Source: Verrucomicrobiota bacterium (GTDB taxonomy: Bacteria > Verrucomicrobiota > Verrucomicrobiia > Opitutales > UBA953). Taken from it: a DNA stretch of 57,873 nucleotides. The stretch's first letter is position 1; the number at the start of each line of letters is the position of its first letter. Below are positions 1 through 57,873 of the stretch, piece by piece. Where the stretch lies: contig VHDL01000014.1 of the NCBI GenBank assembly GCA_016871415.1, positions 1-57,873 of the forward strand. The letters run 5' to 3'. The position numbers were made by a program, and so were the translations under genes. The notes below the pieces were generated by a model that was given only the letters and a program-made list of their open reading frames with translations, was not told the origin of the DNA and did no database searches.

Positions 1-827
1 AGCCCCGCCTTGGCCGCGGGGGATTCCGGTAGCGGTTCGCCTATCACGACCTGCGAGGCCGGCTGGATGCCGATGATGCGCACTTGGTCGCCGCTGCGCC
101 GGTTGAGTTCGGCGCGGGCCGGCCGCACCTCGACGTGCCTGGGCATCGAGTTACCCGGAAGAGGCTGCAGCGTGAGGGTGGCCACCGGCTGCCCGGCCGC
201 GTCGCGGCGGTTGCCGAGCATGACTGCCTCCTGGATCTGGTTGAAGGTCTTCACCGGCTGTCCGTCGACCTCTTGGATGACGTCGCCCGCCCGGATGCCG
301 GCGATGAAGGCCGGGCCGGGTACGGTGCGTCCGAGTCCGAGTTCGGCCAGATGTCCGGAGGCCGTCACGACCGTCTCGGGCACGTAGCCCACGGTCGTGC
401 TGCGCGAGCCTTCGGCGACGGGCGTGCCGGTGTACCAGAGCAAGCAGGCGAGCACGAAGGCGAAGATTACGTTGAAGACCGCCCCCATGACCGAGACGAT
501 CATCTTGTCCGCATAGGTAATCTTCGGGAGTTCCTCGGCGCCCTCCGCCACCGGACCCTCGACGCCCTCCATCTCGGCGAGCTGCGGCAGGGCCACGTAG
601 CCCCCGAGGGGGATGAGCGAGATCCGGTAGTCGACGCCGTCCTTGCCGGTCCAGCCGACGACCTTGGGGCCGAAGCCGATTGAGAAACGTTCCACCTTCA
701 GGCCGCGTCTGCGGGCCGCGAGGAAGTGGCCGAGCTCGTGCACGAAGATCGAGCCGCCGAAGAAGAGGGCGACGAGCGCGATGCCCCAGAGGGAACTGAG
801 CAGGTCGTTGACGGAAAGGGTGTCCAT
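1..827 (-). CDS. rseP: RIP metalloprotease RseP (site-2 protease), 3' end beyond window
   Basis: Intramembrane zinc protease that cleaves membrane-anchored anti-sigma factors and remnant signal peptides in the inner membrane. About 275 N-terminal residues are visible; the family is usually around 450 long. The first membrane segment carries the HELGH zinc motif at residues 30-34. It is followed by the conserved PLGGYVALPQ-type loop, a second membrane segment near residues 110-130, and a PDZ domain containing AGDVIQEVDGQPV. The start ATG lies 6 bases after the dxr stop on the same strand, so the two form an operon, a common pairing in bacteria. The C-terminal membrane segment with the NxxPxxxLDGG-type motif would lie outside the window. 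No Shine-Dalgarno is seen before the start. Confidence 0.93.
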   Translation of the reverse strand, partial: MDTLSVNDLLSSLWGIALVALFFGGSIFVHELGHFLAARRRGLKVERFSIGFGPKVVGWTGKDGVDYRISLIPLGGYVALPQLAEMEGVEGPVAEGAEELPKITYADKMIVSVMGAVFNVIFAFVLACLLWYTGTPVAEGSRSTTVGYVPETVVTASGHLAELGLGRTVPGPAFIAGIRAGDVIQEVDGQPVKTFNQIQEAVMLGNRRDAAGQPVATLTLQPLPGNSMPRHVEVRPARAELNRRSGDQVRIIGIQPASQVVIGEPLPESPAAKAG

Positions 828-833
828 GGATGG

Positions 834-2003
834 TCAGAGGGTGAGCTTGGCCGCATATCCCGCCGCGAGGCGACGGGCCTCGGCGTCGGCCGCCAGGGCA
901 TCTTCGAGCGAGTCTGGTTCCGCCGTCCAGCCCCTTTCCATCGTGCGGCGCACGACTTCAGCGATGCCCGTGAAGCGCAGTCCGGAGGCCATGAACGCCC
1001 CTACCGCGACCTCGTTGGCCGCATTGAACGCCGCCGGCGCGCAGGCTCCGGCGGCCGCGGCCGCGCGGGCGATGCCCAGGCAGGGGTAGCGCGCGGGGTC
1101 GGGTGGGCTCATCGTGAGCGCATGGGTCTTGGTGAGGTCGAGTCCGGGAGCGGGGCAGGGCGGACGCTGCGGCTGCAGCAGGCAGTCCTGGATGGGGAAG
1201 GCCATCGACGGCGGGGAGAGCAGGGCCTCCATGCCGCCGTCCGAAAGCGTGACCATCGCGTGGATGACGCTCTGGGGGTGAATCACCACGTCGATGCGCT
1301 CCTGCGGCAGTCCGAAAAGCCAGGTGGCCTCCACGATCTCCAGCCCCTTATTCGCCATGGTGGCCGAATCCACGGTCACCTTGGGGCCCATGCTCCAGCT
1401 GGGGTGCCGCAGCGCCTGCTCGGGCGTCACTTCCCCGAGCCGTTCCAAGGGCGTGTCGCGAAAGGCGCCGCCCGAGGCGGTCAGGACCAACCGCGAGACT
1501 TCGGCTTGCGGGCGTTTGCGCAGCAGCTGGTGCAGGGCGTTGTGCTCGCTGTCCACCGGTAGCAGCCGTGCGCCGCTCTCAGCCGCGGCCCGGGTGATGA
1601 ACCGGCCAGCCATCACCAGCAGCTCCTTGCTCGCGAGGGCGACGTCCTTACCCGACCTGAGCGCGGCGAGGGTCGGAACTAGGCCCGCCGTGCCGACCAC
1701 CGCGGACACGACGGTTCGCACTGCCGGCATGCAGGCGATCTCCGTGAGTCCTTCGGGTCCGGAGAGGATGGTCGTGCTCGAATCGAAGGCGCCTGAGGCG
1801 CGTGCCTCGTCCGCGGCGGTCGGATCGCCCAGTGCGATGTGACGCACGCCGAACTCCTTTGCGGGTGCCACCAACTCGCGCCAGCGGCTGAGGGAGGCCA
1901 TGCCGGAGACCCGCAGGAGTCCCGGATGCGCCCTGACGACGGCCAGGGTGGTCGTGCCGATGGAGCCCGAGGCCCCGAGGATGGCGATGGGCCTTGGCTC
2001 CAT
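834..2003 (-). CDS. dxr: 1-deoxy-D-xylulose 5-phosphate reductoisomerase
   Basis: Converts 1-deoxy-D-xylulose 5-phosphate to 2-C-methyl-D-erythritol 4-phosphate with NADPH, the committed step of the MEP isoprenoid pathway, in the cytosol. The protein is 389 aa, a normal length. It begins with the Rossmann motif ILGASGSIGTTTL and contains the catalytic region LLPVDSEHNAL (metal-binding Asp/Glu) and the loop HPSWSMGPKVTVDSATM NKG-type segment that precedes the third metal ligand. I chose the ATG directly before EPRPIAILG; a longer open frame upstream lacks family character and would run into the queF leader. dxr is upstream of rseP in a two-gene minus-strand operon and diverges from queF across 97 bases. 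IspE of the same pathway is encoded nearby at 3500. Confidence 0.96.
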   Translation of the reverse strand: MEPRPIAILGASGSIGTTTLAVVRAHPGLLRVSGMASLSRWRELVAPAKEFGVRHIALGDPTAADEARASGAFDSSTTILSGPEGLTEIACMPAVRTVVSAVVGTAGLVPTLAALRSGKDVALASKELLVMAGRFITRAAAESGARLLPVDSEHNALHQLLRKRPQAEVSRLVLTASGGAFRDTPLERLGEVTPEQALRHPSWSMGPKVTVDSATMANKGLEIVEATWLFGLPQERIDVVIHPQSVIHAMVTLSDGGMEALLSPPSMAFPIQDCLLQPQRPPCPAPGLDLTKTHALTMSPPDPARYPCLGIARAAAAAGACAPAAFNAANEVAVGAFMASGLRFTGIAEVVRRTMERGWTAEPDSLEDALAADAEARRLAAGYAAKLTL

Positions 2004-2100
2004 TCGGCGGTGGAAGTGAGGCAAGCCCGTCGGGGCCGGGTGGCAAGCAGGTTCCTCCCCCGGTTCTCCGCTTGCGCCGCCACCTTTGTCCGGTTCCCTT

Positions 2101-2517
2101 ATGGTCATGTCGACCCAGCCGCAAGACCTCCAGGGCCTCTCCCATCTCGGCAACACGCAGAACCGGCCCCAGCAGACGCTGGAGACGTTTCCGAACCGCA
2201 ACGCGGGCCGCAATTACATCGTCGAGCTGAGCACCGAGGAGTTCACCTGCCTCTGCCCCGCCACCGGCCAGCCTGACTTCGCCCGGATCACCATCCGCTA
2301 CGTGCCCGGTCCGCGCATCGTGGAGTCGAAGTCCCTCAAGCTCTATTTCTGGACCTATCGCCAGCAGGGGGTCTTCCACGAGCACCTCACCAATCGCATC
2401 CTGGACGACCTGGTCGCGGCGCTTGATCCCGTCTGGTGCGAGGTGACGGGAGCCTTCGGCGTGCGCGGCGGCATCGGCATCACCGTGCGCGCCGAGCACG
2501 GTCGCAAGCCCCAGTGA
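2101..2517 (+). CDS. queF: NADPH-dependent 7-cyano-7-deazaguanine reductase (QueF, short form)
   Basis: Reduces preQ0 to preQ1 in queuosine tRNA modification. At about 138 aa it is the short, unimodular form of the T-fold family. Visible signatures are the active-site segment FTCLCPATGQPDF (the second Cys forms the thioimide), the substrate-binding ESKSLKLYFW segment and the following FHEHLTNRI stretch. The start is uncertain: ATG at 2101 or 2107 are both in frame, neither has a Shine-Dalgarno. The stop codon overlaps a GTG start of the next gene in the arrangement GTGA, suggesting translational coupling to xerC. No other queuosine genes are in the window. Confidence 0.94.
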   Translation: MVMSTQPQDLQGLSHLGNTQNRPQQTLETFPNRNAGRNYIVELSTEEFTCLCPATGQPDFARITIRYVPGPRIVESKSLKLYFWTYRQQGVFHEHLTNRILDDLVAALDPVWCEVTGAFGVRGGIGITVRAEHGRKPQ

Positions 2518-3458
2518 GGAAGCGGCGCCCCCAGCCTCAGCGAGGTGAGGGCGCGGAATGGCCCGGGCGGGCCGCCGTCGAGGACTTTCTGGCGAGGCAG
2601 CGGGAGGCCCGGAGGCTCTCTACGCGCACCTGCGCGACCTACGGCCGGTCGCTCAAGGGTTTCGCGCGATGGAAGGATTCCGACGGCGGGTGGGACGGCG
2701 ACTGGTCGCGGCTCACGCCGCGCGACCTCCGCGACTTCGTCATCGAGCGTCAGTCGACCCATGAACGTCGTTCGGTCCACAACCAGATCTCGGCCGTGCG
2801 CGCCTTCCTGTCCGACCTGCGCGAACGCGGAGGCATCGACGCCACTCCGGCGGCCGGGCTCGTGCTGCCCAAGCTGCCGAAGGCCCTGCCCAAGTTCCTC
2901 ACGGAGACGCAGGCCGAGCTGCTGCTGGAGACCTCGACCGATCCGGCCACGCCCGCCGCCGCCCTCGAGGCCGCTCGGGACCAGGCGATCCTCGAGATGC
3001 TCTACGGAGCCGGTCTGCGCGTGTCGGAACTCTGCGGGCTGCGGGGCGGAGACGTCGACCTATCCACCGGCGTCGTGCGCGTCACGGGCAAGGGCTCCAA
3101 GGAGCGCGACGTGCCTGCCGGCGAGGCCGCCATGCGGGCGTTGCGCGGCTACTGGGCGATGCGCGGAACTCCCGCACGGGGTGAGCCCGCCTTCCTGGCC
3201 GCCCGCGGAGGCGCGCTGCACGCCCGTGCCGTGCAGCTCATGCTCAAGCGTCGCCTCGCCCTCGCGGGCCTGCCCGCCGACCTCACCCCACACAAGCTCA
3301 GGCATTCCTGCGCGACGCATCTCCTTTCCGGAGGCGCCGACCTGAGGCTCGTGCAGGAGCAGCTCGGTCACGCCTCGCTCTCGACGACGCAGATTTACAC
3401 CCACCTCACCGTCCAGCGGCTGAGGGAAGTGCGCCGCAAGGCCCATCCTCGGGCCTAA
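2514..3458 (+). CDS. xerC: Tyrosine recombinase XerC-like
   Basis: Site-specific tyrosine recombinase expected to resolve chromosome dimers at dif together with XerD. The 314 aa protein has an N-terminal SAM-like core-binding domain (about residues 20-110). The catalytic domain contains GLRVSELCGL (first Arg), GKGSKERDVP (Lys), HKLRHSCATHLL (His/Arg) and GHASLSTTQIYTHL (His, nucleophile Tyr), so the active site is complete. The C-terminus ending in AHPRA resembles XerC rather than XerD, which is how I assign the paralog; xerD is at 24376. The GTG start overlapping the queF stop gives the normal family length. An ATG further upstream would add about 26 Arg-rich residues lying inside queF and is unlikely. 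Confidence 0.88.
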   Translation: MRKRRPQPQRGEGAEWPGRAAVEDFLARQREARRLSTRTCATYGRSLKGFARWKDSDGGWDGDWSRLTPRDLRDFVIERQSTHERRSVHNQISAVRAFLSDLRERGGIDATPAAGLVLPKLPKALPKFLTETQAELLLETSTDPATPAAALEAARDQAILEMLYGAGLRVSELCGLRGGDVDLSTGVVRVTGKGSKERDVPAGEAAMRALRGYWAMRGTPARGEPAFLAARGGALHARAVQLMLKRRLALAGLPADLTPHKLRHSCATHLLSGGADLRLVQEQLGHASLSTTQIYTHLTVQRLREVRRKAHPRA

Positions 3459-3499
3459 AAGGCCTCGCCTCCCCGGGCGCCCTTCGCAATCTCCGTCGC

Positions 3500-4369
3500 G
3501 TGCACGCAGAAGCCGCGCCAGCGAAGCTCAACCTGTCGCTCGCTATCGTCGGGCGCCGGGCGGACGGCTATCATGACCTGGTCAGCGTGGTCGTCCCCCT
3601 GGAGCTCGCCGATGAGCTGACGTTTGAACCCGCCGCGGAGTGGGCGCTTGCGTGCGACGACTCTTCCATCCCTCTCGACGCCTCCAATCTGGTGCTCAAG
3701 GCCGCCGAAGCCTACGCGCGGAGTCGTCCGGAGATTCCGCGCGGCCGTTTCCGTCTCACGAAGCGCATTCCGAACGGCGCTGGTCTGGGCGGAGGCAGCT
3801 CGGATGCGGCTGCGGCGCTGAGGCTGCTGGACCGCGCCTCGGGCGATCCGAGGGGACCAGAATTCCTGGAATCCGTCGCGTTCGAGGTCGGCTCGGACTG
3901 CGCTTTCTTCGTCCGCGGACTGCCCGCCGTGATGCGGGGCAGGGGAGAGAGGCTCGAGGCGCTGCCTGCGTCTGTTTGCCGTGCTTTGGCGGGAAGGAGC
4001 GTCATCGTCATCAAGCCTCCTTTCGGCGTGCCCACGCCCGAGGCTTATGCGTTGTTCGTCCGGCATGGCGTGCTGCGTCCGCCCGCGCAGGCCGAGTCCC
4101 TGCTGGAGGGCTGGATGGCCAGGCCCGAGACCGACCCCTCCCTGCTGGGCAATGACCTGGAGTCACCCGTGTTCCGCAAGTACCTCGCCCTGCCTGTCGG
4201 CCTCGAGGCCGCGGGTGCGGCCGTCGGCCGGAGCTTCCGCATGACCGGCAGCGGAAGCGCATGCTTCTGCCTCGTGCTGGGCCGCCCTGACTTCGACGCC
4301 TTGCGGTCGGTTCTTCAGCGTTGTTGGGGTTCGGGCTTCTGGGCGGTCGAAACGAGGATCGTAGCCTAG
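3500..4369 (+). CDS. ispE: 4-diphosphocytidyl-2-C-methyl-D-erythritol kinase
   Basis: GHMP-family kinase that phosphorylates the 2-hydroxyl of CDP-methylerythritol in the MEP pathway. The 289 aa protein shows the N-terminal substrate motif AKLNLSLAIVGRRADGYHDL, the ATP-binding glycine-rich loop PNGAGLGGGSSDAAAA near residues 92-107, and the C-terminal GHMP motif MTGSGSACFCLV. The start is GTG, 41 bases after xerC, with no Shine-Dalgarno. It may be co-transcribed with queF-xerC. Together with dxr at 834 it places two MEP genes in the same few kilobases on opposite strands. Confidence 0.95.
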   Translation: MHAEAAPAKLNLSLAIVGRRADGYHDLVSVVVPLELADELTFEPAAEWALACDDSSIPLDASNLVLKAAEAYARSRPEIPRGRFRLTKRIPNGAGLGGGSSDAAAALRLLDRASGDPRGPEFLESVAFEVGSDCAFFVRGLPAVMRGRGERLEALPASVCRALAGRSVIVIKPPFGVPTPEAYALFVRHGVLRPPAQAESLLEGWMARPETDPSLLGNDLESPVFRKYLALPVGLEAAGAAVGRSFRMTGSGSACFCLVLGRPDFDALRSVLQRCWGSGFWAVETRIVA

Positions 4370-4423
4370 TTTCTGCTTTACTGCGTCGCAGGCACCCTCC
4401 TTGATTCTCCCCACCTGACACCC

Positions 4424-4522
4424 ATGGGAAGCCTCAAGAAGAAGCGTCGTCTGAAGATGAACAAGCACAAGCGCCGCAAACGCTCGAAGAACAACCGCCA
4501 CAAGAAGCGCCTTTGGGGCTGA
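4424..4522 (+). CDS. bS22-like mini ribosomal protein (AURKAIP1/COX24 domain), 32 aa
   Basis: A 32-residue, extremely basic protein; about two-thirds of its residues are Lys, Arg or His. It begins [12 protein letters not shown] and ends NRHKKRLWG. The MGS-x-KKRR-x-KM-x-KHKRRK layout matches what I recall of AURKAIP1/COX24-domain proteins, including bS22 of the mycobacterial 30S subunit and mitochondrial mS38. Those bind near the decoding centre. Function here is inferred from that similarity. It sits between ispE and rpmG, has its own intrinsic terminator and lacks a Shine-Dalgarno. It is too short for most gene callers. Confidence 0.85.
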
Positions 4523-4547
4523 TTCAGCCCTTCTGAGAGGGTTCGCT

Positions 4548-4581
4548 CGGGCGGCCTATCTGGGCCGCCCGGCCCTTTTTC
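4548..4581 (+). terminator. Intrinsic terminator after the bS22-like gene
   Basis: Perfect 9-bp GC stem (4548-4556 paired with 4563-4571), 6-base loop TATCTG, then GCCC and a run of five T at 4576-4580. It lies 26 bases past the stop codon. Confidence 0.85.
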
Positions 4582-4639
4582 GGGCTTGCCCACCCCTCGG
4601 CCGGGAACCATTCCTCAACCTTCCAAACCGTCACGAGCC

Positions 4640-4810
4640 ATGCCCCGCGAAACCGTCATCATCGAGTGCACCGAAGCCCGCAAGGAGGGCAAGCGCCCCT
4701 CCCGTTACATGACCACCCGAAACAAGAAGCTTTCGCAGGAGAAGGTCCAGAAGCTCAAGTACAACCCCTCCCTGCGCCGCCACACGCTGCACAAGGAGAT
4801 CAAGGGCTGA
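4640..4810 (+). CDS. rpmG: 50S ribosomal protein bL33, cysteine-free type
   Basis: A 56 aa large-subunit ribosomal protein. It has the family layout: [20 protein letters not shown], then [19 protein letters not shown] and the ending [12 protein letters not shown]. Only one Cys is present, so the two CxxC pairs of the zinc-binding form are absent and this is the zinc-independent type. The ATG at 4640 gives the usual length; the frame stays open upstream only by chance. It has no Shine-Dalgarno despite the high expression expected of a ribosomal gene. It is flanked by terminators and is probably transcribed alone. Confidence 0.96.
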
Positions 4811-4831
4811 GTTTCGGGCCCTCGTTCGGAT

Positions 4832-4866
4832 AGGCCGGCGGTCCTTCGGGACGCCGGCCTTTTCTT
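4832..4866 (+). terminator. Intrinsic terminator after rpmG
   Basis: Stem 4832-4840 pairs with 4852-4860 (AGGCCGGCG / CGCCGGCCT). It is extended by TCC/GGA around a TTCG tetraloop, with one bulged G. A T-rich tail (TTTCTTT) follows. Confidence 0.85.
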
Positions 4867-4871
4867 TGCCG

Positions 4872-5096
4872 TCAGGAAGCCTGCCGTCCGTCCCTGCGTT
4901 CCTGTCTCCAGCGGGCGCGGTGGTTGCGGGTCCAGTCGATCAGGGCCCGCTCAAAGCCGATGTCATGTCCGGCCTTTTCGGATTCGATCCATTTGTGGCG
5001 GAGGATTTCCTCCCGTTCAGCGAGGAACTCCGCATAGAGGGACGACTTGGAGGCGAACTCGGACTCCCCTCCGCCGATGGCCGGCTGATGGCTCAT
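4872..5096 (-). CDS. Small protein of unknown function, 74 aa
   Basis: I do not recognise a named family. The C-terminal half has a protein-like pattern: ILRHKWIESEKAGHDIGFER, followed by ALIDWTRNHRARWRQERR. Conserved-looking Trp, Gly-x-Asp and basic residues suggest a short helical domain. The first 20 residues are Gly/Ser/Glu-rich. No membrane segment or signal peptide is seen. It is downstream of mrp on the same strand with a 54-base gap, but has its own perfect TATAAT box 4 bases upstream of the ATG, implying independent, probably leaderless, expression. Codon use resembles the neighbours. It could alternatively be a fragment of a longer domain. Confidence 0.65.
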   Translation of the reverse strand: MSHQPAIGGGESEFASKSSLYAEFLAEREEILRHKWIESEKAGHDIGFERALIDWTRNHRARWRQERRDGRQAS

Positions 5097-5100
5097 TGAT

Positions 5101-5106
5101 ATTATA
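5101..5106 (-). promoter_or_regulatory. Perfect -10 box (TATAAT) abutting the start of the 74-aa gene
   Basis: TATAAT on the minus strand ends 4 bases before the ATG at 5096. A transcription start 6-8 bases downstream would fall on or within the start codon, so the mRNA would be leaderless. No good -35 is found at 16-18 bases; TTGCCT at 5127-5132 is 20 bases away. Confidence 0.6.
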
Positions 5107-5150
5107 TTGCGTCATCCCGCCCATGGAGGCAAGCCGACGTTGCGGGGCCT

Positions 5151-6227
5151 TCATCCGGCCGTCGCATTGAGCTTGCGAAGCAGGGCGAGGGCGACCGACC
5201 TGAAGACCCGGGCCGCGTTCCCGTCCGGATGGCTGATGACCACCGGAATCCCATGGTCGCCGCCCATCCTCACCGCGGGGTCCAGCGGCACTTCGCCGAG
5301 CAGTTCGGTGTCCAGCGCCTCCGCGACCTTGAGGCCCCCGCCCTGTCCGAAGACGTGCTGCCGCCCGCCGTCCGCCGTCTCCAGGTAGCTCATGTTTTCG
5401 GCCACGCCCAGCACGGGGACGTTGACCTTGCCGAACATCGCCGCCCCGCGGAGGGCCACCGTGACCGCCGCCGTCTGGGGGGTGGTCACCACCACGGCTC
5501 CGGAGAGGGCCATGGTCTGGACGATGGAAAGCTGGGCGTCACCGGTGCCCGGCGGCAGGTCGATTAGGAGTACATCCAGTTCGCCCCAGCGCACGTTGGT
5601 GGCGAACTGCGAAATCGTCTTCATGACCATCGGTCCACGCCAGATGACGGGAGCTGACTCGTCCACCAGCAGTCCCATCGAGATGACCTTCACGCCGAAG
5701 TTGTCGGGAGGCAGCAGCACCTCCCCTTCGATCATGGGGCGGCCGGCCACGCCCATCATCAGGGGCACCGAGGGGCCGTAGATGTCGCAGTCCATCAGGC
5801 CGACCCTGCCCGGGCGTCCCGCCTCGGTCAGGGAGCGGGCCAGCGCGCAGGCCAGGTTCACGGCGAAGGTGGATTTGCCGACCCCGCCCTTGCCGCTGGC
5901 GACGGCCACGATGTGCCTGACCGAGCCGACGCCCGCGTCGGCCGGCGCCTTGGCCGCCGGCGCCGCAGGGCCCGTCTTGGGAACCGTGACCGTGATGGCA
6001 ATCTCGGGGTTCCGGACTCCGAGGGCCCCGAGGGCCCCCTCGATGTCCGCGTAGAGCTTCCTGGGCACCTCCGGGTCGGCGGTGGTGACGGCCAGCCCCA
6101 CCGAGACCTTGCCATCGGGCGACACATCCAAGCCCTTGACCAGTCCGAACGTCACGATGTCGCGGCTGTATCCCGGGTAGCGGACGCCCGCCAGGGCCTT
6201 GCGCACGGAATCCGGATCGATTGGCAT
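5151..6227 (-). CDS. mrp: Mrp/NBP35-family P-loop ATPase (Fe-S carrier type), no CxxC
   Basis: ApbC/Mrp ATPase, normally a carrier of Fe-S clusters in the cytosol. The 358 aa protein has an N-terminal MIP18/DUF59 domain (about residues 1-90) and a linker rich in Ala/Pro. The ATPase domain follows, with the deviant Walker A SGKGGVGKSTFAVNLA, MDCDIYGPSVPLMMG and the DLPPGTGDAQLS switch. Where many Mrp proteins have NMSxFxCPxC, this one reads ENMSYLETADGGRQHVFG, so the cluster-binding Cys pair is missing. Such forms exist in other bacteria, so the role in Fe-S transfer is inferred only. It diverges from the TolB-like gene across 62 bases. Confidence 0.93.
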   Translation of the reverse strand: MPIDPDSVRKALAGVRYPGYSRDIVTFGLVKGLDVSPDGKVSVGLAVTTADPEVPRKLYADIEGALGALGVRNPEIAITVTVPKTGPAAPAAKAPADAGVGSVRHIVAVASGKGGVGKSTFAVNLACALARSLTEAGRPGRVGLMDCDIYGPSVPLMMGVAGRPMIEGEVLLPPDNFGVKVISMGLLVDESAPVIWRGPMVMKTISQFATNVRWGELDVLLIDLPPGTGDAQLSIVQTMALSGAVVVTTPQTAAVTVALRGAAMFGKVNVPVLGVAENMSYLETADGGRQHVFGQGGGLKVAEALDTELLGEVPLDPAVRMGGDHGIPVVISHPDGNAARVFRSVALALLRKLNATAG

Positions 6228-6289
6228 GAGCGGGATTGAAGTCCCGCCCTCCGTCGGGTCAAACTGCTATCTTTCCTTTCGCCCCAAGC

Positions 6290-7471
6290 ATGCGCCTCCT
6301 CCTCGCCGCCTTCATCCCCTTCCTCGCCCTCGCCCAGGGTAACGTCGTCGTGACCGACGCCGTCGATGCCGAACTACAGCGCGGACAGGTCTCCGTCTCG
6401 GTGGTGTGCGACGACCGTTCCCTCGGAGACCTCGTGCAGTTCGCGCTCTCGCTCCACGGAGCCGTCCGCCTGCAGCCCAACGGGGCGGCGCGCGTCGTGA
6501 TTAGCCGGCAGGGTGTGTCGGCCACCGTCGCCTGCGATGTCGCCCGCTTCGCCTTCCAGAAGGAGGTGCGCGGGCGTGACGAGGAGGAGCTGGCGCTGCT
6601 CGCCGCCGATGCGGTGATTGCGGGCGTGGGCCGCGCCCTCCGCCTCCGCCCTCTCTACGCCGGCACCAAGGTGGCGTTCACCTCCCGCGGCACCGGCCAC
6701 GACGAGATCTGCAAGACCACGCTCGTGCGCGCCCGCACGCTGCGCCTCACCTCCTACCGCAACACCTCCATCGCGCCCCGTTGGAGCCATGACGGGACGC
6801 GCATCAACTTCATCGCCTCCCTCGACGGCTTCCCGGGTCTTTACACCACCAACGGCGTTGGAGCGCCGCGGGCCCTCCTGACCGGCGTGCGCGGCGCGAT
6901 TGGCGCCGCCAGCTCGGGTCCGGACGGACGTCTCGTCTTCGTGTCCTCCAACAAGGGCACGATGGACGTCTACGTCGCGGACGCCAATGCCAAGGGCGCG
7001 CGACGCGTCATCACCGCGTCCGGGTCCCAGACCGTCAACGCCGACCCCGCCTGGTCTCCGGACGGCGCGCGCCTCGCGCTCACCAGCGGACCCACCGGCA
7101 GGCCAGGCATCTACCTCGCCTCCTCGGCCGGCGGCGCCACCTCGCGGCTTTCCACGGGTTATTCCTACGCCACCGAGCCGCGTTGGAATCCCGTCGAGAA
7201 TAAGCTCGTCTTCACTTTCCAGTCCGGCCGGCTCGGGCTCGCCGTGGCGGACCTCGCGGCCGGCACCGTCCAAGAGGTTCCGGCCGCCAGCGCGTTCGAC
7301 CTCTCCCATGCCTCTTGGTGCGCGGATGGGCGCCACGTGGTGGCCACGCAGGCCAGCCGCAGCAGTTCGTGGCTCGCCGTGGTCGACACCGTGACGGGCA
7401 AGGTGACCAGGCTCACGCCCTCTCAGCTCGGCGACTGCTCACAGCCCGACTGCTGGACGCGTCGCGACTGA
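6290..7471 (+). CDS. TolB-like secreted beta-propeller protein
   Basis: The 393 aa protein begins with a signal peptide (MRLLLAAFIPFLALAQG). An N-terminal alpha/beta domain follows (about residues 20-140), then WD40-like/PD40 repeats: RWSHDGTRINFIASLDGFPG, PAWSPDGARLALTSGPTG, EPRWNPVENKLVFTF and SWCADGRHVVATQ. This is the domain order of periplasmic TolB. TolB links Pal and colicin-translocation proteins to the inner-membrane Tol complex. No tolA, tolQ, tolR or pal gene lies nearby, so a true TolB role is not shown and I give no symbol. The ATG at 6290 places the signal peptide at the terminus; the frame upstream is not protein-like. It ends 6 bases from the convergent next gene. Confidence 0.8.
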   Translation: MRLLLAAFIPFLALAQGNVVVTDAVDAELQRGQVSVSVVCDDRSLGDLVQFALSLHGAVRLQPNGAARVVISRQGVSATVACDVARFAFQKEVRGRDEEELALLAADAVIAGVGRALRLRPLYAGTKVAFTSRGTGHDEICKTTLVRARTLRLTSYRNTSIAPRWSHDGTRINFIASLDGFPGLYTTNGVGAPRALLTGVRGAIGAASSGPDGRLVFVSSNKGTMDVYVADANAKGARRVITASGSQTVNADPAWSPDGARLALTSGPTGRPGIYLASSAGGATSRLSTGYSYATEPRWNPVENKLVFTFQSGRLGLAVADLAAGTVQEVPAASAFDLSHASWCADGRHVVATQASRSSSWLAVVDTVTGKVTRLTPSQLGDCSQPDCWTRRD

Positions 7472-7477
7472 GCCCGG

Positions 7478-9118
7478 TCAGGGAACCGGAGTTAGGAGCG
7501 GCGGGACCGCCGACTCGGACAGCTTGAGGTAGATCTCTCCCTTGATGATCTCCGAGGCCGGCACAGTTTCTCCGGCCGAATGTCGGCCGTGCGTCGCTTC
7601 GTCCACCAGCAGGTGGATGACGTCGGGATCCTTCTCCCGCGCCAAGGTGAGGAAGTGCCAGCGCGGGGAGCGCCGTTCGACGACGAGCTCCTTGCCTCCG
7701 ACCCGCAGCTTGGCGGCGAAGAGCCGTCCTCCGGTCACCGGCTTGTCGACGACCTTGTATTTTTCGCTGAGCAGGAAGTGGTCGGCCGGAAGGGCCTCGC
7801 TCCTCAGTTCGCCTAGGATGAGGAAGGGCGAGCCCCAGGTCAGGTGCAAGGGGTCGCCGTTGACCCGCGTGGCGATCACCATGCGTGCGGCGGCATCCGC
7901 CTCGCTGAGCCGCGGCCCCTCGTCCACGACGAAGGCGCCGTCGGCCCCCGGCGTGACCTCCTTGCCACCGGAAGCCAGCACCCATGCCGCCAGGTCGGAG
8001 CCCGCCCCGGCGTTGAAGTCGCTCCACAGCTTGCGCCTAGCCTGCATGTCCCGGTTGATGCGGATGCGGTCCTGCAGCCCGCGCACCCGCGCCGCGAAAT
8101 CCTTGAGATGACGCGCCCATTCGGCCGTGGAGGGGTTCGACGCGGCGAGGGAGGCGCGCGCGTCGACCCGGGTCGCGATGGCCGTCAGCTCCGCGATCTT
8201 CATCTGTCGGATGTCCGTCTTGAGCCGGTCGGATTCGGGGCTGCCCGTGAGTTCTGGGAATCCGCGCGCAAGCTCCTCCCTCAGCTCTTCGAACTTTGCG
8301 CTTTCGAGCATCGGCGAGAGGACGACGTCCAGGATTTCGGCCTGCGCCGCGGCCTTCTCGGCCACCGCCTTGGGCATCGGCGTCTTAAGCAGGATGACCT
8401 TGAGGCCTCCGTCCACCGTGGCTTTCCAGCGGGCGGCCTTTTCCGTCAACGGCGCCAGGCTGACCTGGCCCTTGGTCCGGAAGGATCGCGACGGGTCGCT
8501 TTTCAGCCGCGCGGTGATGACGCCGAGCGCGGGTGTGCCGCCGGCCGGCTTGTTGAAGGCGACGGCGTCGACCGTCTCCTTAAGCTTGGCGAACTGGGTC
8601 ACTTCCCGGTCGAGGCCGACCAGCTTGCCCGAGACCTTGTCGTCCTTGCCGATGATCGTCTCCGCGGCTCGGGTGAGCGGACGGTCGGCTCCGGTGCGCA
8701 GCCCGGCGTAGGCGCCGAAGGCCAGTCCTAGGGCCAGGCCGCCGATCCCGGCCCAGCGGTGCCTGGCGATGCGCACGCGGACCTTGGCCTCGTGCGCGTC
8801 GATTAACGTTTGGGCCTCCGAGCGGTCGAACTGGTCGATGGTCACCGAGTCCGCCAGTCCGTAGATAAGCAGCTTCCTGCGCTGCTCCAGGTCGACGTCC
8901 TCCCGTCCAGCAGCCGTCGGTTCGGCCTGACGGTCCCGGTTGACCTTGAGCTTGCTGCCGAAGCTGAAGTGGTTCGAGAGCGGTTCCCATTCGGTCGAGC
9001 CCGCGGGAGCGCAAAGGGTCTCGGCCGTGACGTCACCCCGGGCGATCATCGCGTCGATTTCAGCCTCGGTGTGGGGCCCCCGGGCCTGGTCGTTGATGAA
9101 TAACGCGAATTGACGCAT
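7478..9118 (-). CDS. GYF_2-domain membrane protein of unknown function
   Basis: The 546 aa protein starts with a GYF_2 (DUF4339-like) domain in residues 1-50, recognisable from FALFINDQARGPHTEAEI and the TEWEPLSNHF ending. A charged segment follows, then one transmembrane helix near residues 120-140 (GIGGLALGLAFGAYAGL). Next is a long helical, probably coiled-coil region, and a C-terminal region of about 170 residues (from DLAAWVLASGGKEVTPG) with no family I can name. The topology suggests a cytosolic adaptor domain tethered to an extracytoplasmic sensor or binding module; this is inference. I chose the ATG before RQFALF because the preceding residues do not fit the domain. It diverges from rpoN with a 114-base gap. 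Confidence 0.75.
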   Translation of the reverse strand: MRQFALFINDQARGPHTEAEIDAMIARGDVTAETLCAPAGSTEWEPLSNHFSFGSKLKVNRDRQAEPTAAGREDVDLEQRRKLLIYGLADSVTIDQFDRSEAQTLIDAHEAKVRVRIARHRWAGIGGLALGLAFGAYAGLRTGADRPLTRAAETIIGKDDKVSGKLVGLDREVTQFAKLKETVDAVAFNKPAGGTPALGVITARLKSDPSRSFRTKGQVSLAPLTEKAARWKATVDGGLKVILLKTPMPKAVAEKAAAQAEILDVVLSPMLESAKFEELREELARGFPELTGSPESDRLKTDIRQMKIAELTAIATRVDARASLAASNPSTAEWARHLKDFAARVRGLQDRIRINRDMQARRKLWSDFNAGAGSDLAAWVLASGGKEVTPGADGAFVVDEGPRLSEADAAARMVIATRVNGDPLHLTWGSPFLILGELRSEALPADHFLLSEKYKVVDKPVTGGRLFAAKLRVGGKELVVERRSPRWHFLTLAREKDPDVIHLLVDEATHGRHSAGETVPASEIIKGEIYLKLSESAVPPLLTPVP

Positions 9119-9191
9119 GCAGGGAGAGGACCCTTTATTAATCGTTGGGACGGCTTCCGGGCGAATCAAGCCGTATCGGGACGCTTACTCT

Positions 9192-9218
9192 TTGCCAAAG
9201 CCGTCCCGACCATATTAG
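9192..9218 (+). promoter_or_regulatory. Candidate rpoN promoter
   Basis: TTGCCA at 9192-9197 and TATTAG at 9213-9218 are separated by 15 bases (16 if the -35 is read as TTTGCC). A start near 9225 would leave a leader under 10 bases before the ATG at 9233. Confidence 0.35.
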
Positions 9219-9232
9219 CGTACGTTCCTCCT

Positions 9233-10681
9233 ATGGCCGAGCAGGGCGTCAATCATTCTCAGAAGCAGGTCCAGGGTCTCGTGCTCACGCCGCAGCTCCG
9301 GCAGTCGCTCAGGATCCTGCAGGTCCCTGCGGCGGATCTGCGTCGCGAACTCGCCGAGGAGCTGGCGGCCAATCCCTTGCTCGAGGAGGTCGAGGGCGGT
9401 TCCTCCGAGCCGCTTGAACCCATCTCCGTTCCGGAGTCCGGCGAAGAGGAGGGCGACGGCGAACTGAGGCTGGGCGATGACGATTTCGACGCGCTCCGTC
9501 GGATGAAGGAAGACTGGGACGAGAGCTATTACGAGGAGATGCGCTCCCAAGGCTACTCACAGGAGGATGATGAGCGTCGCCGGTACATGTTCGAGTCCCT
9601 CACCGGCGAGACCTCCCTCGTGGAGCGTCTTTCGGAACAGGCCCGCACCGCGACCGACGACCCCGCGGTGGGCGAGGCGCTCAGGCTCCTCATCGGCACG
9701 CTTGATGAGCGCGGCTTCCTGGAGGAGGACCTTTCCTCCGTCGCGCTACGCGGCGGTCAGGCGTATGAGTCCGTCGTGGTGGCGCATGCGCTCCTGCTCG
9801 GATTCGATCCGCCCGGCGTCGGCGCCCGCGACCTGCGCGAATGCTTCCTCGCCCAGTTGCGCCAGCGCGGCCGCGGAGCCTCGCACGCCGCCCGGCTGGT
9901 CGCCGACGCGTGGGAGCCCCTCATGGCGCGCCGTCTTGACGAGTGCGGCCGCATCCTCGGTGCCGGCCCCGACGAAGTGAGGGAGGCGCTCGCCGAGCTC
10001 TCGCGGCTCGAGACCGTGCCCTCCCGCCAGTATTCCCGGGATGAGAACCGGGTCGTCGTCCCGGACGCCATCGTCACCTCCGACGGCGCGGGCGGCTGGA
10101 AGGTCGTCATGGACGACCGCCACGTCCCTCGGCTCCGTCTCGCCCCGGCCTACAAGGACATGCTGGCCGGCGCCGCGCTCGGCGACAAGGAGCGCGCCTA
10201 CATCCTCGAGCGGATGAAGCAGGGCAAGTTCCTCATCGGCGCCATCGAGGAGCGGCAGCGCACGGTGGAGCGGCTGGCCCGCATCATCGTCGAACGGCAG
10301 GCGGATTTCTTCGAGCACGGGTCCTCGCGCCTTCGCCCGCTCACCATGGCGGACGTCGCCCGGGAGATGGAAGTGCATGAGACGACCGTCGGCCGCGCCG
10401 CCGCCAACAAGTGGATGCTGACGCCGCACGGGCTGAGGGAGTTCCGTTGGTTCTTCACATCGGGCGTGGCCACGGCCGACGGCGGCTCCGTCGCGCAGGA
10501 GGGCGTGCAGGAGATGATCGCCGACATCCTCGCCCGTGAGAACCCCGCCTCACCGCTCGCCGACGAGGCCATCACGGCCGAGCTTCAGCGTCGGGGTGTG
10601 CGGATCGCGCGCCGTACGGTCGCGAAGTATCGCGAGGCTCTGGGTCAGCCCGCCGCGCACCTGCGTCGCCGTCGCCTCTGA
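9233..10681 (+). CDS. rpoN: RNA polymerase sigma-54 factor
   Basis: Alternative sigma factor that needs AAA+ activators and recognises -24/-12 promoters. The 482 aa protein has region I with LVLTPQLRQSLRILQVPAAD (activator-responsive, Gln/Leu-rich) and an acidic region II around residues 50-110. The core-binding and helix-turn-helix region III includes TMADVAREMEVHETTVGRAA and ends with the RpoN box ARRTVAKYREALG. The ATG at 9233 fits the family; upstream in-frame codons are not protein-like. No Shine-Dalgarno is present. No enhancer-binding activator gene is in the window. It is convergent with the amidase gene, 6 bases apart. Confidence 0.97.
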   Translation: MAEQGVNHSQKQVQGLVLTPQLRQSLRILQVPAADLRRELAEELAANPLLEEVEGGSSEPLEPISVPESGEEEGDGELRLGDDDFDALRRMKEDWDESYYEEMRSQGYSQEDDERRRYMFESLTGETSLVERLSEQARTATDDPAVGEALRLLIGTLDERGFLEEDLSSVALRGGQAYESVVVAHALLLGFDPPGVGARDLRECFLAQLRQRGRGASHAARLVADAWEPLMARRLDECGRILGAGPDEVREALAELSRLETVPSRQYSRDENRVVVPDAIVTSDGAGGWKVVMDDRHVPRLRLAPAYKDMLAGAALGDKERAYILERMKQGKFLIGAIEERQRTVERLARIIVERQADFFEHGSSRLRPLTMADVAREMEVHETTVGRAAANKWMLTPHGLREFRWFFTSGVATADGGSVAQEGVQEMIADILARENPASPLADEAITAELQRRGVRIARRTVAKYREALGQPAAHLRRRRL

Positions 10682-10687
10682 GCGCGC

Positions 10688-11959
10688 TCAGACACGGGAC
10701 AGCAGCGCGTCCCAGCCGAAGTTCGCCATGTCGGGGAAGATGAACTGCACGCCCGTCGTCCTTCCGTCCGCCAGTCGTGCGTGACCGGCGACGGCCGGGA
10801 GTCCCGCCAGGGAGGACGGCGCGTTGAGCCCCAGCAAGCCGGTGCGCGAGGCCTCATCGGCCTCCGATTTGCGCAGGGCCGGACCGAGGGTGGAGGCCAT
10901 CGCCACGAAATGATGGCGGCGGAACACGGCGCGGAAGGCTTCGGTCACGCGTCCTCGCACCACCTCGGCCCTGCGAAGCTCCTCCGGCGTGCGTCGACGG
11001 CCGGCGTCCAGCCGCTGCCAGACCACGGGGTCGTACCGGTCCTTGCGTCGGTCCAGCCAGGCGGCGTGCACGCGGGCCGCGCCCGCTGCGCCGATGACCG
11101 GCCAGGCCTCCGCCGCGCCGGCGCAAGCCATGCGCAGCAGTTCCGAGGCCGCGCGGTCCTCCTGCGCCCCCGCCCTGAGTGCGATTTCACGCGCGGCGGC
11201 CAGGCATGCGGGGTCCGCGCCCTGGCCGAGGTCGCCCGCCCAGAGGCCCGCCCCGGCCGGCGGCGATTCGCCGAGCACTGCGGCCGACACCTGACGCAGG
11301 TCCCTCGGCGTGCGCGCGATCCAGCCCTGGGCGTCATATCCCGGTGACAGCGGGAAGACTTCGCCCACCGGAGCCACGTCGGGTGAAAGGCGCAGGCCCC
11401 ACGTGCCGCAATGTCCGCAGGGCACCCGGATCGAACCGGCCGTGTCCGTGGCGAGCGCGAAGGGCGCCAGCCCCCGTGCGACGGCGAAGGCCGAGCCGGA
11501 GCTCGAACCGCCGGAAAGCCGGTCCGCCAGCGCGGGATGGGGGCAGTCGCCGAAGTGGGGATTCTCGCCGGACAGCCCGAGGGCGAACTCATTCATCTGC
11601 GTCCGTCCGCATTCCACCGCGCCGGCGTCGTCACGAAACGCGGCGGGCAGGGATGAGGTGCGGAGCGCCGGCCCCAGCTCCTCGGCCAGGAACGTCGAAC
11701 CCGCGCCCGTCGTGCATCCCTCGTGGAAATAGACGTCCTTCACCAGGAAGGGCACCCCGCCCAGCGCCGCTTCTCGCCGCGGCCAGGCCGCCTCGAAGCG
11801 CCGTACCAGTTCGCGCGCGTCCGGCAGGCCGCAGAGCGAGGCGCGCTGCTCCTCAGGCCCCGTCTCCGCAAGACGCAGCAGGAATTCCTCAGCCGCCATG
11901 CGTGGTCCGCGCGTGAGCGTGAATTCCCGCCAGTCCTCGACCGATGCCGGAAGGCGCAT
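10688..11959 (-). CDS. Amidase-signature family hydrolase
   Basis: A 423 aa member of the amidase signature family (Ser-cisSer-Lys). The catalytic Lys lies in VPFLVKDVYFH, the Gly/Ser-rich strand reads DRLSGGSSSGSAFAVARG (cis-Ser), and the nucleophile Ser is in ATDTAGSIRVPCG. The triad is intact. The substrate is not determined; the DTAGSIRVP and following GTWGLR segments resemble allophanate-hydrolase-like and small amidases more than GatA. GatA would also normally be accompanied by GatB/GatC, which are absent here. The ATG overlaps the stop of the upstream beta-CASP gene (TGATG), so the two are translationally coupled. A GTG one codon upstream is also possible. Third gene of an apaG / beta-CASP / amidase operon. 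Confidence 0.85.
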   Translation of the reverse strand: MRLPASVEDWREFTLTRGPRMAAEEFLLRLAETGPEEQRASLCGLPDARELVRRFEAAWPRREAALGGVPFLVKDVYFHEGCTTGAGSTFLAEELGPALRTSSLPAAFRDDAGAVECGRTQMNEFALGLSGENPHFGDCPHPALADRLSGGSSSGSAFAVARGLAPFALATDTAGSIRVPCGHCGTWGLRLSPDVAPVGEVFPLSPGYDAQGWIARTPRDLRQVSAAVLGESPPAGAGLWAGDLGQGADPACLAAAREIALRAGAQEDRAASELLRMACAGAAEAWPVIGAAGAARVHAAWLDRRKDRYDPVVWQRLDAGRRRTPEELRRAEVVRGRVTEAFRAVFRRHHFVAMASTLGPALRKSEADEASRTGLLGLNAPSSLAGLPAVAGHARLADGRTTGVQFIFPDMANFGWDALLSRV

Positions 11960-13317
11960 CACAGGTCCAGCGGCACGCCCGGCTCGGGGTCGTGGATCCG
12001 CGCGCCCGGCAGGGCAGCGGCGAGGGCCTCCTTCATGCAGGCACGGGCGGGCGGGTCTCCGTGCGTCAGCACCACGTCCCTGGGCGAGAGGGAGCGCGCG
12101 AAGTCCACCAGCTCATCGCGGTCGGCGTGCCCGCTCAGGTGGTAGCGCTCGACCTCCGCGCGAAGCGTGGCCTCGTGGTCGAGTCCGCGGAACTTGAATT
12201 TTCCGCCCGGGGCCATGCCGATGAGCTCGCCGCCCGGCGTGTCGGGATCGCAGTAGCCCACGAAGAGGACCGCGTTCTCCACATGGTCGAGCATGTTGGC
12301 GGCGACGCGCCAGGAGGGCGTCTTCTCGACCAGCATGCCGCTGGACAGCACGTAGACGCCCTGGTCGGGCATGTTGCGTCCGGGCTGCACATACTTGCGT
12401 GGGAGCGGCACGACGCCCAGGTCGCGCAGGACGGCGCGGTCGAACTTCACCTGCCGCGTCTTGCGCGAGGCCTCGTGCAGGTAGTCGCACAGGTCGAGAC
12501 CGAGGCCCGAGCAGAACACCGGCACGTCCGCCAGCCGGCCCTCGGACGCGGCCTCCTCGAGGAAGAGCAGGATTTCCTGCATGCGCCCGAAGGCGAAGGC
12601 GGGTAGCAGCACGGAGCCTCCGCGGTCGACGACCTCGTTGATCTTGCGGAGCAGCCGGCGTTCCTCCGCGGCGCGTCCGGCCGAAGCCATCGTGGTGGTG
12701 GCCCCACGCGTGCACTCCATCACTAGGGTGTCCACCGGCTTGCGCGGGAAGTCGGCGCCTCCAATCGTCCGCTGCGGCTGGAAGTGGACGTCTCCCGTGA
12801 AGAAATGCCTACGTCGGCGGTGCTCGACGAGGCAGCCCACTGCGCCGGCCACGTGCCCGGCGAGGTGGAAGGTGAAGGCGATCTCCTCGCCGCCCCGTCC
12901 GATCGTGCGCGGGACGCCGACGGGCGCCGCCGCCAGCGCGTTTTCGACGCGCTCGACGTCCTTATCGAGGTAGAGCGGGTAGTCGGCCTGCCCCGTCTCC
13001 TCCCTCTGGCGCATCATGACGCGGACGGAGTTGCTGAGCAGGCGCCGGGCGAAGAGGGTCGAGGCGGCCGAGGCGAACACGCGCGCCGAGGGATGGGCGC
13101 GCAGGAGTAAGGGGAGCGAGCCGAGGTGGTCCAGGTGGCAGTGCGTGAGGATCACGCCGTCGAGCGGCGTCTGCACGAGGTCGAGCCGGGGCAGGGCCTT
13201 GCGCCCTTCGAGCTTGGGGTGCAGCCCGCAGTCGAACGCCACGCGCAGGCCGCCGAACTCGGCGAGCATACAGTTGGCACCAATCTCTCGGCCGGAGTTC
13301 AAGTCCGTCAGCCTCAT
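11959..13317 (-). CDS. Metallo-beta-lactamase fold beta-CASP protein (CPSF-like putative RNase)
   Basis: A 452 aa cytosolic protein of the MBL-fold beta-CASP superfamily (RNase J/CPSF73/YSH1 relatives). Zinc-site motifs are intact: ILTHCHLDHLGS (HxHxDH), FHLAGHVAGAVGC, FFTGDVHF, then the beta-CASP region with VLLPAFAFGRMQEILLFLEE and VLSSGMLVEKTPSW. The motif LSGHADRDELVDF and VVLTHGDPPA close the active site. Known relatives are endo- or exoribonucleases acting on RNA 3' ends or decay intermediates. A nuclease role is inferred here. It starts 4 bases after the apaG stop and its stop overlaps the amidase start. Confidence 0.88.
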   Translation of the reverse strand: MRLTDLNSGREIGANCMLAEFGGLRVAFDCGLHPKLEGRKALPRLDLVQTPLDGVILTHCHLDHLGSLPLLLRAHPSARVFASAASTLFARRLLSNSVRVMMRQREETGQADYPLYLDKDVERVENALAAAPVGVPRTIGRGGEEIAFTFHLAGHVAGAVGCLVEHRRRRHFFTGDVHFQPQRTIGGADFPRKPVDTLVMECTRGATTTMASAGRAAEERRLLRKINEVVDRGGSVLLPAFAFGRMQEILLFLEEAASEGRLADVPVFCSGLGLDLCDYLHEASRKTRQVKFDRAVLRDLGVVPLPRKYVQPGRNMPDQGVYVLSSGMLVEKTPSWRVAANMLDHVENAVLFVGYCDPDTPGGELIGMAPGGKFKFRGLDHEATLRAEVERYHLSGHADRDELVDFARSLSPRDVVLTHGDPPARACMKEALAAALPGARIHDPEPGVPLDL

Positions 13318-13321
13318 GCGT

Positions 13322-13729
13322 TCAGGTGGCGGGGGAGGGAGGGGTCATCTCGAAGGGCGGGATGCGCACGAACACGCGTTCGCCGTGGCCGGTCACGCCG
13401 TGGAAGGCGCCTTCGGCGCGCACCGGGCCGGCCGAGAGGTGGTGGCTGCTGTAGGAGAACTTCTCGCCCGGTGCCAGCAGGGGTGACTTGCCGACCACGC
13501 CGTCCCCCTCCACCACCTGCACGCTCCCGTCCTCGGCACGCAGCACCCATTTCCTGCCGATGATGCGGACGGTCTCGGTGGAGAGGTTCAGGATGGTCAG
13601 GAAGTAGGCGAAGGCGTGAGGCGTTTCGTCCGCTCGGTCGGGGAGCATCTGGTGGACCACCCTGTCGACGGTGACCCTGAGGCCGGGTAGCTCCTTGCCG
13701 CTGGATTGCACTGACTTCAGCCAATCCAA
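13322..13729 (-). CDS. apaG: ApaG-domain protein
   Basis: A 135 aa protein of the ApaG (DUF525) family, a fibronectin-III-like beta-sandwich of unclear biochemical role linked elsewhere to Ap4A metabolism and divalent ions. Diagnostic segments are FLTILNLSTETVRIIGRKWV, the glycine-rich VEGDGVVGKSPLLAPGEKFSY, and the tail GHGERVFVRIPPFEM. An in-frame stop lies four codons upstream, so the start must be TTG at 13729 or the GTG six codons later; no ATG is available. It is the first gene of a three-gene minus-strand operon with the beta-CASP and amidase genes. It is divergent from the large fusion gene across 83 bases. Confidence 0.88.
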   Translation of the reverse strand: MDWLKSVQSSGKELPGLRVTVDRVVHQMLPDRADETPHAFAYFLTILNLSTETVRIIGRKWVLRAEDGSVQVVEGDGVVGKSPLLAPGEKFSYSSHHLSAGPVRAEGAFHGVTGHGERVFVRIPPFEMTPPSPAT

Positions 13730-13812
13730 CCGCCCGACTTATAGGAAGCCAAAACGCCCCGGTCCTTACCTTCTTGCCCCAGGACGGGGGCCGGTTTGGA
13801 TGACCCACCTCG

Positions 13813-16371
13813 ATGTCTTCGTTCGTCGAACGCAAGCGCACCATCCGGCGCGTCCCCGGCAAGTGGGTCGCGCTGGCGGCTTACGTGCTGGCGGTGTTCG
13901 TCTCCCGCTGGGTGACTTCGGAGGATCGTCAGCCCAGGCCCGAGCTGGCTCATGCGGTCCAGGTCGAAACCTGGAAACAGGTCCCCTCGGCCGGAGCCTT
14001 GCCGGTGATCGTGGTGCCCGCCCTGCCGGATCGCGGCGAACACGCCTGGCGCCGGACCGACCTCTTCGCCCGCGCCGAACCCGGTCTCGACGAAGTCCAC
14101 GTGGTCCGCTGGCCCACCGCCTGGCATCGTTCGCGCGAGTCGATGGCCGCCGACCAGGTCGCCGTCGACCTGCTCCGCGCGGTCGAGGCGCACGTCGGCG
14201 GCGGACGGTTCCACGTCGTCGGCGAGGGTATGGGGGGCGTGGTCGCGCTCGAGGTCGCTAGCCGGCATCCGGAACGCGTCGCGTCGCTGACGCTGGTCTC
14301 CGCTCCCGGCGCCCAGGAGTACACGCTCCTCGGCAACGCCGTCGCCAACAAGTTCGTCTATTTCTTCCACCACCTTCCGTTCCTGCTGCTCGACCTCGCG
14401 ACGCCGCACTTCGGCCTGGCCGACCGGCTCCCGTTCAACCGGGGCTACTCCGAGGTCTTCTTCGACAGCGACCTCTCCGGCGCGAAGGCGCAGCTCCGCG
14501 CCTGGAACGGCCCTGCCCTCATCGTTCACGGCTCGTCTGACTGGATCACGCCCGTCGACGCCGCCCGCTACTCCGCCCGGCTCATGCCGCAGGCCCGGTT
14601 GCTCGAGTTCGCAGGCGGCCATGGCGAGGAGACCCGGCGCGCCGCCGCCGACCCCATCAGGGGCTTCATCGCGGACGTCGAGGCCGGCAAGGCCGCGCGG
14701 CGCGCCGCGCCCGTCCCGGCGGCCGAGCCCTATCCCGACCTCGTGGTTTCCGGCGGCGCACGCTTCTGGATCCTATTCATCATCATCATCCTCTGCACCT
14801 TCGTGGCCGAGGATCCCACCTGCCTCGCCTCCGGCCTGCTCGCCGCCGAGGGAATCATCGGCTTCTGGTGGGCGGCCCTCGCCTGCACCGTCGGGATCTT
14901 CATCGGCGACATGGTGCTCTACGCGCTGGGCCGCTGGCTTGGACGGGGCGCCCTGCGCCGCGCCCCGCTGAAGTGGATTGTCAAGGAGCACGAGATCGAC
15001 CGCATGGCGGGCTGGTTCGGCTCCCCGCGGGGCATGCTCGTCATCGTCAGCTCGCGTTTCATCCCTGCCAGCCGCGTACCGACCTTCGTGACGGCGGGAA
15101 TCCTGCGGCTCGGTCTGCCCCGGCTGGCGATGCTGCTCTTCGTGGCCGCCCTTGTCTGGACGCCCATGCTGATGCTGCTCGGCGGCACCCTGGGGCCTCC
15201 CTTCATGGAGCAGTTCCCGCGCTACAAGCAGTACGCGGCCTGGATTGTCCTAGGGCTCTTCGCGCTCATCTGGTTCCTCACGCACTGGATCGTGCCGGCG
15301 CTGACCTGGCGGGGACGCCGTGAGATTGTGATGAAGGTGCGCCGCATCCTCCAGCCGTCGGGCTGGAGGTCGGCCATCCTCTTCCTGCCCCTCCGAATCG
15401 GAATCGCGCTACTCAGCCTGCGGCACCGCAGCCTGACGGCCTTCGCCTCGGCCAACCCCTCCTTCGGGCGCATCGGAGGCTTCACCGGCGACGCCCGGTC
15501 GCTCCTCCTGCGCCCCTTCCAGCGCGATTCGCGCTGCTGCCCGACTCTGGCGGTCTCCTGCGAGGATTCCGCCGAGGTGCGCATGCGCGAGGCCGTGGCC
15601 TTCTCAACGGAGTACGGCTTCCCGGTTGTCTGCAAGCCGGAGGTGTCCGAGAACGGCGCCGGTCTCCGCATCGTCCGCGACGGGGTGGCGTTGGAGAGGC
15701 TGATGCGTGGCGCCGAGGAGGACCTGGTGCTGCAGCCCCTCGTCAAGGGGCGTGAGTTCGAGGTCGTCTGGCGCCGCAGCCCCTGCTGCGACGATGGGCG
15801 GATCATGGCCGTCGTCGAGAAGCGCGCAGTCACCGTGCGCGGGGACGGCGAGCAGACCCTCGAGGAGCTGATCTGGCTGGACGACCGCGCGGTCACGCGC
15901 GCCGCGCTCTACCTCCGCTGCCATTCGCGCGAGCTCACGCGGATCGTGCCTGCGGGCGAGACGGTCACGCTGAATCCGACCGGCAGCTACGGTCACGGCG
16001 CGCGCTGCGTCCACCGTCCCGACCTGCTTACGCCCGAGCTTTCGGCCGCCGTCACCGCCTTCGCCCGCCGGTTCCCGGGACTGCACTTCGCGCGCTTAGA
16101 CCTCTTCTCGGCCTCGACGGAGGACTTCCGTGCGGGCCGCTTCACCTGCACGGAGGTGGGCGGCTGCTGCCAGGCCTCCAGTCTGATCCGCGACGGCTCC
16201 CTGCGCTTCACGCGCTCTTACGCGGCGGTCTGGGAACAGCTGCGCGCCTGCGTCGACGCGGGTGCGGCCAACCTGGCGCAGAAGGTGCGCCCCGTGCCGC
16301 TCGACGAACTGATGGCCCGCTGGAGCGAGGCCAACGGCCGCGCGGACCACTTCGCGGTGACGGAAAACTGA
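13813..16371 (+). CDS. Fusion: degenerate alpha/beta-hydrolase, DedA/VTT membrane domain, ATP-grasp domain
   Basis: An 852 aa inner-membrane protein with three modules. Residues 15-32 form a first membrane segment. Residues about 60-290 are an alpha/beta-hydrolase fold, but the nucleophile elbow reads VVGEGMGG, putting Gly139 where Ser is expected; Asp243 (GSSDWITP) and His270 (AGGHGEE) remain. Residues about 315-495 are a DedA/VTT (SNARE-associated) domain with AEDPTCLASGLLAAEG, FIGDMVLYALGRWLG and SSRFIPASRVPTFVTAG. Residues about 570-800 are an ATP-grasp domain: VCKPEVSENG, LQPLVKGREFEVVW, EKRAVTVRGDGEQTLEEL, then RLDLF and CTEVGG metal-site segments. A role in moving or modifying a lipid or envelope precursor is inference. 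It diverges from apaG and converges with ruvC. Confidence 0.9.
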   Translation: MSSFVERKRTIRRVPGKWVALAAYVLAVFVSRWVTSEDRQPRPELAHAVQVETWKQVPSAGALPVIVVPALPDRGEHAWRRTDLFARAEPGLDEVHVVRWPTAWHRSRESMAADQVAVDLLRAVEAHVGGGRFHVVGEGMGGVVALEVASRHPERVASLTLVSAPGAQEYTLLGNAVANKFVYFFHHLPFLLLDLATPHFGLADRLPFNRGYSEVFFDSDLSGAKAQLRAWNGPALIVHGSSDWITPVDAARYSARLMPQARLLEFAGGHGEETRRAAADPIRGFIADVEAGKAARRAAPVPAAEPYPDLVVSGGARFWILFIIIILCTFVAEDPTCLASGLLAAEGIIGFWWAALACTVGIFIGDMVLYALGRWLGRGALRRAPLKWIVKEHEIDRMAGWFGSPRGMLVIVSSRFIPASRVPTFVTAGILRLGLPRLAMLLFVAALVWTPMLMLLGGTLGPPFMEQFPRYKQYAAWIVLGLFALIWFLTHWIVPALTWRGRREIVMKVRRILQPSGWRSAILFLPLRIGIALLSLRHRSLTAFASANPSFGRIGGFTGDARSLLLRPFQRDSRCCPTLAVSCEDSAEVRMREAVAFSTEYGFPVVCKPEVSENGAGLRIVRDGVALERLMRGAEEDLVLQPLVKGREFEVVWRRSPCCDDGRIMAVVEKRAVTVRGDGEQTLEELIWLDDRAVTRAALYLRCHSRELTRIVPAGETVTLNPTGSYGHGARCVHRPDLLTPELSAAVTAFARRFPGLHFARLDLFSASTEDFRAGRFTCTEVGGCCQASSLIRDGSLRFTRSYAAVWEQLRACVDAGAANLAQKVRPVPLDELMARWSEANGRADHFAVTEN

Positions 16372-16374
16372 GGT

Positions 16375-16965
16375 TCAGCGAGCGGTGAAGGCGTGACAGA
16401 GCGCCGCCGCCGCCGCGTCGGACTCGTCCTCCGGCAGCGTGATCTCCAGGCCCAGCGTGACCGTCACCATGCGGCCCACCTGGGCCTTCGTCGCTCGTCC
16501 ATGTCCGGTGACTGACTGCTTGATGCGCGCCGGGGCGTACTCGGTGACCCTGAGTCCGAGTCGGGCCACGGAGCCGAGGGCCGCTCCGCGGGAGGCGCCC
16601 ATGGCCTGCGCGGTGCGGAAGTTCTGCACGTAGATCGTGCCCTCCACGGCGACATCGGTCGCGCCGTGATCCCGGGCCAGCCGTTCCGACTCCGCCGCGA
16701 TCCGCCCGAGGCACTCCGCCTGGGTGATCCTGGCCGGAAGGCGGACGGTGAGGCTGGCCAGCAGGCGAGGGCGCTCGCCGCGCGCGTCGACCACCGCGAG
16801 GCCGGTCCCGCGCAAGGAAGGGTCGATGCCCAGGATGATCCCGCGGCAGCCGCGGCCGACGCCATGGTTGGCGGACGGCGCCTTGCGGGCGCGCAAGGGC
16901 GACGTCACCCGGGTGGCGCCGCCCTTGAGGCGGGCCGTCCAAAGGTCGCGGGCGGAACGGGCCAT
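16375..16965 (-). CDS. ruvC: Holliday junction endonuclease RuvC
   Basis: Resolves four-way junctions by symmetric nicking during recombination repair. The 196 aa protein carries the RNase H-like acidic residues in GIILGIDPSLRGTGLAVVD (Asp), DVAVEGTIYVQNFRTA (Glu) and LPEDESDAAAAALCHAF (paired Asp). The conserved ARIKQSVTGHGRATKAQVG segment is present. From the first plausible ATG there is a basic extension of about 38 residues before the usual start of the family, and no internal start codon removes it. No ruvA or ruvB is in the window. It ends 3 bases from the convergent fusion gene. Confidence 0.94.
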   Translation of the reverse strand: MARSARDLWTARLKGGATRVTSPLRARKAPSANHGVGRGCRGIILGIDPSLRGTGLAVVDARGERPRLLASLTVRLPARITQAECLGRIAAESERLARDHGATDVAVEGTIYVQNFRTAQAMGASRGAALGSVARLGLRVTEYAPARIKQSVTGHGRATKAQVGRMVTVTLGLEITLPEDESDAAAAALCHAFTAR

Positions 16966-17015
16966 GGGCGGATGTTCATCCTCCGGCGGTCCGCCGCCAC
17001 GAAAAACGACATGGG

Positions 17016-17044
17016 TTGCCATGCGGCGGTCCGGACATTATCTG
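17016..17044 (+). promoter_or_regulatory. Sigma-70-like promoter for the secreted propeller gene
   Basis: TTGCCA at 17016-17021, a 17-base spacer, then TATCTG at 17039-17044. The predicted start falls at about 17051-17053 and the ATG is at 17053, so the transcript should be leaderless or nearly so. Confidence 0.5.
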
Positions 17045-17052
17045 ATGGAGTC

Positions 17053-17958
17053 ATGCGGACGGCGCTCACGGCCCTCTTCCTTCTCGCCCTGAGGCTGGGC
17101 GCCGAGCCCGCCCTCGTCAGCCGTGCCGCTCCCAAGGCCCCTCCGGTCGAGCTGAAGTCCGCCGGCCGGCTGCTCCGCACGGCGCTGCCCGAATGTTCGG
17201 GCCTGTGGGCGAGTCCGTCCATGCCCGGAGTCTTCTGGGCCGTCACCGACCACGGCCCTCGTCCCCGTCTCATCCCGGTCCGTGCGGACGGATCGTTCCC
17301 CGTGCACGACGGAACGCCATGGATGGGGTCCGAGGTCGTTGGCGCGACCCGCACGGACTGGGAGGCCGTGACGGGCGAGGCGGGCGGCCGCATGGTCGTC
17401 GCCGACGTCGGCAACAACCTTTCGCTCCGCAAGGAACTCCAGCTGTACGTGCTGCAGGAGCCGGCCCCGGGAGCCCCCGGTGTCGCCGCCCGTCGCGTCG
17501 CTTTTTCGTGGCCGGACCAGGACGTCTTTCCCGATCCGGAACTGTCGCATGATTGTGAGGCCGCTTTCATGCGCGGCGGCAAGGTCTACCTGCTGACCAA
17601 GCATCGCCGCGACACGCTCACTGACCTCTGGCGCATCGAGATTCCTGCCGAGGGCGCCAAGGCCACGCCCGTCAAGGTGGCCCGCTTCGACGCGCTCGGC
17701 ATGGTCACGGACGCGTCCGTCTCGCCCGACGGCACGAAGCTCGCGGTGCTGACCTACCGGTTCGCCTGGGTGTTCGACCTGCCGCCCGAGGGCGAGGCGT
17801 TCTTCTCCGGTCGCGCGCGCGGTGCGGCGCTTTCGCCGCCGCTGCTCTCCTGGCAGCTCGAAGGCTGCGCTTGGGCAGACGCGTCCACGTTGCTCCTCGC
17901 GAGCGAGCAGGGCGACCTCTACCGCCTGCCGCTCTCATTCCTAGCCGAGGTGAAGTGA
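17053..17958 (+). CDS. Secreted beta-propeller protein, SdiA-regulated/phytase-like
   Basis: A 301 aa protein with a signal peptide (MRTALTALFLLALRLGAEP). The mature part has propeller-like repeats: PECSGLWASPSMPGVFWAVT, TDWEAVTGEAGGRMVVADV followed by GNN, ELSHDCEAAFMRGGKVYLLT and MVTDASVSPDGTKLAVLTY. The alternating SGL, DWEA, GNN and CEA motifs resemble SdiA-regulated and esterase-like-phytase propellers, which bind metal in the central channel. No enzymatic activity can be assigned. It has its own promoter just upstream and is divergent from ruvC. A weak hairpin at 17971 separates it from the convergent tkt gene. Confidence 0.7.
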   Translation: MRTALTALFLLALRLGAEPALVSRAAPKAPPVELKSAGRLLRTALPECSGLWASPSMPGVFWAVTDHGPRPRLIPVRADGSFPVHDGTPWMGSEVVGATRTDWEAVTGEAGGRMVVADVGNNLSLRKELQLYVLQEPAPGAPGVAARRVAFSWPDQDVFPDPELSHDCEAAFMRGGKVYLLTKHRRDTLTDLWRIEIPAEGAKATPVKVARFDALGMVTDASVSPDGTKLAVLTYRFAWVFDLPPEGEAFFSGRARGAALSPPLLSWQLEGCAWADASTLLLASEQGDLYRLPLSFLAEVK

Positions 17959-17970
17959 AGGAAAGCGGAA

Positions 17971-17989
17971 GGGCGGCCCGGGTCCGCCC
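17971..17989. terminator. Weak hairpin between convergent genes
   Basis: GGGCGG at 17971-17976 pairs with CCGCCC at 17984-17989 around a 7-base loop. The following CTCTCTC is pyrimidine-rich but has no T-run. Its position in the 55-base gap between convergent genes suggests a terminator. Confidence 0.3.
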
Positions 17990-18013
17990 CTCTCTCAGGC
18001 CGTTCCGTCTTCC

Positions 18014-20005
18014 TCAGAGCGCCTTGGCGGCGGCCACCACGGCCTCCTTGGTGATGCCCAGTTCTTTCATGACCACGTCGCCCGGGGCGGAGAGGCCGAA
18101 GGTGTCGGTGCCGATCGCCTTGCCCCCGAGGCCCACGTGGCGGCCCCAGGTGGAGGTCACGCCGGCCTCGACGCTCACCCGCTTGGCGCAGGAAGGAGGC
18201 AGCACTTCGTCGCGGTAGGACTTGGGCTGGCGGGCGAAGATTTCCATCGAGGGCATCGAGACCACGCGCACCCCAGCACCGAGTTCCTCGGCCGCGGCTA
18301 GCGCGTGCTGGAGCTCGCTGCCCGTGCCGATGAGCACGTGCGTGAGGGCGGCCGTCTCGCGGCGCGCCACGTAGGCGCCCTTGAGCAGGCCCTGGCGGCG
18401 TTCGGCGACCGGGATGCCGTCGAGCGACGGCACGTTCTGGCGGGAAAGGATGAGGGCCACCGGGCCGTCCCTGCGGGAGACCGCGTGGGCGAAGGCCGCG
18501 GCCGTCTCCTCGGCGTCGGCGGGCCTGACCACGTCGAGGTTCGGGATGCAGCGCAGCGCGCTGACCGTCTCGACCGGCTGGTGCGTGGGGCCGTCCTCGC
18601 CCACGCCGACCGAGTCGTGCGTGAAGATGTAGAACGTCTGCAACTTGGAGAGCGCCGCCAAGCGGATCGAGGGGCGAAGGTAGTCGGAGAAGGTCAGGAA
18701 CGTGGCGCCCGAGCCCTTGAACACCCCGTGGTAGGCGATGCCGTTGAGAATCGCGCCCATGGCGTGCTCACGGATGCCGAAGTAGAGGTTGCGGCCGCCC
18801 GGCGTGGCCACGTCAAAGTCGCCCACGTCCTTGATGTAGTTCTTGGTCGAGCCATGGAGGTCGGCCGAACCGGAGAGGACCGTCGGCGCGGCCTTGGCCA
18901 CGGCGTTGATGCAGGTCTCGCCGGAGACGCGGGTTGCAAGGGCGTTCTTGCCGAACTCGGGGATGGCGGCGAGGAGCGAGGCGATGTCGCCGTGCTCGCC
19001 CTTGGAGGCCTTGGCGAGGAGCGCGGCTTTGGCCGGTTGGGCCTTGGTCCAGGCCTCGAAGCCGCGCGTCCAGGCGGCGTGCTCGGCGGTCTGACGGGCC
19101 TTGCGTTCGGCGAAGAAGGCGCGTGTCTCGGCCGAGACGAAGAACTTCTCATCCGGCAGACCGAGGGCTTTGCGTGCGGCGTCGACGAACTTCACGCCGC
19201 CTTCGCCGTGGCCCTTGGAAGATCCCTGCACCTCGGGGATGCCCTTCGCGATGACGGTCTTGCAGATGATGAGCTTGGGTTTGCCGTTACGGCTGGCGCG
19301 GGCTTGGTCGAGGGCGGCCGCAACCGGGGCGACCTGATTGGCGTCCTTGATCACGATGACCTCCCAGTTCGCTGCTTCGAAGCGCTTGGCGGTATCCTCA
19401 TTCTGCGTCCTCGAGGCCATCGCGTCGAGGGTGACGTCGTTGGAGTCGTAGAGCATGATGAGGTTGTCCAAGCCGAAGCGTCCGGCGAAGGAGGCGGCCT
19501 CCTGGGAGATGCCCTCCTGCAGGCAGCCGTCACCTGCGAGGCCCACCACGAGATGGTCGAAGACCTTGTGCTCAGGGGTGTTGAAGTGTGCCGCGGCCAT
19601 CTTGGCGGCGACGGCCATGCCGACGATGTTGCCGGTGCCCTGACCGAGAGGGCCGGTGGTCGCCTCGACGCCGGGGGTTTCGCCGAACTCGGGGTGGCCG
19701 GGGGTCTTGGAGTGAAGCTTGCGGAAGGCCTTCACCTGATCGACGGGCAGGTCGAAGCCGGCGAGGTGCAGCCAGGAATAGAGGAACATCGAGCCGTGGC
19801 CGGCGGAAAGGACGAAGCGGTCGCGATTGATCCACTGCGGGTCGGCGGGGTCATGACGAAGGAAATGTCCGTAGAGGGCGGCGCCGATTTCGGCGGCTCC
19901 CAGGGGGAGGCCCAGGTGGCCCGAATGGCAGGCGGCCACGGCGTCCATGGACAGTCCGCGGGCCTCGTCTGCGGCGCGGGAAAGAGCGGCGGTATTGAGG
20001 GACAT
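18014..20005 (-). CDS. tkt: Transketolase
   Basis: Thiamine-diphosphate enzyme of the pentose phosphate pathway moving two-carbon units between sugar phosphates in the cytosol. At 663 aa it equals the E. coli length. Motifs in order: [56 protein letters not shown], the ThDP site [19 protein letters not shown] and [14 protein letters not shown]. The pyrimidine domain carries [17 protein letters not shown] (catalytic Glu) and [19 protein letters not shown]. The C-terminal domain contains [16 protein letters not shown] and [14 protein letters not shown]. No Shine-Dalgarno precedes the ATG. It diverges from hisI, starts about 77 bases apart. Confidence 0.97.
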
Positions 20006-20082
20006 GACGTCTTTGGGGTATGGCCAAAACGCAGGGTATTCCAGCCTTGAATGACAGCCAAAGTGCCTGCCAGATTATCCGT

Positions 20083-20493
20083 ATGGCAGACGAGGAGCTT
20101 GAAGAAGGGGCCCAGCTGAGGCTGGACTTCAGGAAGCTGAGGAAAATCGCCTCAGGAGAGGCCGACGTCATTCCGGCGGTCGCCCAGGACGCCGCCACGG
20201 GCGAGGTGCTCATCCTTGGCTACGTGAATGAGCTGGCGCTCGCCACCGCCCTCATGGAGCGGAAGGCGGTCTTCTGGAGCACCTCCCGCAATGAACTCTG
20301 GATCAAGGGGCTCACCTCCGGAGATTTCCTCGAGCTGATTGAGGTGCGAGTAAACTGCGAGCAGAACTCGATCCTCTACCGCGTGAGGCCGGCGGGGCAG
20401 GGCGCCTGCCACACCAAGGGCGCGGACGGCCGTTCGCGTTCGGGCTGCTACTACCGCCGGCTGCGCGCCGACGGTACGCTGGAGCCCATCTGA
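20083..20493 (+). CDS. hisI: HisI-type phosphoribosyl-AMP cyclohydrolase with altered metal motif
   Basis: The family opens the adenine ring of PR-AMP in histidine biosynthesis. The 136 aa protein aligns along its length: LRLDFRKLRKI, VIPAVAQDAATGEVLILGYV, AVFWSTSRNELWIKGLTSGD and GACHTKG...SGCYYRRL. The Zn-type cysteines are kept. The usual Mg motif DCDxD is instead NCEQN in EVRVNCEQNSILY, replacing three Asp with Asn, Glu and Asn. I recall the same NCEQN form in related bacteria, so it may be a clade-specific active variant rather than a dead enzyme. I chose ATG 20083 over an ATG at 20020 because the first 21 residues are not family-like. No other his genes are nearby. Confidence 0.85.
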   Translation: MADEELEEGAQLRLDFRKLRKIASGEADVIPAVAQDAATGEVLILGYVNELALATALMERKAVFWSTSRNELWIKGLTSGDFLELIEVRVNCEQNSILYRVRPAGQGACHTKGADGRSRSGCYYRRLRADGTLEPI

Positions 20494-20496
20494 CGC

Positions 20497-21225
20497 TCAA
20501 CGCGAAAGCGCGGCCTTCACGAGCCGCGCGTCGGCCTCCAGTCTGATCACGACCAGTCCGCTGACTCTGCTCGTGGCGGCCGCGTCGGGCGTGGCGGCGA
20601 AGACGAACGCAGAGGAGGACGCGTCTTCCGCGGCGAGGCGTTCCAACGCCGCCTCCGCCTTGGCGCCATCACCGAAGTCCAGAGCGATCGTGGCGACAAG
20701 GCGCGTCGGAGGCCCTTCCTCGCCGACGGCCACCGTGGCGGACCTGGCCTCCCGCACGGCGTCGCTCAGCGCGACCCCCATCCAGCGTCGCCGCGCCGGG
20801 GTCTCAAGCAGTCCTGAAGCCGGCTCGAAGCGGATGAGAAGGAAGCAGTCGTCGACGCCTTTGGACTGCAGCACGGCCTCCGAAGGCAGCACCAAGGCAG
20901 GCTTACGGACCGCGTCTCCCCGGCTCCATGAATCGGTCGATTTACGGTCAGGGGTGAAGGCGAAGTCGACGCGGCCTGCACCGCTGCGGGCGGCCTCCAG
21001 GTCAGCTTGAAGCGCGCTCCGGCCCTTTTCCGGGGCATGGCGTGCTAGGGCTTCCAGCAGCAAGGTTCCCGTGCCGGTACGCGCCGCCGCTTTGGGCATG
21101 GCCATGCCGAAGGTTCCGGCCGGCCCGGCCACGTTGAGGGTGATCGGCGCCGGCCGCAGCCAGAGCCAGGCGGCCCCCGTCAAGGTCAGGCACCCGGCCA
21201 TCCAGATGAAGGCCCTGCGTGGCAT
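20497..21225 (-). CDS. Membrane-anchored protein of unknown function
   Basis: No family recognised. The 242 aa protein starts with an N-terminal hydrophobic segment (MPRRAFIWMAGCLTLTGAAW) that could be an uncleaved anchor. A Cys at position 12 preceded by M-A-G gives a poor lipobox, so lipidation is uncertain. The rest alternates short strands and helices and is rich in Ala; it contains FGMAMPKAAARTGTGTLLLE and two similar-looking Ala-rich stretches at about 150-180 and 185-240. Unlike most genes here a Shine-Dalgarno-like GAGG precedes the ATG by about 6 bases. It lies downstream of the RRM-RGG gene's terminator and converges with hisI 3 bases away. Confidence 0.6.
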   Translation of the reverse strand: MPRRAFIWMAGCLTLTGAAWLWLRPAPITLNVAGPAGTFGMAMPKAAARTGTGTLLLEALARHAPEKGRSALQADLEAARSGAGRVDFAFTPDRKSTDSWSRGDAVRKPALVLPSEAVLQSKGVDDCFLLIRFEPASGLLETPARRRWMGVALSDAVREARSATVAVGEEGPPTRLVATIALDFGDGAKAEAALERLAAEDASSSAFVFAATPDAAATSRVSGLVVIRLEADARLVKAALSR

Positions 21226-21279
21226 AAGTCCCTCAGGATGCAGGATGCACGACGGGCCTCAAGCCCGCCCCCTTCGGGC

Positions 21280-21307
21280 AAAAAAAAGGGGCGCCTGACG
21301 GCGCCCC
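21280..21307 (-). terminator. Strong intrinsic terminator after the RRM-RGG gene
   Basis: On the minus strand, GGGGCGCC (21300-21307) pairs with GGCGCCCC (21288-21295) around GTCA, followed by eight T (21280-21287). It is 22 bases beyond the stop codon. Confidence 0.92.
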
Positions 21308-21329
21308 GGTGAATGACTGGTGTCGGGTC

Positions 21330-21767
21330 TCAGTAGCCGCCACGGTCGCCGCCGAAGCCGCCACGGCGATCTCCGCCGAAGCCGCCACGACCGCCGCCGA
21401 AGCCACCGCGACGCTCGCCGCCGCCGAAGCCGCCGCGATCGCCGCCGCCGAAGCCGCCACGACGTTCACCGCCGCCGAAGCCGCCGCGACGCTCGCCACC
21501 GCCGAAGGAGGGACGCTCCTCACGGGGACGGGCCACGTTGACCTTCAGGGGACGGCCCATGAACTCCACGCCTTCAGTCTTGGCGATGGCGTCCTGTGCC
21601 TGCTGGGCGTTGCCCATCGTCACGAACGCGAAGCCACGGGGACGTCCCGTGAACTTATCCATCATCACCTCGACGGACGTAACCTCTCCCGCCTGGGAGA
21701 AGTGAGCCCGGATGTCGGCCTCGGTTGCGGCCCAAGCCAGGTTGCCTACGAACAGTTTATTTTCCAT
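21330..21767 (-). CDS. RRM RNA-binding protein with RGG-like tail
   Basis: A 145 aa cytosolic RNA-binding protein. Residues 1-82 are a single RRM with RNP2 KLFVGNLAW and RNP1 GRPRGFAFVT. Residues 88-145 are a low-complexity tail of repeated GGFGGGERR-type units ending in GGDRGGY. Such glycine-rich RRM proteins are known in cyanobacteria and other bacteria, often cold-induced, and are thought to act on RNA structure; that role is inferred here. The ATG directly before ENKLFVGNL is certain from the RRM; the longer frame upstream is not protein-like. A candidate promoter at 21913-21942 would give a leader of about 140 bases. It ends with a strong terminator. Confidence 0.93.
   Translation of the reverse strand: MENKLFVGNLAWAATEADIRAHFSQAGEVTSVEVMMDKFTGRPRGFAFVTMGNAQQAQDAIAKTEGVEFMGRPLKVNVARPREERPSFGGGERRGGFGGGERRGGFGGGDRGGFGGGERRGGFGGGRGGFGGDRRGGFGGDRGGY
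21333..21506 (-). repeat. Tandem repeat encoding the Gly/Arg-rich tail
   Basis: Imperfect in-frame repeats with a GGCGGCGGTGAGCGT-like core, encoding GGFGGGERR units. They show as recurring ccgccgaagccgcc on the plus strand. They are part of the coding sequence. Confidence 0.8.
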
Positions 21768-21912
21768 GTTTTGCTTTATTTTCTTACCTTCGCCGCATTG
21801 CCCGTTTCCGACCTTCGGATTTCGATTTGCCGTCTTTACGACCGTCAACTCACCGGATTCCTGCGGGGTCAGCTCCTTGGTTTGGTTATTTTCAGGAACT
21901 GAACCTGAATCG

Positions 21913-21942
21913 TCATTAGGTCGTCCCGGCTGATTTAGGCAA
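21913..21942 (-). promoter_or_regulatory. Candidate promoter of the RRM-RGG gene
   Basis: Minus-strand TTGCCT (21937-21942) and TAATGA (21913-21918) are 18 bases apart. Initiation near 21906 would make a leader of about 140 bases, the longest in the window. The rest of the 277-base gap 21768-22044 is AT-richer than its surroundings and holds no recognisable gene. Confidence 0.35.
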
Positions 21943-22044
21943 GTTTATTCACAATCGGGATTCCGCCCAGGAAACCCCTCCAAGCTGGGTTGCGGGCCGG
22001 CTTTGCGGGTTGACCCATCCGCAAGGTCGGCAGTCGATGGGCGC

Positions 22045-22995
22045 GTGATCGACCCGGCCGAAGCACTGGATGCGCTGCTCGAGGAGCTGCGTCGCCGCAA
22101 GGCCGAGGGCGAACGTCACGTCACCGTGTCGGAGGAATCGGTGCGTCTCCTGCGCTCGTTGGCCGGCCCCGCTCCGCCCGCGTCCGTCCCGAAGCCGGCC
22201 GCCGGCTCCCCGGCCGTGCCGCAACGTCCGATTGTCGCCTCTTCTCCTCCGCGTTCCCCGAGGTCGGTCGAGGCCCGCCCGGCCGTCCCGGTGGAGGCAA
22301 AGCCCGTCGCCGTCGTCTCATCCGCGGGCCCCGAGGTCGCCGACCCGCCCCAGTTCACCCTGCCCGAAGGTTCCAAAGAGCAGCGGCTGGCGTGGATACG
22401 GAAGCGCATCCTGGAGTGCCCTGAGACCGCCCGTCACCTGAAGCCCGGACTCAAGCCCGTGCTCGGCGTCGGTCCGGCTGACGCGCCCCTGGTGCTGGTC
22501 GGCGAAGCGCCCACCCTGGAGGAGGCGGAGTCCGGCGTGCCTTTCGCTGGCGATGCCGGCGCGCTGCTCCGCAAGATCCTCGCCGCGGCCGAGCTCGGGG
22601 AGAAGGACGTCTTCCTGCTGCCCGTGATGGGATGGCGGCCCGAGCCCGCGAACGCCTTCGTCAAGCGTCAGCCCAACGCGCGCGAGCTCGCCTTCAACCG
22701 TCCTTACCTGCTGGCGCAGATCCAGGCCGTCTCACCCAAGGTCGTGATGGCCCTCGGGGCGCACGCCCATGAGTCGATGCTGGGCATCAGGCAGCCCGTG
22801 CAGAAGGTGCGCGGGACCTGGCACGAGGCGGCGGGCGTACCCGTCCTGCTCGGGTTCCATCCCAACTACCTCCTACACACGCCCTCCGAATCCGCCAAGC
22901 GCACCGTCTGGACCGACTTCCTCGCCGTGCTCGAGAAGCTCGGCCGGCCCGTGAGCGAGAAGCAGCGCGGTTTCTTCACACCGCGCGGAGGCTGA
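22045..22995 (+). CDS. Uracil-DNA glycosylase superfamily (family 4-like), Fe-S cysteines absent
   Basis: Likely base-excision glycosylase of about 316 aa. The first 115 residues are a helical start followed by a long Pro/Ala-rich linker. The fold domain then shows LVLVGEAPTLEEAESGVPFA with GDAGALLRKIL (motif A region), a VFLLPVMGWRPE segment, VVMALGAHA and the C-terminal HPNYLLHTP (motif B). Family 4 and 5 enzymes bind a 4Fe-4S cluster with four Cys; only one Cys is visible in this whole protein, and the segment that normally reads KCRPPxNRxP is MGWRPEPANAFVKRQ. Catalysis is therefore possible but unproven. Start is uncertain: GTG at 22045 is preferred over a TTG at 22003. Confidence 0.8.
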   Translation: MIDPAEALDALLEELRRRKAEGERHVTVSEESVRLLRSLAGPAPPASVPKPAAGSPAVPQRPIVASSPPRSPRSVEARPAVPVEAKPVAVVSSAGPEVADPPQFTLPEGSKEQRLAWIRKRILECPETARHLKPGLKPVLGVGPADAPLVLVGEAPTLEEAESGVPFAGDAGALLRKILAAAELGEKDVFLLPVMGWRPEPANAFVKRQPNARELAFNRPYLLAQIQAVSPKVVMALGAHAHESMLGIRQPVQKVRGTWHEAAGVPVLLGFHPNYLLHTPSESAKRTVWTDFLAVLEKLGRPVSEKQRGFFTPRGG

Positions 22996-23000
22996 CTCAG

Positions 23001-24302
23001 TCAGCGGACCGAGTCCGTCAGCCGCGCGAGCGGGAAGACCAGCGCCTGCGAGTTGCGTCCGCTGGCCCTGAGTTCCGCCCGGCGTTCGGCCGGCAGGTCC
23101 TTGGCTGTGGCGGCCACGAAGCCGCAGGCCGACTGGAAGAACCCCTGCGTCTGCGTCGTGAGCACGATGAGCTTGCGGGCCCCGATCTCCTTGGCGCGCC
23201 GCTTGGCGAACTCGACAAGCTTCCGGCCGACGCCGCGGCCGTGGTAGAAGGGCTGCACGTAGACCGCGCCCAGCTCCATCACCTTGCCGTCACCGTAGGG
23301 TCGGAGCGCCGCGCAGCCGATGATGCTGTCGTCGATCTCGTAGACGTAGAACTGCCCGATTGTCTGCTCAATCTGCTGCCGCGTGCGGGACACCAGGGCA
23401 TCCGTCCGGGCGCCGTGCTTGGCGAGGTTGTAGAGCGCCTGCGCGTCCTTCTTCTTCGCCTGACGGATGCGGTCATAGTCATTGGCGTGGATCATCGTGC
23501 CCAGCCCGACCTTGTCGAAGATCTCGGTGAGCAGGCAGCCGAAGACGCGCCCGTCGAGGATGTGCGCGCGGGGCACGTCCTCGTCGAGCGCCTTGGCCGC
23601 CTGCAGCGCCTTGCTGCGGATGCGCGGGTCGAGCTTCGCCGTCTGGTCGGCGAGCAGGCGCTTGAGGTCGTCCTCCGGGAGGTTGACCTGCACCTGCCCG
23701 TCGACCTGCAGGCCCGGGAAGGGCGTGAGGTAGATGAGTTTGGAGGCGCCGAGGGCCGCGGCCAGTTCCATGGCGAGGTGGTCGCTGTTCACGCGCAGGG
23801 ACATGCCCTCGCGGTCACAGAGGATGGGCGTGACGAGCGGAAGCACGTCTTGGGAGAGCATCGACTTGAGCAGGGCCGTGTCGACCTTCTCGACCTTGCC
23901 GGTGTAGAGGTGGTCCTTGCCGCGCAGGACGCCGACCTTGGTTGAGCGCACGGCGTTGGTGATGGCGCAGAGCAGGCCGGCCTGGGAGAGGCTCTCCAGC
24001 ACCGTCTGGGAGACGAGCGCGGACGCCTCGCGGGCGAGCGACATGGTCGAGGCGTCGGTGATTCCCTCGCCCTGGACGTCGGAAAGGGCGACGTTGTGCT
24101 CGCCCGCCAGGCCGACGAGCTGTTGGCCGATGCCGTGGACAATCACCACCTTGATGGACAGGCTGCGTAGCACCGCAATGTCGGTCACGATGTTGGCGAA
24201 GTTCTCGTGGGCCACGACCGAGCCGTCGACCGCGACCACGAAGACGTGGTCGCGGAACATGGGGACGTAGCGGAGGATTCCCCGCAGGTCCGTGGGCTTC
24301 AT
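23001..24302 (-). CDS. argA: Amino-acid N-acetyltransferase (N-acetylglutamate synthase)
   Basis: First step of arginine biosynthesis, acetylating glutamate with acetyl-CoA. The 433 aa protein has an N-terminal amino-acid-kinase-like domain (residues about 20-280) with VVIVHGIGQQLVGLA, TNAVRSTKVGVLRGKDHLYT and LRVNSDHLAMELAAALGASK. A C-terminal GNAT domain (about 290-430) carries the acetyl-CoA loop VYVQPFYHGRGVGRKLVEFA. This is the ArgA architecture and length. The ATG before KPTDLRGILRYVP is chosen; an ATG 8 codons upstream is also possible. It is divergent from xerD, start to start 73 bases, and convergent with the UDG-like gene. Confidence 0.93.
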   Translation of the reverse strand: MKPTDLRGILRYVPMFRDHVFVVAVDGSVVAHENFANIVTDIAVLRSLSIKVVIVHGIGQQLVGLAGEHNVALSDVQGEGITDASTMSLAREASALVSQTVLESLSQAGLLCAITNAVRSTKVGVLRGKDHLYTGKVEKVDTALLKSMLSQDVLPLVTPILCDREGMSLRVNSDHLAMELAAALGASKLIYLTPFPGLQVDGQVQVNLPEDDLKRLLADQTAKLDPRIRSKALQAAKALDEDVPRAHILDGRVFGCLLTEIFDKVGLGTMIHANDYDRIRQAKKKDAQALYNLAKHGARTDALVSRTRQQIEQTIGQFYVYEIDDSIIGCAALRPYGDGKVMELGAVYVQPFYHGRGVGRKLVEFAKRRAKEIGARKLIVLTTQTQGFFQSACGFVAATAKDLPAERRAELRASGRNSQALVFPLARLTDSVR

Positions 24303-24375
24303 GGCGCGTTCACGCGGACTCGGCATGCCGGAACCTTATGGACTCCGCGGACGGTGGGGCAATACTGATGACGGT

Positions 24376-25323
24376 ATGGCCAGGCGTCCGAAATCGCGTC
24401 CGCCACCGGCTCCCGCGGGCCTCGCGGAGCCGCTCGAGGCGTTCCTCGCCCATCTCGCGCTCGAGCGCGGGCTCTCCCGGCTCACGGTCTCCGCCTACGA
24501 GTCCGACCTGACGGAGTTCGCCCGTCACTGCGCCCGGGCCGGACGTTCCGCCTGGACCGAGGCCGTCCTCGCCGACCTTGAGTCCTGGGTGCGTTCGATG
24601 CACCGGCGCGGGCATGCGCCCGCCTCGCTCGCCCGCCGCCTTTCGGCCGCGCGCGCTTTCGCCGCCCACCTGGTGCGGGCGGGCCTGCGGCGCGATGACT
24701 TCACCGAGCTCGCCCGCGGGCCGCGCTTCCGCCGCCGTCTCCCCGGCCGTCTCACCGCGGAGCAGGCCGCGCGCATCATGACCGCGCCGGATGAGCGCAC
24801 GCCCCAGGGGCTGCGCGACCGGGCAATGCTCGAGCTGATGTACGGCTCCGGCCTGCGCATCTCCGAACTCTGCGGCCTAGAGCTCCAGTCTGTGGACGAG
24901 GGCGAAGCGGTGGTACGCGTGCGCGGCAAGGGTTCCAAAGACCGCGTCGTACCAGTGGGCGAGGCCGCGCTGCGCGCCCTGGCGCGCTACCTCAGGGACG
25001 CGCGTCCGGCCCTGGCTCGGCCCCGCACGGGCAGCGCGCTCTTCCTCAGCGCGCGCGGCGTCGCCATCTCGCGCAAGACGTTCTGGCTAGGCGTGAGGAC
25101 GGCCGCCCGGTGCGCCGGCGTCGAGGCCCCCGTCAAGCCGCACCTGCTGCGACACGCCTTCGCCACCCACCTGCTGGCGGGCGGCGCCGACCTGCGCTCG
25201 ATTCAGGAGATGCTCGGGCACGCCGACATCTCGACGACGCAGATCTACGCCTCCGTCGAGCGTTCGGCGCTCACCGAATCCCACCGCCGCCATCACCCGC
25301 GCGGCAAGGGAAGCGGAAGCTGA
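24376..25323 (+). CDS. xerD: Tyrosine recombinase XerD-like
   Basis: Partner recombinase for dimer resolution at dif. The 315 aa protein has a core-binding domain with [19 protein letters not shown] and a catalytic domain with [15 protein letters not shown] (Arg), [13 protein letters not shown] (Lys), [20 protein letters not shown] (His/Arg) and [15 protein letters not shown] (His, Tyr nucleophile). All six catalytic residues are present. The ending [10 protein letters not shown] resembles XerD, complementing the XerC-like protein at 2514. An AATACT box ends 9 bases before the ATG, compatible with a very short leader. It ends 3 bases from the convergent nuoN. Confidence 0.9.
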
Positions 25324-25326
25324 GGC

Positions 25327-26838
25327 TCAGAGCAGGATCAGCGCGCCGGCCGCGAGGGTGGCGAGCGACAGCGTGGTAATCACGAACCGTGACACGGCTC
25401 CGGTCTCCAGGGGCGCGGTTTCCTCACGGTCGTCACCCGGACGCGCCACGGCCTCGCGCAGGATGCCGAAGTAGTAGTGGATGCTCACGGCCACGCCGAT
25501 GAGGGCCGCGCCGAGCACCCACCACAGTCCAGCCTGCACCAGCAGGGCGAGTACGAGGAGCTTGGTCACGAAGCCGACCGAAGGGGGCACGCCCGCCAGG
25601 GAGCCGATGCCGAAGCAGAGTCCCGCCGTGAGGGAGGGCGAGCGCCGAATCAGGCCGCGCAGGGAGGTGAGCGGCCGCACATGGTCTTCGGCGGAGGGGA
25701 CGCCGGCCAGGGACTGCAGGGTGAGGAATGATCCGACGACGTACGCCAGCAGGTAGTAGACCACGACCGTCTCGCTGGTGAAGCCGAAGGCCGTCGCTTC
25801 CGGCTTCGCCACCGCGACCGTGATGGCGGCCAGCAGGAAGCCCGCGTGCGAGACGCCGGAGAGCGCCAGGGCCCGCTTGATGTCCGACGTGGCGAGCGCC
25901 GCGAGGTTACCCGCGAGCAGGGTCAGGAGGGAGAGGCCGGCCAGGGCCGGAGCCAGCTTGGCCGCGAGCGACGCGAAGGGACCAGTGGCGATGAGCAGGA
26001 GCGCGAGGGCGCCCGCCGCCTTCGAGGCGGTGGCCAAGTAGGCGGTCGTGGGCGTCGGCGCGCCCTGGTAGACGTCCGGTATCCAGGAGTGGAAGGGGAA
26101 GGCGCCGAGCTTGAAGGCCGCGCCGCCGACGATCATGGCCGCGCCGGCGAGCGTCAGGACCGTGCCCTTGCCGGCTGCGAGCGCCTTCGCGATGACGGGA
26201 AAGGCGAGCGAGTCGCCGGCGCCGGGAGCTCCTAGGCTGCCGTACACGAGCACCATGCCCATGAGCAGGAAGGCCGAGCTCAGGCCGCCCGCAACCAGGA
26301 ACTTCACGCCCGCCTCGAGCGAGGCCTCGCTGCGGCGGAGGTAGCCGACCAGCACGTAGAGTCCGACGGCGGCGGTCTCGAGCGAGACGAAGAACGGCAC
26401 GAAGTGGTCGGACTGTACGAGGAGCATGAACGCCGCCGTGACGACGAGGAGGACGTGATGGTAGTCGGCCAGTCCGGCGCCACGGGCGGTCAGGAACCGT
26501 CCCGCCAGCAAGCTGGTGAGGAAGGCGGAGGAGAGGAAGACGAGGCGCACCCAGGGCATCGGCAGGTTGTGCCGCAGCAGTCCGCCGAAGAGCGGCTCGT
26601 CAACGGCCTGCGTCCAAGCGACTTCCGGGGTCAGCGCCATCACCGCGACGAGCAGCAGGCCCGCCCGCGCCGTGGCGGGGATCAGCCAGCGCAGTCTTTC
26701 CGGGATGACCAGCGCCTGCAGTAGGGCGAAGAGCGAGAGGCCGGCCACGCCCAGTTCGGGCAGGATGGCGGTCCAGTCGGACGTGCGCGGGGCGAGCGCT
26801 TTGAATGCGAGGTCGATTTCGGCGATGGGGCTCGTCAT
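25327..26838 (-). CDS. nuoN: NADH-quinone oxidoreductase subunit N
   Basis: Antiporter-like proton-pumping subunit in the membrane arm of respiratory complex I. The 503 aa protein is almost entirely hydrophobic with about 14 membrane segments. It has the proton-antiporter core FKLGAFPFHSWIPDVYQGAP, with Lys and His in the half-channel, and the DIKRALALSGVSHAGFLL broken helix. The ATG overlaps the nuoM stop by 4 bases. It is the last gene of a five-gene operon nuoJKLMN. Confidence 0.96.
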   Translation of the reverse strand: MTSPIAEIDLAFKALAPRTSDWTAILPELGVAGLSLFALLQALVIPERLRWLIPATARAGLLLVAVMALTPEVAWTQAVDEPLFGGLLRHNLPMPWVRLVFLSSAFLTSLLAGRFLTARGAGLADYHHVLLVVTAAFMLLVQSDHFVPFFVSLETAAVGLYVLVGYLRRSEASLEAGVKFLVAGGLSSAFLLMGMVLVYGSLGAPGAGDSLAFPVIAKALAAGKGTVLTLAGAAMIVGGAAFKLGAFPFHSWIPDVYQGAPTPTTAYLATASKAAGALALLLIATGPFASLAAKLAPALAGLSLLTLLAGNLAALATSDIKRALALSGVSHAGFLLAAITVAVAKPEATAFGFTSETVVVYYLLAYVVGSFLTLQSLAGVPSAEDHVRPLTSLRGLIRRSPSLTAGLCFGIGSLAGVPPSVGFVTKLLVLALLVQAGLWWVLGAALIGVAVSIHYYFGILREAVARPGDDREETAPLETGAVSRFVITTLSLATLAAGALILL

Positions 26839-28355
26839 CGGGTGGAAGGGGTCTTGGTGGCGGGGCGGACGTACTTCACGACGTCAGCGGAGACGCGGTT
26901 GGTGCAGTCGGTTACGAGGGATGGAAGGAAGCCGAGCGTCAGCGACGTGCCCAGCAGCAGGCCAGCGGCGACGCGTGAGGGCCAGGAGAGGTCGCCGAAG
27001 GGCGCCGCGGCCGCGCGGGCGTCTAAGGCGGCGGAGGTGGGTCCGAAGAACACGGCGGCGGCCGCGCGCAGGGTGTAGACCGCGGTAATCACGACCGTGG
27101 AGGCGACGAGGGCCTGGATCCAGAGGGGCTCGGCGCGGAGGGAGAGGAAGACGCCGATTTCTCCCCAGAAGTTGGCGAAGCCGGGCAGGCCCAGCGAGGC
27201 CATCGAGGCGGCGACAAAGAACGCCGCGAGCACCGGCGCGCGTGAGGCGAGGCCGCCTATGGCCTCGAAGCGGTAGGATCCTGCGCGGATGCGTACGTCG
27301 TTGGAGAGGAGGAAGAGCGCGGCGCAGGAAAGGCCGTGCGCGGTCATCAGGAGCACCGCGGCGTCGAGCCCCGAGGAGGAGCCGCGGGCGCCCGCGACCC
27401 AGAGGCCGAGGAACACCGGCCCCATGTGGGCCACGGAGCTCCAGGAGACGAGGCGCTTGAGGTCGACCTGCGTGAGGCAGACGAAGCCGATGAGCACCAC
27501 GTTACCCAGCGCGAGCCACAGCAGCCAGTCGCCCAGCGCGCCCTCAGTGATGCGCAGGGAGGTGAGGCCGAGCAGGGCCAGTCCGTAGAGGCCGAACTTC
27601 TTAAGCGCGCCCGCGTGCAGCATCGCGGCGGGTGTGGGCGCGGCCGAGTAGCCGGGCGCCGCCCAGGAATGGAAGGGGAAGAGCGAGGCGAGGGTGCCGA
27701 ATCCGAAGAGCGCGAGCGCGCCGGCGCTGGTGGGTGCGCCCTTGGCGGCCAGTCCGTCGGCCACGGACTCGAAGGTCGCCTTGGTCCAGTCGAGGCCCGC
27801 CGCGTCGACGGCCATGAGGATTCCGGCGAGGGAGGCCATCGCGCCGACGGTCAGGTAGATTGCCATCTGCATGGACGCAGGTCTCCGGCCCTCGCCGCCC
27901 CAGAAGAGCGTGAGGACGAAGGTCGGGATGAGCGCGAACTCGTGGAAGAAGTAGAAGCCGACGACGTGATTGGTAGCGAAGACGCCGAGCGTGCCCCCCA
28001 GCATGAAGAGCAGTAGGCCAAGGTAGGCGTGGCGCGACTCGACGTCCTGCGTCAGGGCCTTGATGCCGGCCGCCAGCCCGACCAGCGAGGTCATCGCGAG
28101 CAGCGGGGCGCTGAAGCCGTTGAGGGCCAGTCCGACGCCCCACAGCCCGTCTGATTTGAAGGCCTCCGGAGAAATCGACAGGTCCGCCCATTCGACCAGC
28201 AGCCAAGGTGCGATGGCCGCCGGCACGGCGAAGCCGAGGAAGGCGATGAGGGCGCCGAGAGAGCGGGGCAGCCTGCGTCCGGCGATGAGCAGCAGGCCCG
28301 CCACGACAGGCGTGGCGACGACGGCCTGCAGGAGGTGGGCGGGAAGGGCTGCCAT
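26835..28355 (-). CDS. nuoM: NADH-quinone oxidoreductase subunit M
   Basis: Antiporter-like subunit of complex I in the inner membrane. The 506 aa protein shows FYFFHEFALIPTFVLTLFWG with the conserved membrane Glu, and LFPFHSWAAPGYSAAPTPA in the antiporter core. It also has QVDLKRLVSWSSVAHMGPVF, the usual discontinuous helix. Length matches E. coli NuoM (509). Two bases separate it from the nuoL stop, and its own stop overlaps the nuoN start. Confidence 0.96.
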   Translation of the reverse strand: MAALPAHLLQAVVATPVVAGLLLIAGRRLPRSLGALIAFLGFAVPAAIAPWLLVEWADLSISPEAFKSDGLWGVGLALNGFSAPLLAMTSLVGLAAGIKALTQDVESRHAYLGLLLFMLGGTLGVFATNHVVGFYFFHEFALIPTFVLTLFWGGEGRRPASMQMAIYLTVGAMASLAGILMAVDAAGLDWTKATFESVADGLAAKGAPTSAGALALFGFGTLASLFPFHSWAAPGYSAAPTPAAMLHAGALKKFGLYGLALLGLTSLRITEGALGDWLLWLALGNVVLIGFVCLTQVDLKRLVSWSSVAHMGPVFLGLWVAGARGSSSGLDAAVLLMTAHGLSCAALFLLSNDVRIRAGSYRFEAIGGLASRAPVLAAFFVAASMASLGLPGFANFWGEIGVFLSLRAEPLWIQALVASTVVITAVYTLRAAAAVFFGPTSAALDARAAAAPFGDLSWPSRVAAGLLLGTSLTLGFLPSLVTDCTNRVSADVVKYVRPATKTPSTR

Positions 28356-28357
28356 GT

Positions 28358-30199
28358 TCAGCGGGTGATGAGGATCCAGGCGATGAAGATGACGCCCGCC
28401 GCGGTCCAGGCGGCGTAGGCGCGGGTCTGTCCGCCGTGGAAGACGCGTCCGGCGAGGAAGCCGAGCAGGGCCGGGACACCGGCGGCGACCCAGCGCACGG
28501 CCAGCCCGTTCACTAGAAGCAGGTCGAGGAAGGCGATGAGTTCGGCGACGCGGCGCTGTACGGAGTCGACGTACCAGCGGTAGAGTCCGTCCATCCAGCG
28601 TCGTTCGAGCGCGGCGTAGAGCCCCGGAAGGCGGTCACGCAGTGCGTCGCGTCCCGGTTCAACGGCGTAGAACTTCAGGGCGAAGGCGCCGAGCGCCAGC
28701 GCCGCGAGGCCGACGAGCGTCGCCGGAGCCGTGGCGTGGAAGGCCATGGCCCGCAGCGGCTCCGCGACGCTCGCGAGGGAGGAGGCGGGGATCATCGCGG
28801 CGGCCAGGAGGCCTCCGAAGAGCGAGTAGCCGAGTCCGAGCACGATGAGCGGCAGGCTCATCGTCCACGGCGACTCATGGGCGTGCGACGCCTCCTCGGA
28901 GGCGGGCGCGCCGAGGAAGACCAGGCGGATCATGCGGGCGCTGTAGAGGCAGGTGGCGACGGCGGCCACGGAGAGCAGCGCCGCCTCGGCGGCGCGTCCG
29001 GAACGGAAGGCGGCCTCGATAATGGCGTCCTTCGAATACCAGCCGGCGAGGAAGGGCACGGCGCAGTTGGAGAGCGAGGCCGCGATGAAGGCGGCCGCGG
29101 TGACGGGCATCCTCCTCAGCAGGCCGCCCATCCTGAGCATGTCCTGCTCGTGGTGGCAGCCGTGGATCACGGAGCCGGCACCGAGGAAGAGCGTCGCCTT
29201 GAAGAAGGCGTGCATCGCCATATGCAGCAGGGCGAGCTCGGGACGGCCGAGGCCCAGGGCGCAGGCCATGATGCCGAGGTGCGCGAGGGTCGAGTACGCC
29301 AGCGACTTCTTGATGTCGGTCTGAGCCAACGCGCAGAGGCCGCCCAGCGCGGCCATACCGGCGCCGGAGACGGCGACAATCTGGAGCAGCGAGGGGTCGA
29401 TCAGAAAGAAGATCCGCGCCATGAAGTACACGCCGGCGACGACCATCGTCGCGGCGTGGATGAGGGCGGAGACGGGCGTCGGGCCGGCCATGGCGTCGGT
29501 CAGCCAGACGTGCAGGGGGAACTGGGCGGACTTACCGATGAAGCCGCACGCGAGCAGGGCGCCGAGCGCGAAGGGCCAGCCGCCGGCGGGCGAGAGGGCG
29601 CGCAGTTCCTCGAACTGTAGGGTGCCGAAGCGCGAGAGGCAGAAGGCGAGTCCGAGGATGAAGCCGAGGTCGCCGACGCGGTTCACGACGAAGGCCTTGC
29701 GCGAGGCGGCCGCGGCGTAGTCGCGGTCGAAGTAGTGCGCGATCAACATGTAGGAGCTGAAGCCGACGAGTTCCCAGAAGACGAAGGTCATCAGGAGGTT
29801 GTCCGCCACGACGATGCCGAGGATGGAGAACATGAACACCGACAGTCCGGCGAAGAAGCGGCCGCGCGCGTCGTCGTCGGCCATGTAACCGACGGAGAAG
29901 AGGTGGATGAGCGCCCCGACGAAGGTGACTACGAAGAGCATCAGGCGCGCGTGGGCGTCGACGAGGTAGCCGACGCCGAGGGAGATGTCGCCCAGGCGCG
30001 CGATCTCGGCATGCCAGCGGACGTCGGCCTCGGAGGTCAGCAGGATGCGCAGGGCGAGGCCGGCCCCGATGAAGGCCGCGCCGACGGAGAGCCACGAGGC
30101 GATCGCGCCCTGCCGGCGGAGCAGGAGGGCTTGCAGCGCCGCGGCCCCGAGGGGCAGGAAGAGAATCCAGTGGACGAGGGAGGAGAGGTCGGAGGACAT
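28358..30199 (-). CDS. nuoL: NADH-quinone oxidoreductase subunit L
   Basis: Largest antiporter-like subunit of complex I, at the distal end of the membrane arm. The 613 aa protein is the same length as E. coli NuoL. It contains FVFWELVGFSSYMLIAHYF, FIGKSAQFPLHVWLTDAMAG with the pump Lys/His, IHAATMVVAGVYFMAR, and QTDIKKSLAYSTLAHLGIM. The C-terminal lateral helix and last membrane segment are present. The start is 10 bases after nuoK. Confidence 0.97.
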   Translation of the reverse strand: MSSDLSSLVHWILFLPLGAAALQALLLRRQGAIASWLSVGAAFIGAGLALRILLTSEADVRWHAEIARLGDISLGVGYLVDAHARLMLFVVTFVGALIHLFSVGYMADDDARGRFFAGLSVFMFSILGIVVADNLLMTFVFWELVGFSSYMLIAHYFDRDYAAAASRKAFVVNRVGDLGFILGLAFCLSRFGTLQFEELRALSPAGGWPFALGALLACGFIGKSAQFPLHVWLTDAMAGPTPVSALIHAATMVVAGVYFMARIFFLIDPSLLQIVAVSGAGMAALGGLCALAQTDIKKSLAYSTLAHLGIMACALGLGRPELALLHMAMHAFFKATLFLGAGSVIHGCHHEQDMLRMGGLLRRMPVTAAAFIAASLSNCAVPFLAGWYSKDAIIEAAFRSGRAAEAALLSVAAVATCLYSARMIRLVFLGAPASEEASHAHESPWTMSLPLIVLGLGYSLFGGLLAAAMIPASSLASVAEPLRAMAFHATAPATLVGLAALALGAFALKFYAVEPGRDALRDRLPGLYAALERRWMDGLYRWYVDSVQRRVAELIAFLDLLLVNGLAVRWVAAGVPALLGFLAGRVFHGGQTRAYAAWTAAGVIFIAWILITR

Positions 30200-30209
30200 C
30201 TTCGGAGGA

Positions 30210-30518
30210 TCAGGGGCGGAGGACGTCGAGACGTTCGGAGCTCACCGTGCCGCGCCGGCGGTAGAGGGCCACGATGAGGGCGAGTCCGACGGCCACCTCG
30301 GCGGCCGCGACGGTGATGACGAAGAATACGAGCACGGCACCGTCCATGGTGCGGTTGAAGCGGGAGAAGGCCACGAGGGCGAGGGTCGCGGCCGCAAGCA
30401 TGAGCTCGAGGCACATGTAGACGACGAGGAGGTTGCGACGCACGAGGACGCCGGCCAGGCCCAGCGCGAACAGCAGTCCGGCCAGGATGAGATGGGGAGC
30501 GAGGGCGGTGTTTTCCAT
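30210..30518 (-). CDS. nuoK: NADH-quinone oxidoreductase subunit K
   Basis: Small membrane subunit of complex I, homologous to MrpC and mitochondrial ND4L. The 102 aa protein has three membrane helices. The conserved membrane glutamates lie in LVVYMCLELMLAAATL and FVITVAAAEVAVGLALIVAL. It sits between nuoJ (4-base gap) and nuoL (10-base gap). No Shine-Dalgarno is visible, so coupling through the short gaps is likely. Confidence 0.96.
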   Translation of the reverse strand: MENTALAPHLILAGLLFALGLAGVLVRRNLLVVYMCLELMLAAATLALVAFSRFNRTMDGAVLVFFVITVAAAEVAVGLALIVALYRRRGTVSSERLDVLRP

Positions 30519-30522
30519 GGCT

Positions 30523-31056
30523 TCAGGCCTGTCCGGCGGGGGCTTCCTTGCTCAGCGAGACCACGCCTACGAGCGCGGTCAGGAGGAGGAGGCCGGCGAT
30601 CTCGAGCGGCAGGAGGTACTTGGTGTAGAGGAGGCGTCCGAAGGCCTTGGCGGCGGTCGCAAACTCGGCGGGATTGTCGGTCAGTTCGGGCGGGGTCGCC
30701 CCGGCGGCCGTGCCGGGCACGGCGCCGGACCAGTGGAAGAGCCAGAGGACGCCGGCCGCCAGGAGGAAGAACACGGCCAGGCCGCCCGCCGCCTTCTTCC
30801 AGGGGTAGGCGCGGGCAGGGTCCTCGGTGTCGAGGAGCATGATGATGAAGAGGAAGAGCACCATCACGGCGCCGGCGTAGACGAGCACCTGCAGCACGCC
30901 CAGGAAGTAGGCGTCGAGGAGGAAGAAGTCCGCCGCCACCCCCACGAGGGCGAGGATCATGCCCATCGCGGAGGTGACCGCGTTGCGGCTGAGGACGAGG
31001 AGGGAGGCCGCCCCGAGCGTTAGGGCGGCGAAGAAGATGAACAGGCCGTCCGGCAT
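30523..31056 (-). CDS. nuoJ: NADH-quinone oxidoreductase subunit J
   Basis: Membrane subunit of complex I (ND6 homolog) with the helix that undergoes pi-bulge rearrangement during coupling. The 177 aa protein shows five membrane helices, with SRNAVTSAMGMILALVGVAA, FFLLDAYFLGVLQVLVYAGA and VMVLFLFIIMLLD as family signatures. The ATG at 31056 gives the normal length; the longer frame upstream is not membrane-like. It is the first gene of nuoJKLMN here. The next genes upstream are folA and thyA, so nuoA-I are not adjacent. The 92-base upstream gap has TTTCCA/TAACTT as a weak promoter candidate and a small GAAAAA/TTTTTC hairpin. Confidence 0.95.
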   Translation of the reverse strand: MPDGLFIFFAALTLGAASLLVLSRNAVTSAMGMILALVGVAADFFLLDAYFLGVLQVLVYAGAVMVLFLFIIMLLDTEDPARAYPWKKAAGGLAVFFLLAAGVLWLFHWSGAVPGTAAGATPPELTDNPAEFATAAKAFGRLLYTKYLLPLEIAGLLLLTALVGVVSLSKEAPAGQA

Positions 31057-31148
31057 GTTCGAAAAGTTAGGACGGGGGGAGGGGTTGGAAAGGAGAAAAC
31101 CAGTGAAAAACGCCTTTTTCCCATGTCTTGAGATCCGCCGGCGCTCCT

Positions 31149-31628
31149 TCATCCCCGCCGCAAGGGCCGATGGAGTCGCATGGTGCAGGTGGCATGGGTC
31201 TCCAGCACTGCGCCCTCGTCAAAGGCCCGCCGCCAGTCAGGGAAGAAGGTGTCCGCCTCGGGCTCGAGTTCCACGTGGGTCAGGATGAGCTCGGAGCACC
31301 AAGGCAGGGCCTCGGCATACAACGCAGCTCCTCCCGCCAAGAACAATTTCCGGTCCGGAGCCACCGCCGCGGCCTCCCGCCAGTCCTTGGTCACCGTGAC
31401 GCCAGGAGCGGTGAAGCCTGATCGGCTGAGCACGACCGTCGTCCTGCCAGGCAGGGGACGCCCGATGGACTCGTAGGTCTTGCGGCCCATCAGCAGCACG
31501 TGGCCCATCGTCGTCGCCTTGAAGAACGCGAAGTCCTCCGGGATGCGCCACGGCAGCCGGTTGGCTAGGCCGATGCCGCGGTTGCGCGCGACGGCGGCGA
31601 TGGCGATGAGCGGACGACCGAGGTCCAC
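31149..31628 (-). CDS. folA: Dihydrofolate reductase
   Basis: Reduces dihydrofolate to tetrahydrofolate with NADPH, regenerating the folate consumed by ThyA. The 159 aa protein has the typical IAIAAVARNRGIGLANRLPW start, IPEDFAFFK with the acidic substrate-binding residue, MGRKTYESIGRPLPGRTTVV for NADPH, and FLAGGAALYAEAL. The start is taken as GTG one base after the thyA stop; upstream in-frame codons belong to thyA DNA and would add non-family residues. It is the second gene of a thyA-folA operon, a common arrangement. Confidence 0.94.
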   Translation of the reverse strand: MDLGRPLIAIAAVARNRGIGLANRLPWRIPEDFAFFKATTMGHVLLMGRKTYESIGRPLPGRTTVVLSRSGFTAPGVTVTKDWREAAAVAPDRKLFLAGGAALYAEALPWCSELILTHVELEPEADTFFPDWRRAFDEGAVLETHATCTMRLHRPLRRG

Positions 31629-31629
31629 G

Positions 31630-32475
31630 TCAGACGGCCACCGGGGCCTTGATCGCCGGATGCGGGTCGTAGCCCTCGACCGCCACGTCCTCAAACCTGA
31701 AGGCGAACAGGTTCTTCACCTCGGGGTTCAGGATCAGGCGGGGCAGGGCGCGCGTCTCACGCGAGAGCTGCAGGTCCACCTGCTCGAGGTGGTTCAGGTA
31801 TACGTGGGCGTCGCCGAAGGTGTGCACGAAGTGTCCGGGCTTTAGTCCGGTGACCTGCGCGATCATGTGCGTCAGCAGTGCGTAGCTCGCGATGTTGAAT
31901 GGTACGCCGAGGAAGAGGTCAGCGCTGCGCTGGTAGAGCTGGCAGCTGAGCCTACCGTCGCCGGAGACGTGGAACTGGAAGAGCGTGTGGCAGGGCGGGA
32001 GCGCGACCTGGTCGGCCTCCTTCGGGTTCCATCCGGTTACGATGAGGCGGCGGCTCGAGGGGTTGCAGCGGATCTCTTCGACGAGCCGGCGAATCTGGTC
32101 GACGCCGTCGGCGGCGCAGGAGCCGTCCGGCAGTCGCGTCGCGCCGAAGCGCCGCCACTGGTGTCCGTAGATCGGACCGAGGTCGCCCGTCTTGCGGCCG
32201 AACTTCGCGCACTGCTCCGCCGTGGCCCATTCGTTCCAGATGTTGACGCCACGCTCATTCAGCCAGGCGTTGTCGGTGCTGCCGGAGAGGAACCAGAGCA
32301 GCTCGTGCACCACGGACTTCAGGTGCACCTTCTTAGTGGTGACCAGCGGAAAGCCCTCCGCGAGGTCGAAGCGCATCTGCGCGCCGAAGACGCCCAGGGT
32401 GCCGACGCCCGTGCGGTCGAGGCGACGCTCGCCGTTCCGCCGCACGTGGCCGAGCAGTTCGAGGTACGCCTTCAT
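31630..32475 (-). CDS. thyA: Thymidylate synthase (ThyA type)
   Basis: Methylates dUMP to dTMP using methylene-tetrahydrofolate. The 281 aa protein includes the folate/dUMP region [38 protein letters not shown], the catalytic cysteine in [13 protein letters not shown], and [18 protein letters not shown]. The dUMP-binding Tyr/His region reads [16 protein letters not shown]. The ATG at 32475 matches the family start; a longer frame upstream overlaps the lysS leader and is not family-like. It is divergent from lysS across 114 bases. Confidence 0.97.
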
Positions 32476-32589
32476 GGAGGTCTGGTTATCCCCCGCGCGC
32501 CCGCCTCCGCAACACGGAAACGCCCGCGCGCCCGACCCTTTCGCCCTTGCCTCCCCGCCCTTCGGAAGGCACCCATTTCCAGCAGCCAC

Positions 32590-34074
32590 ATGAGCGAAAA
32601 GCCCGACCACAACGCCATCTCCCATGACCTCCGGGCCGTGCGTCTGGAGAAGCTCGCCCAGCTCCGGGCGGCGGGGGAGGACCCCTTTCGGGCGGAGTGG
32701 GACCAGACGCATGTCGCCGCCGACACCCCGGGGCTCCTGCCCGAGGGCGTCGAGGAGGGTCCGGAGGTCTCCGTCGCCGGCCGTATCGTGGCGCTGCGCG
32801 TCATGGGCAAGGCCAGCTTCGTCAAGGTTCTGGACCGATCCGGCGTCCAGCAGTGCTACCTCACCCGCGACGCCCTCGGCGACCGCTACGACGCCCATTT
32901 CAAGAAACTCCTCGACATGGGAGACTTCGTCGGGGTGCGTGGCCGTCTCTTCCGCACCAAGACGGGAGAGGTCACGGTGCGTGCGGCGGAGTACCGTCTG
33001 CTCGCCAAGGCCCTGCGTCCTCTGCCGGACAAGTGGGGCGGCCTAGCCGACCAGGACCAGGTCTACCGCCAGCGCTACCTCGACCTCGTCGTGAACGAGG
33101 AGTCCCGCCGTCGCCTCATGGCGCGCAGCCGCATCATCGAGTCGATCCGCCGCTTCCTCTGGAGCCGGGGCTTCCTCGAGGTCGAGACGCCCGCGCTGCA
33201 CTCGGTCGCCGGCGGCGCGGCGGCCCGCCCGTTCCAGACGCACTTCAATGCGCTCGACTGCGACTTCAACCTGCGGATCGCGCTCGAGCTGCACCTGAAG
33301 CGCTGCTTGGTGGGCGGCCTAGACCGCGTGTTCGAGATTGGACGTGTCTTCCGCAATGAGGGCTATTCGCCCCGCCACAGCCCGGAGTTCACCATGCTCG
33401 AGGCCTATCAGGCCTACAGCGACTACCGCGGCATGATGGAGATCGTGCGCTCGCTGATCCAGACCGCGGCCCGCGAGGCTCTCGGCACTACCTCCATCAC
33501 GCGGCAGGACGGCACGGTCATCGAGCTGGGCGGCGAATGGTGCGAGGCGAGGTACAAAGACCTCATCCTGGAGCGCACCGGCGACCCGCAGTGGTTCTCC
33601 CGCACCAAGGAGGAGAAGATCGCGGCCTGCCGCGCGCTCGGGCTCGAGGAGCCCCGCGCCGACTGGGAGGACTACGAGGTGACCAACGAGGTCTTCGGCA
33701 AGCTGATCGAGCCCACGCTCATCCAGCCGACCTTCGTCACGCACGTCCCCAGAGAGCTCTGCCCGCTCGCCAAGATTACTCGCGGCGACGAGTCGACCAT
33801 CGACGTCTTCGAGCTCTGCATCAATGGTCAGGAAATCGCCCCGGCCTACTCCGAGCAGAACGACCCCAGGGTGCAGCGCGAGATGTTCCAGATCCAGGCC
33901 GGCGCCGAGCAGCACAAGGTCGACGAGGACTTCCTGCTGGCGCTCGAGCATGGCATGCCGCCCGCGGGCGGACTGGGCGTGGGCATCGACCGCTTGGCGG
34001 TGCTGCTCACGGGCGCGGCCAACATCCGCGACGTGATCTTGTTCCCCACGCTCCGGCCTTCCGCGAATCCCTGA
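32590..34074 (+). CDS. lysS: Lysyl-tRNA synthetase, class II
   Basis: Charges tRNA-Lys in the cytosol. The 494 aa protein has an N-terminal OB-fold anticodon-binding domain (about residues 60-150) and the class II catalytic core. Motif 1 is in [20 protein letters not shown], motif 2 in [20 protein letters not shown] and motif 3 in [16 protein letters not shown]. The [15 protein letters not shown] segment is characteristic of LysRS. The ATG at 32590 gives the standard length; the frame stays open upstream antisense to thyA. lolC follows 10 bases downstream, indicating an operon. Confidence 0.96.
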
Positions 34075-34084
34075 CTGCACGCCA

Positions 34085-35305
34085 GTGCCCTGGTTCCTCC
34101 ATCTCGCGCTGAGGCAGCTGTTCCCCCCGGGACGGCGCTTTCCAGCGTTCGCCTCGGTGTCCATCCTCGGGGTGGCGCTCGGCGTGGCCTCGCTGCTGGT
34201 GGTGCAGACGGTGATGAACGGCTTCGGCGAGGAGCATCGCCTGCGCATTCGCGAGTCGTTCGGCGACTGCGTGGTCACCGCCGCCGCGCCGGTCGAACGT
34301 CCTGCTGATCTCGCCCGCGCGCTCCGGGCCGATTCAGCCGTGCGCTCGGCCGCGCCCTACGCGGAAGGGCCGGCGCTAATCCGCAACGGCGACTTCTCCG
34401 CGGTGGCCGGCGTGCGCGGCATCGACCCCTCCGACCCCGACCAGCCGGCGCGCCGTTACGTCGCCTTCGGCTCCTTCGACGACATCGACGACGGCCGCGT
34501 GGCGCTCGGCGCCGGGCTCGCCCGCTCGCTCCGCGTGCGGGTGGGCGACAAGGTCGAGCTCTGGTCGCCCGCCCTGGCGGAGCGCGCGGAGAAGGGCCGG
34601 GCGCCGCTCCCGGTTGAGCTCGAGGTCTGCGCGGTCATCCGCACGGGTTTCACGGAGGTCGACGACCGCGCGGCGCTCATCCCGCTGCGCCGCTTCGACG
34701 ACCTCTGGGCGCTTGGCGGCCGCGCCCACGGGCTCACGCTGCGCCTCAAGGAGCCCGCTGAGGCCGAATCCGTCGCCGCCCGGCTCTCCGCCGCGCGTCC
34801 GGGCCTCGCCTTCATCCCCTGGCAGCACGTGAAGCGCAACTTCCTCGAGGCGATCCGCTTCGAGAAGACCATGCTCTTCTTCCTGATGTTCATCATCACG
34901 CTGGTGGCCTCGTTCTCCATCGGCAGCACGCTCTTTTCGGCTGTCATCCGCCGCGCCCGGGAGGTCGGCGTCCTCGCGACGCTGGGCGCAGGACGTGCCG
35001 AGGTGGTGCTGCTCTTCGCGCTGCAGGGGCTGCTCATCGGGATGATCGGCACGTTCGCCGGCTTCGGACTCACCTGGACGATTCTCACCTTCCGCGACGG
35101 TATCCTCGGGACGGTGAACCGGCTGTTTGGCGACGGCGACATGGTCGCCAGCGTCTATCAGTTCTCCCGGGTGCCGCTGCATTACGACGCCTCCGACTTC
35201 CTGGTCGCGGCGTTCTTCACCCTGGTCACCACGGCGGCTGCGGGGCTCGTGCCCGCGCTCTGGGCCGCTGGCCGCAAACCCTCGGAGGCCATGCGCGATG
35301 CCTGA
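34085..35305 (+). CDS. lolC: Lipoprotein-releasing ABC transporter permease (LolC/LolE family)
   Basis: Inner-membrane subunit that extracts lipoproteins for transfer to the outer membrane. The 406 aa protein has the MacB/FtsX topology: a membrane segment at about residues 20-45 (SILGVALGVASLLVVQTVM NGF-type), a large periplasmic domain (about 50-250), and three C-terminal segments beginning at FFLMFIITLVASFSIGS. The cytosolic coupling sequence RRAREVGVLATLGAGRAEV is clear. The start is GTG 10 bases after lysS. The stop overlaps lolD by 8 bases. A single permease gene suggests a homodimeric LolF-like arrangement; that is inference, as a second permease could lie elsewhere. Confidence 0.9.
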   Translation: MPWFLHLALRQLFPPGRRFPAFASVSILGVALGVASLLVVQTVMNGFGEEHRLRIRESFGDCVVTAAAPVERPADLARALRADSAVRSAAPYAEGPALIRNGDFSAVAGVRGIDPSDPDQPARRYVAFGSFDDIDDGRVALGAGLARSLRVRVGDKVELWSPALAERAEKGRAPLPVELEVCAVIRTGFTEVDDRAALIPLRRFDDLWALGGRAHGLTLRLKEPAEAESVAARLSAARPGLAFIPWQHVKRNFLEAIRFEKTMLFFLMFIITLVASFSIGSTLFSAVIRRAREVGVLATLGAGRAEVVLLFALQGLLIGMIGTFAGFGLTWTILTFRDGILGTVNRLFGDGDMVASVYQFSRVPLHYDASDFLVAAFFTLVTTAAAGLVPALWAAGRKPSEAMRDA

Positions 35306-35969
35306 GCCCGTGCTGCGAGCCGCCGGCCTAGCCCGGTCCTACGCCTCACCCGCGGGGCCGTTGTCCGTGCTCAACGAGGTCTCGCTGGAGGTCCGGGCGG
35401 GAGAGTCGGTTTCGGTCCGCGGTTCCTCCGGCTCGGGCAAGACCACGTTACTCCAGATCCTCGGCGGACTCGACCTGCCCGACGCCGGCAAGGTCGAGGT
35501 GCTCCTGCCCGGGCGGGGACTTTGTCCGCCCCGCATGGCGCTAGGCCGCGGCGTCGGCTTCGTCTTCCAGAACTACCAGCTGATGCCCGAGCTCTCCGCG
35601 CTCGAGAATGTCGCGCTTGCCGGGCGCATCACCGGCGTGCCTTCTGACGAGGCCGATCGCCACGCCTGCGAACTGCTCGGCCAGGTCGGTCTCGCCGCCC
35701 GGGCCGACCATCTTCCGTCGAAGCTCTCAGGCGGCGAATGCCAGCGGGTCGCGCTCGCCCGCGCGCTGGTGAACCATCCGACGGTGCTCCTGGCCGACGA
35801 GCCCACGGGCAATCTCGACGAACGTACGGCCGAGGAGGTCATGTCGCTTATGCTCGGGGTGGTCGCGACGCTCGGCACGGCGCTGGTCTTGGTCACGCAC
35901 AGCCGCGAGTTTGCAGAGCGGGCTTCTCGACGCTACGTGCTCTCGGGCGGCGCGCTTTCGCCCGCATGA
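35298..35969 (+). CDS. lolD: Lipoprotein-releasing ABC transporter ATPase
   Basis: ATPase that powers the LolC-type permease. The 223 aa protein has Walker A RGSSGSGKTTLLQILGGLD, the Q-loop FVFQNYQLMPELSALENV, signature LSGGECQRVALARALV and Walker B VLLADEPTGNLDE, ending with the switch His in LVTHSREF. The ATG overlaps the end of lolC, and GGAGG lies 9 bases upstream, one of the few Shine-Dalgarno-like sites here. It closes the lysS-lolC-lolD operon. Confidence 0.93.
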   Translation: MPEPVLRAAGLARSYASPAGPLSVLNEVSLEVRAGESVSVRGSSGSGKTTLLQILGGLDLPDAGKVEVLLPGRGLCPPRMALGRGVGFVFQNYQLMPELSALENVALAGRITGVPSDEADRHACELLGQVGLAARADHLPSKLSGGECQRVALARALVNHPTVLLADEPTGNLDERTAEEVMSLMLGVVATLGTALVLVTHSREFAERASRRYVLSGGALSPA

Positions 35970-36008
35970 TTTGACAGCGGTCCGTGCGGCGGGTTGTGTC
36001 GGTTAGTC

Positions 36009-36659
36009 ATGACCCCCGCCACGACTCCCGCCCAGCTCGACACCGCCCTCCGCTGGCGCTACGCCACCAAGGCCTTCGACACCCGTTCGATTCCGGCCGA
36101 CCAATGGAAGGCGCTTGAGCAGTCGCTCCAGCTGGCGCCGTCCTCCTACGGCCTACAACCCTGGAAGTTCTTCATCGTGGTCGACCCAGCGAAGCGCACG
36201 CTACTGCGGTCGCATTCCTGGGGGCAGTCCCAGGTGACCGACGCCTCGCACCTCGTGGTGTTCACGCGCCAGACTTCCGTGACCGAAGCCGACGTGCAGG
36301 TTTTCTTCGACCAGATGGTCTCCGAGCGCCGGGCCGACCCCGTCAAGCTCGAGCCCTACCGTAGGATGATGGTCGACGGTGTGGTCAAGGGCATGTCTGG
36401 GGAGCGTCAGCGTGAATGGGCTGCCCGCCAGGTCTACATCGCGCTCGGACAGTTCATGACCGCCGCAGCGGTCCTTGGCGTGGACACCTGCCCGCTGGAG
36501 GGCATTGACCCCGCCAAGTATGACGAAATCCTCGGTCTGAAGGGGACTCGTCATGAGACCATCGTGGCCTGCGCCGCCGGCTATCGTTCCGCTGAGGATA
36601 AGTACGCCCGCATGGCCAAAATCCGCCGTCCCCTCGACCAAGTCGTCGCGCGCGTCTGA
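36009..36659 (+). CDS. Nitroreductase-family NAD(P)H oxidoreductase
   Basis: FMN-dependent reductase of the NfsB/YfkO-like group, about 216 aa. Family segments are ALRWRYATKAFD (phosphate-binding Arg), LQLAPSSYGLQPWKFFIVVD, WAARQVYIALGQFMTAAAVL and GVDTCPLEGIDPAKYDEIL. The physiological substrate is unknown. The ATG at 36009 matches the family; an upstream in-frame ATG adds five residues. TTGACA at 35971-35976 is a good -35 but the matching -10 (TTGTGT, 17 bases on) is poor. It ends 1 base from the convergent helicase gene. Confidence 0.88.
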   Translation: MTPATTPAQLDTALRWRYATKAFDTRSIPADQWKALEQSLQLAPSSYGLQPWKFFIVVDPAKRTLLRSHSWGQSQVTDASHLVVFTRQTSVTEADVQVFFDQMVSERRADPVKLEPYRRMMVDGVVKGMSGERQREWAARQVYIALGQFMTAAAVLGVDTCPLEGIDPAKYDEILGLKGTRHETIVACAAGYRSAEDKYARMAKIRRPLDQVVARV

Positions 36660-36660
36660 G

Positions 36661-38955
36661 TCAGCTCCGTTCCGCCCAGCGCGTGAACTCGCCGTCGTCC
36701 GTCAGGACTGGCGGGTCGCCGTATTCTCCGGAAAGCAGGACGCGGTAGGTCTCGTCGGCGAACCTCCGGCAGTGCAGGAGCACCCGGGTCGTGTGTCCCG
36801 GAGCCCGCACCAGGCGCCCCAGCGCCTGGTTCACCTTGCGCATCCCGGGGCGCACGTAGGCGAGCGAGAAGGCGTCCTCCGCCCCGTCCGCGGCGAACAT
36901 CCTGCGACGCGCCTCCTGGAGGGCGTTCACCTCCGGCAGGGCGGGGCCGACCACGACCGCCGAACGGATGCGTCCTCCGAGCATGTCGACACCTTCGCCG
37001 AGCGATCCGCCGAGGATGAGGCACAGCACCGTGAAGCGGTTAAGCGAATCCTCCACGAAGCGCGCCGTGCCGTCCGGCCCCAGTCCGCGCGGCTGGAGGG
37101 CAACGTCGACGTCGGGGTGCGCCTTGCGCAGCTCGGCCACCACGGCCTCCGCGTAGCGGTAGGAGGGGAAGAACGCAGCGACCGCGCCGTCCTCGGAGAG
37201 CCGACGCAGGCTGGCGGCGGTGAGGGCGGTCGTCGCCTCTCGCGCCTTAAGGCGCGTGTCGGCCCGGGCGTCGATTGCCACCGAATAGGCGCCTTGCCTC
37301 CACGGAGCCGCCGCGTCCACGCGCACGAGCGTGTCCGGATCCAGTCCGCAGTCGGCCGCGAGCGCGCCCTTGGGGCCTGGCGTGGCGGTCATGAGCAGTG
37401 CGTGAGCGAAGGAGCGCAGCCGTTCTCCCGTCGTGCGCGCGGCCGTGAGGCAGTCGAGGCTGAGCGTGCCGGGCTTGGGGGACCAGAGCAGCCAGCCGAG
37501 ATCGGAGGACTCCAGCCGTTCGGACCAGGCGGCCATGTCCCAGACCGCCTGCCGGGCGACATCGGGCAGTCCGTCGGTGCTGAAGGGCTGTTCGGCGGCG
37601 AGCACCGCAAAGCGTTCGGTGATGGCCATCGCCTCAAGCCGATCTTCCGGCGTTGTCGCGTCGGCGGCGGGCAGGCGCCCGAGAAAGTCAGCCCACGATT
37701 GGGCAGTGGAGATCCAGCCCGACGGCGCTCGATGCGTGAGCAGAGCGTGGGCGAAGTCGGCGGCTGACTGCACCTTATCCCGAAGTGAGAGGCATTCCGC
37801 CGCGCGGTCCGGGAGGTTGTGGGCCTCGTCGACAATCAAGGCCGTGTCCGATTCGTCCCAGCCGGGCACGCTCTCGAGCGCGGCCCGGTTGCGGGGCGAG
37901 AAGACGTAGTTGTAATCGCAGATGACCACGTCGGCGTGCACCAGCATCGCCTTGGTGATGTCCCAGGGCGGCACGCCGGCGACGCGGCCCAGGTTGCGGA
38001 TCTTCCGCAGGTCAGCGCCTGCGTCGAGCAGCGAGGGCGGGTCGATCTTGGCTAGCGCCCAGTTGCGGCGGATTACTTCTGGATCCTCGCTGATGCCGTC
38101 GACCTCATGCTCCGCCCGCGGCCTGAGCAGCAGGGCGCGGAGCTCTCCCGGCTTGGCCATCCGTCGCAGCTCGCGGAGCACCTGGAGCTGTCCCGTGCCC
38201 TTGCCGGTGAGGTAGAGCAGCCGGCCGGCGCGTCCGCCGCGGAGCAGCGACAGCCCGTGCCGCAGGGCTGCGGAAGTCTTGCCGAAGCCCGTGGGGGCGA
38301 TGAGCAGCCGCGACGAGGATTCCAGCGCCGCGTGGTCGAGGTCCGAGCCGCAGGCCTCCCATTCTGGCCGCGGGTCGGCGAACGGCAAACGGTCGGGCAG
38401 GGCGAGGAGCCGGGCGTGGCTCGCGCGGCGGTTCTCTGCGTGGGCCGCGACTTGCTCGGCCTGGCGGAGCAGGTCGGCCTCGGCCGCCTCGGGCAGCGCA
38501 ACCTTCTGCTGCGTCCCGTCCGTCGGGTCCACGAAGACCAGTTCGCCGGACACGCTCACCGCGCCCGGTTGCAGCCGGACCGCGTGGCAGTAGGCCGCCA
38601 GCTGCAGAAAGTGGTGGGGGTAGCGCTGCAGCAGCCATTCCGTGCGGCGGGGCAGGGAGCAGGTGACAGTCTTGATCTCCCGGATCTCCGTCACCCCGTT
38701 CCGATCGCGCCACTGGTCGGTACGGCCCGTGACCGCAATCTTCCAGCCCAGCGCGCTGATCTCGCAGGCCACGCCGCGTTCGAACTCCCAGCCCGCGCCC
38801 TCCTGCTCGGCCTCGATGCGCAGGGACGCGTGCCATTGCCGTCCCGCTTCCGCGCGCCAGGGTGATCCGCCCGCCCCCGCGCCGGGCCCCGGACGGAAAG
38901 TCGCGAACTCCTGCGCGCTCATCTCGACGCGCCTCGCCTGGACGTCGATGCGCAT
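36661..38955 (-). CDS. Helicase with N-terminal PD-(D/E)XK nuclease-like domain (DinG/XPD group)
   Basis: A 764 aa protein predicted to cut and unwind DNA. Residues about 35-135 form a Cas4/RecB-like nuclease domain: GRTDQW (Asp80), TEIREIKT (Glu/Lys 90-95) and the trailing LQLAAYCHAV. The superfamily-2 helicase part follows with Walker A APTGFGKT (220-227), VICDYNYVFSP, DEAH at 376-379 (IVDEAHNLPDRAAE), MTATP, and motif VI NQALGRLVRAPGH near the C-terminus. XPD and DinG normally have four Fe-S cysteines between Walker A and DEAH; only Cys346 is present, so there is no cluster. The ATG shares one base with the upstream stop (TGATG), coupling it to the RecO-like gene. A repair role is inferred. 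Confidence 0.85.
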   Translation of the reverse strand: MRIDVQARRVEMSAQEFATFRPGPGAGAGGSPWRAEAGRQWHASLRIEAEQEGAGWEFERGVACEISALGWKIAVTGRTDQWRDRNGVTEIREIKTVTCSLPRRTEWLLQRYPHHFLQLAAYCHAVRLQPGAVSVSGELVFVDPTDGTQQKVALPEAAEADLLRQAEQVAAHAENRRASHARLLALPDRLPFADPRPEWEACGSDLDHAALESSSRLLIAPTGFGKTSAALRHGLSLLRGGRAGRLLYLTGKGTGQLQVLRELRRMAKPGELRALLLRPRAEHEVDGISEDPEVIRRNWALAKIDPPSLLDAGADLRKIRNLGRVAGVPPWDITKAMLVHADVVICDYNYVFSPRNRAALESVPGWDESDTALIVDEAHNLPDRAAECLSLRDKVQSAADFAHALLTHRAPSGWISTAQSWADFLGRLPAADATTPEDRLEAMAITERFAVLAAEQPFSTDGLPDVARQAVWDMAAWSERLESSDLGWLLWSPKPGTLSLDCLTAARTTGERLRSFAHALLMTATPGPKGALAADCGLDPDTLVRVDAAAPWRQGAYSVAIDARADTRLKAREATTALTAASLRRLSEDGAVAAFFPSYRYAEAVVAELRKAHPDVDVALQPRGLGPDGTARFVEDSLNRFTVLCLILGGSLGEGVDMLGGRIRSAVVVGPALPEVNALQEARRRMFAADGAEDAFSLAYVRPGMRKVNQALGRLVRAPGHTTRVLLHCRRFADETYRVLLSGEYGDPPVLTDDGEFTRWAERS

Positions 38956-39557
38956 CAGGGCAGTACGTAGTGCACCTCGCCGGCCGCCCAGCGCTCGAGG
39001 TCGGCCGAGAGCGCCGCCACCGTCTCCTCGTCGGCCGTCTGCGCGTCGAGCGGGGCGGTCAGCACCGAGGCCGCGTCAGCCTGACGTCCGCCCAGGCGTG
39101 AGAACCAGTGCTCGTGCACCGGCCAGCCGCCGTCCTTGAGGATGAGCCAGAGGGCCTTGAAGTAGGCCGCGTCCGGGCGCGGCCGCGCGGCGATGGCGTC
39201 GAACGTTTCCTGCGCGATCTTCCAGCAGACCGGGGCCGATTCGGGAGGTGGAGGATTCCGGCGCAGGATGCCGGCCAGCCGGCTGGCCCGCTCGAGCGCC
39301 CGGCGGTCGCGTCCGACGCCCGTGCGGCGGCGGATCACCCGGTAGTCGCGCGCGAAGCGCGTCCCGCCGTCCTTGGACTTCTCCAGCGTCACCTCGGCCT
39401 CGTCGAAGAGGTCGGGCGAGTCGCCCGCGCCCGCCCGTCGCCGGCGCAGCAGGCAGCGCAGGAGCCCTTCGTCGGCCTCGAGCAGCGTGAGCAGATCGTG
39501 CGACTCCCCTGACGCGTCGCGTCCGAGCACCAGGCAGCGCAGCGCGGGTCCCGACAT
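38955..39557 (-). CDS. RecO-like DNA repair protein, shortened
   Basis: A 200 aa protein that I read as RecO-like: an OB-fold start (LRCLVLGRDASGESHDLLTL, EADEGLLRCLLRRRR), then DLFDEAEVTLEKSKDGG, RFARDYRVIRR and a helical region with ALERASRLAGILRRN. RecO loads RecA at gaps with RecF/RecR and is usually about 240 aa. This one is shorter and lacks the C-terminal four-Cys zinc site that many RecO proteins have. The match is from pattern, so identity is moderate. It is translationally coupled to the nuclease-helicase downstream and starts 3 bases after the DUF502 gene's stop. Confidence 0.6.
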   Translation of the reverse strand: MSGPALRCLVLGRDASGESHDLLTLLEADEGLLRCLLRRRRAGAGDSPDLFDEAEVTLEKSKDGGTRFARDYRVIRRRTGVGRDRRALERASRLAGILRRNPPPPESAPVCWKIAQETFDAIAARPRPDAAYFKALWLILKDGGWPVHEHWFSRLGGRQADAASVLTAPLDAQTADEETVAALSADLERWAAGEVHYVLP

Positions 39558-39560
39558 CCG

Positions 39561-40244
39561 TCAGGACTTCTCTTCCTTCTTGGGCACGACCGAGCCGAAG
39601 CTCATGAGCAGTCCGAGCGCCTGGGCCACGGTGAGCTTGGTCTCGCGCACATCCTCGGGCGGCACCGCGAGGATGACGCCGGTCGTCGGGGCGGGCGCGG
39701 CGGGGATGAAGACGTTGACCACCGGCCGGCCGAGGGCTTCGGAGAAGACCGTCGGCTGCTCATGGGTGACGAAGCCGAACGTCCAGCTACCGGGACGGGG
39801 GAACTCGACCATCACCACCCGGCGGAACGTGTCCTTGTTGCGACCGCTGAGCGCGTCGACCATCTGCCGAATCGACGTGTAGAGGGAGCCGAGCCCGGGG
39901 ATGCGCTCCAGCAGGCGCGTGAACCATCGCTCGAGGAGACGTCCGAAGAGGCGCTTGGAAAGCCAGCCGCCGGCGGTGAGCAGCAGGATCATCACTAGCG
40001 CGCTCACGACCATGAGGAGCACGCTGAGGCTGCCTGCGGAAAGGTCGGGCATGCTCCTTCCTGAGCTCTCGTAGACCGTGCGGATCACCTCCTTGGCGAC
40101 CGCCTGGACCGGCTTGCCGATGAGATCCAGGAGGACCGACACGATGTAGAGCGTCAGGCTGACCGGCAGGAAGAGGAACAGGCCGGTCAGGAAGTTGTGG
40201 CCGGCACGGGAGGCCAGGGTGGTCTTTTCGGGCTGTTCGCTCAT
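39561..40244 (-). CDS. DUF502 family membrane protein
   Basis: A 227 aa inner-membrane protein. Two membrane segments are visible, NFLTGLFLFLPVSLTLYIVS (about 17-36) and VLLMVVSALVMILLLTAGGW (about 75-94). The conserved cytosolic/periplasmic part contains ERIPGLGSLYTSIRQMVDAL and VNVFIPAAPAPTTGVILAVP, the hallmarks of DUF502. The biochemical function of the family is unknown. It is the first gene of an apparent operon with the RecO-like and helicase genes. It diverges from the SOUL gene across 86 bases. Confidence 0.9.
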   Translation of the reverse strand: MSEQPEKTTLASRAGHNFLTGLFLFLPVSLTLYIVSVLLDLIGKPVQAVAKEVIRTVYESSGRSMPDLSAGSLSVLLMVVSALVMILLLTAGGWLSKRLFGRLLERWFTRLLERIPGLGSLYTSIRQMVDALSGRNKDTFRRVVMVEFPRPGSWTFGFVTHEQPTVFSEALGRPVVNVFIPAAPAPTTGVILAVPPEDVRETKLTVAQALGLLMSFGSVVPKKEEKS

Positions 40245-40330
40245 CTGCGTCCATCAAACCCGGCCGGACCCGGCTGGCAAGGTTGCGGATGACGTTTGCC
40301 AAGGCGGCCTCATCGCCGCAGGGTTCGCAC

Positions 40331-40873
40331 ATGCGCATACTGCTGGTCTTCCTGATGGCCCCCTTCCTTCCATCCTCAGTCTCCGGCGTCGAGGAGGCCT
40401 ATCCCCGCACCGCGCCCGGCGACATCGTGCTCAAGACCCTACCGGCGGCTCGCTGGATGCGCACCGAGTCCTCGAAGGACTACTTCGCGGCGGACAACGG
40501 GCTCTTCATGCGGCTCTTCCGCTACATCGATTCCAACAAGATCCCGATGACCGCGCCAGTGGAGGCGGGCATCTCGCCGGGCACCATGGTCTTCTACATG
40601 GACGCGGCGTCGGCCAAGCGTGCCGACCTGACGGACACTTCCCAAATCAAGCTGTCCTCGGCGCCCGAACGCCGCGTGGCCGCCATCGGCATCCGCGGCT
40701 CCTACAGCCGTGACAACTACGAGGAGGCGCTCGCGGAGCTGCGCGGATGGCTCGCCAAGCGGACGGACGTGAAGGCCGCGGGGGATCCGTACGCGGTCTA
40801 CTGGAACAGCCCTTTCGTGCCCTTCTTCCTCAAGCACTCCGAGGTGCACGTGCCGGTCGCGCCGACGAAGTGA
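40331..40873 (+). CDS. SOUL-family heme-binding-like secreted protein
   Basis: A 180 aa protein with a signal peptide (MRILLVFLMAPFLPSSVSG). The mature part matches the SOUL/HBP fold: ALPAARWMRTE-type strand, LFRYIDSNKIPMTAPVEA, a VAAIGIRGSYSRDNYEEAL repeat and the terminal YWNSPFVPFFLKHSEVHVPV. Members bind heme or related tetrapyrroles; binding is not shown by the sequence. The ATG at 40331 puts the signal peptide at the start. Its stop directly abuts the stop of the convergent pyrD gene. Confidence 0.88.
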   Translation: MRILLVFLMAPFLPSSVSGVEEAYPRTAPGDIVLKTLPAARWMRTESSKDYFAADNGLFMRLFRYIDSNKIPMTAPVEAGISPGTMVFYMDAASAKRADLTDTSQIKLSSAPERRVAAIGIRGSYSRDNYEEALAELRGWLAKRTDVKAAGDPYAVYWNSPFVPFFLKHSEVHVPVAPTK

Positions 40874-41926
40874 TCAGACCCAGCGTCGGGCGCGCCAGGC
40901 GAGCCCTTCGGCGATTTCACGCGCGAGAGCGGGGCCCTTGAAGATCAGGCCTGAGTAGACCTGCACCAGGCAGGCGCCCTCGTCCATGAAGCGTCCCGCG
41001 TCGGCCGCGCAGGTGATACCCCCGCAGCCCACCACCGGGATGCGGCCGCCCGACTCCTTCACGAGGAAGCGCACCACGCCGAGCGAGCGTTCGAGCAGCG
41101 GCGCTCCGCTGAGACCGCCGCGCGGCTCGCAGCCTTCCGTGCCCGGCGGCCGGGCGACTGTCGTGTTGGTGGCGATGATGCCAGAGAAACCCGTCTCGCC
41201 GACCACCGAGACGATGTCGCCGAGCTGGGCGGGACTGAGGTCGGGGGCCACCTTCAGCAGCAACGGTACTGGGCCTCCGGTCGCGCTTCGGTTGGCCTCA
41301 GCGACCGAGGAGAGCAGGCGCACCAGCGGTCCGCGGTCCTGCAGGGCCCGCAGGCCGGAAGTGTTGGGGCTGCTGATGTTCACCGTCACGTAGTCAGCAA
41401 GCGGAGCGAGACGGTTGAAGCACGCGAGGTAGTCCTCATGCGCGCGCTCGTTGGGCGTGTCCTTGTTGCGTCCGACGTTCACACCCAGCGGCGCCTTGCG
41501 TCTTCCGCGGGCTGGGCCCGAAGAGAGCCGCGCGTGCAGCGCGTCCATGCCCGCGTTGGGGAAGCCGTAGGCGTTGACCACTGCCCTGAGCGGGGGATAG
41601 CGGAAGACCCGCGGCTTCTCATTGCCGGGCTGGGCGCGGGGCGTGACGGTTCCGACTTCGACATGGCCGAAGCCCAATGCGGCGGCGCCGCGCCAGCCGA
41701 GGCCGTCCTTGTCGAACCCCGCGGCGAGGCCGACGTGATTGGGGAAGCGGAGTCCGAAGGCCTCGACGGGTCGTGCCCCCTTCGGCGTGAGCGCGGTCTC
41801 CAGCAGCGCCCGGAGCGGGGCGACGGCGCCCAGCAGGCCCATGCCGCGAAGGCCCACCTGGTGGGCCGTCTCGGGGTTCATCCGGTAGAGCGCGGGGGCG
41901 ACCACGTTCTCGTAGAGGAAGGACAT
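40874..41926 (-). CDS. pyrD: Dihydroorotate dehydrogenase, quinone-dependent (class 2)
   Basis: Oxidises dihydroorotate to orotate in pyrimidine synthesis, passing electrons to membrane quinone. The 350 aa protein has the N-terminal amphipathic region YENVVAPALYRMNPETAHQV typical of class 2. FMN/substrate segments include VGLAAGFDKDGLGWRGAAAL, VVNAYGFPNAGMD and YVTVNISSPNTSGLRALQ (catalytic Ser region). The phosphate-binding end reads IPVVGCGGITCAADAGRFM. The ATG at 41926 fits the family start. Confidence 0.95.
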   Translation of the reverse strand: MSFLYENVVAPALYRMNPETAHQVGLRGMGLLGAVAPLRALLETALTPKGARPVEAFGLRFPNHVGLAAGFDKDGLGWRGAAALGFGHVEVGTVTPRAQPGNEKPRVFRYPPLRAVVNAYGFPNAGMDALHARLSSGPARGRRKAPLGVNVGRNKDTPNERAHEDYLACFNRLAPLADYVTVNISSPNTSGLRALQDRGPLVRLLSSVAEANRSATGGPVPLLLKVAPDLSPAQLGDIVSVVGETGFSGIIATNTTVARPPGTEGCEPRGGLSGAPLLERSLGVVRFLVKESGGRIPVVGCGGITCAADAGRFMDEGACLVQVYSGLIFKGPALAREIAEGLAWRARRWV

Positions 41927-42026
41927 GCCGCTTGAATAGCCGTCCTTGTCGCAAAGGAAAGCGGGAAGCCCGGAGGGTGAGCCGACCCCTCTTGACTCCC
42001 GGCCGGACTTGGGCAAATCCCCTGCC

Positions 42027-42776
42027 ATGGCCGTGACGACCTCCAAGCTGCTGGACTGTAGCATTTGTTTCAACGAAAAGGAGGGCTGCTGGTGGGTCAC
42101 CGAGACCTCCGACCCCAAGCACTACGATCCGGACGGCCTGGGCATCCTCGACCCCTACCAGTTCCCCTGGATTCTCGACATGATGGACCCGCTCCGGGAG
42201 TACGGACTTTCCAACGAGATCCTCGAGGCCGCTTTCGTGCCCTTCCAGCCCGTCGAGCTGAAGAAGGACGGAACCGCCCATCTCCACCGCGTCGCGGAGC
42301 ACATCCTCGACTCCGAGGAGCTGCTGTTCGCGCTGCCCAACATCAAGGATGGCGACAAGGGCGCCTACGCCGACTTCCTTGAGCACATCATGCGTCTGCG
42401 CGTGAAGCTCATCAACGACACCATCAAGCTCGAGCAGAAGCTCACCGTGGAGGACGTGGATGAGCAGCTCAGCGAGCTGCGCAACCAGGCCCTAATCGAG
42501 GGTCGCCAGATCCACCCCTTTGACGAGGTCACCGACATCCTCGAGTTCGTGCCCCATGGGCATGAGATTCCGGGCGAGGAAGATGACGACGAAAAGCCCG
42601 TGCGTCCGGCCGCCGTCGATGAGGACATCGACGATCTGCCGGAGGTGGAGGATGACAAGGCCGTCGACAAGACGGTCGGTTCGGGCCTCCGTTGGGACGA
42701 GGAGGATGAGTCGGCCGCCGAGGGCGGCGAAGAGGAGAGCGGCGGTTCGTCCTCCCGGTCCCGTCGCAAGCGCTGA
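42027..42776 (+). CDS. Protein of unknown function with acidic C-terminus
   Basis: I do not recognise a family. The 249 aa protein has no signal peptide or membrane segment. The N-terminus contains a Cys cluster (DCSICFNEKEGCWW) that could bind metal. The middle (residues about 40-160) is helical and orderly, with YQFPWILDMMDPLREYGLSN and EHIMRLRVKLINDTIKLEQK. The last 80 residues are very acidic (repeated Glu/Asp runs such as GEEDDDEKP), with a short Arg/Lys tail. TTGACT at 41992-41997 is a possible -35. It diverges from pyrD across 100 bases and converges on the retropepsin-like gene. Confidence 0.75.
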   Translation: MAVTTSKLLDCSICFNEKEGCWWVTETSDPKHYDPDGLGILDPYQFPWILDMMDPLREYGLSNEILEAAFVPFQPVELKKDGTAHLHRVAEHILDSEELLFALPNIKDGDKGAYADFLEHIMRLRVKLINDTIKLEQKLTVEDVDEQLSELRNQALIEGRQIHPFDEVTDILEFVPHGHEIPGEEDDDEKPVRPAAVDEDIDDLPEVEDDKAVDKTVGSGLRWDEEDESAAEGGEEESGGSSSRSRRKR

Positions 42777-42782
42777 GGGCGC

Positions 42783-43664
42783 TCAGCGCGCAGGCTCGGC
42801 CGGCTTGGCGTCCGGCAAGGGCGCCTTGCCCTGGGGCTCGAACAGCCAGAGACGCCTCGAGGGCATGTCCACGGCCACGGGGTGGCTGCGGAAGAAGTCG
42901 TTGCCGAGCAGGTTGTGCTCCTTGTCCCGCATGAACTCGACGCCCGTCAGGGGGGCGGTGCCGATGCGCAGGTCCTTGATCTCGCAGACCTCCACCCGGG
43001 AGAGGGAGGTCCCGCGCACGGTGGCGACCGGGAGGTGTCCGAGGAACTTCGTGTTCCCCTTGAAGCGCAGCGAGCAGAGGTAGGACTTCGACGCGCCCGA
43101 GTCGATGATCATGGGGATCTTCGCCCCGTCGACCATGATGTTCACCCCGCAGTGCCCGCCGCGGCTGTAGCAGGGCACCTCGTGGGCGGAGGATGTGTCC
43201 GGGATCTTGCCCAGGGTCATGACCTTGTTCGTCAGGTCCATGTAGAACGGGCGCTCGAAGAGCAGGTCGGCCCCCAACAGGCCGTGGATGTTCATGCCGT
43301 CGAGCGGCAGGATCGTCATGTGGAAGTCACGCCAGATGATGCCGCCTCCTTCGAGCGTCTCGACCAGACCGTAGGTCGACTCATTGCGACCGGAGTTGCC
43401 CATCGTCGGCAGGCTGAAGGCGGGTTCGACCTTGGCGAGCGCGGCGCCCGCCGGGGTGAGCACGCCCACACCCTGGCAGCCGGTGTCGACTCCGAAGAGC
43501 AGTTCGGTCCCGTTGACCTTGAGGCGGACGGTCGGGATGGCCCGCACGCGCAGCTGGAAGGTCGCGAGTCCGGCGGCCGGCCACTCGGACTTGGGCTTCT
43601 TGACCTGCTGTGCCGGAAGGAGGGCCGCCAGGAGCGTCAGCAGTATGGTCGGCAGGGGGCGCAT
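42783..43664 (-). CDS. Secreted two-lobed retropepsin-like aspartyl protease
   Basis: A 293 aa protein with a signal peptide (MRPLPTILLTLLAALLPAQ). Two successive retropepsin-type lobes are visible. The first has ELLFGVDTGCQGVGVLTPAG (DTG triad) and IHGLLGADLLFERPF. The second has IPMIIDSGASKSYLCSLRF (DSG triad) and EHNLLGNDFFRSHPVAVD. Each lobe thus has an active-site triad and the later LLGxD/N segment, so one chain could form a complete two-Asp site. Substrate is unknown. A Shine-Dalgarno-like GAAGAGG lies just before the ATG. It is 61 bases downstream of lnt on the same strand. Confidence 0.82.
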   Translation of the reverse strand: MRPLPTILLTLLAALLPAQQVKKPKSEWPAAGLATFQLRVRAIPTVRLKVNGTELLFGVDTGCQGVGVLTPAGAALAKVEPAFSLPTMGNSGRNESTYGLVETLEGGGIIWRDFHMTILPLDGMNIHGLLGADLLFERPFYMDLTNKVMTLGKIPDTSSAHEVPCYSRGGHCGVNIMVDGAKIPMIIDSGASKSYLCSLRFKGNTKFLGHLPVATVRGTSLSRVEVCEIKDLRIGTAPLTGVEFMRDKEHNLLGNDFFRSHPVAVDMPSRRLWLFEPQGKAPLPDAKPAEPAR

Positions 43665-43725
43665 CACCTCTTCGTTTACATTGGTGGCAACCGGACGGAG
43701 GTCGACTCCGACCTTCGTTTTTCGC

Positions 43726-45327
43726 TCAGGCCCGCCCGCGGCGACGGCGCCAGACGTAAGTGGCGGCCAGGAAAAGCCCTCCCAGCCCCGGGGCCCACTC
43801 TCCGTGCCGCACCCAGAAGGTCGGCTCCGGGCGTTTCGGCAGCCAGATCTGCGCCGCCCGCATGCCGCCACGGAAGTAGATGGTGCGTTCCTCGCCGCTC
43901 GTGAGCGGGTAGGAGCGGCCCAGCTGGTCGATCGTCCCGCTCCAGCCGGCGTTGCCGCAGCGCATGACGGGCAGCCCCGTGGCCGCGGCGATGAGCGCGG
44001 AGTGGGCCGCGTGTTGGTGGGCGCCGGCCTCCCGGCCGTACCAGGCGTCGTTGGTCACCACCGCCAGCACGTCGGCGCCGGCCAGCGCGTGGTCGCGGGC
44101 CAGGGCGGGGAACACGTCCTCGTAGCAGACCAGCGGCCCAATCGCGAAGGTGCGACCCTTCGCCGTGGTCACCGGAAGCAAAGTCGGGCCTTCGCCCCGC
44201 ACGCAGTCCTCGGCGATCGGCACCACCTTGCGCAGGGGCAGGAAGTCGGCGAGCGGAACGTATTCCCCGAAGGGCACCAGGTGCCGCTTGGCGTAGGCCG
44301 GCGTGATTCCGTCGGCGGAGACCGCGACGACCGAATTGGCGTAGCCAGCCCCGCGTCGTTCGATCGCGCCGATCACCAGCGTCGCGCGGGCGACTCCGGC
44401 CGTCTCCTTGAGTAGCCTGACGTAACTGGGCTCCTCGAGCGAGAGCGGCAGCGCCGCCTCGGGCCAGAGGACCACGTCGGCCTCTCCGGGTCCAGCTGCC
44501 ACGAGCGTGAGCTTGCGCACCAGTTCCACGTTCTCGCCCAGCCTGGCCGAGTCCCATTTCAGGTAGGGGTTGAAGTCCGTCTGCACGACTCCGACCCGGA
44601 CTTCGTCCTTGTCCTCCCACGCGGCTCCAAGCGCGCCGGCTGAGACGAACGTCAGGAACGCGAGTCCCACCGGGACGAGGCCGAGGTAGAGTTCGGGGGT
44701 CAGTCGCGAGAGCCATCCCGCCGGCCCGGCGGGAGCGGGTCCCGCCTTGCGCAGGTCAGCCAGCCGGATTGTCCAGCGCGCCAAGCCTAGGTTGAGCAGG
44801 ACGAGCGCCGCCGAGAGTCCGAACGGTCCCGCCCAGGCGCAGACCGAAAGCATCACTGGATTGCCCGTCTGTGAGGCCGCGAGCGGCAGCCAGCCGAAGC
44901 CCGTCAGCGCGACGGAGCGCGTCCATTCGAGCAGCGCCCAGCCGCCGGCCAGCCCGAGCATCGCGAGCAGGCGGGCGGGCAGTCCTGCGTCGCCGCAGGC
45001 GGGGAGGATCCAGCGCAGCAGCATCAGCCAGGTGCAGGGGAAGAGCGCGCACCATGCGGTGAGCAGCACCAGCCCCAGCGGACCCAGCGGCGGGTGCACG
45101 TGCCGCAACCAGATCAGCAGACCGACCCAGAGCGACCAGGAGCAGGCGAAGGCGGATCGTCGCCAGTCGCGCCAGTCGGGACGCGAGGCGGCGGCGAGGG
45201 CCGCCGGGACGAGCGCGATGAACCCGAGGAACGGATGTCCGAGCGGCGGGAAGGAGAGGAAGAGCAGGACGGCCGTCGCGGCGTTGCCGAGCCAGGCGCG
45301 GCGCGCGCTGGTCAGGAAGCCCGTCAT
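43726..45327 (-). CDS. lnt: Apolipoprotein N-acyltransferase
   Basis: Adds the third acyl chain to lipoproteins in the inner membrane, the step before Lol sorting. The 533 aa protein has about six N-terminal membrane helices and a periplasmic nitrilase-like domain. Its catalytic triad is visible: Glu in VLWPEAALPL, Lys in YAKRHLVPFGEYVPL and Cys in GPLVCYEDVFPALARD. The ATG overlaps the secA stop by 4 bases (ATGA), so the two are coupled. LolC/LolD are encoded about 10 kb away. Confidence 0.95.
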   Translation of the reverse strand: MTGFLTSARRAWLGNAATAVLLFLSFPPLGHPFLGFIALVPAALAAASRPDWRDWRRSAFACSWSLWVGLLIWLRHVHPPLGPLGLVLLTAWCALFPCTWLMLLRWILPACGDAGLPARLLAMLGLAGGWALLEWTRSVALTGFGWLPLAASQTGNPVMLSVCAWAGPFGLSAALVLLNLGLARWTIRLADLRKAGPAPAGPAGWLSRLTPELYLGLVPVGLAFLTFVSAGALGAAWEDKDEVRVGVVQTDFNPYLKWDSARLGENVELVRKLTLVAAGPGEADVVLWPEAALPLSLEEPSYVRLLKETAGVARATLVIGAIERRGAGYANSVVAVSADGITPAYAKRHLVPFGEYVPLADFLPLRKVVPIAEDCVRGEGPTLLPVTTAKGRTFAIGPLVCYEDVFPALARDHALAGADVLAVVTNDAWYGREAGAHQHAAHSALIAAATGLPVMRCGNAGWSGTIDQLGRSYPLTSGEERTIYFRGGMRAAQIWLPKRPEPTFWVRHGEWAPGLGGLFLAATYVWRRRRGRA

Positions 45328-48305
45328 TCCGAGACCGTCTCAAGTAGCTCCCAGCCCTGGTCCCGCACCAGCGACTCGGCCTTCTTCCACTTCATCTCGA
45401 GCGTCTCGGGTCCCTTGCGGATCCGGACCACCGCGTTGCGTCCGATCTTCGGGAGGACGCGGCGGAAGGGCTCCGCCTTGGCGGCGGGCGCGGCCTGGGC
45501 GGCCGGAGTGGACTCCGTGGCCGGGCCGGAGGCCGTTGCGTGTCCCTGCGCGCGCCGCATCAAGAGTTCGAGAGCCTCCATCGATGTCGCGATGCGGAAG
45601 AGCCCCGTGCAGACGTCGTTGCGCAGCTGGCGCATCAGGCGCTCGAAGGCCTTGTAGGCTTCCGACTTGTATTCGTTGAGCGGATCCTTCTGCGCGTAGC
45701 TCCGGAGGCTGACGCCGCGGCGCAGGTCCTCCATCTCCGTCAGGTGGTTCTGCCAGTTGCGGTCCACCGCGCGCAGCACGACGTGCCGCTCGAGGTAGCG
45801 CAGCATGTCGGCCGGTTCGTGCGATTCGCGGGCCGCCTGGAACTGGCGGACCTTGCCGACCGCCAGCTCGCGTGCCTGCTCCAGCGTGCGGCATACCAGC
45901 TCCCCAGGGTCCAGCCTCAGGTGGAAGGAGGTCAGGAACCAGTCGCAGAAGGCCGTGGTCTCGCGGACGTCGGGCGCGCCCCCTTCGGGGAACACGGGGC
46001 CGAGGCGGTCCTCGACCTCCTCCGACACCAGCTCCAGCACCGTGTCGCGGGCCTCGTCGGAGTGGAGCGCGCGGTTGCGCACGGAGTAGACAATCTGGCG
46101 CTGCTGGTTGAGCACGTCATCGTACTGCAGCAGGCGCTTGCGGATGGAATAGTTCTGGCCCTCGACGCGCTTCTGGGCGGTGCCGATCGAGCGGTTGAGC
46201 AGCGGGTGCTCCAGCGGCTCGCCCTCCTTGAAGGACTTCTCCAGCATCGAGGAGATGATACCGGCGTTGGAGAAGAGCCGCATCAGGTCGTCCTCAAGGG
46301 AGACCAAGAAGCGGGAACGGCCCGGGTCGCCCTGACGCGAGCATCGGCCGCGCAGCTGGCGGTCGACGCGGCGGGACTCGTGGCGCTCCGTGCCCAGCAC
46401 GTAGAGTCCGCCCAGTTCGCGCACCCCTTCGCCGAGACGGATGTCGGTGCCGCGTCCGGCCATGTTGGTCGCGATGGTGACTGCGCTGCGCTGGCCGGCC
46501 AGGGTGATGATCTCGGCCTCGCGCTGGTGCTGCTTGGCGTTGAGGACGTTGTGCGAGACGCGGTTCTTGGTCAGCAGGCGGCTGAGGGCCTCGGAGGCCT
46601 CGACCGAGGCCGTCCCGACGAGCACCGGCTGGCCGCGGCGGTTGGCCTCCACGATCTCCTTCACCGCGTAGTCGAACTTCTCCCGGCGGGTCTTGAAGAC
46701 GATGTCGTTCTCGTCGACGCGGACGCAGGGCCGGTGGGTCGGGATGGTGACGACCGGCAGGCGGTAGATGTCGTGGAATTCGGAGGCCTCGGTCTCAGCC
46801 GTGCCGGTCATGCCCGCCAGCTTCCGGTACATGCGGAAGTAGTTCTGGATGGTAACGGTCGCGTAGGTCTTGTTTTCGGGCTCGAGGGGCACGCCCTCCT
46901 TGGCCTCGACCGCCTGGTGCAGGCCGTCGGACCAGCGGCGGCCCTCCATGATGCGCCCGGTATTCTCGTCGACGATCTTCACCTTGCCGTCCTGGACCAC
47001 GTACTGCTTGTCGACCTCGTAGAGCGTGTAGGCCTTGAGTAGCTGGCCGATGGCGTGGATCTCCTCGGAGACGCGGACGTAGGTGGCCTCGGCCTCGGCG
47101 CGGAGCTCCGCGCGACGCTCGGGCGCCAGCGCGGCGTCGCGGTCCAGCTCGACGAAGCGCGTCGGGAGGTCGGGCAGCACGAAGGCGTCGAGGTCCCCGG
47201 GGCGCAGCGCGTCACGTCCCATCTGGGTGAGGTCGGCCTCGTGGTTGCGTTCGTTGATCGAGAAGTAGAGGCGCTCCTTGAGGTGGAAGCGGCGGTCCTT
47301 CTCAATCTCCGAGGCCAGCACGCCCTCGTGACGTTCGAGCAGCTTCACCAGCCGGCCGTTCTCCTTGAGGCGGAGTAGGCCGGGGTGGCGGGGGATGCCG
47401 TGCGAGGCCAGCCAGAGCTTGTCCATCGCGTCCTGGGAGGGCTCGGCGCCTTCGGCCAGCTTTCCGAGTTCTGTGCGGAGTTCGGAGAGCAGTCGGTCGA
47501 CCAGCTTCTCCTGCAGGTCCACCAGCTTGGCGACGTCGTCCCGCAGGCGGGGGTAGGGCGGCTCACGCTCCTCGGCGACCGGACCGGAGATGATCAGTGG
47601 CGTGCGGGCCTCGTCGATGAGCACGGAGTCGATCTCGTCGACGATGCAGAAGTGGTGGTCGCGCTGGACCTGCTCCTCGGCCGAGAGGGCCATGCCGTTG
47701 TCGCGCAGGTAATCGAAGCCGAACTCCGAGGCGGTGCCGTAGGTGATGTTGCATCCGTAGGCGGCCTTGCGCTCACCGCTGCCCATCTGGTTCTGGATGC
47801 AGCCGACCGTCAGTCCAAGCCATTCGAGCAGGTGCCCCATCCACTGGGAGTCGCGGCGGGCGAGGTAGTCGTTGACCGTGACGAGCTGGCAGTTGCGGCC
47901 GGAAAGGGCGTTGAGGTAGAGGGGCAGGGTGGCGACGAGGGTCTTGCCCTCGCCCGTGGCCATCTCGGCGATCTTGCCCTGGTGGAGCGCCATGCCGCCG
48001 ATGAGCTGGACGTCAAAATGGACCATCTCCCAGCCCTGTTCATGCTCGCAGACGACCTTGCGGGACCCGCAGAGCCTCCGGGCGGCGTTCTTGACGGCGG
48101 CGAAGGCCTCGGGAAGCAGCGCGTCGAGGGATTCGCCCTTGGCGTGACGAGCCCGGAACTCGGCCGTCTTGGCCCGCAGGGCGTCGTCGGAGAGCCTCTG
48201 GTACTCCTCCTCGATGGCGTTGATCCGGCGCACGACCGGGGCGCAATCCCGCAGGAACTTCCGGTTATGGCTGCCGGCGAATAGCTTGAGGATGCTGAGG
48301 AACAT
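45324..48305 (-). CDS. secA: Preprotein translocase ATPase SecA
   Basis: Motor that drives unfolded preproteins through SecYEG. The 993 aa protein has nucleotide-binding domain 1 with [19 protein letters not shown] and [20 protein letters not shown], a long preprotein-crosslinking region, and domain 2 with [19 protein letters not shown] and [17 protein letters not shown]. It is about 90 residues longer than E. coli SecA, mainly because of an insertion around residues 255-400. The C-terminus has no zinc-binding CxCxSGxxxxxCC/H tail; it ends in [20 protein letters not shown] and a short helix. It therefore may not use the usual zinc-linker contact with SecB. It is first in the secA-lnt operon and divergent from trxB. 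Confidence 0.97.
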
Positions 48306-48430
48306 GGTTCCGGACGCGAGCGGTCAGCAAACCCCGAACGGCCCCCCCGGGGCAAGCCTTGTCTGATGTTGTTCACGGCGGGTTTTCCGCCTTGCCGTGG
48401 GCATACGGAGGGCAAGATGGGCGCATCCCC

Positions 48431-49348
48431 ATGGCGGAGCACGTCCTCATCCTCGGCACTGGTTGCGCCGGCCTCACCGCCGCCATCTACGCCGCCCGTG
48501 CGGGACTCGCCCCGCTCGTCCTCGAGGGCGGCCAGCCCGGCGGCCAGCTGACCACGACGTCTGAGGTCGAGAACTTCCCCGGCTTCACGCACGGCGTGGA
48601 CGGCAACGAGCTCATCACGAGCATGAAGGGCCAAGCCGAACGTTTCGGCGCGCGCTTCGCGTGGGACCGCATCACCTCCGTCGACTTCTCGGGCCCGGTG
48701 AAGAAGCTCGTCGGCGGCGAGGCGACCTACGAGGCCCGGGCGGTGATCATCGCCACCGGCGCCTCTCCCCGGCTGCTGGGCATCCCGGGCGAGAAGGAAT
48801 ACTACGGCGGCAACGGCGTGACGACCTGCGCGACCTGCGACGGCGCCTTCTACCGCGACGTGCCCGTGGCGGTCGTGGGCGGCGGCGACTCGGCGTGCGA
48901 GGAGGCCCTCTTCCTCACGCGCTTCGCCTCCAAGGTCCTGCTTGCGCATCGCCGCGACACTTTCCGCGCTTCCGACATCATGGTGCAGCGCGTCAAGGCC
49001 CACCCGAAGATCGAGCTCGTCCTCAACGTCTCGCCGGTCTCGATCCTCGGCGACGCCAAGGTCCACACGCTCCGGGTCGTCGACAAGTCTGGCGCCACGC
49101 GCGACCTCGCCGTGAAGGGTGTGTTCGTGGCGATCGGCCACGTGCCCAACAGCGGACCTTTCACGCCGGCCCTCGAGGTCGACGAAGGCGGCTACTTCGT
49201 GGCTGGTCCCAACACCGTCTCCACCCGCGTCCCCGGCGTCTTCGTCGCGGGCGACTGCTCCGACCACGTCTACCGCCAGGCCATCACCGCGGCGGGCATG
49301 GGCTGCCGCGCCGCCATCGAGGCCGAGCGTTGGCTGGCCGGACACTGA
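48431..49348 (+). CDS. trxB: Thioredoxin-disulfide reductase
   Basis: NADPH-dependent FAD flavoenzyme that reduces thioredoxin. The 305 aa protein has the N-terminal FAD site [20 protein letters not shown] (Cys at a position more often Pro), [20 protein letters not shown], the redox motif [20 protein letters not shown] with active-site CATC, the NADPH site [14 protein letters not shown], and the final FAD motif [16 protein letters not shown]. The ATG at 48431 matches the family. A GGAGG-ATG pair just upstream is out of frame and not used. It converges on ilvB across the repeat element at 49371. Confidence 0.96.
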
Positions 49349-49370
49349 GCGTTGCGGTGGGGACGCAGAT

Positions 49371-49435
49371 GTAGGGACAGGGGCAGGGACAGGGAGATAC
49401 GAAGGCACGGCTGACCGTAGGCGGTCAGCCGTGCC
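49371..49435. repeat. Intergenic G-rich/hairpin repeat, copy 1
   Basis: Positions 49371-49395 are a 25-base G-rich tract with four G-runs spaced ACA, CA, ACA, identical to 55596-55620. A perfect 14-bp inverted repeat follows: 49404-49417 with 49422-49435, loop TAGG, with arm core GGCTGACCG shared with copy 2. It lies between the convergent trxB and ilvB genes and may also terminate both. Confidence 0.85.
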
Positions 49436-49459
49436 GATGAGCTTCCGCGTCTGGCGCGG

Positions 49460-51268
49460 TCAGTCCGTCAGGATCTCCATCGCCGACTTCTTCTGCGGGA
49501 TGAAGGGGAGGACGTGCTCGGTGTAGGGCACGACGACGTCGAGAAGGTACGGGCCGTCGTGCGCGAGCATCTCGCGGATGGCCTCGCGGAGGTCCTCGCG
49601 GCACATGACCTGCCGAGCCTTGATGCCGAAGCCCTGGGCAATCTTGACGAAGTCGGGATACAGTCCCGAAGGATTGTCGGGGCTGCCGATGTTCTTGGCG
49701 TCGCCGAGGATGGTGTGTCCGCGGACGCCCGCGTAGAAGCGGTCCTCCCACTGCACGACCATGCCGAGGTGCTGGTTGTTGAGGAGGAGCACCTTGGCGT
49801 TGATCTTCTCGATCTTCATGCACGCCAGTTCCTGGATGTTCATCAGGAACGAGCCGTCGCCGTCGATGTCGATCACCTCGCGGTCAGGACGCGCGACCTT
49901 GGCGCCGATGGCGGCGGGCAGGCCGAAGCCCATCGTGCCGGCGCCGAGCGAGCTGACGAAGGCGCGGGGTTCGTCGAAGTGGTAGTACTGCGGAGCCCAC
50001 ATCTGGTGCTGGCCCACGCCGGTGGAGATGATCGCCTTGCCCTTGGACTCCTCGAAGAGCACCTGCACGGCCTCCTGCGGGAGGATGTGCTTGGTCTTGG
50101 AGTGGTCGTAGCTGAAGGGGAAGGGGTGCTGCTTCTTCCAGCCGTTGATGGTCGTGTACCAGGCCTTGAGGTCGGGCTTGCGGAAGCCCTTCTTGGCCAG
50201 TGCCGTCAGACGCGAGAGCGCGTAGCGGACGTCCGAGTGGATCGGGTAGTCGGCGAACTTGTTCTTGTGGTGCTCGGATCGGTCGATGTCGACGTGGACG
50301 ATGGTGGCGTCCGGCGCGAACTTCTCGATGGCGCCGGTGATGCGGTCGTCGAAGCGCGCGCCGAGGGCGATGAGGAGGTCGCTCTTGCAGACGGCCCAGT
50401 TGCCGGCGACGGTGCCGTGCATGCCATACCAGTAGAGGGACTGGGGGTGGCTGGCGGGGAAGCCGCCGAGGCCCATCAGGGTGGAGGCCACGGGGATGCC
50501 GGTGGCTTCGGCGAAGGCGCGCAGCTCGCGATGGGCGTTACTGGAGAGGATGCCGCCGCCGATGTAGAGCACGGGCTGCTTGGCCTTCTCGATCAGGCGC
50601 AGGACCTGGGTGAGCTCGGCGTCAGGAGCCTTGGGCGGCACGGTGAGACCGGGGATCTCCACGTCGTCGGGCGACTTCGGGAAGACGGGCACCCACTCGT
50701 GCTGCTGGATGTCCTTGGGGATGTCGATCACGACGGGGCCGGGGCGTCCGGTGGTGGCGATCTTGAAGGCCTTGTAGATGATCGAGGGCAGCTCGTTGTA
50801 ATCGAGGACGAGGAACGAGTGCTTCACGATCGGCAGGGTCATGCCGTAGAAGTCGGTCTCCTGGAAGGCGGCGCGCCCGATGAACTGCTGGTAGACCTGG
50901 CCGGTGATGCAGATCAGCGGGATGCTGTCCATGTGCGCGTCGGCAATCGCGGTCACGAGGTTGGTCGCGCCGGGCCCGGAGGTGGCCATGCAGACGCCGG
51001 GCTTGCCGGTGACGCGGGCGTAGCCTTGCGCCATGAAGGCGCCTCCCTGCTCGTGGCGGGGGAGGATGGTGCGGATCTTCTTGGAGCGGGTCAGGCCCTG
51101 GTGCAGCTCCATGGAGGCGCCGCCCGGGTAGGCGAAGATGGTGTCGACGTCGAGGTTCTCGAGGCAGCGCACCATGACGTCGCAGCCGCGCATCTTGACG
51201 CCGGTGCGGGCGGATACGGCCGCGGGGGCCTGGGCTTGGGAATGCTTGGCTGCGTGCTTCTTGCTCAT
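49460..51268 (-). CDS. ilvB: Acetolactate synthase large subunit
   Basis: ThDP/FAD enzyme for the first common step of valine, leucine and isoleucine synthesis. The 602 aa protein has [19 protein letters not shown], the catalytic Glu in [38 protein letters not shown], the FAD-domain [19 protein letters not shown] and the ThDP motif [20 protein letters not shown]. An N-terminal extension of about 25 residues (Ala/Lys/Gln-rich) precedes the core. No regulatory subunit gene (ilvN) is adjacent; upstream is thiD and downstream trxB. No Shine-Dalgarno precedes the ATG. Confidence 0.95.
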
Positions 51269-51360
51269 GGTCAGGGTGCCCGGCCGTCGGGCCGAGGGAA
51301 GGGGGTTAGAAAAGGGCTGACCTCGGAGGGGGCAAGTGTGAACAACTCGTCAAAGCCGCC

Positions 51361-51381
51361 AAAACCCCCGTTTAACAGGGG
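51361..51381 (-). terminator. Probable terminator after thiD
   Basis: Minus-strand CCCC (51378-51381) pairs with GGGG (51366-51369) around an 8-base A/T-rich loop, followed by a G then TTTT (51361-51364). The stem is short, so strength is moderate. Confidence 0.5.
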
Positions 51382-51399
51382 TCTGACCGCCCAAGGGGC

Positions 51400-52185
51400 T
51401 CAGAGGTGCCTGATGCAGCGCAGTCCGGCCACAGGCAGGGGGCGCCGGATCGCCTCCTGCAGGTAGGCATGGGCCTGACGCACGGAGGTCCCGAGGTCGT
51501 GGCCCTTCGCCAGGCCTGCCGCGATGGCGGCGGAAAGCGTGCAGCCGCTGCCATGCGTGTCGACACCGTGGACGCGGACGGAATGCAGCTCGATGGCACG
51601 GCCGTCAGGCCACGCCAGCGCGTCGACCAGTGCGTCGCTCTGGCCGTGCCCGCCTTTCACGAGGAAGGGCGCGCCGAAGGCGCGCGCGAGCTCCGACGCC
51701 TCGGACGCGGCCGCCTTGCCGCCGACGGCCTTGCGGCCGAGGAGGATGGCGGCCTCGTCGAGGTTGGGCGTCACGACCGCCGCGAGCGGGATCAGCTCCT
51801 TGCGCAGCGCCTCGATCGCCTCGGGTCTCAGCAGCGTGGCCCCGCTGGTGGCGACCATGACGGGATCGACGACGACCGGGATGCCCGATGACCGGATGAA
51901 GCCGGCGACGGCCCGCACGATGGCGGCCTCCAGCAGCATGCCGGTCTTGGCCGCAGTCGGACGGAAGTGCGCCCGGACCTGTTCGCATTGCGCCATGACG
52001 AAGTCAGGCTCGACCGCCCGCACGCCCGCGACGCCCGTCGGATTCTGCGCCGTGAGGCAGGTGACCGCCGTCGTGCCGAAGACGCCGTGGGCCGCGAAGG
52101 TGAGCAGGTCCGCCTGCGCCCCCGCTCCGGCTCCGCTGTCGGAGCCCGCGATGGTCAGCGCGACGGGCGTCATGCTCTCGGACAT
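51400..52185 (-). CDS. thiD: Hydroxymethylpyrimidine/phosphomethylpyrimidine kinase
   Basis: Phosphorylates HMP and HMP-P for thiamine synthesis; ribokinase fold. The 261 aa protein has ALTIAGSDSGAGAGAQADLL, TCLTAQNPTGVAGV, VVVDPVMVATSGATLLRP, VTPNLDEAAILLG and the C-terminal anion hole/catalytic GVDTHGSGCTLSAAIAAGLA. The ATG at 52185 is preferred; the frame upstream has extra residues from the promoter region. No TPP-riboswitch core (CUGAGA or ACCUGA) is seen in the 110-base leader. ilvB and transketolase, also ThDP enzymes, are in the window but not in its operon. Confidence 0.95.
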   Translation of the reverse strand: MSESMTPVALTIAGSDSGAGAGAQADLLTFAAHGVFGTTAVTCLTAQNPTGVAGVRAVEPDFVMAQCEQVRAHFRPTAAKTGMLLEAAIVRAVAGFIRSSGIPVVVDPVMVATSGATLLRPEAIEALRKELIPLAAVVTPNLDEAAILLGRKAVGGKAAASEASELARAFGAPFLVKGGHGQSDALVDALAWPDGRAIELHSVRVHGVDTHGSGCTLSAAIAAGLAKGHDLGTSVRQAHAYLQEAIRRPLPVAGLRCIRHL

Positions 52186-52253
52186 GGCGTCATCTTTGGT
52201 CGGGCGCACGGTCTTCCGAAGCATTATTTTTACGGTGTCCCGCAACTATCCCC

Positions 52254-52282
52254 TTGCTCATTGCCACCGTCACATTTGTAAA
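52254..52282 (+). promoter_or_regulatory. Sigma-70-like promoter of the 114-aa gene
   Basis: TTGCTC (52254-52259), 17-base spacer, TGTAAA (52277-52282). The predicted start near 52289 leaves about 7 bases before the ATG at 52296. A small inverted repeat CATTT/AAATG (52273-52277 and 52282-52286) overlaps the -10 and could be an operator. Confidence 0.45.
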
Positions 52283-52295
52283 AATGCCTTCCATA

Positions 52296-52640
52296 ATGCC
52301 CACGCCTGAACTCTCAAAGGACGCCCGCCAGGGGCTGGAGCGCCTGGTGGTCGGCCGGGAGTGCAACGGGTTCGACCGTCTGACACCCGCCCGCAAGGCC
52401 CGTGCCTACGCCGAACTAGTCAAGGTTGGGCTGGTCTACGGCGTCGTCAAGGACGTCGAGGGACGTGACTGGCCCGACGTGCAGGTGACCCGCGTCACCA
52501 AGCGCGGCCGCTGGCTCGTCCGCGCGGTCGGCGACTCCGGGGTGGCGAAGGTCGGTTCGGGTCTCGGCAAGGTCTTCCTCTACCTGCTGTTCTTCCTGGC
52601 GGCCGGCCTGGCGTTCCTCGCCTGGCTGTCCACCCGGTGA
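52296..52640 (+). CDS. Small membrane protein of unknown function, 114 aa
   Basis: No family recognised. Residues 1-85 are a soluble, basic region including LSKDARQGLERLVVGRECNG and WPDVQVTRVTKRGRWLVRAV. Residues about 88-112 form one C-terminal transmembrane helix (KVFLYLLFFLAAGLAFLAWL). This tail-anchored layout suggests an inner-membrane protein with its bulk in the cytosol. An in-frame ATG four codons upstream is also possible but precedes the predicted start of transcription. It diverges from thiD and converges with ppdK, with a terminator hairpin between. Confidence 0.68.
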   Translation: MPTPELSKDARQGLERLVVGRECNGFDRLTPARKARAYAELVKVGLVYGVVKDVEGRDWPDVQVTRVTKRGRWLVRAVGDSGVAKVGSGLGKVFLYLLFFLAAGLAFLAWLSTR

Positions 52641-52654
52641 CGGCGGTCTGAAAA

Positions 52655-52692
52655 GACTGAAAAGAAGGAGGGCGCGCCTGGCGGCGCGCCCT
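52655..52692 (-). terminator. Intrinsic terminator after ppdK
   Basis: Perfect 10-bp stem (52669-52678 with 52683-52692, loop TGGC). Read on the minus strand it is followed by CCTTCTTTTC. It lies 26 bases beyond the ppdK stop and may act weakly in the other direction. Confidence 0.75.
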
Positions 52693-52718
52693 CGTCACGT
52701 CGGGACGTCAGTCCCGGC

Positions 52719-55475
<2,757 letters not shown>

Positions 55476-55595
55476 GGTAAGAGGGGGTCTTGGGAGGGTC
55501 CGACCGGGGTCTCAAGGCTCGGACGTGAAGGGCAAAAGAAGGGGAAGGGGCAGGGGGGTGTCAATGGTTTGGGGTGGGGAGGGGAGAAGGGGTGG

Positions 55596-55677
55596 GTAGG
55601 GACAGGGGCAGGGACAGGGACAGCTCTGGAAAAATCCTACCCCGGGATCAGGTAGGGCTGACCGCCCTCGGTCAGCC
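55596..55677. repeat. Intergenic G-rich/hairpin repeat, copy 2
   Basis: Positions 55596-55620 are identical to 49371-49395 of copy 1. A 9-bp inverted repeat with core GGCTGACCG (55656-55664 with 55669-55677, loop CCCT) lies 36 bases further on. The DNA before it, from about 55535, is also strongly G-rich on the plus strand. It lies between the divergent ppdK and purL genes. No other gene is seen in the 274-base gap. Confidence 0.85.
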
Positions 55678-55749
55678 GCCCATCAATGCCCCGCACCTAA
55701 CGCGACTTGCCCTCCCGCCCTCGGACACGACAAGGTAGGGGCGACTTTG

Positions 55750-57873
55750 ATGAAGCGCATTTTCGTCGAGAAGAAACCCGCCTTCCGCTCCGAAGCCGAC
55801 CATCTCCTGCGTGATCTGTCGGATTCGCTCCGCCTCCCCGGCCTGAAGAGCCTCCGTATTCTCCAGCGTTACGACATCGAGGGCGCCTCCGAGGCCGCCA
55901 TCCGCCAGGCGATTCCGACGGTCTTCGCCGAACCCCCTGTCGACGACGTCTTCGAGGAGTGCTTCCCCCTCGCCGCTCATGAGACGGCCTTCGCGGTCGA
56001 ATACCTGCCGGGACAGTTCGACCAGCGCGCCGATTCGGCCGCGCAGTGCCTGCAGATCGTCTCCGGCGGGGATCGCCCGGTCGTCGCCGCGGCCCGCACC
56101 TTCGTGGTCAGCGGCGCCTCGCCCGAAGACCTGAAGCGCATCAAGGCCTACCTGATCAATCCGGTCGACTCCCGCGAGGCCGACCTCGCCAAGCCCGCTT
56201 CGATCCGTCGCGCCGCCCCCGCTCCCGCCGCGGTCCGTTCGATCGGCGGTTTCCTCACCAAGGACGCCGCCGCGCTCGCCGCCCTCCGCAAGGAGCTCGG
56301 CCTCGCGATGTCCGACGCCGACCTGCAGTTCTGCCAGGCCCACTTCCGCGACCAGGCCCGCCGCGAGCCGACGATCACGGAGATCAAGCTGCTCGACACT
56401 TATTGGTCCGACCACTGCCGCCACACGACCTTCCTCGCCGAGCTGAAGTCGGTCGAGTTCGCGGATTCGCCCCTGCTGGCCCCCTTCAAGGCCTCGTGGG
56501 AACGCTACCAGCAGGTGCGCCTCGGCCTCAACCGCCAGGGCAAGCCGGTCTGCCTGATGGACATCGCGACCATCGCCGGCCGCGAGCTGAAGCGCACGGG
56601 CAAGCTCGACGATATGGAAGACTCCGAGGAGGTGAACGCCGCCTCGATCGTCGTGCCGGTCGAGACCGACGGCCGCGTCCAGGAGTGGCTGGTGATGTTC
56701 AAGAACGAGACGCATAACCACCCGACGGAGATCGAGCCCTTCGGCGGCGCGGCCACCTGCCTCGGCGGCGCGATCCGCGACCCGCTTTCGGGCCGTTCCT
56801 ACGTGTATCAGGCGATGCGCGTGACGGGCGCCGGCGATCCGCTCACGCCTTACGAGAAGACGCTCCCGGGCAAGCTCCCGCAGCGCAAGATCACCACCGG
56901 CGCAGCCGCCGGCTACTCTTCTTACGGCAACCAGATCGGCCTCGCGACCGGCCTGGTGTCCGAACACTACCACCCGGGCTACGTGGCCAAGCGCATGGAG
57001 ATCGGCGCGGTCGTCGCCGCGGGTCCCCGTGACTGCGTGCGCCGCGAGGCGCCCTCTCCGGGCGACGTCATCGTGCTCGTCGGCGGCCGCACCGGCCGCG
57101 ACGGCGTGGGCGGCGCGACGGGCTCTTCCAAGGAGCACACCGAGACCGCCCTCCAGAATTCCGCCGAGGTCCAGAAGGGCGACGCCCCGACCGAGCGCAA
57201 GCTGCAGCGTCTCTTCCGCGACGCGTCCGTCAGCCGCCTGATCAAGCGTTGCAACGACTTCGGCGCCGGCGGCGTGTCCGTCGCCATCGGCGAGCTCGCC
57301 CCTTCGCTCCACGTCCACCTCGACCGCGTGCCGCTCAAGTATGACGGCCTCGATGGTTCCGAGATCGCGCTGTCCGAATCCCAGGAGCGCATGGCCGTCG
57401 TCCTCGAGCCCAAGGACGTCCCGGCCTTCCTCGCCGCCGCCCGTCGCGAGAACCTCGAAGCGGTGCAGGTCGCCGACGTCACCGACTCCGGCCGCCTGAT
57501 CATGGAATGGCGCGGCCAGCGCGTCGTCGACATCGCCCGCGACTTCCTCGACACCAACGGCGTGACGCAGTCCGCCTCGGCCAAGGTCCTCGCGCCCGAC
57601 GCCGCGAAGCATCCTTTCCAGACGGCTTCCGCGCCGACGGCCGACGACCTCCTGAAGGCCGTCTCGGCCCTCCCGCACGCCGCCCAGCGCGGCCTGGTCG
57701 AGCGCTTCGACGCCTCGATCGGCGCCAATACGGTGCTCCATCCTTTCGGTGGCGCGACGCAGTCGACCCCGCCGGAAGCGATGGCCGCCAAGCTGCCGGT
57801 CCTCGGCGGCGAGACCGACGTCTGCACCATCATGGCCTACGGTTTCAATCCCGTCGTCGCCCAGTGGTCACCC
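55750..57873 (+). CDS. purL: Phosphoribosylformylglycinamidine synthase (PurL), 3' end beyond window
   Basis: ATP-dependent amidation of FGAR in purine synthesis. The first 708 residues are visible and the frame is open to the edge. The N-terminal PurS-like domain (residues 1-150) plus linker indicates the long single-chain form, which should carry a C-terminal glutaminase outside the window. Visible motifs are LLDTYWSDHCRHTTF, VMFKNETHNHPTEIEPFGGA, ATCLGGAIRDPLSGRSYVYQ, GAAAGYSSYGNQIGLATGLV and GGRTGRDGVGGATGSSKEH. The ATG at 55750 begins MKRIFVEKKPAFRSEA, a natural start; a weak AGGGG lies 9 bases upstream. No purine riboswitch is seen in the leader. Confidence 0.95.
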   Translation, partial: MKRIFVEKKPAFRSEADHLLRDLSDSLRLPGLKSLRILQRYDIEGASEAAIRQAIPTVFAEPPVDDVFEECFPLAAHETAFAVEYLPGQFDQRADSAAQCLQIVSGGDRPVVAAARTFVVSGASPEDLKRIKAYLINPVDSREADLAKPASIRRAAPAPAAVRSIGGFLTKDAAALAALRKELGLAMSDADLQFCQAHFRDQARREPTITEIKLLDTYWSDHCRHTTFLAELKSVEFADSPLLAPFKASWERYQQVRLGLNRQGKPVCLMDIATIAGRELKRTGKLDDMEDSEEVNAASIVVPVETDGRVQEWLVMFKNETHNHPTEIEPFGGAATCLGGAIRDPLSGRSYVYQAMRVTGAGDPLTPYEKTLPGKLPQRKITTGAAAGYSSYGNQIGLATGLVSEHYHPGYVAKRMEIGAVVAAGPRDCVRREAPSPGDVIVLVGGRTGRDGVGGATGSSKEHTETALQNSAEVQKGDAPTERKLQRLFRDASVSRLIKRCNDFGAGGVSVAIGELAPSLHVHLDRVPLKYDGLDGSEIALSESQERMAVVLEPKDVPAFLAAARRENLEAVQVADVTDSGRLIMEWRGQRVVDIARDFLDTNGVTQSASAKVLAPDAAKHPFQTASAPTADDLLKAVSALPHAAQRGLVERFDASIGANTVLHPFGGATQSTPPEAMAAKLPVLGGETDVCTIMAYGFNPVVAQWSP

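Follow-up and report, generated by a model that had tools for sequence, protein, structure and literature searches.

We read the 852-aa protein described here as a lipid transporter of the DedA type in which both ends, an alpha/beta-hydrolase fold and an ATP-grasp domain, now serve as binding or regulatory domains and which would descend from an aminolipid ligase-flippase-hydrolase machine; we put the chances of this reading at about even. A transporter flanked by two retained pseudoenzyme domains is the most economical interpretation because the gene is near-universal in its family (33 of the 35 sampled genomes vs 44 of 238 outside the family, in a 273-genome sample of the order), yet both sets of catalytic residues and both operon partners have been lost there.

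The window, i.e., the whole stretch of DNA analysed (57,873 nt), is an entire contig of a 2.2 Mb assembly assigned to Verrucomicrobiota/Opitutae. The host is a freshwater-type bacterium. The gene begins with ATG and forms one open frame of 852 codons, encoding in this order an N-terminal membrane helix, the alpha/beta-hydrolase, the DedA/VTT core, and the ATP-grasp domain:

13813..16371, plus strand: whole gene, fusion of alpha/beta-hydrolase, DedA/VTT, and ATP-grasp, 852 aa (open frame, Pfam, homologs)
13858..13929, plus strand: N-terminal membrane helix, residues 16-39, with a positively charged stretch before it (predicted model, charge pattern)
13933..14691, plus strand: alpha/beta-hydrolase fold domain, residues 41-293 (PF00561, 4uhd match)
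14017..14022, plus strand: Pro69-Ala70, at the site of the oxyanion motif His-Gly of Ser-bearing homologs
14227..14229, plus strand: codon 139, GGT (Gly), at the position of the Ser nucleophile
14539..14541, plus strand: Asp243 (GAC), acid of the former triad
14620..14622, plus strand: His270 (CAT), base of the former triad, replaced by Arg in sister clades
14755..15300, plus strand: DedA/VTT membrane domain, residues 315-496 (PF09335, helical in the model)
14809..14814, plus strand: acidic pair Glu333/Asp334, invariant in all aligned homologs (alignment; role from PMC10127716)
15055..15075, plus strand: Arg415-Phe-Ile-Pro-Ala-Ser-Arg421, arginine pair at the expected site of the second re-entrant helix, without variation among all aligned homologs (alignment; role from PMC10127716)
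15307..15537, plus strand: residues 499-575, comprising a linker with positive charge, a membrane-associated helix, and the NPxxGxxGGFxG-(D/E)-x-(K/R) region
15538..16302, plus strand: ATP-grasp domain, residues 576-830 (model, Foldseek, family profile)
15634..15636, plus strand: Lys608 (AAG), conserved ATP-site lysine
16099..16101, plus strand: Asp763 (GAC), conserved metal-site acid
16153..16161, plus strand: Glu781-Val-Gly783 (Glu781 GAG, Gly783 GGC), Glu-x-Asn in homologs outside the family, metal-ligand Asn lost

The initial annotation had proposed a three-module fusion at these positions, and its coordinates and residues (Gly139, Asp243, His270, Lys608, Asp763, Glu781, Gly783) proved exact. 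All three domains are supported in the window protein. The hydrolase fold was recognized by Pfam (Abhydrolase_1, PF00561, E 1.3e-15, above the cut-off) and by structure, as the hydrolase part of the model matched esterase 4uhd with Z 23.0 and an rmsd of 2.7 over 226 residues. The VTT domain (VTT_dom, PF09335, residues 341-457) reached 56.1 bits vs a Pfam cut-off of 33.9 (E 6.5e-15). From the single sequence the ATP-grasp signal was weak in Pfam (CPSase_L_D2, 19.1 bits vs a cut-off of 19.8); the fold emerged from a family profile of the ATP-grasp part alone, with E 8e-12 for glutathione synthase 7ta5 and E 7e-10 for cyanophycin synthase among the PDB sequences, and from Foldseek, where matches of the predicted model included cyanophycin synthetase 7wae. 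AlphaFold gave a confident three-domain model (mean pLDDT 86.7, pTM 0.74); searches with the whole model were filled by the hydrolase domain and barely probed the DedA and ATP-grasp parts. Every version of the protein family has the region of residues 499-575 ahead of its ATP-grasp domain. By eye, an ApaG-like gene (13322-13729, minus strand) and a RuvC-like gene (16375-17022, minus strand) flank the fusion gene; as the former is divergent and the latter convergent, the fusion gene is probably transcribed alone, unlike its operon relatives.

The charge pattern and the positive-inside rule together suggest that the ATP-grasp domain is cytoplasmic, whereas the hydrolase domain lies outside the cytoplasm, at the outer side of the inner membrane. 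Net charge is +5 before and -1 after the N-terminal helix of the window protein, it is higher before than after this helix in 81 of 84 homologs (a positive-inside pattern), and the loop C-terminal to the VTT domain is strongly positive in all homologs.

Glu333, Asp334, Asp366, Arg415, and Arg421 of the membrane core are invariant across all homolog groups, and in the window's subclade no domain is as well conserved as VTT (mean identity 92% vs 72% for the hydrolase). The COG0586 subfamily of DedA proteins has an acidic first and an arginine-bearing second re-entrant helix (PMC10127716). With the undecaprenyl-phosphate translocases of the UptA type in this group (PMC10127716, PMC9876793), the window protein shares the VTT domain, the preceding acidic residues of re-entrant helix 1, and the two arginines (R-x5-R) at the expected re-entrant helix 2, these positions being assigned from sequence; the NCBIfam UptA model matches residues 340-482 (E 3e-15). 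It differs from UptA in its score, 56.8 bits vs an equivalog cut-off of 250, and in its fusion to two enzyme folds; furthermore, the genome also encodes a canonical DedA as a stand-alone protein. The latter, one of two further VTT proteins there, is UptA-like (GLLxGFFLPGDS, RFVPVMR) and encoded on contig C9, for which reason we rejected the possibility that the fusion protein is the sole undecaprenyl-phosphate flippase of the genome. No DUF368/PopT was found in the genus. In the published survey of DedA proteins, rhodanese, PAP2, and oxidoreductase-type fusions are named, fusions with ATP-grasp or alpha/beta-hydrolase are not (PMC10127716, PMC9876793).

The hydrolase end has no nucleophile (Ser, Cys, or Asp) at its elbow G-x-Nu-x-G: position 139 is Gly in the window protein, in accordance with the initial annotation, and in all 58 aligned homologs from its family. 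Gly filled all 48 rows of a first homolog set (the query, close homologs, and some duplicates). Of 85 full-length, non-identical homologs with all three modules, drawn from the order and the phylum, 63 carry Gly and 22 carry Ser, the latter making up 22 of the 27 homologs of this architecture found elsewhere in Verrucomicrobiota. Most Ser-bearing homologs also possess the HG oxyanion motif, Asp, and His, and therefore look like intact hydrolases. Since homologs of the same architecture elsewhere mostly keep Ser, it was lost once on the branch to the window's family. In the ATP-grasp tree this family is one side of a well-supported branch (SH-aLRT 99), and the Ser/Gly state requires three changes in total (in the window's family, in a degenerate group in f44, and in one in f4). 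The earlier concern that Ser in homologs of this architecture would reduce Gly139 to a sequencing or single-strain change is borne out in part: such homologs exist, yet Gly is fixed in the family and thus a lineage trait.

A stand-alone, membrane-anchored alpha/beta-hydrolase with Ser (GWSYGGG) that matches the fused domain well was found in another genome of the class (L133, 1393-2682, genome G500), on a different contig from the VTT plus ATP-grasp gene of that genome. With its Ser and membrane helix it is a better stand-alone equivalent of the N-terminal domain than the alpha/beta-hydrolase beside the ATP-grasp gene in Paracoccus, an unconvincing candidate whose score is that of any generic hydrolase and which lacks an N-terminal helix.

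The usual operon of Verrucomicrobiota outside the window's family starts with a DinB-like gene, followed by a TANGO2/NRDE gene (PF05742) and, as the third, the fusion gene. Three His are invariant in the DinB-like partner (alignment A2), as are Met-Cys-Thr and Arg-Asp-Glu (Cys2, Arg19, Asp20, Glu21) in the TANGO2/NRDE partner. In the order sample, 39 of the 44 carriers outside the family have a TANGO2-like gene, in 38 of these 39 within 2.5 kb, vs none of the 33 family carriers; the DinB-like gene is likewise distributed over outside carriers and missing from family carriers. None of the 35 sampled family genomes has either partner, and neither Pfam nor a family-specific profile found TANGO2 in the window's genome. 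The genomes include MAGs, which miss genes, but many of the 35 are more than 90% complete, and absence from all of them by chance alone is unlikely. Fisher values for the TANGO2 association are inflated by shared ancestry, the loss in the family being one event.

An OlsF-like gene occurs in 36 of 44 outside carriers vs 50 of 194 non-carriers, and about nine of the order's genomes have it next to TANGO2, DinB, or ATP-grasp; the link to OlsF is one of co-occurrence, with direct adjacency at a minority of loci. Additionally, TANGO2-like genes lie directly beside OlsF-like genes at G060:C138, G060:C95, G078:C121, G108:C88, G155:C512, G175:C222, and G038:C4 of the order sample. As these genomes mostly have no DedA/ATP-grasp gene, TANGO2 is tied to aminolipids independently. 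No OlsF-like gene was found in the eight genomes of genus g22, where ATP-grasp is most eroded. The window's genome retains one (G000:C9:66849-68510), so that aminolipid metabolism would still be present there; this weighs against our reading, as do the two further VTT proteins of the genome. The OlsF-like gene is located about 11 kb from the canonical stand-alone DedA gene (G000:C9:79120-79512), and the two share a contig in several related genomes, too.

Outside Verrucomicrobiota, where the search covered plasmid records, Vibrionaceae and Paracoccus encode VTT and ATP-grasp in two neighbouring genes, and in Vibrionaceae these are accompanied by TANGO2 and DinB. Salinivibrio (L136, 7271-10438; L146) has separate genes for VTT, ATP-grasp, DinB-like, and NRDE proteins. 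In Vibrio sp. THAF191d (L143, 5310-11049) the separate-gene system additionally includes YHS, DoxX/MauE-like, and OlsF-like genes, all in one direction; the OlsF-like gene of this marine Vibrio matches the NCBIfam OlsF model with E 5e-128, under the strict cut-off. One Salinivibrio record annotates the ATP-grasp gene as D-alanine--D-alanine ligase, a label that is probably wrong. In Paracoccus, the ATP-grasp gene is followed by the hydrolase gene and a convergent VTT gene.

TANGO2 is a human disease gene of disputed function, considered a heme carrier, an acyl-CoA binder, or an Ntn hydrolase. Reportedly, it resembles cysteine Ntn amide hydrolases (PMC13044924) and binds acyl-CoA (PMC11867700), and its bacterial homolog HtpA was described as a heme carrier (PMC10470608). 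For the window protein, TANGO2/NRDE is no relative, it is the conserved operon neighbour of the homologs. In open-licence papers we found no published link of TANGO2 with ATP-grasp, VTT, or DedA, which is no proof of novelty. Together with the invariant DedA residues, the TANGO2 and OlsF-like neighbours of the homologs support the lipid or envelope theme of the initial annotation. A further parallel is OlsI, an alpha/beta-hydrolase O-acyltransferase that acylates an aminolipid in the ornithine lipid synthesis of planctomycetes (PMC12493201). It shares the fold with the window protein, which the NCBIfam OlsI model matches with E 4e-5; however, the score is 23 bits vs a cut-off of 385, the window protein lacks the nucleophile, and OlsI is a separate protein.

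The ATP-grasp end resembles amino-acid ligases (glutathione synthase, cyanophycin synthase, D-Ala-D-Ala ligase, RimK) in its fold, in weak profile similarity, and in the ATP lysine and two metal acids (Lys608, Asp763, Glu781); it represents a distinct family with a membrane-associated N-terminal region, and in the window's family it has lost the Asn of the E-x-N metal motif. This Asn is found in 17 of 17 sequences of a set covering one-, two-, and three-module versions and Proteobacteria. At position 783, it is invariant throughout the Ser and degenerate groups, i.e., in every homolog outside the family that has three modules, whereas family members never have it. The family has also changed at positions 642, 726, and 788, where the Ser group is fully or almost fully conserved (mostly Glu at 642, His at 726, Glu at 788), and only 1 of 11 sequences from the sister genera g22, g24, and g25 retains Glu781.

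Some members of the ATP-grasp superfamily use alternative metal ligands. For this reason, and since Lys608, Glu648, Lys670, Asp763, and Glu781 remain in the window protein, loss of the E-x-N Asn alone is no proof of a dead ATP-grasp domain in the window's family. The initial annotation favoured a binding-only hydrolase joined to a still active ligase, with modification of the lipid by the latter either preceding or following transport. We consider this rather unlikely: the conservation of Lys608, Glu610, Glu648, Lys670, Asp763, and Glu781 in the window's genus and the lowest dN/dS of the three domains are in its favour, but the decay of the ATP-grasp domain in the family had been under-weighted. 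With the metal-site Asn absent, other conserved residues changed, and the usual operon partners gone, the ligase may be inactive, too; judged from these residues, loss of its activity in the family is probable.

Selection on the gene was assessed by pairwise dN/dS with a simple counting method. Median values were 0.12 for the hydrolase, 0.08 for VTT, and 0.07 for ATP-grasp; within the window's own subclade the hydrolase reached up to about 0.36. All three domains are thus under purifying selection, and neither end drifts freely. For the hydrolase this confirms that a fold without its serine nucleophile has been retained as a fold. One-module (ATP-grasp) and two-module (VTT plus ATP-grasp) forms are intermixed with three-module forms on the tree, which suggests that loss, or gain, of the hydrolase part took place on many occasions. 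The genomes of the family are small; most have 1.3-2.8 Mb, compared with 2.3-6 Mb in the majority of other carriers. A slow decay as genomes shrink, in which only the DedA core is needed and the flanking ends have no present role, would fit these sizes and the hydrolase domains repeatedly lost or degraded into two-module proteins elsewhere. Yet dN/dS is near 0.1 in all three domains, the folds of both ends are intact in the model, and the full-length gene persists in nearly all family genomes, including some of only 0.9-1.5 Mb, so that we regard slow decay as improbable. The concerted loss rests on one clade and may coincide with genome reduction.

Within the family, the hydrolase decayed stepwise. 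The deepest genera are without Ser only and keep HG, Asp, and His; the window's genus has lost the HG motif, and a larger sister clade additionally changed His270 to Arg. The earlier statement that Asp243 and His270 remain is therefore correct for the window protein, as well as for its subclade and genera g22, g24, and g25, but does not extend to the family, where 34 of 58 members have Arg at 270. The two residues could support an altered mechanism, e.g., general-base chemistry, by which the hydrolase would still be a catalyst; given the Arg of the majority and the loss of the oxyanion motif in the genus, this is very improbable. An artefact (sequencing error, frameshift, or chimeric contig), suggested by nothing but the metagenome-type source assembly of 60 contigs, has practically no probability left and was ruled out by conservation in genus and order, as dozens of independent genomes show the same frame, domain order, and Gly. 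The frame is open in almost every gene-bearing genome of the genus, and homologs across the order (29-45% identity) argue likewise against a frameshift that joined separate genes. In one genome of the genus (L106, G024:C133:8664-10812) a split separates the VTT part of the frame from the ATP-grasp part, owing either to an assembly error or to a real break.

We favour a DedA transporter flanked by two pseudoenzyme domains that would have arisen from a putative assembly line still present in other Verrucomicrobiota. There, with TANGO2-like and DinB-like partners, the cytoplasmic ATP-grasp ligase would modify a lipid, most likely an OlsF-type amino-acid-containing lipid as suggested by the gene neighbours, the DedA core would carry it across the membrane, and the outer hydrolase would cut or transfer an acyl group. 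In the intact system, an amino acid would thus be ligated to the aminolipid, which would be moved and then deacylated or acylated. In the window's family, the hydrolase Ser was lost once, and the metal-binding Asn of ATP-grasp and the two operon partners were lost as well, with the DedA residues invariant and all three domains under purifying selection. The present-day outer domain would hold an acyl-type ligand, and the inner one possibly senses a nucleotide. The capture, flipping, and modification of an envelope precursor proposed initially for the window protein was itself conjecture and fits its Ser-bearing relatives better.

More broadly, these genes may constitute a new, widely distributed lipid-handling system of DedA flippase, ATP-grasp ligase, TANGO2-type Ntn hydrolase, and DinB-like protein, often near an OlsF-type synthase, that was fused with a periplasmic hydrolase in Verrucomicrobiota and became, in one family, a transporter controlled by two pseudoenzyme domains; we hold this to be possible, with the balance tipped somewhat against it. 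If true, TANGO2 would gain a bacterial pathway for functional tests. The intact relatives, found in bacteria that include the cultivable Salinivibrio and other Vibrionaceae, connect it with a DedA flippase, an ATP-grasp ligase, and the synthesis of aminolipids, which makes the link genetically testable, and this cross-phylum TANGO2/DedA/ATP-grasp operon may outweigh the window gene in importance. For the window's family, our reading would mean that two catalytic domains flanking one transporter decayed on the same branch on which two partners were lost, with the transporter left intact, and would provide a natural experiment on how enzyme domains turn into sensors.
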